Shown: piece after piece, positions 1 through 42,830 of the stretch
Layout: the number at the start of each line of letters is the position of its first letter
How positions within the stretch are numbered: the first letter of the stretch is position 1
Assembly: GCA_015233685.1 (NCBI GenBank)
Contig: JADFXF010000010.1
Span: 1 to 42,830 of the forward strand
Source: Nitrospirota bacterium
GTDB lineage: Bacteria > Nitrospirota > Thermodesulfovibrionia > Thermodesulfovibrionales > Magnetobacteriaceae
Direction: 5' to 3'
DNA: 42,830 nt
Position numbers and translations under genes: made by a program
Notes under the pieces: model-generated
The model's input: only the letters and a program-made list of their open reading frames with translations
The model's database searches: none
What the model was told of the DNA's origin: nothing

Positions 1-175
1 TGTCGGGCGTTGCAAACTCTACGCCATGCTTTACTTCTTTCCTTTTGCCATCCTTCTTTGCCGCTGCTTTTTTTCGGAGAAAAGCTGGTTTTACCTTTTT
101 CTTGCCGTTGCCGGGTTTGCTCCCTTCAAACAAGCCGGTTTTGGGGTCCTGAATGTAACGTTTGTCATCTGCCAT
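1..175 (-). CDS. Partial small basic protein (N-terminal 58 residues)
   Basis: This is the 5' part of a minus-strand gene that runs off the left edge. Translation starts at the ATG complementary to 173-175, with a GGGAGG ribosome-binding site 6 nt upstream. It begins MADDKRYIQDPKTGLFEGS and continues with a very lysine-rich stretch (KKK, RKKAAAKK, KRKE). No family is recognised. The strong ribosome-binding site, a good promoter at 234-262 and an open frame to the edge support a real gene; the opposing plus-strand frame at 10-234 has none of these and looks like its shadow. The basic composition could suit nucleic-acid binding, but that is a guess. Confidence 0.6.
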   Translation of the reverse strand, partial: MADDKRYIQDPKTGLFEGSKPGNGKKKVKPAFLRKKAAAKKDGKRKEVKHGVEFATPD

Positions 176-207
176 GTGCTGCCTCCCTGATACATGTTTT
201 ATTTAGT

Positions 208-222
208 CATGCTAAAAGCATG
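208..222. promoter_or_regulatory. Perfect inverted repeat in leader of the partial left-edge gene
   Basis: CATGCT and AGCATG are separated by AAA. It lies between the predicted -10 (234-239) and the start codon (175), so it would be transcribed in the 5' leader. It could be an operator or a small RNA hairpin. Confidence 0.4.
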
Positions 223-233
223 ATAATATTATA

Positions 234-262
234 ATGATAAAACATTTAGAATTATTTGTCAA
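234..262 (-). promoter_or_regulatory. Sigma70-type promoter for the partial left-edge gene
   Basis: Read on the minus strand: TTGACA (257-262), a 17-nt spacer, TATCAT (234-239). The -35 is a perfect match and the -10 matches 5 of 6. The start codon lies about 60 nt downstream. Confidence 0.55.
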
Positions 263-341
263 GAATTATTTTGGGGCTGTGTCATCTGACAGTATTCCCC
301 TGCGGCCTAAAATATTTGTAGAATTTCAGTGAATTTATTGC

Positions 342-347
342 TATACT
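342..347 (+). promoter_or_regulatory. -10 element of bioB, predicting a leaderless mRNA
   Basis: TATACT ends 7 nt before the bioB ATG at 355, so transcription would begin at or next to the start codon. No Shine-Dalgarno sequence precedes the ATG. The -35 is weak (TAGAAT at 319-324, spacer 17). No BirA-type biotin operator was recognised. Confidence 0.4.
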
Positions 348-354
348 TACGGCT

Positions 355-1365
355 ATGAGTTTACGTGCGGCTTTATCATGCCACAGGCCGATAGTCTCTG
401 CGGCCATTTCAGAGCTTAGAGACAAGATTATCGAAGGTGGCAATATTAACAGAGACGAGGCCTCGTGGCTTATTACCGCTGAGGGCGCGGCCTTGTTTGA
501 CCTGTTTGCCGCCGCCAATGCCATCAGGGAACACTTCAAGGGCGACACCATAGACCTCTGCTCAATACTCAGCGCCAGGGCCGGTGGCTGTTCGGAGGAC
601 TGCGCCTTTTGCGCCCAGTCATCAATAAGCGCCGCCCCTGTCGGCAGATACCCGCTCAAAACGGCGACCGCTGTAAAAACCGCCGCCATCGAGGCACGAA
701 CAAATAAATCAAAGCGATTCTGCGTTGTCACAGGTGGACGCAGTGTCTCTGACAGAGACCTTGAGAAAATTACCGCTATGGTCGCGGCCATTAAAGAGGC
801 GAGGCTCTCACCGTGCGCCACGCTTGGTTTTATCAATGCTGAACAGCTCACCGCCCTCATGGACGCCGGCCTTAACCGCTATCATCATAACATTGAGACC
901 TCCGCGGGGTTTTTTCCTAACGTCTGTACCACGCATTCTTTTGCCGATAAGCTGAGGACTATTGAGACGGTAAAGGCGGCGGGATGTTCGCTTTGCAGCG
1001 GGGGGATTTTCGGCATGGGTGAGACATGGGCGGACAGGCTTGATATGGCATTGTTATTGCGGGATTTGGATGTGGATTCAGTGCCGATTAATTTTCTTAC
1101 GCCTATTGATGGTACGAAAATGGGTGGAAGGCCGACGCTTGACCCACTTGAGGCGCTGAAGATAATCGCCGTTTACAGATTCATCCTGCCCGGCAAGGAG
1201 ATAAGGATATGCGGCGGCAGACTTCAAACCCTCGGCCAGTTGAACTCGTTTATATTTATGGCCGGTGCCGACGGGCTTCTGATTGGCAACTACCTTACGA
1301 CGCAGGGTAGGGCGGCGGTGGATGATTTACAATTAATCGCCGCGCTGGGGTTGAGATATGGCTGA
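355..1365 (+). CDS. bioB: Biotin synthase BioB
   Basis: Radical-SAM enzyme that inserts sulfur into dethiobiotin to make biotin, a cytosolic step. The 4Fe-4S cysteine motif CSEDCAFC is at residues 79-86 (C79, C83, C86), followed by the family's QSS and, further on, the HNIETS and GGIFGMGE blocks. The length, 336 residues, is typical. The ATG at 355 fits the alignment of the helical N-terminus; there is no Shine-Dalgarno sequence, but a -10 hexamer lies 7 nt upstream. The stop overlaps the start of bioW by 8 bp, so the two are almost certainly co-transcribed and translationally coupled. No bioF, bioA or bioD is present in the window. Confidence 0.95.
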   Translation: MSLRAALSCHRPIVSAAISELRDKIIEGGNINRDEASWLITAEGAALFDLFAAANAIREHFKGDTIDLCSILSARAGGCSEDCAFCAQSSISAAPVGRYPLKTATAVKTAAIEARTNKSKRFCVVTGGRSVSDRDLEKITAMVAAIKEARLSPCATLGFINAEQLTALMDAGLNRYHHNIETSAGFFPNVCTTHSFADKLRTIETVKAAGCSLCSGGIFGMGETWADRLDMALLLRDLDVDSVPINFLTPIDGTKMGGRPTLDPLEALKIIAVYRFILPGKEIRICGGRLQTLGQLNSFIFMAGADGLLIGNYLTTQGRAAVDDLQLIAALGLRYG

Positions 1366-2173
1366 CAAATCCATACCAACGGGCCTTTACAGTATTCGCA
1401 TGAGGGCCTCTCACATGGGGCGCCACATATCCGGGGCGGAAGGGATTATTACAGAAGAGTTGATTGACGGCAAGGCTCTTGACCTGGTTCGCAGGGCATT
1501 AAACCACAGCCGCGGCAAGCCGGACAGCATCACTGTGACAATCGAACGAGTTGAATGCGTAGAAATTAAGAAGATACCGTTGCTGCCGATTTGCACATGC
1601 GGGATTACAAACGAAGAGGCTGCCCTGCGCGCCGTTGCCGCGCTGCTCAGATGTGCTGGCATCGGCTCTCTTGCGGTCTCTGCCGCCCTGGCGATAATTG
1701 AAGGCGGGGCGGGTTTAAGCGGCGCAGCCCTTGTTGAGGCCGCCACAGGAGAAAGGCTCGACACCGAATTCCCTCGCGGCATCAGGGTAAGCCGGTTTGG
1801 CATAGAGGACGAGGCGCTTGCCGGGTTTGAGGCGGCGGCCCCCGGGCTGCTGCGTCAGACACGCGTGCTTGAGGCCGTTATGCTTGCCTCTAAGGCCACC
1901 TCTGCTGGTGGTGTGGCCGCGGAGCTTTGTATCTCTGACAATCCCGACTATACGACGGGATACGTAAGCAGCAGGGGGCTGGGCTACGTGAGGATTCCCC
2001 ATATCAAAAAGGAGGGGGACTCCAACGGTGGCCGCGTATTGTTTATTAACAAAGGGACAGATATCAACGCCCTGGCCAGGTATCTCAGGCACACCCCTGT
2101 GATGATTAATAAATTCGGTGGGATTAATAATTCAGAGGAGTTAGATGGGCTTATCAGTACTGATAATTGTTAA
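1358..2173 (+). CDS. bioW: 6-carboxyhexanoate-CoA ligase (pimeloyl-CoA synthetase) BioW
   Basis: Activates pimelate with ATP and CoA to pimeloyl-CoA, the entry compound for biotin ring assembly. The N-terminus has the family signature YSIRMRAS (about residues 11-18) and HISGAEGII (about 24-32). Later blocks include the Gly-rich SGAALVEAATGER region, GYVSSRGLGYVRIP and GGRVLFINKG. The length, 271 residues, is slightly above the Bacillus enzymes. The overlap with bioB supports a joint role. BioW implies use of free pimelate rather than the BioC/BioH route. Its C-terminus overlaps the start of the next gene by 29 bp. Confidence 0.92.
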   Translation: MADKSIPTGLYSIRMRASHMGRHISGAEGIITEELIDGKALDLVRRALNHSRGKPDSITVTIERVECVEIKKIPLLPICTCGITNEEAALRAVAALLRCAGIGSLAVSAALAIIEGGAGLSGAALVEAATGERLDTEFPRGIRVSRFGIEDEALAGFEAAAPGLLRQTRVLEAVMLASKATSAGGVAAELCISDNPDYTTGYVSSRGLGYVRIPHIKKEGDSNGGRVLFINKGTDINALARYLRHTPVMINKFGGINNSEELDGLISTDNC

Positions 2174-3056
2174 CCCCAAGGCGGGGACCTTCAATAAACG
2201 AAGGCTTGAGATGGCGGCTGACACGTTTCAATCAGCCGGATTCGGCGTTGATGTTTTTTTTACGACAAAAACCGGGGACGCTGAGGCCAGGACAAAAGAG
2301 GCCGTCACCGCCCACAATGGGTCATACGACATAATAGTGTCAGCCGGTGGTGATGGCACGATTAACGAGGTGGCCAATGGGGCGTCGTTTTCACAGACGC
2401 CGGTTGGCGTGCTGCCTTTTGGGACTTCAAGCGTGCTGTGCAACGACCTTGGGATGAAGGGCGACATCAGGAAGGCCGTAAAGAGACTGATTAACGGCAC
2501 CCCCTATGAAATATCGTTAGGCAGGATAAGGACTAATGGGGCACTGGAGCGAACACGATATTTCATTGAAATGGCCGGCGTGGGGTTTGACGCGGCGGCG
2601 GTTTACGGGCTTAACAGGCGCCTAAAGGCATACACCGGCATTGGCGCGTATATTTATAGCGGGATAAACTGCCTGATTAATAATAAATTTGATCAGATGG
2701 CAGTCTCAATTGATGGTGGTTTTATTGTCTGCAATACGGTTATAATAAGCAACGGGACGTGTTATGGCGGCGATATTCGTATGGCGCCAAAGGCGGACGT
2801 TAGAAACCCCAGCCTCTACGGCACGATATTTCGTTATTCGGGCAGGGTGGAGTTCGTCGCGGCGGTGGCGGATGTATTTCTTGGCAGACACGCCTTGAAT
2901 AAATCTAAATATGTTGAGCAGGTTGAGTTCAAAAAGATGACAATAGAAGGTGGTGTTTTCCATTGCCATGTTGATGGCGACTATCTTGGTAAGACGTCTG
3001 CTGAGGTGCCTGCTGAGGTGGATATCGTGCAGGGGGCGTTGAGGCTCGTATACTGA
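2145..3056 (+). CDS. Diacylglycerol/lipid kinase family protein (YegS/DagK-like)
   Basis: Likely phosphorylates diacylglycerol or a related lipid at the membrane face. It has the DAGK catalytic-domain hallmarks: NPKAG at residues 10-14 and GGDGTINEVANG beginning at residue 68, then the PVGVLPFGTSS block. The length, 303 residues, is normal. The substrate cannot be told from sequence; sphingosine-, diacylglycerol- and phosphatidylglycerol-kinase homologues share these motifs. The frame opens inside the end of bioW (29 bp overlap), and the next gene follows one base after its stop. That arrangement suggests an operon running into envelope-lipid and glycan genes. Confidence 0.85.
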   Translation: MGLSVLIIVNPKAGTFNKRRLEMAADTFQSAGFGVDVFFTTKTGDAEARTKEAVTAHNGSYDIIVSAGGDGTINEVANGASFSQTPVGVLPFGTSSVLCNDLGMKGDIRKAVKRLINGTPYEISLGRIRTNGALERTRYFIEMAGVGFDAAAVYGLNRRLKAYTGIGAYIYSGINCLINNKFDQMAVSIDGGFIVCNTVIISNGTCYGGDIRMAPKADVRNPSLYGTIFRYSGRVEFVAAVADVFLGRHALNKSKYVEQVEFKKMTIEGGVFHCHVDGDYLGKTSAEVPAEVDIVQGALRLVY

Positions 3057-3057
3057 G

Positions 3058-3756
3058 ATGGATAAGATGCTGATAATCATACCGGCGTTTAACGAGGAGA
3101 AATCCATAGGGGCGGTAATAGCAAAGATTCGCCACGCCCCGATTGAAGCGGATATCCTTGTCGTAAGCGACGGTTCTACTGACAATACGGCGGCAATTTC
3201 CAGTCGGCTTGGTGCCCATGTAATCAATCACGCGTTTAATCTTGGATATGGTGGAGCGCTGCAGTCGGGCTTTAGATTTGCGTTAAATAAGAATTACGAC
3301 ATTGTGGTAACTATGGACGCCGATGGCCAGCATGACCCGTCTTATATTAAAAACCTCTTAGAGGCGAAGGTACGTGACGGGGCAAACATAGTCATAGGAA
3401 CGCGGTTTATAGACAGCGATTATAAGGCCGGGTTTTTGAAACGAGCAGGGATTTCCATGTTCTGTGCAATAATCCGGCTGTATACAGGCAGGACGATAAC
3501 TGACCCGACGTCGGGCTTTCAACTCATGGACAAGGCCGTGTTGAGCTATCTGTCGCACGGGGACAATTTTCCTCTGGACTACCCCGACGCCAATATGATT
3601 ATGCTTCTGCATAAGAAAAAATTCAGAATATCTGAGACGCCGGTTAAAATGTTCAACCGCTTAGATGGTATATCAATGCACAGCGGGATAAGGCCGCTGA
3701 TATATATGATAAGGATGCTGTTGGCGATAGTTATGGTTATGCTAAGGAGAGATTGA
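3058..3756 (+). CDS. Glycosyltransferase family 2 (polyprenol-phosphate sugar synthase type)
   Basis: GT-A fold transferase of the DPM1/DPG-synthase type, expected to move a sugar from a nucleotide donor to polyprenyl phosphate. Visible motifs are PAFNEE near residue 9, VSDGSTD at 36-42, NLGYGGALQSGF at 61-72 and the metal-binding DADGQHD at 87-93. At 232 residues it has no C-terminal membrane domain, though the C-terminus is hydrophobic. The next gene encodes a DUF2304 membrane protein, a common partner for this subfamily. Sugar and acceptor are not determined by sequence. Confidence 0.88.
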   Translation: MDKMLIIIPAFNEEKSIGAVIAKIRHAPIEADILVVSDGSTDNTAAISSRLGAHVINHAFNLGYGGALQSGFRFALNKNYDIVVTMDADGQHDPSYIKNLLEAKVRDGANIVIGTRFIDSDYKAGFLKRAGISMFCAIIRLYTGRTITDPTSGFQLMDKAVLSYLSHGDNFPLDYPDANMIMLLHKKKFRISETPVKMFNRLDGISMHSGIRPLIYMIRMLLAIVMVMLRRD

Positions 3757-3787
3757 TAAAATGACGGAATGTGGGGCGTATTAGGCT

Positions 3788-4138
3788 ATGTCGTTTGGGG
3801 CGCGCGCGTTTATTATCCTGACGGGGCTGTTGGTTTTTTTTATAATATTTGAGTTGGTAAGGAGGAGAAAGTTTAGAGAAGACCTCTCAATCCTATGGTT
3901 TGTGGTGGGTCTTTTAATAATCGGCGGGGCATTTGCTGATAAGTTGGTAAACGCGTTGGCGCGCATGTTGGGAGTGGGATATCCGCCTGTTATAATAATT
4001 ACTTTTCTGATTATGATTTTGATAGTATCGCTTATGTATTTTTCTATGCTGATATCCGAATTGAAAAGCCGAATCAAAGAGCTTACGCAGAAAGTCGCAT
4101 TTATCGAATATGAACTTGATAATAAGAAGGAGAAATAA
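3788..4138 (+). CDS. DUF2304 small membrane protein
   Basis: 116 residues with three hydrophobic segments (about 8-24, 35-50 and 66-92), a basic RRRKFRE loop after the first, and a charged C-terminal helix (SELKSRIKELTQKVAFIEYEL) that looks like a coiled coil. This layout and the LSILWFVVGLLII block match DUF2304 proteins, which are often found beside GT2 polyprenol glycosyltransferases. It may anchor or regulate the transferase encoded just upstream. The biochemical role of the family is unknown. Confidence 0.75.
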   Translation: MSFGARAFIILTGLLVFFIIFELVRRRKFREDLSILWFVVGLLIIGGAFADKLVNALARMLGVGYPPVIIITFLIMILIVSLMYFSMLISELKSRIKELTQKVAFIEYELDNKKEK

Positions 4139-4147
4139 CTATGGTGG

Positions 4148-4882
4148 ATGCGGCGGTTTGATATGAAAAAATACATGGAGCAACTGAATGTCTTAAATAT
4201 ATCGCTCTTACTGGTTGTTTTGTTTATGGGTGTTTACGATTATTATAATTTCAAAAAGAAGGAAACAATCAGGGTATCTCCCAGTAAGAACATGAGGCTT
4301 GATACGGATGAGGTGAAATTCGACGACGCCAAAAAACTCCTTGCGCGTGGCGATTATATGGTAGTGACAGAAAAAAATGTATTTCATCCGGATAGAAAAC
4401 CCGTAAAGTCTCAGCCGGACGCCCCTCTGCCCGAATTCATCGTCTATGGAACGATAACCGGCGAGGCAAAGGCCGCGTTCGTGGAGGATAAGAAAACCCC
4501 ATACAGCACTACGGGCAGGGGACAAAGGCAGCGTCTGCTTCACGAAGGGGACAGCGTAGGCGGCTACAAAGTCAGCATAATAACAACCGACTATGTCGAG
4601 TTCACGAAAGACGGGGATAAACTCGTTATAAAGGTCTTCGATTTCGATAAGAAAAAGGTAAGACAGGCCGGTGATTCCACAAGAACCGCCGCTGCCGCGG
4701 CGGCGGCGATGCCAACCCCCCTTGGTTCGCCCACATCGCCACAGATAACTATGCCTCAACCGTCTCCGATACCGCAGCCCCCAACGACGATTCCTATGCC
4801 GCCACCCGGTGCCCATCAGAATCCGGCCACTAAGAATCCGATGTCCCAAATGCCTCTGATGCCTCCCCTACCGGGGCATTGA
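4148..4882 (+). CDS. GspC-like (type II secretion HR-domain) membrane protein with Pro-rich tail
   Basis: Single N-terminal membrane segment (about residues 16-32) followed by a periplasmic region. The block EKNVFHPDRKP at 75-85 resembles the RNIFxPxR signature at the start of GspC homology regions. Next comes a beta-rich stretch (FIVYGTI to LVIKVFDF, about 97-165) like the HR domain. The C-terminus has an alanine run, then a low-complexity Pro/Met/Gln-rich tail. GspC links the inner-membrane platform to the GspD secretin, but no gsp neighbours lie here, so it is an orphan. The start is uncertain: ATG 4148 lies 14 nt after AAGGAG, while ATG 4163 is the alternative. Confidence 0.6.
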   Translation: MRRFDMKKYMEQLNVLNISLLLVVLFMGVYDYYNFKKKETIRVSPSKNMRLDTDEVKFDDAKKLLARGDYMVVTEKNVFHPDRKPVKSQPDAPLPEFIVYGTITGEAKAAFVEDKKTPYSTTGRGQRQRLLHEGDSVGGYKVSIITTDYVEFTKDGDKLVIKVFDFDKKKVRQAGDSTRTAAAAAAAMPTPLGSPTSPQITMPQPSPIPQPPTTIPMPPPGAHQNPATKNPMSQMPLMPPLPGH

Positions 4883-4915
4883 CGCGCCCGCGATGGCCTT
4901 TATTAAAAAATGTTA

Positions 4916-4944
4916 TAGACTAAACTATGTGGCTTTGGTATAAT
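4916..4944 (+). promoter_or_regulatory. Sigma70-type promoter ahead of the CorC/TlyC gene
   Basis: TAGACT (4916-4921), a 17-nt spacer, then a perfect TATAAT (4939-4944). It marks a new transcription unit after the GspC-like gene and would place the start near 4951. Confidence 0.5.
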
Positions 4945-4960
4945 CCACATTACGATGTGG
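4945..4960. promoter_or_regulatory. Perfect inverted repeat over the predicted transcription start
   Basis: CCACAT, loop TACG, ATGTGG. It begins directly after the -10 hexamer and covers the expected start of transcription, the usual place for a repressor operator. It could equally be a 5' hairpin. Confidence 0.4.
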
Positions 4961-4986
4961 CATAGACAGAGAGTGGTTGTAAAGAG

Positions 4987-5118
4987 ATGTTTAAGAAGAT
5001 GTCTCTTAAAATAAAGCCTTTTATGAAATTGAAAGATATACCGCCGCGCCTGTGGGCCGCACCTGTTGGCCGCACCCGTGGGCCGCATTTATGGTCTGTT
5101 GTGGGCTATGTGGCTTAA
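4987..5118 (+). CDS. Short leader ORF (43 aa), out of frame with corC-like gene by one 13-bp repeat
   Basis: ATG 4987 opens a 43-residue frame beginning MFKKMSLKIKPFMK, rich in lysine. It ends with TAA at 5116-5118, 8 bp past the ATG (5108) of the CorC-like gene. It runs through three 13-bp tandem units at 5051-5089. Removing one unit would join it in frame to the downstream gene, giving a basic N-terminal extension. It may be a coupling leader peptide, a contingency-type switch, or the real N-terminus disrupted by a 13-bp duplication. There is no strong ribosome-binding site. Confidence 0.35.
   Translation: MFKKMSLKIKPFMKLKDIPPRLWAAPVGRTRGPHLWSVVGYVA
5051..5089 (+). repeat. Three tandem 13-bp units
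   Basis: TGTGGGCCGCACC (5051-5063), TGTTGGCCGCACC (5064-5076) and CGTGGGCCGCATT (5077-5089). The unit length is not a multiple of three, so copy-number change would shift the reading frame at the start of the CorC-like gene. Confidence 0.85.
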
Positions 5119-6442
5119 TCTTATACTGATATTAGCGTTTATTTTTTTCAGCGGTTTTTTTGCGGCCTCCGAGATAGCCGTCATAACATCGCGCAAGTTT
5201 AAGATAGAGACCTTTCTCAAAGAAGGCAGCGCCAACGCCATAACCCTCCTGCAGCTCAAGGAAAACCCGGACAGATTTCTGGCCACCGTGCAAATCGGCG
5301 TTACCATAGGCTCCGCCGTATCCTCCGCCATTGGCGGCGCTATGGCTATTGAGATATTTAAACCGATTATTGCCTCCATACCATTTAAGTATATCTCCGT
5401 GTCCGCCGAGCCGATAGCGATAGTGGTAGTTGTAACGGTCATAGGATATTTCTCGTTAATACTCGGTGAATTGGTGCCGAAATCCATTGCCCTTATGTAT
5501 CCTGAGAAAATCGCGCTTATGGTGGCGAGGCCGATAACCTTGTTCTCACGAATCAGTTCGGTCATGGTGGGAATCCTGTCAAAAAGCGCGAATGTATTAC
5601 TAAAACCGTTTGGTAAGACCGCCTTTACGCAGAGGGCGCTTATCTCTCAGGAGGAGATCAAACTTCTAATCAAAGAGGGCAAGGACAGGGGGATATTCGA
5701 GCCGACAGAACAGGAACTGATTCACAGCGTGTTTGAGTTTACTGACATATCAGTCAAAGAGGTGATGGTTCCAACCGGGCGTGTCATAGCCGTTTCACTT
5801 GACGAGCCTCTTGAGGATATACTTCGCAAGATTTCAGAGGAGCAGTACTCAAGATATCCTGTTTACAACAAGGAGATAAACAACATCAAAGGGACGCTGC
5901 ACGCAAAGGATGTGTTCAAGCTCCTTGCGCAGGACAAGGAGATAATCATCAGAAAGGTACTGAGGCCTCCCTTCTATGTGCCTGAGACGATGATGATAAG
6001 CCATCTGTTGAGCGAAATGCAGAAGAAGCACACCCACATGGCCATAGCGGTAAATGAGCACGGCACGGTAACAGGCATTGTGACAATAGAAGACCTGCTT
6101 GAGGAAATAGTGGGTGAAATCAGGGACGAACACGACATCGAAAGGCCGGTCATAAGTATCGGACTGGGCGTATATATCGTCTATGCCTCAATAAATATCA
6201 GGGACTTAAAGGAAGACTTTAATATTGAAATTCCAGAGTCCCCGCAGTACGATACGCTTGGAGGGTTTATTGTGACGCATCTGCAAAAAATCCCCGACGG
6301 CGGCGAGATAATCGAACTTGATGGTATGAAGATAACCGTCGTGGAGATGGTTCATACTCGTGTGTCAAAGGTGAAGGTTGAGATACTTGAACAGGAGAAC
6401 CTTTTATTGGTGGAAAACGCCATAAACAGCGAAAATGAGTGA
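5108..6442 (+). CDS. CNNM/CorC/TlyC-family membrane protein with CBS pair (hemolysin-family, Mg2+/Co2+ efflux type)
   Basis: Domain order is an N-terminal DUF21/CNNM membrane domain ([20 protein letters not shown] start, further hydrophobic segments to about residue 175), a CBS-domain pair ([40 protein letters not shown]) and a C-terminal CorC_HlyC domain ([18 protein letters not shown]). The family is linked to Mg2+/Co2+ export; the 'hemolysin' name is historical. ATG 5108 is chosen because it gives the short N-terminus usual for the family. The same frame is open back to TTG 5066, inside the 13-bp repeats. No clear Shine-Dalgarno sequence precedes either. The next gene starts 9 bp downstream. 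Confidence 0.88.
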
Positions 6443-6451
6443 GGTGAGGTA

Positions 6452-7798
6452 ATGAAGAGAATCTTATTGTTATTAATCTGCGCGCTTGTGACGGCGTCGT
6501 GTACCCCCGCGGTGAATGTCACGAATGAGAGCCAGCGCATCGTCGCAAATTCTGGCACCGGCAATGTAAAGGAATACCGGCTTGACAATGGTCTGAAGGT
6601 ACTGATATCAGAGGACCATAAGGCACCGGTTGCCTCGTTTCAGATTTGGTACAACGTAGGGTCAATAAACGAGACGCGTGGAAAGACGGGACTAAGCCAT
6701 TTTCTTGAGCATATGATGTTTAAGGGCACACAACGCTATGGCTCCAAGGTCTTTTCGAACCTTGTGCAAAAAAATGGCGGCATGGATAACGCCGGTACGA
6801 CCAGAGACTACACGGTCTATTATCAAAACCTCGCCTCGGACAGGATAAACCTGTCAATAGAGATGGAGGCCGACAGGATGGCCAATCTCCTTCTCAGGCA
6901 CGAGGACGTAAGCTCGGAAAAGAAGGTGGTAATGGAAGAGCGCAGGATGAGAATAGAGGACGACCCGCAGGACTTGCTCTTTGAGGAGGTAGCGGCAAAG
7001 GCGTTCACCACGCACCCGTACCACAATCCGGTCATTGGCTGGATGGATGACATCTCTTCCCTGACCAGGGAAGACCTGATGAGGCACTATAAGACATACT
7101 ACGCCCCAAACAACGCCGTCGTAATAGTTGCCGGAGACGTAAATCCGGAGGAAATAATGAAATCAATAACTAAGAACTTTGGTGGCATAGCGGCGGTACA
7201 GATTAAAGCGCCATCAATTGAAACAGAACCGGCTCAAACAGGGCAGAGACGTCTGACAGTGAAAAAACAGGCACAACTGCCATTTGTCCTTATCGCATAC
7301 CACGTCCCGTCTGTTCCCCAGAGGGATGCCTTTGCACTTGACGTGTTGTCGCAGATATTTTCAGGCAAGAGCGGCAGGCTCTATCAGGACGTTGTAAAGA
7401 AAGAAAAGCTGGCCATAAACGCTTTCGCCAGTTACAGCGGGTTGTATAAGTCCCCCTATTTGTTTTTTTGGGGGGGCACTCCAAATGACACGAAGTCAAT
7501 AAACCGGCTTGAGAGCGCCTTGTTTAAGGAAATAGACGGGATTGTGGCGTCGGCACCGACTGAGCGTGAGGTACAAAAGGCAAAAAATCAAATAGAGGCG
7601 GCGTTTGTCATGGGGCAGGATTCACTCTTTTTTCAGGGCGAAGTCCTTGGCATGTTTGAGGTAATTGGCGGCTGGCGGCTAAAGGACAAATACCTCGACG
7701 GTGTGGCACATGTTACCGCAAGCGATGTACAGGCAGTGGCAAAGAAATATTTTACCCGCCAAAATTCGACGGTCGGCGTGTTGATACCAGAAGATTAA
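6452..7798 (+). CDS. M16 zinc peptidase, catalytic subunit, lipoprotein
   Basis: Insulinase-family metallopeptidase, likely cleaving peptides or misfolded proteins in the periplasm. The N-terminus is a lipoprotein signal with lipobox TAS-C17. The inverted zinc motif HFLEH lies at residues 83-87 within the family block GLSHFLEHMMFKGT. The downstream VVMEERR block would supply the third zinc ligand, and the second M16 domain includes the GKSGRLYQDV segment. The length, 448 residues, is right for a two-domain bacterial M16B subunit. The following gene encodes a second M16 protein without the zinc motif, so the two probably form a heterodimer. Confidence 0.92.
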   Translation: MKRILLLLICALVTASCTPAVNVTNESQRIVANSGTGNVKEYRLDNGLKVLISEDHKAPVASFQIWYNVGSINETRGKTGLSHFLEHMMFKGTQRYGSKVFSNLVQKNGGMDNAGTTRDYTVYYQNLASDRINLSIEMEADRMANLLLRHEDVSSEKKVVMEERRMRIEDDPQDLLFEEVAAKAFTTHPYHNPVIGWMDDISSLTREDLMRHYKTYYAPNNAVVIVAGDVNPEEIMKSITKNFGGIAAVQIKAPSIETEPAQTGQRRLTVKKQAQLPFVLIAYHVPSVPQRDAFALDVLSQIFSGKSGRLYQDVVKKEKLAINAFASYSGLYKSPYLFFWGGTPNDTKSINRLESALFKEIDGIVASAPTEREVQKAKNQIEAAFVMGQDSLFFQGEVLGMFEVIGGWRLKDKYLDGVAHVTASDVQAVAKKYFTRQNSTVGVLIPED

Positions 7799-7830
7799 CT
7801 CAATTTTTACTAATACGGAGGTATGAGAAA

Positions 7831-9186
7831 TTGGTTTTCGGCAAATTTAATAAAAAGATAGTAACACTGGCGGCGCTTGTCGCATTTACGGCGTCCCTCG
7901 TTTCTGTTAACGCCTTTGCCCTGGACACCCGCAGGGTGGTGATGCCCAACGGGCTTGTGGTGCTGTTTTCAGAGAGGCATAACCTTCCGGTTGTGAGGAT
8001 GTCCCTCATAATAAATGCCTCAAAACTTGACGAACCGGCACGTCTGGCAGGACTGGCCAATCTGACCGCCGAGATGCTCACAGAGGGTACCAAAAACAGG
8101 ACGTCAAAGGAAATTCACGAAGAGATAGAATTCACGGGGGCATCAATAGAGGCCTCCTCGTCGTCCGACTACACGGCGGTAGGGCTTTCGGTGCTGAAAA
8201 AAGACCTCCCCAGGTTGTTTGAAATCTTCGCCGACTGTGTCTTAAATCCAACCTTTACAGAGGCCGAGCTAAGACAAAAGAAGGAACTTGTCAAAGGCAA
8301 CCTCATGCAACAGGAGGAATCCCCCGCGTATGCCGCTAATAAGGCGTTTATGGCCGCAGTTTATGGCAAATTCCCCTACGGGCGCGTAAGCGAGGGGGCA
8401 CCTGAGACAATAGACGTGATAAAACGAGATGATGTAGTAAAATTTCACAGCGATTTCTACGTCCCTTGGGGGAGCATTTTATCTGTCGCTGGGGACGTTA
8501 CCTATGATGAGCTTATGGGATTAATTGATAAGTATTTCTCAGTCTGGTCGAAAAAGCCGGTGAAAAAGACTGAGGCCGCGGAGCTGCCAAAATCCACCGC
8601 CCAAAAGGCCATCCTCATAAACAGAGACACGCAGCAGGCAAACATCATTCTTGGTGGCCTGGGAGTTAGACGTGATAATCCTGATTTTTACGCCGTGTCC
8701 ATAATGAACTATATATTAGGCGGCGGGGGATTTGCCTCCAGAATGGTCAAGGCGATAAGAGACAACCTCGGCCTCGCATACGACATCCACAGCCACTTTG
8801 CCTCGTTTAAATATGCCGGAGACTTTCAGGTCGTCATTCAGACAAAAAACGAGTTTACCAATGTCGCAGTGGAAGAGATACTAAAGCAGATAAAAGCAAT
8901 GAAAGAAGGCGTTGTTACTGATGCGGAACTAAGCGACGCGAAGGCTTATTTAACGGGCAGTTTCCCTCGTAAACTTGATACGATGGATAAGATTTCCATG
9001 TTTATGGCACAGGTGGAGTTCTACGGCCTTGGCATTGATTTTGACAAGAGATATCCGGCCATTATAAATGCCGTAACAAAGGATGACGTTAGGCGCGTGG
9101 CACAAAAATATCTCATCGGCAATAACTATAAACTGGCCATCGCCGGCAATCAGGCAAAAATTGGCCTGAGTTCGGACTATAAATAG
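7831..9186 (+). CDS. M16 peptidase-like protein, non-catalytic partner subunit, exported
   Basis: 451 residues with a signal peptide (hydrophobic core about residues 9-24, cleavage near VNAFA). The fold matches M16 (VVMPNGLVVLFSERHNLPVV; LGGGGFASRMVKAIRDNLGLAYDI), but the HxxEH position reads LANLTAEML, so zinc cannot be bound in the usual way. In family pairs such a subunit completes the chamber of an active partner, here the lipoprotein upstream. The start is TTG 7831: GGAGG at 7817-7821 is 9 nt upstream, while the nearer ATG at 7823 hits a stop after 12 codons. panC follows 3 nt after the stop. Confidence 0.9.
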   Translation: MVFGKFNKKIVTLAALVAFTASLVSVNAFALDTRRVVMPNGLVVLFSERHNLPVVRMSLIINASKLDEPARLAGLANLTAEMLTEGTKNRTSKEIHEEIEFTGASIEASSSSDYTAVGLSVLKKDLPRLFEIFADCVLNPTFTEAELRQKKELVKGNLMQQEESPAYAANKAFMAAVYGKFPYGRVSEGAPETIDVIKRDDVVKFHSDFYVPWGSILSVAGDVTYDELMGLIDKYFSVWSKKPVKKTEAAELPKSTAQKAILINRDTQQANIILGGLGVRRDNPDFYAVSIMNYILGGGGFASRMVKAIRDNLGLAYDIHSHFASFKYAGDFQVVIQTKNEFTNVAVEEILKQIKAMKEGVVTDAELSDAKAYLTGSFPRKLDTMDKISMFMAQVEFYGLGIDFDKRYPAIINAVTKDDVRRVAQKYLIGNNYKLAIAGNQAKIGLSSDYK

Positions 9187-9189
9187 GCA

Positions 9190-10035
9190 ATGGAGATAAT
9201 CCGATCAATCTCCGGGATGCGGGAGTTTTCAAGCGACTGCTTGCAATCAAATAAATCCATCGGCCTTGTGCCCACTATGGGTGCCCTTCACGAGGGACAC
9301 CTAAGCATTGTCAGGCAGTCCACCGAGGCAAACGACATCACCGTCGTCAGCATATTTATCAATCCCGCTCAATTTTCTGAGGGCGAGGATTTTAGCCGCT
9401 ACCCCAGAGACTACGATGGCGACATTAGTAAACTCAGCGCCCTTTCAGCGGCAGCGGTGTTTATGCCCGAGGCCGCCGACATTTATCCCGATGGATATAA
9501 GACATACGTGGAGGTCAGGGGGCTGTCAGAGAGACTCTGCGGTATGTTCAGGCCGGGACATTTCACCGGCGTTGCAACCGTGGTGCTCAAACTCTTTAAC
9601 GCTGTAAGGCCAACAAGGGCATATTTCGGTTTAAAGGACTACCAGCAGTGCGCGGTGTTAAAGAAGATGAGGGATGATCTGAATCTTGATTGTGAAATCG
9701 TGTTGTGCCCGACGGTCAGAGAAGCAGACGGCCTTGCCATGAGTTCCCGAAACGCATACCTGTCCATGGAGCAGCGTCTTGACGCGCCATGTATTTATAA
9801 GGCATTAAAAGACACTGGACATGCCATAAAAAACGGTTCACTGAAGATAAAAGACATTGCTGCGAAACTTCATGAAACGCTTTCGGCGGTAAAGTCCATT
9901 ACGGAGATTCAATACGCCTCCGCCTATGACCCCGATACGCTTGACGAGATAACCCATGGGGCGAGGGTGTTGATTGCGGTGGCGGTGAAGATGGGTGCTA
10001 CGAGGCTTATTGATAATATTGTGGTGGAGTTGTGA
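9190..10035 (+). CDS. panC: Pantothenate synthetase PanC
   Basis: Condenses pantoate and beta-alanine using ATP to form pantothenate, the coenzyme A precursor. The nucleotidyltransferase signature PTMGALHEGH spans residues 28-37. FINPAQFSEGEDFSRYPR follows, then FGLKDYQQ and the KMSKS-like GLAMSSRNAYL. The length, 281 residues, is standard. It starts 3 nt after the M16 partner gene, so it is likely read through from that unit. panB and panD are not in the window. Confidence 0.96.
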   Translation: MEIIRSISGMREFSSDCLQSNKSIGLVPTMGALHEGHLSIVRQSTEANDITVVSIFINPAQFSEGEDFSRYPRDYDGDISKLSALSAAAVFMPEAADIYPDGYKTYVEVRGLSERLCGMFRPGHFTGVATVVLKLFNAVRPTRAYFGLKDYQQCAVLKKMRDDLNLDCEIVLCPTVREADGLAMSSRNAYLSMEQRLDAPCIYKALKDTGHAIKNGSLKIKDIAAKLHETLSAVKSITEIQYASAYDPDTLDEITHGARVLIAVAVKMGATRLIDNIVVEL

Positions 10036-10057
10036 TGAGCCTACAAAGGGTGGCGGC

Positions 10058-11884
10058 GTGCGTGACGTATTAAGAGAGTTTTATGGGTTTGCGGACTTTC
10101 GTGAAAACCAGGAGGCTATCATAAAGAATATCCTTCAAAAAAGGGATGTCTTTGCGGTAATGCCCACAGGCGGGGGGAAATCGCTGTGTTATCAACTGCC
10201 GTCAAAACTATTGAAAGGAACTGTGGTTGTCATAAGCCCGTTGATATCCCTGATGAAAGACCAGGTTGACGCGGCGATAGAGAACGGTTTTTCTGCGGCA
10301 TATCTTAATAGTTCACTCTCAGTGGATGAGGTGTACTCCATTTACAGGAGGATTCACGCCCACAGCCTTGAGTTACTCTATGTGGCACCGGAGAGGGTTG
10401 CGATGGCGCATTTTTTTGAAACCCTGAGGACAGTCCCGATAGCCTTGTTTGCCGTTGACGAGGCGCATTGTATCTCCGAATGGGGACACGATTTCCGGCC
10501 TGATTACATGGGCCTGTCAGCGATCGCCGGGAATTTTAAGGACATTCCGATTGCGGCCTTTACAGCAACCGCCACAGCTCAGGTGCAGGAGGATATAATA
10601 CGAAAGCTCGGCCTGCGTGACCCGTTTGTAGTGCGCGCGTCGTTCGACAGGAAAAACCTGTTTTATCGTGTGGAAAAGAAGATAGATGTAGAGAAACAGG
10701 TTCTTAGATTTGTTCGGGAACATGCCGGTGTGCCCGGCATCATATATCGGGCTACGCGTGATTCGGCTGAGGTCTTATCGAATTTTCTATCGAAAAACGG
10801 TATTCGCGCCTTGCCCTACCATGCGGGGCTGTCAGCGGAGGAGCGAACGCGAAATCAAAATGCCTTCAGTAAGGATGAGGCCGATGTCATAGTGGGCACA
10901 ATCGCCTTTGGCATGGGGATAGATAAGTCAAACGTGCGTTTCGTAATACACGCCGATTTGCCAAAGCACATAGAGGGCTATTATCAGGAGACGGGCAGGG
11001 CAGGGCGCGACGGCGAACCCTCAGAATGTGTCCTGTATTACACACCTGGGGACGCATATAAAATCAGATATTTTATTAATCAGGTTGAGGACGAAGCGGA
11101 GCGTTTGACCTCGGAGGCCAAACTCGCCAAAATGATCCTCTACGCCTCCGCAAACGTCTGCAGGAGAAGGCGGTTGCTTGACTACTTAGGCGAGAAATAT
11201 GAGGCTCAGAACTGCGGCACATGCGATGTGTGCGTGGGTGTCTATGAGCTGCGGGATATTACAACTGACGCGCAAATAATCATGTCCGCCATATCGAGAA
11301 CCGGCCAGCGCTTTGGCCGCCTTTATATCATAGATATAGTGCTTGGCAAGGGCACAAAGCGCGTGATAGAGCTTCAACACGACAAGATTAAGACCTTTGG
11401 CGCGGGCAAACACAAGGGCAAGGACTACTGGCGCGCAATCTTTGATGAGCTGCTCGTCCAGGAACTCCTCGTTCAGGAAGGAGACAAATATCCGGTCATC
11501 AAACTCTCTCAACACGGCAAGTCGGTCTTATTTGGCAAGGAGACCGTTATGGCAAACATGCGCCCGGAGATCAGGGCAGAGGTTGTAAGAAAGGTATCGC
11601 GCACTGAGGCGGGCAGCCACTTTGAGGAGTTCGACCATGGGCTGTTTGAGCGCTTGCGTACCGTGCGGCGCGGCATTGCCGATGAGCAGAATGTCGCCCC
11701 GTTTATGGTATTTTCAGATAAAACCCTGCATGAGATGTGCAGGTACTATCCCACAACAATTGATCAGTTGTGGAATATCAACGGTGTGGGTCAGTTGAAA
11801 ATAGACCGCTACGGCGATGAGTTTATTAAAGAAATTAAGGGGTATCTGGAGATGAATCCAGATATTGAACCTGATATTCCCTAA
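10058..11884 (+). CDS. recQ: ATP-dependent DNA helicase RecQ
   Basis: Superfamily 2 3'-5' helicase for recombination and replication-fork repair. Visible from the GTG start at 10058: Walker A TGGGKS (37-42), DEAH box (134-137) followed by CISEWGHDFRPDY, motif VI QETGRAGRDG, then the RQC zinc site with C368, C386, C389 and C392. A C-terminal HRDC domain (about 535-600) includes the NGVGQLKIDRYG segment. The frame is open upstream to 9995 inside panC, but GTG 10058 gives a normal N-terminus and follows a GGGTGG-type ribosome-binding site. The length, 608 residues, is typical. The next gene starts directly after its stop. Confidence 0.95.
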   Translation: MRDVLREFYGFADFRENQEAIIKNILQKRDVFAVMPTGGGKSLCYQLPSKLLKGTVVVISPLISLMKDQVDAAIENGFSAAYLNSSLSVDEVYSIYRRIHAHSLELLYVAPERVAMAHFFETLRTVPIALFAVDEAHCISEWGHDFRPDYMGLSAIAGNFKDIPIAAFTATATAQVQEDIIRKLGLRDPFVVRASFDRKNLFYRVEKKIDVEKQVLRFVREHAGVPGIIYRATRDSAEVLSNFLSKNGIRALPYHAGLSAEERTRNQNAFSKDEADVIVGTIAFGMGIDKSNVRFVIHADLPKHIEGYYQETGRAGRDGEPSECVLYYTPGDAYKIRYFINQVEDEAERLTSEAKLAKMILYASANVCRRRRLLDYLGEKYEAQNCGTCDVCVGVYELRDITTDAQIIMSAISRTGQRFGRLYIIDIVLGKGTKRVIELQHDKIKTFGAGKHKGKDYWRAIFDELLVQELLVQEGDKYPVIKLSQHGKSVLFGKETVMANMRPEIRAEVVRKVSRTEAGSHFEEFDHGLFERLRTVRRGIADEQNVAPFMVFSDKTLHEMCRYYPTTIDQLWNINGVGQLKIDRYGDEFIKEIKGYLEMNPDIEPDIP

Positions 11885-13423
11885 ATGGGCAGGACAATTG
11901 CAGTCTCTGCCGCCCTGTTTATGATGGCGCTTGGCGTGTTTTCAGAGGCGAGAACCCTTCAATTCGTAAATTATGACGACAATCTCTATGTGACAGAAAA
12001 CCCCTATGTGCGTGATGGATTGACAAAAAAGAGTGTCCTGTGGGCATTTACCACCGCATACACCGGCAACCGCCAGCCCATCACGTGGCTTTCCCACATG
12101 CTGGATATTACCATTTACGGCCTTAAACCGGCTGGCCATCATATAACGAATATCCTTATTCACGGCTCAAACTCGGTCTTACTATTTATATTGCTTAACC
12201 TTATGACTGGTTCACTGTGGAGGAGCGCATTTGTTGCCGCACTGTTTTGCGTCCATCCCCTTCATGTGGAGACTGCCGCGTGGATTTCCGAGAGGAAGGG
12301 GCTGCTGAGCGCGTTTTTCTGGTTGAGCGCGATGTTGTTTTATGTGTCATACGTAAGGAAACCGTCGGTCTTGAGATATTTACTGGTTTTGTTTTGTTTT
12401 ATTGCCTCGTTGCTGTCTAAACCCATAGCCGTTATGCTGCCAGTGGCGCTGCTGTTCATTGATTACTGGCCGTTAGGCCGAAAAATTAATATTCAAATTG
12501 TCATTGAGAAAATCCCTTTTTTTCTGTTGTCGGGCATTATGGGCGTCTTGACGTATCAGGCACAGAGGGATTGGAATGTTGAGGAGTTTTTTAATGTCCT
12601 TCCATTTACACAGAGGCTTGGCAACGCCTTTATTTCATATTCCATGTATGTGTACAACACTGTGGTGCCGATTTCGCTGTCACCGATTTATGTGTATCAC
12701 GATACGATTAATATATCTCAGGCCGTGCTGTGTGCCGCCATTGTAATGGGTGTGTCTGCGGCCTCAATTGTTTTCATTAAACGAACGCCGTATTTTTTTG
12801 TCGGCTGGTTTTGGTTTTTATCTGTGCTGTTGCCGGTTGCCGGGTTTGCTCAGGTGGGGTATCAGTCTATGGCGGACAGGTATTCCTATCTGCCGCTAAT
12901 CGGGTTGTTTATGGTTATTGCCATGTCTGCCGGGCAGTGGGCAGCGGGCGTTGCCCGACGTGGAGTTATTCTTTGTATTGCCGCGGTTGTCACATTAACG
13001 GCCTCTTTATATTTATCAGTCAGGCAGACGGCGTACTGGCGCGATGACATAAGCCTGTTTAGCAGGGCGGCCAATGTAACCCATGATAATTTTATCGCAC
13101 TGTTCAATCTTGGCTCGGCCTATCTAAGCCGTGGCAATGAAGACGCCGCCCTCGCAAATTACAATAAGTCTATCGCGATAAAGCCGTCATATGAAAAGCC
13201 ATACGTAAGCGCTGGTTTTATCATGCTTCACAACAACAGAGCCAACGAGGCGTCGCTGTACTTCGCCAAGGCCGCTGAGCTTGACCCCGGCGACCCCGCG
13301 CCCGTCTATGGAACGGGATTGGTGTTGATGAGTATGGGCAGGCGTGATGATGCCCTTGTCTATTTCAGAAAGGCGTTGTCCATAGACCCAAACTTTGGCA
13401 CGGCGAAGGAGTACATACATTGA
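11885..13423 (+). CDS. TMTC-like multi-pass membrane protein with C-terminal TPRs
   Basis: 512 residues. About ten hydrophobic segments fill residues 1-390, followed by three TPR units (about 400-505; ALFNLGSAYLSRGNEDAALA and two more). Early motifs NYDDNLYV, TWLSHMLD, GHHITNILIH and HPLHVETAAWISERKGLLS are those of bacterial relatives of the eukaryotic TMTC proteins, which are GT-C-fold O-mannosyltransferases. The paired Asp in NYDD fits the GT-C loop. It may glycosylate exported proteins using a lipid-linked sugar, but bacterial substrates are not established. ATG 11885 abuts the recQ stop. Confidence 0.8.
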   Translation: MGRTIAVSAALFMMALGVFSEARTLQFVNYDDNLYVTENPYVRDGLTKKSVLWAFTTAYTGNRQPITWLSHMLDITIYGLKPAGHHITNILIHGSNSVLLFILLNLMTGSLWRSAFVAALFCVHPLHVETAAWISERKGLLSAFFWLSAMLFYVSYVRKPSVLRYLLVLFCFIASLLSKPIAVMLPVALLFIDYWPLGRKINIQIVIEKIPFFLLSGIMGVLTYQAQRDWNVEEFFNVLPFTQRLGNAFISYSMYVYNTVVPISLSPIYVYHDTINISQAVLCAAIVMGVSAASIVFIKRTPYFFVGWFWFLSVLLPVAGFAQVGYQSMADRYSYLPLIGLFMVIAMSAGQWAAGVARRGVILCIAAVVTLTASLYLSVRQTAYWRDDISLFSRAANVTHDNFIALFNLGSAYLSRGNEDAALANYNKSIAIKPSYEKPYVSAGFIMLHNNRANEASLYFAKAAELDPGDPAPVYGTGLVLMSMGRRDDALVYFRKALSIDPNFGTAKEYIH

Positions 13424-14052
13424 AGCCGCATAAGCTCATATTCATCGCCTCATCATTCGCGCTGCTTACGGTGCTGTCGTATATGGTCTTTGAATATCTG
13501 CCATTTTTTGATTATACGGGGCAGGAGGCCGATATAACGCCTATTACCGCTTCTGGCGTTTCTAATAAGACATTTTATGATTTAAGGGATTTTAATCCAA
13601 TCATCAATAACATCCCACCGTCGTCGGTAGATGGCTGCAAGTTGAAATCCTGTGGTGAGTCCTTTAACTGGAGCGTGAGGACGTATGCCGATGAGGATAA
13701 AAACTTTAAAATAACCATTAAGATCACAAAATTTCAATCGCATGACAAGGCGCTCGTGGATTTCGATAATTACATCGCGGCTATTAAGACTAGTCGTTTC
13801 GATATGGCGCTTGACCGGGACGATTGCCGTGTATTCATTTCGGGCGTAAAGAAATTGCGATGGGATTTCCCGTCTATGCCAAACGGTTTGTTTTCATCGG
13901 GGGTTGTAGTTCTTAAGAATAATGTTATAATTGATGTCATTGAGACTTCGAAGTCAAAAAAGGGTAAATACAAGAATCAGTTCTTAAATGCCCTTGGGAG
14001 GCAGCTTGTGGGCGTTTCAGCATCCGGAGATATTATAAGCCGTGGAAGATGA
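13420..14052 (+). CDS. Unknown protein with N-terminal membrane anchor
   Basis: 210 residues, not recognised. One hydrophobic segment (about residues 5-24) suggests a membrane-anchored or secreted protein with an alpha/beta periplasmic part. Two nearby cysteines (DGCKLKSCGE) may form a disulfide. The start is TTG 13420, which overlaps the stop of the preceding gene in a TTGA arrangement, so translation is probably coupled. Its own stop overlaps the GTG of the next gene. The tight packing suggests it works with the TMTC-like protein upstream. Confidence 0.6.
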   Translation: MKPHKLIFIASSFALLTVLSYMVFEYLPFFDYTGQEADITPITASGVSNKTFYDLRDFNPIINNIPPSSVDGCKLKSCGESFNWSVRTYADEDKNFKITIKITKFQSHDKALVDFDNYIAAIKTSRFDMALDRDDCRVFISGVKKLRWDFPSMPNGLFSSGVVVLKNNVIIDVIETSKSKKGKYKNQFLNALGRQLVGVSASGDIISRGR

Positions 14053-14563
14053 CCATAGACACTTCAGTGTTGCCCACCACTTCACGGTTATTACCGGGGA
14101 CAGTGACGCCTCCGCGCAAATCGAGCGCATCGGGCGTTTTATTGATGACGAACGCCCCTTGTCAGAGCCATCTTTTCTGATGGAGTTTCTTGATATTTAC
14201 ACCGGGGTTGCGTTGAGGGAATTAGAGGGTAGGGGGATAGGCGTACCAGTTATCTCAGTCTATGACCCGAAGGCGGTCAAAGAGATAAGGGCAGCCCTGA
14301 GGGTTGTCTATCACGCCGTGGAATCCATAAGCGAGGTGTTGGCCGAAAAGGCAAAGAAACTAAACCACGACCACCTGAGAGATTTACTCATTGAGTATGT
14401 CGGCGCGGTATGTGATTATTACGAAAGTTCAGGGATAAAACCGACCCTTAGGGCACTGGGCAGCCCTGAGGCCGCAGACGTGTTTCATCGTGCGTTAAAT
14501 GATTTTAACCCTGGGGAAAAAAGGCCGTACTACTTTGTTGAACATGTGATTGGACTAAGGTAA
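14042..14563 (+). CDS. Unknown cytosolic protein, mostly helical
   Basis: 173 residues starting at GTG 14042, overlapping the previous gene by 11 bp. There is no signal or membrane segment. The middle (about 75-130) is rich in charged helix-forming residues (KEIRAALRVVYHAVESISEVLAEKAKKL). A His cluster near the N-terminus (DDHRHFSVAHHF) could bind metal. No family is recognised. It closes the plus-strand run. Its 3' end overlaps by 9 bp the 3' end of the tiny minus-strand gene at 14555, making a convergent junction with no room for a separate terminator. Confidence 0.6.
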   Translation: MEDDHRHFSVAHHFTVITGDSDASAQIERIGRFIDDERPLSEPSFLMEFLDIYTGVALRELEGRGIGVPVISVYDPKAVKEIRAALRVVYHAVESISEVLAEKAKKLNHDHLRDLLIEYVGAVCDYYESSGIKPTLRALGSPEAADVFHRALNDFNPGEKRPYYFVEHVIGLR

Positions 14564-14689
14564 TTCCACGGCCACGGCGTCGGCGTAGTGAAGGGGTTTG
14601 CCGCAGCGGCAAAAGCAGCTCCCCCTGCCGCCTCTGTTATTCCATGTGGTGACTACATTGCCGCATCGTTTACAGGTAATCTTATACAT
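14555..14689 (-). CDS. 44-aa Cys-rich zinc-ribbon-like protein
   Basis: Starts at the ATG complementary to 14687-14689, with GGAGG 8 nt upstream (14698-14702). The product opens MYKITCKRCGNVV and carries CxxC at C6/C9 and a CFCRC cluster at C25/C27/C29, with His35 nearby, a pattern expected of a small zinc-binding ribbon or rubredoxin-like knuckle. It is the second gene of a two-gene minus-strand operon, 22 nt after the 41-aa gene. Function is unknown; tiny Cys-rich proteins of this size often bind nucleic acid or another protein. Confidence 0.7.
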   Translation of the reverse strand: MYKITCKRCGNVVTTWNNRGGRGSCFCRCGKPLHYADAVAVELP

Positions 14690-14711
14690 TTGGTGTGCCT
14701 CCGGAGTGGAT

Positions 14712-14837
14712 TTAGTTTGACGAGAAATTCTCAATAACGATGATGGGACATTTGGCGTCTTCGATGTCGGCGCTTGAGGCGGAGATTGACCCGGGAATCC
14801 AACTGTCTCTGACCCGCGTGATGAAATAAAACGTCAT
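14712..14837 (-). CDS. 41-aa unknown small protein
   Basis: Starts at the ATG complementary to 14835-14837, with GGGAGG 7 nt upstream. It begins MTFYFITRVRDSWIP and ends with an IIVIENF strand before TAA. It has one cysteine, is slightly acidic and has no membrane segment. Support comes from a strong ribosome-binding site, a near-consensus promoter at 14900-14928 and a second small gene directly downstream with its own ribosome-binding site. No family is recognised. Confidence 0.6.
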   Translation of the reverse strand: MTFYFITRVRDSWIPGSISASSADIEDAKCPIIVIENFSSN

Positions 14838-14899
14838 AGTATGGCCTCCCTGACAGACGTAATGAATTTGCGGGGAACCCCTGCATGGGAATGTTTAGT

Positions 14900-14928
14900 A
14901 TAATAACACAATATGTATTGCATGTCAA
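14900..14928 (-). promoter_or_regulatory. Near-consensus promoter of the small-protein operon
   Basis: On the minus strand: TTGACA (14923-14928), 17-nt spacer, TATTAT (14900-14905). This is one of the best promoter matches in the window and implies strong transcription of two tiny proteins. The leader is about 55-60 nt and contains a short GGGG-AA-CCCC fold. Confidence 0.65.
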
Positions 14929-15111
14929 CATAAATAATTATTATTGCACTATCTGTTTGTGGCGGGTATAGATTTGTCTATGGATTGTCAGTCGCAGGGC
15001 CACTGTGCGATTGAATGTAATTCAGTACATATAATGATGCTTACAGAACTTCTATTCTTAATCTTAAATCACTTTCATAGTGCGTTCGCCCTGGCCCCCG
15101 CCCCCGCGGCC

Positions 15112-15141
15112 TTGAAACTCCTTCCCATTTAATTGTACACT
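15112..15141 (+). promoter_or_regulatory. Promoter of oppB-like gene, predicting a leaderless mRNA
   Basis: TTGAAA (15112-15117), 18-nt spacer, TACACT (15136-15141), then exactly 7 nt to the ATG at 15149. No Shine-Dalgarno sequence is present. Confidence 0.45.
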
Positions 15142-15148
15142 TATCCCT

Positions 15149-16120
15149 ATGCTTATGTATCTGACAAAGAAGACCCTTGAGATGGTTATTACATTTGCGG
15201 GTATCACCATCATAAGTTTCGCGATAATACATCTGGCCCCCGGTAAACCTACCGATGTCCTGACCGACCTTAATCCTAAGATTACACCGGAGGCGCGGGC
15301 TAAGCTGGAGAAATACTACGGCCTTGATAAGCCCGTCACCACTCAGTATGCCCTGTGGCTTAAGCGCGTTATCTTGCTTGATTTTGGCGAGTCATTCTCC
15401 TCCGACCACAGGGCGGTCTGGACTAAAATAAAAGAACGGCTCCCCATTACCCTCTATATCAATATCGCCTCGCTGCTTATTATCCTTGCCATTGCTATAC
15501 CTATCGGGATATCATCGGCAGTACACCACCATACGCTGTATGACAGGATTACTACGGTGGGGGTGTTTGTGGGGTTTGCGATGCCGGGGTTTTGGCTTGC
15601 CCTCCTTCTGATGATGTTCTTTGGCGTGCATCTTCACATGCTGCCGGTTGCGGGGCTGAAATCGGCCGGGTTTGCCGGGTTTTCGTTTCAGGGAAAGGTT
15701 ATTGATATATTAAGGCACCTTGTCCTTCCCATCTTTGTGTCGTCGTTTGGTGGGATTGCCGGCATTTCACGTTATATGCGAGGCTCCATGCTTGAGGTAA
15801 TCAGGCAGGACTATATGACAACGGCAATGGCAAAGGGCTTGACATCAAAAAGGGTAATATATGTGCACGGGCTTAGAAACGCGCTGCTTCCTATTGTTAC
15901 AATCATGGGGCTTTCTGTCCCCGGCCTGATTGGGGGCAGTGTTATATTTGAGCAGGTCTTTTCTATCCCCGGCATGGGGCAGCTCTTTTACATGTCCGTC
16001 ATGTCAAGAGACTACCCGCTCGTAATGGGAATCCTGACTATCGGGGCGGTCCTTACGCTTTTGGGAAATTTGTTTGCAGACCTGGGGTATGCGGCCGTTG
16101 ACCCGCGAACCAGAAGATAG
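15149..16120 (+). CDS. Peptide-type ABC transporter permease (OppB/DppB family)
   Basis: Inner-membrane permease for oligopeptides, dipeptides or nickel. The N-terminal segment and [11 protein letters not shown] loop match the family, as do [14 protein letters not shown], the multi-pass core, and the EAA loop [26 protein letters not shown] near residues 226-250 that contacts the ATPase. The length, 323 residues, is normal. The partner permease follows 23 bp downstream. ATPase genes are absent; a family-5 binding lipoprotein lies 15 kb away at 31938-33608. Substrate cannot be assigned from the permease alone. ATG 15155 is an alternative start. Confidence 0.92.
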
Positions 16121-16143
16121 CCCCGGAGATAAGAATAATCAAT

Positions 16144-16989
16144 ATGAAAACAGACGCGGTCATAAACAGACTCAAGGCGAACAAGATGGCCGTCACGGGC
16201 GGGATAATCGTGCTGTGCCTGTTTGTGGCCGCGGCACTGGCACCGCTTATCGCACCATACGACCCGGAGGCTGTCAACCGGCATAGCGTACTTTCAGCTC
16301 CATGCCGCGCTCATCTGCTTGGCACTGATGACCTCGGAAGAGATGTCCTTAGCAGGATGCTCTACGGGGCGGGGATTTCATTGTCGGTAGGGTTTGTCTC
16401 AGTCGGCATTGCAACGGCCGTGGGGATTGCAATCGGGGCGGTGGCAGGGTACTATGGCAAGGCCGTTGATATGGCGGTCATGAGATTTGTTGATATAATG
16501 CTGTCTATCCCCACGTTTTTTCTGATACTTGCCGTCATCGCGTTTCTTGACTCCAGCATCTGGAACATCATGGCCGTCATAGGGTTGACCTCGTGGATGG
16601 GGGTGTCGCGCCTTGTGAGGGCGGAGTTTCTATCGCTTAAAAACAGGGAATATGTGCTTGCCGCAAAGGCCTCCGGCGCCTCTGATTTGAGGATAATTAT
16701 GAGACACATGCTTCCTAACAGCATGGCGCCCGTGATAATCTCAGCCGTGCTTGGTATAGCGGCGGCGGTGCTTGTGGAGTCGGCGCTTAGTTTCCTTGGT
16801 ATCGGGGTTCAACCGCCCACGCCCAGTTGGGGCAATATACTCTCGGCCGGCAAGGACAACCTTGAGATAGCATGGTGGCTTTCAGTGTTTCCCGGCCTCG
16901 CGATTCTTGTTACCGTCATGGGATATAACCTGCTTGGCGAGGGGTTGAGAGATATTTTTGACCCGCGTCTATGGAATGAACGCTCCTAA
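16144..16989 (+). CDS. Peptide-type ABC transporter permease (OppC/DppC family)
   Basis: Second permease subunit, 281 residues. The first membrane segment (about 15-36) is followed by the family block HLLGTDDLGRDVLSRMLYG near 58-75. The EAA motif lies in YVLAAKASGASDLRIIMRHMLPN, and the C-terminal block FLGIGVQPPTPSWGNIL is characteristic. It pairs with the upstream OppB-like protein. Its 3' end overlaps the start of glnE by 14 bp, so nitrogen-control enzyme and peptide permeases may be co-translated. Confidence 0.92.
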   Translation: MKTDAVINRLKANKMAVTGGIIVLCLFVAAALAPLIAPYDPEAVNRHSVLSAPCRAHLLGTDDLGRDVLSRMLYGAGISLSVGFVSVGIATAVGIAIGAVAGYYGKAVDMAVMRFVDIMLSIPTFFLILAVIAFLDSSIWNIMAVIGLTSWMGVSRLVRAEFLSLKNREYVLAAKASGASDLRIIMRHMLPNSMAPVIISAVLGIAAAVLVESALSFLGIGVQPPTPSWGNILSAGKDNLEIAWWLSVFPGLAILVTVMGYNLLGEGLRDIFDPRLWNERS

Positions 16990-19741
16990 TCAATTACTCA
17001 AAGACTATGCCGCGGAGACCCCTGACCCGGTATGCTCTATCAATAATCTCAACGCCTTTGCCACTGCCAACCCTGAGCATTTTAACGCCCTCACACACAA
17101 AGAGCTGCAAGGCGTGGCCTCCTTATTCGCCTATACGCAGTTTCTTGCGGCATATGCCACAAACAATCCGGACATATTTCTCCATAGCCTTAAAGAGGCA
17201 GACTCACCTATTGACAAATCGTTTTTAAAAGATGAACTTGCCTCCAATGACATTGAAAAGGATTTATACGGCGCGTATCTGCGTAATTTTAAGAAGAGGC
17301 ACTTATTAAAAATAAGCCTTCGCTTTGCCAGTGGCACGGCTGACATCAAAGAAAGTATGTCAGCTCTCAGTCTTCTTGCCGATGTCATAGCAGAGGCTGC
17401 CCTCAGGCGTACTGTCATGGATTTGAATAACATATACGGCGACCCGCAAAGCGATAAACTCTCTGTCATCGCACTTGGAAAGCTCGGTGCCTCGGAGCTG
17501 AACTACAGCTCTGACATTGATTTGATGTTCGTCTACGAATGCCCCCAGGGACAGACCTCCGGCGTGCTAAGCCCAAACGGCTTGCGGATTAACCGGATAA
17601 CAAACCACGAGTTTTTCTGTAAGACGGCCGAATCTGTGAGCAGGCTGCTCAGTGAGAACACCGCCGATGGGTTTGTCTATCGTGTTGATCTCAGGCTGAG
17701 GCCCCAGGGAAGCAAGGGCGAACTATCCCTGCCCCTCAGTGGCTATGAACAGTACTATGAGTCATGGGGCAGGGAGTGGGAACGGTTAGCCCTCATTCGC
17801 GCTCGCCTGGTGGCAGGGAATGAGGGGCTTGGCAGGGATTTTCTTGATATGATTGCGCCATTCGTCTTTAGAAAATACATTGACACGCGCTCAATCGGGG
17901 AAATCAAACAGTTAAAAAAGAAAATTGACTCTACGTTTAACAGGTACGATATAAAAAAAGGCTATGGCGGCATCAGAGAGATAGAGTTTTTTGCGCAGAC
18001 GCTGCAGTTGGTATACGGCGGGCAGGAGCCGCTGTTAAGGGAACGCGGCCTCGTCATGGCCCTACACAGATTGAGCCAGAAAAATCTCATAGGCTGTGAT
18101 GATTTCTCTGCCCTTTCTGAACACTATCTCTACCTCCGGCGGCTTGAGCAGTGCCTTCAGATGAACAACGACATCCAGACGCACACGCTGTCAACTGAAC
18201 CGGGTGCCCTTGAAGGCACAGCAAGGAAGATGGGCGCGGCAGAGTCAAAGGCATTCATGGCCGACCTTCACCAGAGGCGCACTGATGTAAACAGGATATA
18301 TAACTCACTCTTTGAGGTGTCAAAGGAGCAGGGGGGCCAAACCTTGCTTGATACATATGACGAAGACGCCCTTAAAGTGGAATTAGAGGAAAGAAATGTA
18401 AAAAATCCCGGCAAGGTGCTGTATTATCTGCGAAAAATTAAGGAATCAATGAATTCATTTCAGACCCTTACAATGAGGCGGTTGCAGGGGGCGATAATCC
18501 CGGAGTTTGCGGAGTTGGCATTAAACTCTTCTGACCCTGAGATGGCGCTCTGTAATCTGCAGCGGTTTACGGAGGTAGTTTCCACCTCCGGCAGTGTATC
18601 GTATCTGGGGCTTTTCGGCGCGAACAGGGGGCTAATCGGTGCGCTTACCGGTGTGTTTTCAAAAAGTCCCTTTTTGTCGTCCATTCTGATGGGTGACATA
18701 GGCTATATTGACATGCTTGCCGGTGGCACGCCTATCAGAAAGACGCTAAGGGCAATGGTTGATGAGTCAACGGCGGTATTGAAGATAAGAACCTCACAAT
18801 CGGAGGCGTTGGCGCGGTTTAGAAAGATGGAGGAGCTGCGCTTAGGGATGCTATATCTGGATAAGCGCATAGGGATAATCAATCTGATGAAGGGGTTGGC
18901 CAAGGTGGCCGAGGCCATTGTCATGGCCGCGTTAGACGGCGGTAAGGATGTCTATGTCGTGGCGTTTGGGAAACTAGGGGGCCGGGAGATAACGATAAAC
19001 TCTGACCTTGATATAATATTTATAGGTGAAAACGGTGCCGCATCCTCAGAGGCGGCACAGCGTGCGCTTAGGCTGCTGTCGTCATACACGAAGGAGGGAT
19101 ATACATATAAGGTTGACACACGCCTCAGGACAGACGGCTCAAAGGGCATGTTGGTGAACACGCTTGACGGCATAAGGGACTACTACTTACACCATGCAAG
19201 GATATGGGAGGTGCAGGCGTTGCTGAAGGCGCGGCCAATAGCGGCGAGCGGCCCGATAAGGCGGGGCTTTATGGAGATGAGAAACGAGGTATTTCTCCAG
19301 CGGGGGCGGCACATAACCGCAGAGGATATAATCACGATGCGCGGCAGGATAATGAAGGAGCGCCTCACGCCGTATAGTGCCCCCGACATTAAACTATCTC
19401 CGGGTGGGGTGGAGGACATAGAGTTCCTTGTTCAGTTTAAACAGTTAAAGTATGCGGCAAGCCACCCGGCCATACTGGTACAAAACACGGCGTCGGCGTT
19501 GCACAGGCTCATAAAAAGCGGCATAATAGGGCAAGCAGACGGTAAAGAACTGTTAGACGATTATATGCTTTATCGCGGCATAGAGACATTGATGCGTCTG
19601 CGAGGGGAAAAAACAATCTCACCGGGCAGTGATATATTTGAGACAATAGCGGCTGACTTTAGGGACAAGGGATATTTCAAGACCCATCTGGAGCAGGTCA
19701 TGCAGGCGACGGCGTCAACGATAGCGCGGCTGCTGAGATAG
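16976..19741 (+). CDS. glnE: Bifunctional glutamine synthetase adenylyltransferase/deadenylase GlnE
   Basis: Attaches AMP to glutamine synthetase and removes it in response to PII and glutamine, tuning ammonia assimilation. It has two nucleotidyltransferase domains with GSxxxxxxDxD-type signatures: ALGKLGASELNYSSDIDLMF around residues 166-185, and the second, GKLGGREITINSDLDIIF, around 664-681. Each is followed by a helical domain with the RLRPQGSKG or TRLRTDGSKG block. The length is 921 residues from ATG 16976 (E. coli about 946). The frame is open to TTG 16958, but ATG 16976 is preferred. Overlap with the oppC-like gene suggests co-expression of peptide uptake and nitrogen control. Confidence 0.95.
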   Translation: MNAPNQLLKDYAAETPDPVCSINNLNAFATANPEHFNALTHKELQGVASLFAYTQFLAAYATNNPDIFLHSLKEADSPIDKSFLKDELASNDIEKDLYGAYLRNFKKRHLLKISLRFASGTADIKESMSALSLLADVIAEAALRRTVMDLNNIYGDPQSDKLSVIALGKLGASELNYSSDIDLMFVYECPQGQTSGVLSPNGLRINRITNHEFFCKTAESVSRLLSENTADGFVYRVDLRLRPQGSKGELSLPLSGYEQYYESWGREWERLALIRARLVAGNEGLGRDFLDMIAPFVFRKYIDTRSIGEIKQLKKKIDSTFNRYDIKKGYGGIREIEFFAQTLQLVYGGQEPLLRERGLVMALHRLSQKNLIGCDDFSALSEHYLYLRRLEQCLQMNNDIQTHTLSTEPGALEGTARKMGAAESKAFMADLHQRRTDVNRIYNSLFEVSKEQGGQTLLDTYDEDALKVELEERNVKNPGKVLYYLRKIKESMNSFQTLTMRRLQGAIIPEFAELALNSSDPEMALCNLQRFTEVVSTSGSVSYLGLFGANRGLIGALTGVFSKSPFLSSILMGDIGYIDMLAGGTPIRKTLRAMVDESTAVLKIRTSQSEALARFRKMEELRLGMLYLDKRIGIINLMKGLAKVAEAIVMAALDGGKDVYVVAFGKLGGREITINSDLDIIFIGENGAASSEAAQRALRLLSSYTKEGYTYKVDTRLRTDGSKGMLVNTLDGIRDYYLHHARIWEVQALLKARPIAASGPIRRGFMEMRNEVFLQRGRHITAEDIITMRGRIMKERLTPYSAPDIKLSPGGVEDIEFLVQFKQLKYAASHPAILVQNTASALHRLIKSGIIGQADGKELLDDYMLYRGIETLMRLRGEKTISPGSDIFETIAADFRDKGYFKTHLEQVMQATASTIARLLR

Positions 19742-19774
19742 CTGATTCGCCACAGAAAAGTAGAAAAAGGGGGT

Positions 19775-19903
19775 ATGCAGTGCTTTACAGTGGCGGTACC
19801 ACGGGCAGTAGTTGCGATAAGATTAGGCAGAAATTGGATAGGCATCGAACAAAATAAAGAATATATTGAGATGGCGCAAAAAAGAATTTCTGAAATTAAA
19901 TAA
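19775..19903 (+). pseudogene. Frameshifted C-terminal remnant of a DNA methyltransferase
   Basis: The frame from 19775 reads AVVAIRLGRNWIGIEQNKEY then IEMAQKRISEIK before TAA, which matches the C-terminal end of beta-class N6-adenine/N4-cytosine methyltransferases (LGRxxIGIExNxxYxxxAxxRI). Immediately upstream the expected SAM-binding PFxGSGTTG motif appears as LYSGGTTG, but in the frame one base back. A single-base shift near 19800 therefore separates the two. Nothing else of the enzyme is visible before glnE. It is a decayed relic, probably of a lost restriction-modification or phage gene, sitting between two convergent housekeeping genes. Confidence 0.75.
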
Positions 19904-19911
19904 TCATCTCC

Positions 19912-22410
19912 TCAGTACATTCGCTTCCTGAGATATTCCCCTGTTGCCGAACTCTGGTTTTGCATAATCTCCTCCGGTGTGCCTTCGGCTATGATATATC
20001 CACCGTGGTCGCCTCCCTCAGGTCCGAGGTCTATAATATGGTCTGAAAACTTAATCACGTCAAGATTGTGTTCTATTACTATTACCGTATTGCCAAGCGT
20101 TACGAGGCGATGGATTATTCGCAGCAGTCTTTCGACATCCACAAAGTGAAGCCCCGTGGTGGGTTCGTCAAGGATGTAGAGTGTCTTGCCGGTTGCGCGT
20201 TTTGTTAGTTCACGCGATAGTCTGAGGCGCTGTGCCTCGCCCCCTGAGAGCGTGGTTGCAGGCTGCCCAAGGTGGATGTAACCCAGTCCGACCTCCTCCA
20301 ACAGCACTAGTTTTTCCCTTAATGGCGCAATCGGTGCGAAAAACCCGCCCGCCTCGCTTACCGTCATTGACAGTATGTCAGATATGTTTTTCCCCTTATA
20401 ACGTACGCGCAGTGTCTCGCGATTGAACCTCCTGCCACCGCATGTGTCACATTGCACATGTGCGTCCGGCAGGAAGTGCATCTCATATTTTCTTATCCCC
20501 GCCCCCTTACATGTCTCGCATCTGCCGCCTTTTACATTAAAACTGAATCGTGAGTTTTTATATCCCTTTGTCTTTGATTCAAGCAGCGCCGAAAACAGTT
20601 CCCTAATGTGGGTAAATATGCCGGTATATGTCGCCGGGTTGGAGCGCTGGGTCTTGCCAATCGGCGATTGGTCAACGCTAATAACCCTGTTAATCTGCTC
20701 AGTGCCGGTTATGCCCTTGTGGCGTCCTTCGTTAAACCCGCTCCGTAGTAGCGTGTTACACAGGGCAGGGTAGAGCGTATCAAGAATGAGCGTACTCTTC
20801 CCCGAACCAGATACCCCTGTTACCGAAATAAAGACCCCAAGGGGGATTTTAATGTCAATGTCTTTCAGGTTGTTTTCACATGCCCCGGTTATTGTTATGT
20901 AGCCGGAGGGGGTTCGCTTTGCGTCAGGGATTTCGATTGTCATGGCACGGCTAAGGTAGGCGCCGGTCAGTGAGTTTTCGTTTTTCATTATCTCATCAGG
21001 ACTGCCCATAGCCGTTACATGCCCACCCCTGAGGCCAGCACCCGGCCCGATGTCAATCACTACGTCAGAGGAAAGTATGGTTTCCTCGTCGTGCTCGACC
21101 ACTATTACCGTGTTGCCCCTGTCTCTTATCTCCTTCAGGCCGTCAATCAGTCTGGCGCAGTCGCGCGGGTGAAGCCCTATGCTTGGCTCATCAAGGACAT
21201 ATAAGACGCCGGATAATGATGAGCCGAGCTGCGTGGCAAGGCGTATGCGCTGCGCCTCACCGCCTGAGAGAGAGAATACAAGCCGGTTCAGCGTCAAATA
21301 GTTGAGGCCAACCTTTTCCATAAACATAAGGCGGTTGGTTATCTCTTTGAGTATGCGCGCGGCAATAAACCTGTCCCTGTCGTTGAGATTTAGGGCAATC
21401 AAAAAATTGCCGGCGGCCTTTATAGACATCCGCGTCAGTTCCCCGATATTCAGACCTCCGATTTTAATGCTCAGCGCCTCCTTTTTCAATCTCAGTCCAC
21501 CGCATAAAGAACACGTTTTAAGGGAAAGCAACGGTGTGTCATCGTCTTCATTGAGGGGTTCATAGCCTATCCCCCTGCACTCAGGACACGCGCCGAGGTT
21601 ACTGTTAAATGAAAAAAACATCGGCGTCAGCTCCGGTATATTTATGCCGCAATCAGGACATGCCATAGTCTTTGACAGGACTATATCAGTGTTGTCTTCA
21701 ATCAGGTTTAGTACCACAATAGAACTGAATCTCATGGCGGAGTTCACCGCATCCCTGAGTTTTCTATCTACGCCGGTCTTGATTATCAGCCGGTCAATGA
21801 CGATTTCTATGGTGTGGCGCTTGTTTTTGTTTAGGGTTATGTCCTCGGTCAAATCTCGCATTTCACCGTCTATGCGGGCGCGCACAAAACCCTCGCGGCG
21901 CATTGCGAGAAGTTCTGCTGTATAAAGTCCCTTGCGCTCTTTGACTATCGGGGAGAGTATTTGTATTCTTGTGCCCTGCGGCAGTGTTTTTACAGTCTCA
22001 AGGATGGTCTCAGTGTCTTGTGATATGATGGCCTTGCCGCAGTTGTAGCAGAATGGTTTTCCAATTCTTGTATAGAGCACTCTCAGATAATCATAAACCT
22101 CTGTGAGGGTTCCAATTGTGGAGCGCGGACTTCGGGATATAGTCTTCTGCTCAATCGCTATGGACGGCGAGAGGCCCTCGATTGAATCCACGTCGGGTTT
22201 CTGCATCTCGCCAAGGAACTGCCGCGCATAGACTGAAAGGCTCTCAACATAGCGCCTTTGGCCCTCGGCAAATATCGTATCAATGGCAAGCGTGGACTTG
22301 CCCGAACCAGACGGCCCGGTGATTACGATAAACTTATTTCTCGGTATATCGAGATTTATGTTTTTGAGGTTATGTTCCCTTGCCCCTTTTATAACTATAT
22401 TTTCTTGCAT
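19912..22410 (-). CDS. uvrA: Excinuclease ABC subunit A, compact form lacking the insertion domain
   Basis: Damage-recognition ATPase of nucleotide excision repair. It has Walker A at 32-40 and 532-540, ABC signatures [10 protein letters not shown] (381-390) and [10 protein letters not shown] (721-730), zinc cysteines C251/C254, C275/C278 then C300/C303, and the second zinc module C631/C634 with C654/C657. The UvrB-binding region (about 115-245) is present. Between the RGIGY block (279-283) and C300 there are only 16 residues, where typical UvrA has an insertion domain of about 100. Total length is therefore 832 rather than about 940. ATG 22410 is chosen because [16 protein letters not shown] matches UvrA starts; the frame extends to 22461. 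Confidence 0.93.
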
Positions 22411-22477
22411 AGTATCGTAAATACGACTGCTAATATAACTTATTTGGCAGCAACCATGCAATTCTTTTAAGGGATTA

Positions 22478-22545
22478 AAGGATTAACGACGCAGGGGGGG
22501 TAACCCCCCCCTGCACCCCGTAAATCTCGCCACGCTTTATCTATG
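22478..22545. repeat. Dispersed hairpin repeat, copy A
   Basis: The core GCAGGGGGGG (22491-22500) pairs perfectly with CCCCCCCTGC (22505-22514) around a TAAC loop. The flanks (AAGGATTAACGAC before, ACCCCGTA then CGCCACGCTTTATCTAT after) align with a second copy at 31882-31946, so this is a mobile or amplified repeat, not just a terminator. It lies between divergent uvrA and the dikinase-like gene. Confidence 0.75.
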
Positions 22546-22552
22546 CATACTG

Positions 22553-22561
22553 TGATATAAT
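22553..22561 (+). promoter_or_regulatory. Extended -10 promoter of the dikinase-like gene, predicting a leaderless mRNA
   Basis: TGATATAAT is a perfect extended -10 (TGnTATAAT). It ends exactly 7 nt before ATG 22569, and there is no Shine-Dalgarno sequence. No good -35 is seen, as is usual for extended -10 promoters. Confidence 0.5.
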
Positions 22562-22568
22562 ACCGGCG

Positions 22569-25500
22569 ATGACAGAGAAAGCGAAGTCCTCACGGGCACT
22601 GCAGATTAATATTGCGGATTACAGCGTTAATGTGGACATTGACCCTATGTATGAACCCATACAAGAAGTCATGGCGCGCTATCATGGCCTTCAGGACGGT
22701 CTTACTGTTTATTTGAAAGAACTCTGCCACCCCTACAAGAACTGGCAGTACATCGTCAAAGAGACATGGACGTATTGCCTGGGATATTTCTATGAGCTTA
22801 GCACCCATCCAAAAGGGCCTGAGGCGGCGGTACTCTATATGAATGTTATTTTTGAGGCCATCAACTCCGCAAAAGACGAGCAGGTTCGCTCCGACGCCTT
22901 CAGCCTCTTTTATCTGTTTAGCCAGAAACTTATTAAAGACGCCAAATATATTTTTGTTGCCAATCGGGGCTTTGTAATGGCAGACGAGCTGCCAGATGAG
23001 CGGTTTATTATCATTGCTAAAAGCCATTACAGGTTAAACAGACTTGCCGGATTGTTTTATGACTGTGTTGACAGCGATTCAGAGTTCGATAAAATTAACT
23101 CACTTATGATTCATTATCTGCGGTTTACCTACTCATACTGGCTCACCGAAAAAAATCCAAAGGACTGGTTTGCCGAGGACATAGGCAAGGACATTAACCC
23201 GCTGATGTCAGATATATTGCAGCCCATCTCCCACGAGGGAATTAATGGTTACGCCTCATGTCTTGATGGTATTGTTGACAATAAAAACAAGGCGTTACGA
23301 GATAAACTTAAAGAAATGATTGACTTGCCTGGATACGGGGACATCGTCGCTCATTTTAATAAGATCCCCTCGGTTATATACCAGGGCCAATTAGATGAAT
23401 TGGACGAAAAAATAAAACATCAGTATGAGCTTATCTTCCTTTTTCATATAATGAACACCCCCGGGCTTTCCACAATTCACGAAGAAACTATCCGGGAGAT
23501 TAACAGGATAATCAAATACCTGATTAACCACGATGACTATGACAACAACAAGGCGCTGATACAAAAAACAATCAGCATACTGAAAAACACCGTAGGGCAA
23601 TACCCTGCCACAGTGTTGCGCAGTGTGCTGAACATGGGCAAGGGCGTTTACGAAAGTAATAACACCGCGCTTGTGAATTTCTTTAACCACTCGATTCTAT
23701 CTCTTGGATTTCAAACCCCGGATTTCGGGGGCATCAGCAACGATTGGCAGATAATCGGCAACTCAGCCCACATAGATAACATTCGCACATACATGGAACT
23801 CATAAGGCTCAACCCCATGTGGTCTAAAAAACTTATCTCATCTCTTATCGTAAATCTTTCCCTCTGCGGCGTTATAATCAAGGACACGGATTTATTCCCG
23901 CGCGATATTACGAATTTCTTAAATTCTGATATACGCCTGGTCTATAACCTGGTGAAGCAGCTTATGAGGCTTTACCCCGCCTATTTTAACGAATTGGGCG
24001 CGGAGGGGCAACTGCGGGATATCTCCACCAGAATGGATGAGGCCTGTAACCGCCATGACACCCTTGTCCACTTTCTCAGAAAACAGAGCCACGTGGAAAG
24101 CTCCAACAAGATTCTCTCTGTCGTGGAGGCCGCCCTTGAGTTCTGGATGACCCGTAATAAGGAGGTGCTCAGGCAGTACCTACCGCCCGATATCTATGCG
24201 GAGCAGGAAAATTCAGGTCAATATGTTGATGGCGTCCATACGGTTATTAATCAGATATTTCAACTACATGGGATACGAAATATCAGTGATTTGTTAACCC
24301 TTGGGGATGATTATTTTAGTGGCGTTGTCAATGCTATGGGGCAGGATTACGCCGCTGATGTTGAGAAGGTTGCCCTTACTATCTCCTTTTATAAACTCCT
24401 TCACCAGAAATACAGCTCCGGCTTCAGTGAAATAGACAGCGTCATTGCACAGGTTCACACCAGCGCCTTCCCAGAGCTTGGCAACCTCGTTAAGGCCATC
24501 GCAGAGCCAAACACCTACGACAAACTTGAAGGAGTACTTGAACATTTGGTAAAACTCAAAGAGCTGATTCAATCGCCAACGCAATTCGAGGTTCGTGAGG
24601 ACATTTACCGGAAACGCCATATCTCCACAGAGATACCCTCCATGTACGGCAGCTACCATGAGGTGAAATTCGACGCGCTTGGCCTTACTTTCAGGCTTGA
24701 AACCCTTGTCAATACCCTCTTTGAGGAGCTGATAGAGGGGTTTGATCTGAATTTTATAACGCGCGCCACACTCTGCAGGATTTACGATTACCTGAAACTC
24801 TACAAACAGGCCCTGATAATTGACGGCATTGCCATCAGGGAGTTCGACAGGCAACTCTATCTGCTTGGGACGGCCTTGTCGGTGAGGGGATTTACGTTTT
24901 CTCAGTTTGTCGATATATTTAAGGAATTATCACATGTTATGAGAAATATTGTAAATGATTACTTTAATAATATGCACATGGAAACCCTCAAGACTATTCT
25001 TGATATACTGCCAAAGGAAAAGCTGCTTCCCAAGTATCACGCCGAGGATGACTCCGGATTATTTAACAGGGTATCGGAGATATTTCTGAGGGACACTATT
25101 GCATTGTCGTTGGGGCTTCAGAGCCTTGATGTGTTTATAACCAGAATCCTCAGCACGCTCTGGCGTGAGGCACAGAGGATTCCCCCTGATAAGCACCACC
25201 TGCTCGTAATGTATAATCCGGAGGAGGCTGTAACCTCAATCGTTGAACCTGTTGTCGGTGTATCTACCGTTATTCACATGGGTGGCAAGGGGTTTAATCT
25301 TATGAGGATGAGGGTGCTGGGGCTGAGAGTTCCACCAGGTTTTGTGATAACTACCGATGCCTTTAAGTGCCGGGAACTATTCGATATATATGAATCTGCC
25401 GATAAGAATTTTAAAGAGCGGGTGGATGTCGAGATTGGCAAACTCGAAAAACTTACCGGCAAGGAATTTGGTAATCCTGATAACCCGCTTCTTGTCTCCG

Positions 25501-26765
25501 TAAGGAGTGGCTCTGCCATATCGCAGCCCGGTATGCTTGATTCCTATTTAAATGTGGGTATGAATGAGGCCATAGTCAGGGGGATGATAGAGGCTACAGG
25601 CAGGGGTATGAACGCAGGCAGGGAGTGGTTTGTGTGGGACTGCTACCGGCGGTTTATCCAACACTACGGCATGTCCTTCGGCCTGGACCGTGACAGCTTC
25701 GACGCCATAATGAATCTTTATAAAGACCAATACCATGTGTCTTTCAAAAAGGTTTTTACGCCGGCGCAGATGAGAGAAATAGCCATGTCCTATAAGGACT
25801 TCGTAATTGGAAAGGGGATTAACATAGAGGAAAGACCTAAAGAGCAGCTTTATATTGCCATTAGAAAGGTATTGGATTCATGGGATACAGATAAGGCTAA
25901 AAGTTACAGAAAGATAATAGGAATCTCTGACGACTGGGGTACAAGCGTGACGGTTCAACGCATGGTATACGGCAATATTGATGACAAATCAGGCTCTGGT
26001 GTACTGTTTACGCACAATCCTAAGCTCTCGGAGTATGAGCTTAAGCCGTGGGGTGATTATGGCATATGTGTCCAGGGCGACGACATCGTCTCCGGTTTGG
26101 TGCAGACACATGCCCTATCCATCAATCAGGCGAGGCGGGAAAACCGGTCTGTTGAGGATTCTCTTGAAAAACGCTTCCCGCAGGTATATGAAGAACTTGT
26201 CAAAACTGCTCGTTTCCTGATAGAACAGAGGCAGTGGAATCCCCAGGACATAGAATTCACGTTTGAGGGCGGACTTAAAGAAGATGTTTATATATTGCAG
26301 TCCAGAGATATGGAAATAAGGGAAAAACAGCATGAACATCAGTTTGAGATAACCGCAGAGTTATCAGGGCGTCTGCTTGGGCATGGCATCGGGGTAAGCG
26401 GCGGGGCGATGGCAGGGCGCGCGGTATTTACGATGAAAGACATAAGATATTACAGAGAGACAGAGCCGCAGACGCGGCTGATTCTGATAAGAAGGGACAC
26501 CGTCCCGGACGACATCAACGAGGTCTCTGCCTCAGATGGCCTTCTGACAGCGCGCGGCGGGGCAACGAGCCACGCGGCAATTGTGGCATACCGGCTGGGC
26601 AAGACATGCGTGGTTGGCTGCGTAGAGATGCTATTTTATGAAAAGGAAAAGAGATTTGTCCTGAACCAGAGGACTGTGGCCTCAGGGGATTTTATAAGCA
26701 TAGACGCCGCTGATGGGGCTGTCTATGAGGGCGAGATGAAGATATGCAAGAAGGGGATAAGATAG
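22569..26765 (+). CDS. Giant PEP-dikinase-like protein: large novel N-terminus, ATP-grasp, phosphohistidine domain, no PEP barrel
   Basis: 1398 residues. The first 890 or so are an unrecognised, mostly helical region without membrane segments. From about 900 there is a PPDK/PPS-type ATP-grasp domain: GGKGFNL near 906, VRSGSAISQPGMLDSYLN near 978-995, SGVLFTHNP near 1140, DIEFTFEGG and YILQSRD near 1225-1250. A swivelling phosphohistidine domain follows, with GGATSHAAI and the phosphorylatable H1335. The PEP/pyruvate-binding TIM barrel of true PPDK is absent, so the acceptor must be bound by the N-terminus or by a partner. A GAPDH-like gene follows 32 bp downstream. It is often auto-named pyruvate phosphate dikinase, which the domain layout does not support. 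Confidence 0.85.
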   Translation: MTEKAKSSRALQINIADYSVNVDIDPMYEPIQEVMARYHGLQDGLTVYLKELCHPYKNWQYIVKETWTYCLGYFYELSTHPKGPEAAVLYMNVIFEAINSAKDEQVRSDAFSLFYLFSQKLIKDAKYIFVANRGFVMADELPDERFIIIAKSHYRLNRLAGLFYDCVDSDSEFDKINSLMIHYLRFTYSYWLTEKNPKDWFAEDIGKDINPLMSDILQPISHEGINGYASCLDGIVDNKNKALRDKLKEMIDLPGYGDIVAHFNKIPSVIYQGQLDELDEKIKHQYELIFLFHIMNTPGLSTIHEETIREINRIIKYLINHDDYDNNKALIQKTISILKNTVGQYPATVLRSVLNMGKGVYESNNTALVNFFNHSILSLGFQTPDFGGISNDWQIIGNSAHIDNIRTYMELIRLNPMWSKKLISSLIVNLSLCGVIIKDTDLFPRDITNFLNSDIRLVYNLVKQLMRLYPAYFNELGAEGQLRDISTRMDEACNRHDTLVHFLRKQSHVESSNKILSVVEAALEFWMTRNKEVLRQYLPPDIYAEQENSGQYVDGVHTVINQIFQLHGIRNISDLLTLGDDYFSGVVNAMGQDYAADVEKVALTISFYKLLHQKYSSGFSEIDSVIAQVHTSAFPELGNLVKAIAEPNTYDKLEGVLEHLVKLKELIQSPTQFEVREDIYRKRHISTEIPSMYGSYHEVKFDALGLTFRLETLVNTLFEELIEGFDLNFITRATLCRIYDYLKLYKQALIIDGIAIREFDRQLYLLGTALSVRGFTFSQFVDIFKELSHVMRNIVNDYFNNMHMETLKTILDILPKEKLLPKYHAEDDSGLFNRVSEIFLRDTIALSLGLQSLDVFITRILSTLWREAQRIPPDKHHLLVMYNPEEAVTSIVEPVVGVSTVIHMGGKGFNLMRMRVLGLRVPPGFVITTDAFKCRELFDIYESADKNFKERVDVEIGKLEKLTGKEFGNPDNPLLVSVRSGSAISQPGMLDSYLNVGMNEAIVRGMIEATGRGMNAGREWFVWDCYRRFIQHYGMSFGLDRDSFDAIMNLYKDQYHVSFKKVFTPAQMREIAMSYKDFVIGKGINIEERPKEQLYIAIRKVLDSWDTDKAKSYRKIIGISDDWGTSVTVQRMVYGNIDDKSGSGVLFTHNPKLSEYELKPWGDYGICVQGDDIVSGLVQTHALSINQARRENRSVEDSLEKRFPQVYEELVKTARFLIEQRQWNPQDIEFTFEGGLKEDVYILQSRDMEIREKQHEHQFEITAELSGRLLGHGIGVSGGAMAGRAVFTMKDIRYYRETEPQTRLILIRRDTVPDDINEVSASDGLLTARGGATSHAAIVAYRLGKTCVVGCVEMLFYEKEKRFVLNQRTVASGDFISIDAADGAVYEGEMKICKKGIR

Positions 26766-26797
26766 AATGAGGATAAGCAAAAAGGAGATGAGATAGA

Positions 26798-28036
26798 ATG
26801 GGTGGAAGATTAGGCATAAACGGGCTTGGAAGGATTGGGAAACTCGTATTGTGGCGGCATGTGGCGGCACGGGATTTTGATGAGATAGTGGTGAATGTTG
26901 GTCGCGCCGTTGGTACGTCGCTTAATGACATCGCCTATTACATCGGCAGGGACTCCACGTATGGATCGTTGGGGAAGTATCTGTATGGCTTTAAAGACCA
27001 GCCGGCAATCGCCAACATTGATGACGGTACGGGGACGATGACGATAAACGGTGTAAAGGTCACTGTGTTGAGGAAATCGAGAAACCCCAAAGACATAGGC
27101 TGGGCAGGGCACGGAGTGGAAGTCGTTGTTGAGTCATCGGGGGCGTTTGTTGATCCCACCATCCCCGCCGACGACCCTAAAGGCGCCCTTGCCGGGCACC
27201 TCGACTCTGGTGCGAAGAAGGTCATTCTCAGCGCCCCGTTTAAGATAAAGGACAAGTCCAAACCCATGCCGGATGACGCCGTAACGGTTGTCATGGGAAT
27301 AAATGAGCATGACTATAACCCGGCCAGGCACAGATTTATCTCGGCGGCCTCGTGTACTACGACTTGCCTTGCCCACATGTTTAAACCACTGATAAATAAA
27401 ATAGGGCCAAAGAAGATTCTTACCGCCTCAATGGCCACCGTCCATGCCGCCACAGGTACTCAGGAGGTGCTTGACCGCCTTGCCAAGCCCAAAGACAAGG
27501 ATTTAAGAAAGAACCGCAGCATTTTTAACAACATTATCCTTACGACCACCGGCGCTGCTGACACTCTTGCGCTTGTTATCCCTGAGATGTCGCAAATTGG
27601 GTTTATCGCCGAATCTGTAAGAATCCCCACGACCACCGGCTCACTCGTCATTCTGGTCGTCAATATTCAGGAGGAACCCGACAGGATTATAGTTGACCGT
27701 GACTACATCAACGGTATCTATAAAGAGGCCGCCGAAAACTCCCCGCACAGGCTTGTCGTCTACTCTGAGGAGCAAAACGTGTCAAGCGATATAATCTCCA
27801 TGCCCCTTGCCGCCGTGATAATTGAGGCGCACGAGACGCACACGCGCACGGCCGAGATAACCTTCGACGCGGGGCGTTTGGTTGGTGTGAAAAAAGAAGT
27901 CCTTGAAGGCCTGAAAGACAACATGGTACGCATTCCCCTGACTCAGGCCGTGATATACGGCTGGTACGACAACGAAATGGGCAGTTACGTAAACGCCCTC
28001 TCAATGCTTACAATAATGGCCGCCGAGGATTTTTAG
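26798..28036 (+). CDS. Divergent long glyceraldehyde-3-phosphate dehydrogenase-family protein
   Basis: NAD(P)-dependent phosphorylating aldehyde dehydrogenase family, expected to interconvert glyceraldehyde-3-phosphate and 1,3-bisphosphoglycerate. The Rossmann start GINGLGRIGK spans 6-15. The catalytic Cys186 lies in SAASCTTTC, where canonical enzymes have SCTTNC, and His216 in TVHAATGTQ, where canonical enzymes have TVHxYTxxQ. WYDNEMGSY near the C-terminus is intact. At 412 residues it is about 75 longer than usual, with insertions around 110-160 and elsewhere. It probably acts on a GAP-like substrate, but the altered active-site neighbours make specificity uncertain. AGGAG lies about 10 nt before the ATG. 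Confidence 0.85.
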   Translation: MGGRLGINGLGRIGKLVLWRHVAARDFDEIVVNVGRAVGTSLNDIAYYIGRDSTYGSLGKYLYGFKDQPAIANIDDGTGTMTINGVKVTVLRKSRNPKDIGWAGHGVEVVVESSGAFVDPTIPADDPKGALAGHLDSGAKKVILSAPFKIKDKSKPMPDDAVTVVMGINEHDYNPARHRFISAASCTTTCLAHMFKPLINKIGPKKILTASMATVHAATGTQEVLDRLAKPKDKDLRKNRSIFNNIILTTTGAADTLALVIPEMSQIGFIAESVRIPTTTGSLVILVVNIQEEPDRIIVDRDYINGIYKEAAENSPHRLVVYSEEQNVSSDIISMPLAAVIIEAHETHTRTAEITFDAGRLVGVKKEVLEGLKDNMVRIPLTQAVIYGWYDNEMGSYVNALSMLTIMAAEDF

Positions 28037-28041
28037 TAACT

Positions 28042-29277
28042 GTGAACAGGAGCCGTCTGTTCAGCAGGGAGATTTTCAGTTGGTGTCTTTACGACTTCGC
28101 CAATTCAAGTTTTTCCGCCATCATCGCCACAGTAATATTCCCCGTTTATTATGTTAAAGTCATCGTAGGAAACGCCTCCGGACTTGGGGATTTGTGGTGG
28201 GGCAGGGCGATTTCCCTAAGCATGGCGTTTGTGGCCCTGAGTTCCCCATTTTTAGGCGGCATAGCCGATTATGGGGGGCTTCGTAAAAAGTTTTTGATCG
28301 GTTATTCAATATTGGCGGTTCTTTCTGTTGTGTGCATGTCGGCGCTTGTGCCGGGGATGGTGGTAACGGGGTTTTTGTTGATGGTTGCCGCCAATATCGG
28401 CCACGAGGGCGGGATGGTGTTTTATAACTCATACCTGCCGGTGATAGCCGAAAGGTCATATCAGGGGAGGGTATCGGCGTGGGGATTTGGATTAGGCTAT
28501 ATTGGGTCGTTTACTGCCCTGATAATGGCGCTGCCGCTTGTGAAGTCAGAGAATTTAAGCCTTCTGTGGCCGCTTGTGGCGGTGTTTATTGTTGTATTTG
28601 CGTTGCCGGCGTTTATTAATTTGCCCGGCGATAATAAGACGCAAGGGGCTGGCAGACCCATTGTTGAGGCTGCCATATACAATGCCACGCGGATATTAGG
28701 GTCACTGCGGGAATTGTTAAGGCAAAGGGAGCTGAGGCGATTTCTCCTCTCTTTTTTCATGTACCAGGACGGTATGAACACGGTAACCGTGTTTTGCAGT
28801 ATATTTGCCGCCGCGACGTTGAATTTCGATAACGCCGAACTGATATATTTGTTTATGACGGTGCAGGTGACGGCCTTTGCGGGGTCAATGATTATGGCAA
28901 AGCCGATAGATGTGTGGGGGCCGAAGAGGGTCATATCCATATCGCTGGTGTTGTGGAGCGCGGTGGCGATAGTGTCATATTTCGTCACGACGAAGGCGGA
29001 GTTTTTTGTAGTAGCCACGACGGCGGGGCTTGGGCTAGGGACGGTTCAGGCGGCGTCGAGGGCATTTTTTGCGGGATTTATTCCAGAGGGGCGAGAATCC
29101 GAGTATTTTGGCGTCTATTCGATGATAGGAAAGACATCGGCCATATTAGGGCCGTTATTATTTGGAATAACATCAGCGTATTTCAAGAGCCAGCGCCCGG
29201 CAATCGTGTCTATTTCGTTTTTTTTCGTAGTAGGGTTTTTCTTATTGTCGAGGGTTAAATCCCCGCAGAAAACATAA
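28042..29277 (+). CDS. MFS transporter, UMF1 (Atg22-like) family
   Basis: 411 residues with about twelve membrane segments. The N-terminal block EIFSWCLYDFANSSFSAIIAT is diagnostic of the UMF1 group of the major facilitator superfamily. FLGGIADYGGLRKK resembles the MFS loop-2 motif, and YNSYLPVIA follows. The substrate is unknown; fungal relatives export amino acids from vacuoles. The start is GTG 28042, 5 nt after the GAPDH-like gene, so dikinase-like, GAPDH-like and transporter genes appear to form one operon. A hairpin follows the stop. Confidence 0.87.
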   Translation: MNRSRLFSREIFSWCLYDFANSSFSAIIATVIFPVYYVKVIVGNASGLGDLWWGRAISLSMAFVALSSPFLGGIADYGGLRKKFLIGYSILAVLSVVCMSALVPGMVVTGFLLMVAANIGHEGGMVFYNSYLPVIAERSYQGRVSAWGFGLGYIGSFTALIMALPLVKSENLSLLWPLVAVFIVVFALPAFINLPGDNKTQGAGRPIVEAAIYNATRILGSLRELLRQRELRRFLLSFFMYQDGMNTVTVFCSIFAAATLNFDNAELIYLFMTVQVTAFAGSMIMAKPIDVWGPKRVISISLVLWSAVAIVSYFVTTKAEFFVVATTAGLGLGTVQAASRAFFAGFIPEGRESEYFGVYSMIGKTSAILGPLLFGITSAYFKSQRPAIVSISFFFVVGFFLLSRVKSPQKT

Positions 29278-29301
29278 AGATTCCTTCGGAAAAAATCTTT
29301 T
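29276..29301 (+). terminator. Possible terminator after the UMF1 gene
   Basis: AAAGATT (29276-29282) pairs with AATCTTT (29294-29300). Inside, TTCC and GGAA can also pair around a short loop. The T run is short, so confidence is low. A 25-codon frame just downstream (29309-29386) encodes a signal-peptide-like sequence but has no ribosome-binding site. Confidence 0.35.
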
Positions 29302-29454
29302 AATATCAATGGTATTGACAAGCCTCATATTTTTATGGTTGACTAGTGCGGCGGGGGCGTCGGCATCGTCGTCGGCAGCTTACTAATTACAAATCAAGTA
29401 GGCAGTTATAGTCTTTGCCTGGCGCGCTGTGGTGGTGTCGCGCCGGGTTTGGTC

Positions 29455-30102
29455 TCAGTTGCCGGGTATGGCGTTAGTGCTGAGCTGAGTTGGCTTGGTA
29501 AGCGTTGAGGCGTTGCTTTTTTCAGAGTCTTTATCCGCGAACACCTCTTTCTTCCAGCGCCTGAAGGAATCGAATCTTTTCCTCCAGTAATAGAGCCATC
29601 CCTCGGACTGTGTCGAGCGTTCTATGACGCCTGAGGACGACGACGCCTGGACAAAAAATATCGTGTCGTCTTTTTTCTGAGTGATAAGGCCGAGGTGGTT
29701 TTGTTTCTTTTGCACGTCTCTGAAGAAGATTATATCACCGGGTCTCGTTTCTGATTTTTCGATTTCATACGTATATTCATATATCTTCCACGAGGGGAAG
29801 TAGTAGGGCTTAAACTCGTAGTTGGTGCCGATCAGGCTGTTTCTTGCTATCGCGCATACAAGATGGGAACAGTCTGACTCAACGAGCTTGTCGGGGTTTG
29901 CGCCCAACTTGTAACCCTTGCCGAGATAAATTTTCGAGAGGGTGGGTACATTTTTCTCCATAACGTCATATGGGTCTTCCACCGGTGGGGGTGCGACAAC
30001 GGGCGGGATAGTTCTTTTCACCTCGCGGGTAGCAGATGAGCAGCTTGTTAACACAGCTAATAAGATAATAACCACAAACGCCTTATAATGCCGCCTAATC
30101 AT
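29455..30102 (-). CDS. NlpC/P60-family lipoprotein (putative cell-wall peptidase)
   Basis: 215 residues with lipobox LTS-C21, so probably an outer-membrane-anchored protein. A Pro-rich linker (32-40) precedes the NlpC/P60 domain, which normally cuts peptidoglycan stem peptides. The catalytic Cys78 lies in ESDCSHLV, RPGDIIFF at 120-127 is the family strand, and His136 lies in NHLGLI. The third position, usually His in the FxHASS block, is Gln152 (FVQASSSSGV), a polar substitution some active members tolerate. The ATG is preceded by GGAGG 9 nt upstream. The C-terminal 35 residues are low-complexity Ser/Thr/Lys. It is monocistronic. Confidence 0.82.
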   Translation of the reverse strand: MIRRHYKAFVVIILLAVLTSCSSATREVKRTIPPVVAPPPVEDPYDVMEKNVPTLSKIYLGKGYKLGANPDKLVESDCSHLVCAIARNSLIGTNYEFKPYYFPSWKIYEYTYEIEKSETRPGDIIFFRDVQKKQNHLGLITQKKDDTIFFVQASSSSGVIERSTQSEGWLYYWRKRFDSFRRWKKEVFADKDSEKSNASTLTKPTQLSTNAIPGN

Positions 30103-30210
30103 AATTTATAACCTCCGTCAATTTATTGGCTGCCACCGTCGTGTTCTCACACGCCATAACCGCAAAGACACAGGCCGATGTGCCAATGTCTTAGTTCTAA
30201 TTGCTGACTC

Positions 30211-30225
30211 GCATATTTTATATGC
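30211..30225. promoter_or_regulatory. Perfect inverted repeat in divergent intergenic region
   Basis: GCATAT, TTT, ATATGC. It lies between the NlpC/P60 lipoprotein gene (minus) and the GT-C gene (plus), where a shared operator would sit. No regulator gene is adjacent. Confidence 0.4.
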
Positions 30226-30272
30226 AATTGCCGTACCAGCTTTTTAACTGCTGCTGGTCAACGCCGTCATGG

Positions 30273-30293
30273 AAAACGCGGTGTGCGTTTTTT
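30273..30293 (+). terminator. Intrinsic terminator-like hairpin upstream of the GT-C gene
   Basis: AAAACGC (30273-30279) pairs with GCGTTTT (30285-30291) around GGTGT, followed by a T run to 30293. No plus-strand gene precedes it closely: the nearest ends at 29277. It may end a small RNA or a read-through transcript just before the GT-C promoter. Confidence 0.5.
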
Positions 30294-30349
30294 AAAGAAA
30301 TGTGTCAACTTCTCGTTGCTTCGTTTAGGCTGGCTGGCTCTTCGTCAAA

Positions 30350-30379
30350 TTGACAAAATCACCGGCAAAGGCATAACAT
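30350..30379 (+). promoter_or_regulatory. Promoter of the GT-C gene, predicting a leaderless mRNA
   Basis: Perfect TTGACA (30350-30355), 18-nt spacer, TAACAT (30374-30379), then 6 nt to GTG 30386. No Shine-Dalgarno sequence is present. Confidence 0.5.
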
Positions 30380-30385
30380 TTACTC

Positions 30386-31906
30386 GTGGCCGGATTAACC
30401 AAACTAAAGGAAGGCACGGTTGTCGTGCTGCTTTGTGTGCTTTTGATGGGGGCGTATTCCTTAGGCGCTTATATTTATTTTAAGACCGCAGGGATAGAGT
30501 TCAGCGATTCCGCCCGATTTGGCTGGGATACGTGGGAGTATCAGTCAATGGCGGCGAATTTTGCCGCTGGACATGGCCTGAAATTCGGCGCTATCGAGGA
30601 GTTTGGTTTCTATAAATTCACCCAGACCGGAGACCAGGTCTTTGGCGATGCCGGACTTAAAGGCTATGAGAGTTTTCTTGAGATTGGAAGCCGCGGCGGT
30701 AGTTATAATTTCTACAGGACACCCGGATACCCCGTCTTTCTCGGCCTGTTATATAAGATATTCGGCGTATCGCCAAAAGTGGCGCGGGTTTCTCAGGTGT
30801 TTCTCGTAATCTTAATTGCCGCTTTTCTGCCCTTTGTTGGCTTTGCATATTGGCGGTTGAGTGGGTTTGCCGCGGGGGTCGCCTCCGGCGCTATCTTGAT
30901 GAGCACGTATGTGTATATCCACAATATGCAGGACGAGCTGTTGACTGAGCCGCTTATTATGTTTTCAGCTTTTCTCTGTGTGCTTATGTTCGTTCTATGG
31001 GAAAAAAGAAAGTCGTCTGCCGCCGCCGCTGCCCTGCTTGGTGCTGTCATGGGGGCGGGAATTCTGGTTAAGGGTTCTCTTATTTTCACGCCGGTTCTGA
31101 CGTTTTTTTATTTCCTGTATTTGGTTAGACGGCGGCGGCTTGGGCCTGTGCCGCTTTTGGCCTTCGTATTGGGGGTCGCGTTTGTTATCATTTCGTGGTC
31201 GGCGTTTGCCAGCGTAAAAGAGGGTAGGGCAATCTTTATCTCCACCGAGGGCGGGCAGCTCCTGCTTGAGACCAACAGCACTGTCTCAAAAGACGGCACA
31301 TGGCACGCCAAACCCCTTGACGCGTTTTATCAAAGGCCAGAAATTAAACCGCTTCCAGGCCCGATTAAGGTCGTTTTGTATTATCTGAACCATAGAAATC
31401 TGTTGCCCTCAATATTCGTCAACAAGATAAACTCAGGATTTAGCGGGTTCTTTTTTTTCAAAGCCGCCGTCCTGTTTCTCCTTTACGCAATGATTATGAG
31501 TACGCTTAGATTTTTTGATAGCGTTAGTAAATGGATAAAAAATATTTTGGCGTTTTTGTTGGTAATTTATATAGTATGGACAGTCTTTGCGGTTTGTGTG
31601 GTGGTGTTTAAATTAAATCTGCCACCGGTTGCCGCGCTGGTTTTTGCTAATATTATTAATCTCATGCCAGGTGCCACACTTCTCATCTATATATTTATCG
31701 TGTATTTTTGCGTATCCTATGTGATTACTAAGAAATCTTACGTCAATGTCCCCGCGTCATTTGCGATATTATTTTTGAATTTCTTTCTGATTACGATAAT
31801 CTTCTACGGGCATCCGAGGCATGTCAAGGTCATTGATTTTATATTTATTCTGATGGCAATGCAGGGTGTCTTCAGGGGAATAAGGATCAACGACGAAGGG
31901 GGATAA
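30386..31906 (+). CDS. GT-C-fold membrane glycosyltransferase (PMT/ArnT-like)
   Basis: 506 residues with about eleven membrane segments. An acidic first periplasmic loop (GWDTWEYQSMAANFAAGHG, about 48-66) is followed by YRTPGYPVFLGLLYKIFG near 110-127, the pattern of the PMT_2/ArnT-like clan that uses polyprenyl-phosphate sugars. The QDELLTEPL segment near 180 is typical too. The acceptor could be lipid, glycan or protein and cannot be read from sequence. GTG 30386 is preferred because a promoter ends 6 nt upstream; the open frame at 30283 is different and unsupported. Its last codons and TAA stop lie in a dispersed repeat, so the C-terminal residues are repeat-derived. Confidence 0.8.
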   Translation: MAGLTKLKEGTVVVLLCVLLMGAYSLGAYIYFKTAGIEFSDSARFGWDTWEYQSMAANFAAGHGLKFGAIEEFGFYKFTQTGDQVFGDAGLKGYESFLEIGSRGGSYNFYRTPGYPVFLGLLYKIFGVSPKVARVSQVFLVILIAAFLPFVGFAYWRLSGFAAGVASGAILMSTYVYIHNMQDELLTEPLIMFSAFLCVLMFVLWEKRKSSAAAAALLGAVMGAGILVKGSLIFTPVLTFFYFLYLVRRRRLGPVPLLAFVLGVAFVIISWSAFASVKEGRAIFISTEGGQLLLETNSTVSKDGTWHAKPLDAFYQRPEIKPLPGPIKVVLYYLNHRNLLPSIFVNKINSGFSGFFFFKAAVLFLLYAMIMSTLRFFDSVSKWIKNILAFLLVIYIVWTVFAVCVVVFKLNLPPVAALVFANIINLMPGATLLIYIFIVYFCVSYVITKKSYVNVPASFAILFLNFFLITIIFYGHPRHVKVIDFIFILMAMQGVFRGIRINDEGG

Positions 31907-31946
31907 TCCCCCTTCACCCCGTATTTTTGCCAACGTTTTATTTATT
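31882..31946. repeat. Dispersed hairpin repeat, copy B
   Basis: The core GAAGGGGGA (31895-31903) pairs perfectly with TCCCCCTTC (31907-31915) around TAA, which is also the stop codon of the GT-C gene. Flanks match copy A at 22478-22545 (AAGGATCAACGACG; CACCCCGTA; CGTTTTATTTAT). It spans the convergent junction and includes the stop codon of the peptide-binding lipoprotein at 31938-31940, so it may serve as a bidirectional terminator. Confidence 0.75.
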
Positions 31947-33608
31947 GATTTTCATCTGCCGCCCGTTGGCGGCTTCAGGACTCTGTGTCTGCACGTACCA
32001 TTTCGGCAGGTTATAGCCTATGCCAATTGTCGTGGGTTTGATACCCATGAATTTTTTGTTCACGACAACAAGTGCATCAGGGACATAGAGAAACACGTAC
32101 GGGAGTTCATCAGCAAGGATTTCCTGAATTTTATAGTATGTCGCCTTGCGCTTTTCAATGTCGAACGTACGCCGACCTGTCTCAAGGAGTTCATCAACTT
32201 CGGGGTTAGCATAACTTACGAAATTAAACTCCTTCTCCTTTGTCTTGCTTGAGTGCCAAATATCATACTGGTCGCCGTCCATCCCTATCCCCCAGCCAAG
32301 GATTACGGCGTCAAACCGCTTTTTGTCAATAAATTCATTCAGAAACGTGCTCCACTCAAGGGCGCGAATATTTACCCTTATGCCGACTTGCTTGAGTTTC
32401 CACTGGATAATCGCGGCGGTCTTCATTCTGAGGGGGTTGCCCATATTAGTAAGGATGGTAAACTCAAACGGGACGCCGTTGTTAGTTAAAATACCACCAG
32501 CTCCGTCCTTCCAGCCAGCCTCGGCAAGCAGGGTTTTTGCCCTTTCGGGGTCAAACGGGTATTTTTTTACTGCAGGGTTGTATGGCCATGTGTTCGGTAC
32601 GTACGGGCCGGTTGACGCCGTGCCAAGTCCATAGAGTACAATGTCTATTATCTCCTCTTTATCTATCGCATAGGCGATTGCCTGTCTGACCCGTTTATCT
32701 GCGAAAAAAGGATGTTTTAAATTGAAGCCGAGATATGTATAGGAGAAGACCGGATAGCGGTATTTATTAAAATGGGCATTAAAATACGGGGAGTCAGTCT
32801 GCCTCTTGTATTGAATCGGCGTAACCCCCATGAGGTCAACCTCCCCGGCCTGAAGCGCCATAAACATGGTGGATTGGTCTGGTATTACCCTGTAAACATA
32901 GTTATCTATATAGGGGCGACCCTCGAAATAATCATGGTTGGACGACAGCGTAAGCTCCTGCCCGCTGACCCATGTGTCAAGTTTATACGGCCCCATACCA
33001 ACGGGTTTTCTGATTAATGGACTTTTGGTTATATCCACACCCGCAAGGAGGTGTTTCGGTAAGATAACGAGGTCACCCCAACTGTTCAGCGCCGGTGCGA
33101 AGGGTTTGCCGTATGTCACCCTGAATGTGTGGTTGTCGGGGGCCTCGGCGGTCTTCACCTGCAAGAAATCCTCTTTATATGGCGTAGGGGTCTTGTCGCT
33201 GATGATTGTCTGATAGCCGAAGAGGACATCTTCGGCGGTAAATGCTGCGCCGTCAGTCCAGTGGACGTCTTTTCTCAGGTGAAAGGTAATAGTGAGGCCG
33301 TCGGAGGAGATGTCCCAGCTCTGTGCAAGGTCGCCAATAGTGCTGAGGTCAGGGGCATATTTTACGAGTCCATTAAAGATATTGCCGGAAACGGAGTGCG
33401 AGGCGCTGTCACCAGCCAGCACGGGCAGAAGGACACTTGGCTCTGCCGTCACACCTTCAACCAGCGTGCCCCCATAGGTAGGCTGGCCATCTGAGGCAGA
33501 TTGAGGCAAAGGGGCTGCCTGATTTTGCCCCCCCGTCCGCGAATCACACGCGCACAGGATGATGGCAATTATTAGTAGAAGTATCTTTGCGATAGGTACG
33601 GTTTTCAT
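31938..33608 (-). CDS. ABC transporter substrate-binding lipoprotein, family 5 (peptide/nickel type)
   Basis: 556 residues with a lipoprotein signal ending LCA-C21. The SBP_bac_5 fold is clear: GGTLVEGVTAEPSVLLPVLAGD near the start, then the family block LTITFHLRKDVHWTDGAAFTAEDVLFGYQ, KPVGMGPYKL, VRQAIAYAIDKEEI and the C-terminal ADELPYVFLYVPDALVV. Such proteins deliver peptides, nickel chelates or opines to Opp/Dpp permeases. The only such permeases here are at 15149-16989, so they may belong together although unlinked. It lies 24 bp downstream of the PIN gene on the same strand. Confidence 0.93.
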   Translation of the reverse strand: MKTVPIAKILLLIIAIILCACDSRTGGQNQAAPLPQSASDGQPTYGGTLVEGVTAEPSVLLPVLAGDSASHSVSGNIFNGLVKYAPDLSTIGDLAQSWDISSDGLTITFHLRKDVHWTDGAAFTAEDVLFGYQTIISDKTPTPYKEDFLQVKTAEAPDNHTFRVTYGKPFAPALNSWGDLVILPKHLLAGVDITKSPLIRKPVGMGPYKLDTWVSGQELTLSSNHDYFEGRPYIDNYVYRVIPDQSTMFMALQAGEVDLMGVTPIQYKRQTDSPYFNAHFNKYRYPVFSYTYLGFNLKHPFFADKRVRQAIAYAIDKEEIIDIVLYGLGTASTGPYVPNTWPYNPAVKKYPFDPERAKTLLAEAGWKDGAGGILTNNGVPFEFTILTNMGNPLRMKTAAIIQWKLKQVGIRVNIRALEWSTFLNEFIDKKRFDAVILGWGIGMDGDQYDIWHSSKTKEKEFNFVSYANPEVDELLETGRRTFDIEKRKATYYKIQEILADELPYVFLYVPDALVVVNKKFMGIKPTTIGIGYNLPKWYVQTQSPEAANGRQMKINK

Positions 33609-33632
33609 TTTATTTTTAGTTTTTAAAGATGA

Positions 33633-34106
33633 TCAAATATTCAACAAACCATTTTCGAAATCAATCTCTTCCTGAAAAGGGATGTTTGGTTCGCCGATGA
33701 TCAATGGCGGCTTGCCTATTTTACCATTAAGATTTATCAGATATTTATCAAAAGTGTCTATAATGGGGATTTCTGCCTCTATAGCGGACGCTATATGTAT
33801 TGCGTCATTAGGTCGAAGAGCACCGTAATCCCATAATAGATTTATTGATGATTCCGCGATGTGACGGTCAACGTTAATCAGGACGATATATTCATTATCA
33901 AAAAGACTACAAATCTCATCTGACTTACGTCTGTCTATTTTTGGCTCAGTCCTTAAATAGATTACCTCAGCCATAGTCAATACGGATGTCACAATTTTAA
34001 TCTCTCCCGCTTCGGCTTTTGCTATGACTACTTCACACTTCTCATATCCCGATTCTTTTTTTAGCCAACGTAAACAACAACACGAATCCCAATACCGTAG
34101 TTTCAA
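33633..34106 (-). CDS. PIN-domain protein (putative RNase toxin)
   Basis: 157 residues. The four acidic positions of PIN nucleases are present: D7 in RYWDS, E47 in TMAEVIYL, D101 in RPNDAIHIASA and D117 in IIDTFDKYL. This fits a VapC-like Mg2+-dependent endoribonuclease, often a toxin. The start is TTG 34106, 8 nt after an AGGAG that lies inside the last codons of the upstream gene; the two genes are 3 bp apart and clearly coupled. The N-terminal CCC run (residues 9-11) is unusual. The upstream partner is not a known antitoxin type. Confidence 0.85.
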   Translation of the reverse strand: MKLRYWDSCCCLRWLKKESGYEKCEVVIAKAEAGEIKIVTSVLTMAEVIYLRTEPKIDRRKSDEICSLFDNEYIVLINVDRHIAESSINLLWDYGALRPNDAIHIASAIEAEIPIIDTFDKYLINLNGKIGKPPLIIGEPNIPFQEEIDFENGLLNI

Positions 34107-34109
34107 TCA

Positions 34110-34907
34110 CTATTCTCCTAATATGCCGCATATTTGCTCGGCAGATGGAATATCTTCTTTTTCCCTAAACAATCTCAATTTACGGACTTGAATAATTTTA
34201 GGCGTCCCATATTGATCATAACTAATCATGCCGAATATAGATATGCGTTGTCCAAACGCCTTAGCCGCTACATCCAAGGCCTCCGAGCGGAGGTCATCCG
34301 AAATATAACATCTGACAGGTCTATCGTCTAAAGTATCATAAATAGTAAATTTAAGGCCACCTCTTTCGGAGATAGTTTGTAGTTTCCCCTCTACCGAACC
34401 TAAACTCTTGTAACGAATACCCATAATTGTATCAATGTTAGCGGCAATACGCGTTGTTAAGACGTGGTAATCTCCATTAATAGCGATATTAATTTCAGTG
34501 AGTTCATCGCCTCGTGCACTCGAAACAGACACAAGATTCTGCAAAAGCTCTAATGCCTTATCAGTAAAATATGCCGGTCTCTCGGTTTTATTTTCTAAAT
34601 TAGTTATACCATAGTGTAACGCGTCAACTGTTTTTTCAATAACATCGATATATTCTTCTTTAACTACAGGATTATTAAGTAATAAGATACTGCCATGCTT
34701 TACAGTTACGATCCATTTTACAGGTTTCATCGTGCCGGAGACCTGCGCTGATACCTCATCAATAAAGTCATAAAATGCGCTGATGCTGTCCCTCAGCTTA
34801 TCAGACGTAATATTTTCGCCTTTTAAGGCAAGCGTAATTGTATTCTTTATGGTTTTGCCCACTATGCCGGAGGATATTCCTGATTCTGTCACTATATGTC
34901 CTGTCAT
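34110..34907 (-). CDS. Unknown 265-aa partner of the PIN-domain protein
   Basis: Start taken at the ATG complementary to 34905-34907, preceded by GGAGGGG at good spacing; the open frame extends to 35006 but the added residues look non-coding. The protein begins MTGHIVTESG, has a helical N-terminal half and a beta-rich C-terminal half (LKFTIYDTLDDRPVRCYI, RISIFGMISYDQYG). No DNA-binding domain is recognised and it is far larger than VapB-type antitoxins. Its coupling to the PIN gene makes an antitoxin, sensor or target-adaptor role possible. The base composition is visibly more AT-rich than its neighbours, suggesting transfer. Confidence 0.7.
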   Translation of the reverse strand: MTGHIVTESGISSGIVGKTIKNTITLALKGENITSDKLRDSISAFYDFIDEVSAQVSGTMKPVKWIVTVKHGSILLLNNPVVKEEYIDVIEKTVDALHYGITNLENKTERPAYFTDKALELLQNLVSVSSARGDELTEINIAINGDYHVLTTRIAANIDTIMGIRYKSLGSVEGKLQTISERGGLKFTIYDTLDDRPVRCYISDDLRSEALDVAAKAFGQRISIFGMISYDQYGTPKIIQVRKLRLFREKEDIPSAEQICGILGE

Positions 34908-34977
34908 AATCCCCTCCTCTTGAGTTGTCACACTATTTGCAGCCATGATTATAGAGTAACAATTATGGTTGGGGTTG

Positions 34978-36177
34978 TCAAGGGTGCAAGTGTCTGAAGA
35001 TGACATATTCCAGCACCGGTACGATAAGATAAAGCAGGACAGCCGGAATTATTTTTTTATACAGCCCCCATACGTCCGCCTTAAAATAGTCCCTCGTCAG
35101 AATCAGGCATACGTGTACCGGCGACAACAGCACGCCCGCGTAACCTGCCGCAAAGGCAAATGAAAACGAATGCGCGTCCAGCCCCGGCAGACTCATAAAC
35201 AGCGGAAAGGCACTCCCCACAAAGGCCAGCGTAAACCCCGTAAGAATCCCCGTCACAAACGGCAGCACGAACAGTATCGGCATAAGCGGTATATGGCGGG
35301 CTATAAAATAATTATTGATATTCACCACGGCACCTGACCTGTCAAGGGTGGTAAGAAACAGCATCACGCCTAATATAAGGAGGATAACCTCCCTGTTAAA
35401 CCCATAGCGTAATACCTCCAACATCTTCGTAAAACTGTACCGGAAATAAATCATCAGCATGAAGACCATCGCAACCAGGGCATAGTGCAACTTTACGCCG
35501 AATACGATAACCAGCACAAGCAATATAACAAAGGGCATAAAACTCAGGAGCGCCCTGTATGACCGGTTCCCGACTTTAGGAAATTGACCCCTTACGCCCT
35601 TCATGCAAAACAACAGGCCAATTGCCATCATGGCCACGGCATAGCTGAGGTTTAAGACAACCATCTTCCTCATCCCGACATGGGTAATCAGCGTGGCCAG
35701 TATGAGGCCCGGATAAAGCGGCAGGATGGACTCCCATGGATGCCTGTACCAGTAGTTGGTAAAGGCCTTGTCCTCCTGAGTTAAATCAAGTCCCTTTGCT
35801 GATTCGTCCACCATCGGACAGGAAAAATACGCCCCCCCTATTGACGGCAACATCCCGATTAACAAGGGCATCGAGATGAGTACGCATTTCTTGTTGCGTA
35901 ACACGCCCTTTACCGCTTGGGTCATCACGTTGAGTATGTTGTTCTCTCTTAAAATCATCTCAAGCATCCTGATAAACGCCAGGGCAACTGTAAGTTCAAG
36001 CGCCGACTGCGATATTATGGCAGAGTAAACCGTCGCGGCTATGGCGGCCGGTCTCATCAGATATATGGCAAAAATGATTGCGGAGGCGGCAGTCAACACG
36101 TAGCCGACGTGCCATTTCATCCTAAGAAGCACTATCATCACCACAAACACCGCGGTTATCCCGATTATGTCAAACAT
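34978..36177 (-). CDS. DUF401 membrane permease-like protein
   Basis: 399 residues and about ten membrane segments, related to the ion-transporter (IT) superfamily of anion permeases. The DUF401 signature region SMPLLIGMLPSIGGAYFSCPMVDESAK near 105-130 is present, as is the second-half repeat LAFVGSAFPLFMSLPGL. The solute is unknown. Its ATG overlaps the stop of the nucleotidyltransferase gene by one base (TGATG), so they are translationally coupled, a pairing that has no obvious functional logic. Confidence 0.82.
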   Translation of the reverse strand: MFDIIGITAVFVVMIVLLRMKWHVGYVLTAASAIIFAIYLMRPAAIAATVYSAIISQSALELTVALAFIRMLEMILRENNILNVMTQAVKGVLRNKKCVLISMPLLIGMLPSIGGAYFSCPMVDESAKGLDLTQEDKAFTNYWYRHPWESILPLYPGLILATLITHVGMRKMVVLNLSYAVAMMAIGLLFCMKGVRGQFPKVGNRSYRALLSFMPFVILLVLVIVFGVKLHYALVAMVFMLMIYFRYSFTKMLEVLRYGFNREVILLILGVMLFLTTLDRSGAVVNINNYFIARHIPLMPILFVLPFVTGILTGFTLAFVGSAFPLFMSLPGLDAHSFSFAFAAGYAGVLLSPVHVCLILTRDYFKADVWGLYKKIIPAVLLYLIVPVLEYVIFRHLHP

Positions 36178-37568
36178 CAGCTCATCCCCTTTGCATGAAG
36201 GAATTCCTCAACCAATGAGGCGGCCTTGTCCTTTGAGTCTATCACCCCCTCAAGGGTCTTTAATTCGATGGCGCCAAGGATAACGCTAAACAATGGCGAT
36301 GGAGTAAGGCCAAAAGTCTCTATTAAATCCCTGCCTGTGATAAACCTTGGGGCGGTTTTTCGGGGAGTGTATTCACACTCGTAAAAATTCAGTATTTCCC
36401 TGCATATGCTTAGGGTATCTTCATGGCCTTCTGGCTTTGCGCTTGCGTCAGCCGCCCACACGATAACAAGGGCGTAGATATTGTCTCCAACGGCGTTAAA
36501 CAGCCTGATGAGCGGTTTTTTCATTGAGTCAATGGCATGGCGCCCCGCTTGTTTGAACGCCAAAATCCTCATGTGGTGTCTTACGAGCATGGTTACGAAT
36601 TCGATCTCTTTTGCGGAGGCCTTAAATCTGCTCAATACATCGGCGGCAATCCCCGTGCCCTCGTGTTCGTGGCGATGAAACGTGCAATCTCCATCTTCTG
36701 AGAGCCGCCGCGTTGGATATTTCCCTGCGTCGTGAAGCAGTATGGAGAGTTTTATGAGGGCACCTTTGTGTGGTGACATTGCCAGCCACGCATCAAGGTT
36801 GCCGGGAGTCTGCAATGGATTGTTAATTATCTCGTCGGCAGCCTCATATGCGGCCATCGTGTGGTCAAACACGTCGAGGTGATGAAAGCGGTTTTGTTTC
36901 AGGCCCCTGAGTGGTTCAAGCTCTGGCAGCAGCACCAAAAGAAGGCCGGTCTCACACGCTGATTTTATAATTTCTGTGCAGTGGCCGGTGCTCAGGAGCA
37001 TCTTAAGCTCTGCCCACAGACGCTCGGCGGCAACCACTGAAATCAGCCCCCTTAGGGCGGAGATTGAGGTAAGTGTATTGGGTTCGATGCTAAAGCCAAG
37101 CTCCGCCGCTACCCTGAAGGCCCTCAACAGCCTGACAGGGTCTTCGGCCAGGTTATCCCTTGAAACCATCCTGATTATTTTGTTATCAATATCGGCTAGT
37201 CCGCCAGTTACATCAATTACGGTATGCGCGGGATCAAAAATCGAAACGGCAAGGGCATTGACCGTAAAATCACGGCTGCTGAGGTCGCTCCTGATGCTTC
37301 CTCCCCTTAAAGTAGTAAAATCAAATATGCAGTCCCCTTTTACGACCCTTGCGGTTGGAAATCTCTCATGCAGCATCACATATGCCCCGTTTATGGCGTC
37401 GGCAAAGCGCTTCGCATTAGAAAAAGGACTGTCGCCAAGGACAAAGTCGTAGTCCCGTATCTTCCGGTTTAAGATGAAATCCCTGACCGTGCCGCCCACC
37501 AAATAGGCCTCGCGGCATGAGCCAAGGTGCCTCATCAGGATGTCAATATAGGGTATCTTATTTATCAC
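36177..37568 (-). CDS. CCA-adding-type tRNA nucleotidyltransferase / poly(A) polymerase family with HD domain
   Basis: 463 residues. The class II nucleotidyltransferase head has the LVGGTVRD motif at 23-30 and catalytic D39 and D41 in RDYDFVL. RDFTVNALA and the AEDPVRLLRAFRVAAELGF motif follow. An HD phosphohydrolase domain (LLHDAGKYP near 277-285) forms the C-terminal half. This suits tRNA 3'-end CCA addition or repair. Poly(A) polymerase or an A-only or CC-only enzyme cannot be excluded from sequence. The start is GTG 37568, 31 bp after the acetate-kinase fusion gene. Confidence 0.88.
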   Translation of the reverse strand: MINKIPYIDILMRHLGSCREAYLVGGTVRDFILNRKIRDYDFVLGDSPFSNAKRFADAINGAYVMLHERFPTARVVKGDCIFDFTTLRGGSIRSDLSSRDFTVNALAVSIFDPAHTVIDVTGGLADIDNKIIRMVSRDNLAEDPVRLLRAFRVAAELGFSIEPNTLTSISALRGLISVVAAERLWAELKMLLSTGHCTEIIKSACETGLLLVLLPELEPLRGLKQNRFHHLDVFDHTMAAYEAADEIINNPLQTPGNLDAWLAMSPHKGALIKLSILLHDAGKYPTRRLSEDGDCTFHRHEHEGTGIAADVLSRFKASAKEIEFVTMLVRHHMRILAFKQAGRHAIDSMKKPLIRLFNAVGDNIYALVIVWAADASAKPEGHEDTLSICREILNFYECEYTPRKTAPRFITGRDLIETFGLTPSPLFSVILGAIELKTLEGVIDSKDKAASLVEEFLHAKGMS

Positions 37569-37599
37569 CGCTGGGCCAGGGAGTTCCTGTATTGTACTT

Positions 37600-39921
37600 C
37601 TATATGAACGCCCTTGACTGTATTGCCGCTATGCGGGCGGTCGAGTTCTCAGTCAAACCGGCCAAGGCAGCCTCATCGGTATCAAGATGCAGCTCAAGCG
37701 TATAGTCATGGCCTACCCTGACAAAGACGTCACTGAGTATGGTGTCTGAGATGGCCACACTTACGACGTCATGGTCTCTGATACCGTACGAAAGGGCGTC
37801 TTCGGGGCTCATGTGGCAATGTCTCCGTGGGCAGATGACGCCGTTGTCAAGTTTTACTGTGCCGACAGGCCCAACAATCATAACAGAGGCCGCGCCGTCA
37901 AGGTCGCCGGAGAGCCTTACAGGGGCGTTTATGCCGAGTTTAAACTCCTCCGTGCGGCTTATCTCCACCTGCGTCTCTCTTTTGAACGGGGCAACTATCC
38001 TGACGTCTTTTATTGTGCCCATAGGGCCTGCCAAACTAAGTGTCTCCTCGGCGATAAACGACTGCGGCTGCCTGAGCGGGTGTTTCTTTGTAAGCGTCTT
38101 TCCCTCGCCAAAAAGCGCGGTGAAGTCTGCTTCGCGTAAGTGGACATGGCAGCCTGTAACATAAACGGGAATCTGTCTTGTTGTTTTCGGGGTGGGTGTT
38201 GTCTGTCGCAGGGCCAGTGCGTGGAGGGTCTCTCTGGCTATCATTCGTTCTTCGTCAGCGGCTACGACAAGGATTTTAACCGGTGCGCCTTCAGCGGAGA
38301 TTTCCTCAATATGGCCCCTCTTGACCTTTGCCCTCTCGTTTGCCTCTTTTGAGATGATAAGGCCAATATTGTCAAGGCCGTGGCATACCCGGCCGCGAAT
38401 CGCCGCCGAGTTTTCGCCGATTCCAGCCGTGAATATCAGCGCGTCAATACCGCCCAACACAGCCGCATACGCGGCAATGTATTTTTTCAGCCGGTAGCAA
38501 AACAATGACACCGCGGTCTTTGCCCTTGCGTCACCTGCGGCGGCTGCGTCAAGTATTTCTCTCATATCGTTACTAAGTCCTGTGAGGCCTTTAAGCCCAC
38601 TTTCCTTGTTCAGCAAGTTATCAATGTCCTTGACACCGAGTCCGGCGTTTAACAGATAAATCAGTACTCCTGCGTCAATATCGCCGCTTCGCGTGCCCAT
38701 GACAAGACCCTCCAAAGGGGTCATCCCCATGCTCGTGTCAACACTCGTGCCGTGGTCTATGGCGCATATGGAGTCCCCGTTGCCAAGATGGCATGATATG
38801 ATTCTCAATTCCCGCACGCTGCGCTTAAGATATGCCGCCGCCATCAATGAGACGTAATTGTGGTTCGTACCGTGAAACCCGTAACGGCGGATGTTTTCGC
38901 CTATGTGGTATTTTTCCCCAATATCGCGGGAGATGGCGTATAAGAACGCGCTCTCAGGCATGTTCTGATGAAAGGCCGTGTCAAAAACCGCTACCGCGCC
39001 CTTGTCCGGCAGGAGTTGCCGCATCGCCTCAACTCCGGCAAGGTTATAGGGATTGTGAAGCGGTGCAAGGGGGATACACTGCCTGATGCCCTCAATGACA
39101 TCGTCTGTTATCACCGCCGAGTTCTTAAACTTATCCCCGCCGTGCACTACCCTGTGCCCTATGGCGTCTATTTCGTCAAAGGCGGCGATAGCGCCAAAGG
39201 TGGAATTGGTCAGGGCGGCCTCCATGTCAGCAAAAGCCTTAGGGAAATCATGGACTTCAACTTCTCTTTTCACCTCTGATTTTTGTGATTTTATCTTGTG
39301 GTATGACGCGCTTGTGCCGATTTTCTCTATAAGGCCCTCCATAAGGGGGACGGGATTAGACGTGTCAAAGAGCGAGTATTTTAATGAAGAGCTGCCGCAG
39401 TTAATAACCAGAATCTTTGCCGGTTTAAGCACGGATGAGAAGTTTAAATCATAGGGGTCGGGGTTTTCCTGTCTTGACGCCTTGTATAGGGCGATAAGGG
39501 CCTCATCCTGAGCCTTTTGAAGCATTCTTTTATTAATCAGCGCGGCCATTTTAGCGAGTGCCGCTGTGTTTGCCACAATCACCTGGGATAATATATCGCG
39601 GTCAAGGGCAATACAGCGTGTGGATGCAACGGCAGTGACGTCGGCCACCTCCGGCTCACCCGTTATAATAGACATCTCACCGAATATATCGCCTGATTTT
39701 AATGTGGCGGTGAATAATTTACCGCCCATAGGGTCCGTAAAAAACACCTCGCCCCTGCCTTCTATGAGGACATAGAGAAACCTGCCCGGCTGCCCGCGCG
39801 ATATTATCTTTTGTCCTGAGGCGTAGTCAGCAACCGTAGAAGCCGCAAGGAGCTTATTAAGTTCACCGTCCGTAAGGTCTGAAAAATAATGGCTCGCCAT
39901 AAGAAACGCCTTTGTATCCAT
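37600..39921 (-). CDS. Triple fusion: cNMP-binding domain + acetate kinase + PduL phosphotransacylase
   Basis: 773 residues on one chain. Residues 10-130 are a cyclic-nucleotide-binding-type domain (FLYVLIEGRGEVF; FGEMSIITGEP at 80-90), but the cassette Arg is missing: PEVADVT replaces the usual P-R-S/T-A. Residues 168-565 are a complete acetate kinase (NCGSSSLK 174-181, HRVVHGG 256-262, FDTAFH 313-318, RYGFHGTNH 346-354, HLGNG 378-382, GTRSGD 409-414, GIGEN 500-504). Residues 583-735 are PduL with zinc-site CHVHL (591-595) and RRHCHM (699-704). Together they would convert acetyl-CoA to acetate with ATP formation, or the reverse. ATG 39921 has AAGGAG 9 nt upstream. It follows the flavin reductase gene by 15 bp. 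Confidence 0.93.
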   Translation of the reverse strand: MDTKAFLMASHYFSDLTDGELNKLLAASTVADYASGQKIISRGQPGRFLYVLIEGRGEVFFTDPMGGKLFTATLKSGDIFGEMSIITGEPEVADVTAVASTRCIALDRDILSQVIVANTAALAKMAALINKRMLQKAQDEALIALYKASRQENPDPYDLNFSSVLKPAKILVINCGSSSLKYSLFDTSNPVPLMEGLIEKIGTSASYHKIKSQKSEVKREVEVHDFPKAFADMEAALTNSTFGAIAAFDEIDAIGHRVVHGGDKFKNSAVITDDVIEGIRQCIPLAPLHNPYNLAGVEAMRQLLPDKGAVAVFDTAFHQNMPESAFLYAISRDIGEKYHIGENIRRYGFHGTNHNYVSLMAAAYLKRSVRELRIISCHLGNGDSICAIDHGTSVDTSMGMTPLEGLVMGTRSGDIDAGVLIYLLNAGLGVKDIDNLLNKESGLKGLTGLSNDMREILDAAAAGDARAKTAVSLFCYRLKKYIAAYAAVLGGIDALIFTAGIGENSAAIRGRVCHGLDNIGLIISKEANERAKVKRGHIEEISAEGAPVKILVVAADEERMIARETLHALALRQTTPTPKTTRQIPVYVTGCHVHLREADFTALFGEGKTLTKKHPLRQPQSFIAEETLSLAGPMGTIKDVRIVAPFKRETQVEISRTEEFKLGINAPVRLSGDLDGAASVMIVGPVGTVKLDNGVICPRRHCHMSPEDALSYGIRDHDVVSVAISDTILSDVFVRVGHDYTLELHLDTDEAALAGLTENSTARIAAIQSRAFI

Positions 39922-39936
39922 TTAGCCACACTCCTT

Positions 39937-40443
39937 CTATTTAGTAATACATTTGACTATCTCACCCACATACATCCTGTGATAATCCTTCAGCGGGTAA
40001 TTGGACTCTATTGCCGGGTCAATGAAACGGCCTGGGTCTATGTCGTGGGTGTATATCTTTCTGCACAGAAACACGAGGCGAGCCTCCTTAAAATATACCG
40101 TCTCGTCGCCCGCAATGGGGGTAAGGCCGGTTTCTGCCATCTTGTCTGTGTCTCTGCCTGAGTGCGTGCCGCAGAAAAGGAGCGTTTTCTTGTACTCCTC
40201 CGCAAAGAAAGAGAGACTGAACGTGGGGGATTTTTCCATAAAACCATACGTATGGCGGGTAGGGCGCACGACACAGGTGCAAATCTTTTTTGCCCACATG
40301 ACGCCAAACCCACCCCAGCTTGCCGTCATCGTGTTAAAAGACTCCGCAGTGCCGGCCGTAACGAGCATCCACTGGCTGCCAATGGCCTTAAAAGGATTAT
40401 CCGGCAGTTGCTCAGGGTCTGCCTCAATGAACTCATCTGACAT
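39937..40443 (-). CDS. Flavin reductase-family protein (FMN-binding split barrel)
   Basis: 168 residues, DIM6/NTAB-type flavin reductase fold. Landmarks are the N-terminal VTAGTAESFNTMTASWGGFG block (about 28-47), the strand ICTCVVRPTRHTYGFME and the SGRDTDKMAETGLTP helix. It probably reduces or simply holds FMN; close bacterial homologues are often small NAD(P)H:FMN oxidoreductases or flavoredoxin-like electron carriers. AGGAG precedes the ATG at 8 nt. It is the first gene of a minus-strand run that continues into the acetate-kinase fusion, consistent with a fermentative or redox role. Confidence 0.88.
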   Translation of the reverse strand: MSDEFIEADPEQLPDNPFKAIGSQWMLVTAGTAESFNTMTASWGGFGVMWAKKICTCVVRPTRHTYGFMEKSPTFSLSFFAEEYKKTLLFCGTHSGRDTDKMAETGLTPIAGDETVYFKEARLVFLCRKIYTHDIDPGRFIDPAIESNYPLKDYHRMYVGEIVKCITK

Positions 40444-40608
40444 AATTATCTCCTATGTGTGTTTATTATCTTTGTTATTAGCTGTTTAATATAACATACC
40501 GAGGCAATAAATTTATCGTCCGCTGAGTTTGTAAAGAGGAGGGCAGGGCGGGTGTGCCGTAAGCCCAAACGTGAGAAAAAAAATTATCCTCAATTATCTA
40601 TTACTACC

Positions 40609-40638
40609 ATGACACTTTCAGGTGAAATACTGTACAAT
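40609..40638 (+). promoter_or_regulatory. Promoter of the HEAT-repeat gene
   Basis: ATGACA (40609-40614), 18-nt spacer, TACAAT (40633-40638); each hexamer matches 5 of 6 consensus positions. The GAGGAG ribosome-binding site at 40646-40651 follows. Confidence 0.5.
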
Positions 40639-40651
40639 ACCACAAGAGGAG

Positions 40652-40666
40652 ATGTCTGCCGGCTGA
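40652..40666 (+). other. Five-codon mini-ORF (MSAG-stop) at the strong ribosome-binding site
   Basis: The best ribosome-binding site (GAGGAG) directly abuts ATG 40652, whose frame stops at TGA after four codons. The HEAT-gene ATG at 40673 is in the same frame 6 nt after that stop. This could be a reinitiation leader or a nonsense change near the original start. Confidence 0.4.
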
Positions 40667-40672
40667 AACGCA

Positions 40673-41065
40673 ATGGAGCAAAATCTTTACGACATGATAG
40701 CGGATTATATGGAGAAGGGGTTTTTGGACAACATCATTGATATGTTCAAATATGAGCCGGAGGTCTATCCGGCGGCGCTCCGGCTGATGGGCGACGAGCG
40801 AATGCGTGTGCGCATTGGGGCCATAGCCCTTCTTGAGTCCTTGGCCGGGATGAACTTTGTCCATCTTGGGGAGATTGCCGATTCTATAGCGCCACTTTTG
40901 AAATCGCAGACTACGCTTATCAGAGGTGACGCGGCCTATGGCCTTGGCATAATAGGCGTAAAAAGACATATACCGCAGTTGCAGTGTCTGTTAAACGACG
41001 AGATCCCGGACATAGTCGAAACGGCCATTGACTCAATCGCGGCGATAGAGCAAAGGGAGGCATGA
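40673..41065 (+). CDS. HEAT-repeat protein
   Basis: 130 residues, all helical, with two to three HEAT-like units: ERMRVRIGAIALLESLAG (about 42-59), LIRGDAAYGLGIIGV (about 83-97) and DIVETAIDSIAAIE (about 113-126). Such small solenoids mediate protein-protein contacts; no catalytic residues are seen. ATG 40673 lacks its own Shine-Dalgarno sequence and follows a five-codon mini-ORF that has one. The gene lies 28 bp before the TPR membrane protein, so both may assemble one scaffold. Confidence 0.7.
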   Translation: MEQNLYDMIADYMEKGFLDNIIDMFKYEPEVYPAALRLMGDERMRVRIGAIALLESLAGMNFVHLGEIADSIAPLLKSQTTLIRGDAAYGLGIIGVKRHIPQLQCLLNDEIPDIVETAIDSIAAIEQREA

Positions 41066-41093
41066 GGTAACTAAATGATTAAGGGGCATAGGC

Positions 41094-42674
41094 GTGGATA
41101 GAATATCGCAACCGTTGTTTGTCATAGCGGCACTGGTGGTGTTTGCCGCCGCGGCAGCCATCATATATGTATATCTGAAGAGGAAGGAAAAGAAAGAGGC
41201 CTTTGATGAGATCGTCGAAAATGCCGGCAGACTATTTGAGGAGCGCTCCTCCTCAAAGGCGCTGCAGGGGCATCAAAACGTCCTGGAACAGATAAACAAA
41301 AAGAGTAACCCGTTGCTCTACGCCCAGGTAAATCATCGTATTGGAATCAGCTACAGAAGGCTTGCCGAGGAGGCAGATAACGAGAAGAATCTAATCCTGG
41401 CCATAGACTCATATGAAGAGGCACTGTCGGTATATGCCGGAGGCACGGTGGCAACAGTGCCAAATGAAGAAATGCCGTCCGACGAGTATGCCATGATATG
41501 GTTTGATATAGGAAACGCCCTGTGGGCGCTGTCGGAATTGAGAGACGAACAGGTAAACATTCAAAAGGCAATCAACGCCTATGAGCATGTATTGAAGATT
41601 TATAACATGGAAAATAACCCCGTGAAATACGGCACAGTGCAAAACAGCCTTGGCCTTGCCTACTGGGAGTTGTCGCCGCTCAGCAACAAAGAGGAAAATC
41701 TGTCAAAAGCCGCAGCGGCCTATGAAGAGGCTATAAGAAGCGGGACGTTCGATAAGTACCCTCGTGCCTGTGCCGAGATTAACCACAACATAGGCCTCGT
41801 CCTTTGGGAACTCTCCGCGCTCAGAGACAAAAAAGAGAGCCTGACAAAGGCAGCCGCCTTCACCGAGGCATCCATACGGTTGATTGACATGGACAAAGAC
41901 CCTGTCCAATATGCCATAGCACAAGACCACCTTGCCGGCATCTATGACGACTTATCAGAGGTAACTGACAACAAGGCCGAAACCCTTATAAAGGCCGTCG
42001 CCGCCTACGAAGAGGCCCTAAAGGTTCGCACCCCGGTCGAATATCCGATTGAATACGCAGTTCTAAAAAACTGCATGGGAAACACCTTTGGGGCATTAAC
42101 TGACAGTGGTGGCAGTGAAGTATATATGATGAAGGCCGTGGCGGCATTTAAAGACGCCCTCAAAATATACACCCCCGAAGACTTTCCGAAAGACTACGCC
42201 ATGACGATGAACAACCTTGGCAATGCCTATACGCTCCTGTCAGAAAAACAAGAAACAGAGGGGAATCTTAAACTGGCCGTCTATGCGTTTAAAGAGGCGC
42301 TGAAAATATACTCGCCGGAAGAATTAGAGTACCTCCATACACAGAGCAACATGGGAAACGCCTTCCTGGCCTTGTCTGAGGTGTGCGACAAAGAGGAACA
42401 TCTCATGAAGGCAGTACGCTCATACGAAAAGGCGTTGAAAATCGAAACCGCAAATCAGTTACCGTTTAAATATGCCCAAACACAGTATAATCTTGGAATT
42501 GCCTGCCATGCCCTGTCAAATATGCAAAATAAAAAGGAAAATCTCAACAAGGCCGCATACGCGTTCGAAAAGGCTATGGGCGTCTACACCCCCGAGGACA
42601 ACCACATGAAATACGCTGAAATAAAGAACAGACTTGACTCTATCCTCCAAAACCTGACTACGATAGGGCAATAG
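41094..42674 (+). CDS. Membrane-anchored TPR protein
   Basis: 526 residues starting at GTG 41094. One membrane segment (about 8-28) is followed by a basic stretch (KRKEKK), then about eight TPR-like units with a long period near 53 residues. Each reads roughly YAxxxNxLGxAYxxLSE, a spacer with NKEENLxKA, then AYEEALKIYTPEE. The regular spacing indicates expansion by internal duplication. It is likely a scaffold at the inner membrane; partners are unknown. AAGGGG precedes the GTG. No signal for secretion beyond the anchor is seen. Confidence 0.8.
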   Translation: MDRISQPLFVIAALVVFAAAAAIIYVYLKRKEKKEAFDEIVENAGRLFEERSSSKALQGHQNVLEQINKKSNPLLYAQVNHRIGISYRRLAEEADNEKNLILAIDSYEEALSVYAGGTVATVPNEEMPSDEYAMIWFDIGNALWALSELRDEQVNIQKAINAYEHVLKIYNMENNPVKYGTVQNSLGLAYWELSPLSNKEENLSKAAAAYEEAIRSGTFDKYPRACAEINHNIGLVLWELSALRDKKESLTKAAAFTEASIRLIDMDKDPVQYAIAQDHLAGIYDDLSEVTDNKAETLIKAVAAYEEALKVRTPVEYPIEYAVLKNCMGNTFGALTDSGGSEVYMMKAVAAFKDALKIYTPEDFPKDYAMTMNNLGNAYTLLSEKQETEGNLKLAVYAFKEALKIYSPEELEYLHTQSNMGNAFLALSEVCDKEEHLMKAVRSYEKALKIETANQLPFKYAQTQYNLGIACHALSNMQNKKENLNKAAYAFEKAMGVYTPEDNHMKYAEIKNRLDSILQNLTTIGQ

Positions 42675-42775
42675 CCACATCCTGCAGAGGGGGATTGTCC
42701 TTGTTATTCTATTTTTAAATCATATGTGCATTAATAATCAGTGATTAGCGTATTTATGAAATATCTTAGTCTGTC

Positions 42776-42794
42776 ATTCCGGCTTGTCCGGAAT
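42776..42794. repeat. Palindromic intergenic repeat after the TPR gene
   Basis: ATTCCGG, loop CTTGT, CCGGAAT, within TGTCATTCCGG...CCGGAATCTGT. This sequence type is a common dispersed palindrome in bacterial intergenic DNA. No second full copy is in the window. The rest of 42675-42830 shows no gene. Confidence 0.5.
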
Positions 42795-42830
42795 CTGTCT
42801 CAGCACATCCTCAAGCCAAATACGATTCCG

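Follow-up and report, generated by a model that had tools for sequence, protein, structure and literature searches.

The Nitrospirota gene described here encodes a cyclic-nucleotide-binding-like (cNMP-like) sensor domain, an acetate kinase (AckA) and a PduL phosphotransacylase on one chain, and we consider it probable, at roughly 0.6 and judging from sequence comparisons, that this fused AckA-PduL enzyme was duplicated and that its copies divide the labour, with one (K) being mainly a kinase and the other (T) a phosphotransacetylase. The gene lies in a 42,830-nucleotide stretch of DNA, hereafter the window, from a 2.03 Mb genome that is 65% complete and, among named organisms, is closest to Candidatus Magnetominusculus and other magnetotactic Nitrospirota. 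Its domains and their reactions are known, in an architecture for which our literature searches on the sensor-AckA-PduL fusion found no description.

On the minus strand, positions 37600-39921 form a single uninterrupted 773-residue frame, with the plus strand there riddled with stops. Pfam places cNMP_binding at residues 33-115 (E 1.9e-17; PF00027 63.5 bits against a cut-off of 27.5), Acetate_kinase at 169-563 (E 6e-140; PF00871 467 bits) and PTAC/PduL at 586-755 (E 5.9e-58; PF06130 cut-off reached), the latter two over the full profile, which confirms the three domains in one frame reported in a first-pass annotation of this DNA. A GAAGGAG ribosome site closely precedes the ATG and directly follows the stop codon of a flavin-reductase-like gene. 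An assembly join or frameshift between the domains, raised earlier as a possible origin of the fusion, is ruled out by recurrence of the identical architecture in independent assemblies, at end-to-end identities reaching 95%. An AlphaFold2 model of the protein (mean pLDDT 81.9, pTM 0.67), in which the placement of domains relative to one another is not reliable, showed a long helix at residues 119-138 after the sensor barrel and, before AckA, a linker modelled with low confidence.

Table 1. Features of the fusion locus, its neighbours and related PduL proteins (window coordinates unless a locus is named).
Feature	Coordinates	Strand	Remarks
cNMP-AckA-PduL fusion protein, K-type paralogue, 773 aa	37600..39921	-	ORF, Pfam, ribosome site, full-length homologues
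cNMP-binding-like domain, residues 33-115	39577..39825	-	Cassette FGEMSIITGEPEVADV (residues 80-95): Gly-Glu kept, E91 replaces canonical Arg
Linker, residues 148-168	39418..39480	-	DPYDLNFSS motif; retained in orthologues without sensor and PduL
Acetate kinase domain, residues 169-563	38233..39417	-	Hallmark residues complete
PduL/PTAC domain, residues 586-755	37657..38166	-	Six of six metal ligands; R103K, Q77S, S45T, L99V, N211A (R. palustris numbering)
Flavin-reductase-like gene	39937..40443	-	Upstream; constant K-copy neighbour within genus
tRNA nucleotidyltransferase / poly(A) polymerase-like gene	36177..37568	-	Downstream; constant K-copy neighbour across genera
DUF401 membrane protein	34978..36177	-	K locus across genera
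PduL proteins with N-terminal AckA-helix stretch	L094 3291-4358; L095 3462-4520; L098 2457-3509; L100 2558-3610

Elsewhere in the window, the frame at 34110-35006 (minus strand) encodes a 298-aa protein with no Pfam match that recurs, conserved, beside DUF401 and a peptide-binding protein gene in several K loci. Separately, a 1398-aa protein (22569-26765, plus strand) has its PPDK ATP-binding and PEP-utiliser mobile domains confined to the C-terminal end, and no Pfam family matches the ~940 residues at its N-terminus.

A search for the same three-domain order in other genomes, which the first-pass annotation had proposed, returned 40 non-redundant ORFs from Nitrospirota, Fibrobacterota and Hydrogenedentota. 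The fusion was found in 18 of the 19 genomes of the window's family, the exception being 56% complete, and in 11 Fibrobacterota and four Hydrogenedentota genomes; this distribution is a lower bound, since the contig scan used exact peptide patterns and recovered only one of the 11 Fibrobacterota cases. Among the matches listed for other Nitrospirota (396 genomes sampled), acetate kinase alone was covered, and in Bacteroidota a two-domain AckA-PduL fusion without the sensor was present in 2/395 genomes. Other Nitrospirota seemed to have acetate kinases inside 1200-1300-residue frames, but in the two cases examined the kinase has its own ORF, 406 aa long in one and 440 aa in the other. At one such locus (L132 188-4087, genome G252), the 440-aa acetate kinase ORF directly adjoins a same-strand ORF of 841 aa. 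A Fibrobacterota protein (L119 991-2709) combines sensor and acetate kinase without PduL. The AckA tree places the Nitrospirota group (support 100/99) as sister to a Fibrobacterota/Hydrogenedentota group (99/98), with their union at 93/82, and neither the PduL tree nor the sensor tree conflicts with this grouping, so that a single fusion event at the origin, although not proven, is likely from the sequence relationships.

The acetate kinase domain of the window copy resembles the characterised enzymes of M. thermophila (1g99/1tuu) and T. maritima (2iir), being a full domain with ~47% identity and the hallmark residues, and differs in sitting between a cNMP-like domain and PduL. It scores 464 bits with TIGR00016 (cut-off 293), is identical to the M. 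thermophila reference at N7, R91, H123, D148, H180, N211, R241, D283, R285, G331 and E384, and keeps the acetate-site residues V93, L122, F179 and P232; the corresponding part of the model superposes on 1g99 with a TM of 0.91 by target length. Likewise, the PduL domain is a full domain with ~40% identity to R. palustris PduL (5cuo/5cup), its part of the model matches 5cuo at an rmsd of 1.0 Å (TM 0.95), and all two-metal ligands are retained (H48, H50, E109, H157, H159 and H204, corresponding to H592, H594, E653, H701, H703 and H745). However, in contrast to the R. palustris enzyme, it is a C-terminal fusion in which Lys647 takes the place of Arg103, with Gln77 replaced by Ser, Ser45 by Thr, Leu99 by Val and Asn211 by Ala. 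Arg103 is a phosphate contact reported in all PduL homologues (PMC4784909), and Arg is found at this position in 32/40 fusions, among them every T-type and single-copy sequence. The domain also falls below the cut-off of NF011652 (phosphate propanoyltransferase), at 200.3 bits against 209. The earlier description of three complete domains stands for the Pfam domains but is not supported in a functional sense for this copy, as the window PduL has lost Arg103, Gln77, Asn211 and others. Unlike PduL of microcompartments, which is marked by an N-terminal encapsulation peptide, the window PduL is an internal C-terminal domain, and in agreement with the first-pass annotation no microcompartment shell genes were found among the scanned window ORFs, the smallest excepted.

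Two paralogues are present in 6/7 genera of the window's family, and the window genome itself has a second full-length copy (G000:C50:11212-13539) with 50% identity to the first. T copies form a clade in the AckA tree (100/99); we use K for all family copies outside this clade, possibly a paraphyletic set. In every T sequence the PduL residues are canonical, but AckA is altered at Asn211, Asp283 and/or Arg285 in the nucleotide site; against known acetate kinases, the T paralogue bears N211H/D283Y/R285 changes. In the M. thermophila enzyme, N211 variants lower activity 6-200 fold and R285 variants lower kcat ~7-9 fold (PMC4390882). In K sequences it is the AckA residues that are canonical and PduL that drifts in two-copy genomes; metal ligands are missing from L017 and several contacts from L087. 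As an observation on the T locus of the window genome, the adjacent region (L099 6744-11001, G000:C50) holds candidate nitrogenase cofactor genes by eye, namely a NifB-like radical SAM gene, two PII-like genes and a ferredoxin.

Rates were compared between K and T within the same genomes, which gives equal divergence time, using four closely related two-copy genomes of the window's genus. For PduL, dN was 0.164 among K copies but 0.056 among T copies; for AckA it was 0.072 and 0.094, respectively, with similar dS, so K PduL evolves about three times faster than T PduL of the same genomes. Counting variable columns gave an odds ratio for K against T of 4.1 in PduL (p 2e-9) and 0.70 in AckA (p 0.04), with an interaction z of 5.95, which is a strong indication rather than an exact probability because columns are not fully independent. 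The threefold faster drift of the window PduL relative to its partner's, together with the altered nucleotide site of the partner AckA, argues against the earlier view of a self-contained module. In single-copy genomes (G010 and 15 Fibrobacterota/Hydrogenedentota) the PduL residues are fully kept, as are the AckA residues save for three single exceptions (L110 F179A, L018 V93A and L117 L122N). By these comparisons, the family presents a clear case of reciprocal drift of K and T after duplication.

Loss in the K lineage extends to whole domains. In the genus Magnetobacterium, K copies stop after AckA (L019, L021), and in two further genera they have neither PduL nor sensor (L022, L092, L093, L101, L102). 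These short forms retain every AckA hallmark residue and the linker between domains, which reads DPYDLNFSS in the window copy; they fall within the fusion clade of the AckA tree and, in L022, share the AckA-nucleotidyltransferase-DUF401 neighbourhood of the window gene. On these three grounds of linker, nesting and synteny we rejected AckA alone as the ancestral state in this Nitrospirota family and take the fusion to be ancestral and the short forms derived. No PduL pseudogene was detected by tblastn behind AckA in the truncated K loci. In one genus (g3), a protein of 351-356 aa carries PduL behind a stretch that hhalign matches to helices of AckA (probability 94, E 1e-7) and that is probably an AckA relic.

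The sensor domain is the fastest-evolving of the three in K and T copies alike. The first-pass annotation had noted a phosphate-binding cassette without its Arg, and this proved to be a family-wide trait: in 39/39 readable fusion sensors the cassette Gly-Glu is invariant and Arg is absent from the PKA-RIa R209 position, which is Glu91 in the window and mostly Ser, Thr or Ala in other fusions, and Asp occupies position 94 in 33/40 rows. As controls, 13 other CNB proteins encoded in Nitrospirota genomes were compared, and 11 keep the cassette Arg. Because this Arg is absent throughout, cAMP is an improbable ligand of the fusion sensors. In some Fibrobacterota and Hydrogenedentota sensors the preceding position is Arg or Lys, and this could make up for the missing residue. 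Class III cyclases occur in 19/19 family genomes, so the cell probably contains cyclic nucleotides, but binding of these by the fusion sensor in the usual way seems unlikely from its cassette. The cNMP domain of mycobacterial Pat binds cAMP. This cAMP-regulated acyltransferase (4orf), matched weakly by sequence and, separately, in a fold comparison, likewise has a cNMP domain ahead of an enzyme with a link to acetate metabolism, although the enzyme is a different one and the window sensor is without the Arg. An Arg-less cassette is able to bind nucleosides in the trypanosomatid PKA regulatory subunit, where, as in the fusion sensors, Gly-Glu is kept and the phosphate-binding Arg is absent (PMC10959531). 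However, at the PKA A202 position, where the trypanosomatid protein has its diagnostic Glu, most fusions have Ser and only L115 and L125 have Glu, and with just two such members we did not adopt a trypanosome-like nucleoside signature as the answer to the ligand.

Profile searches of the 19 family genomes found a full-strength match to canonical Pta in G012 only, its absence from the other 18 supporting the earlier pairing of AckA with PduL; weak partial Pta-profile matches in ORFs of ~345 aa resemble another family, which may be PlsX. An ADP-forming acetyl-CoA synthetase domain was searched for and not found, while the AMP-forming acetyl-CoA synthetase is present in 17/19 genomes and the CODH/acetyl-CoA synthase subunit CdhC in 15/19, including the window genome. 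From these profile results, the fused enzymes probably connect acetyl-CoA and acetate with a gain of ATP, in a direction that we infer. The same two consecutive reactions are expected of the fusion as of the separate-gene Pta-AckA pathway, but in the fusion PduL replaces Pta and is joined to AckA. The Pta-AckA pathway has been listed as a trait separating marine strain XS-1 from freshwater Nitrospirota magnetotactic bacteria (PMC10278575); Magnetominusculus and Magnetobacterium genomes encode both steps as fused, PduL-based genes, which suggests that the difference is one of gene type rather than capacity.

The architecture, its distribution, the residue states, the rates and the domain losses are observations, while activities, flux direction, sensor function and any K-T contact are what we infer from them, and most likely an ancestral protein would have converted acetyl-CoA, Pi and ADP to acetate, ATP and CoA, or the reverse, on one polypeptide, with a sensor that perhaps read a ligand other than cAMP. 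Duplication in the magnetotactic Nitrospirota family would then have been followed by a split of work between the copies, in which the K copy of the window would be mainly an acetate kinase with PduL weak or being lost, and the T copy, with its altered kinase nucleotide site, would supply phosphotransacetylase activity. Against such a division, K PduL may be active, given a dN/dS near 0.2, its metal ligands and a Lys in place of Arg103, and the T-type AckA could have switched donor without losing activity. The complete metal ligands and AckA residues, the intact modelled fold, ongoing purifying selection and single-copy relatives with both sites essentially intact are all consistent with the first-pass annotation's view of a window copy that is fully bifunctional and sensor-regulated, passing acetyl phosphate directly between two active domains. 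We regard this as unlikely, as the drift in the K clade is specific to PduL and has cost Arg103, and among K orthologues PduL lacks metal ligands in L017 and is absent altogether from L019, L021 and L022. The fast drift of K PduL could alternatively mark specialisation for another acyl-CoA rather than decay, with its kinase acting on the matching acyl phosphate; its changes do fall at CoA/phosphate-contact residues, with the metal ligands retained and dN/dS well under 1, but the unaltered AckA acetate site (V93, L122, F179, P232) and the outright loss of PduL in independent K lineages make a substrate switch quite improbable.

The sensor invites a further reading that is compatible with the division of labour, in which an ordinary acetate kinase/phosphotransacetylase pair carries it as a ligandless structural or dimerisation relic. 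Its rapid evolution in both copies, the absence of Arg from all members and its loss from several K orthologues point this way, whereas the Gly-Glu invariant in 39/39 readable members and retention across all three phyla do not, and we hold this to be a minority possibility. It is a long shot that K and T form a hetero-oligomer via their AckA domains, with acetyl phosphate from T PduL feeding the K kinase and a nucleoside or non-cyclic ligand gating the sensor. Both steps of acetate-linked ATP formation and a built-in sensor-like domain lie on one chain, and the family and its relatives provide a natural series from a two-site single gene through a duplicated pair with complementary drift to a truncated pair. 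This series makes subfunctionalisation of a bifunctional enzyme open to direct assay, and the fused genes have implications for energy metabolism among the uncultured magnetotactic Nitrospirota.
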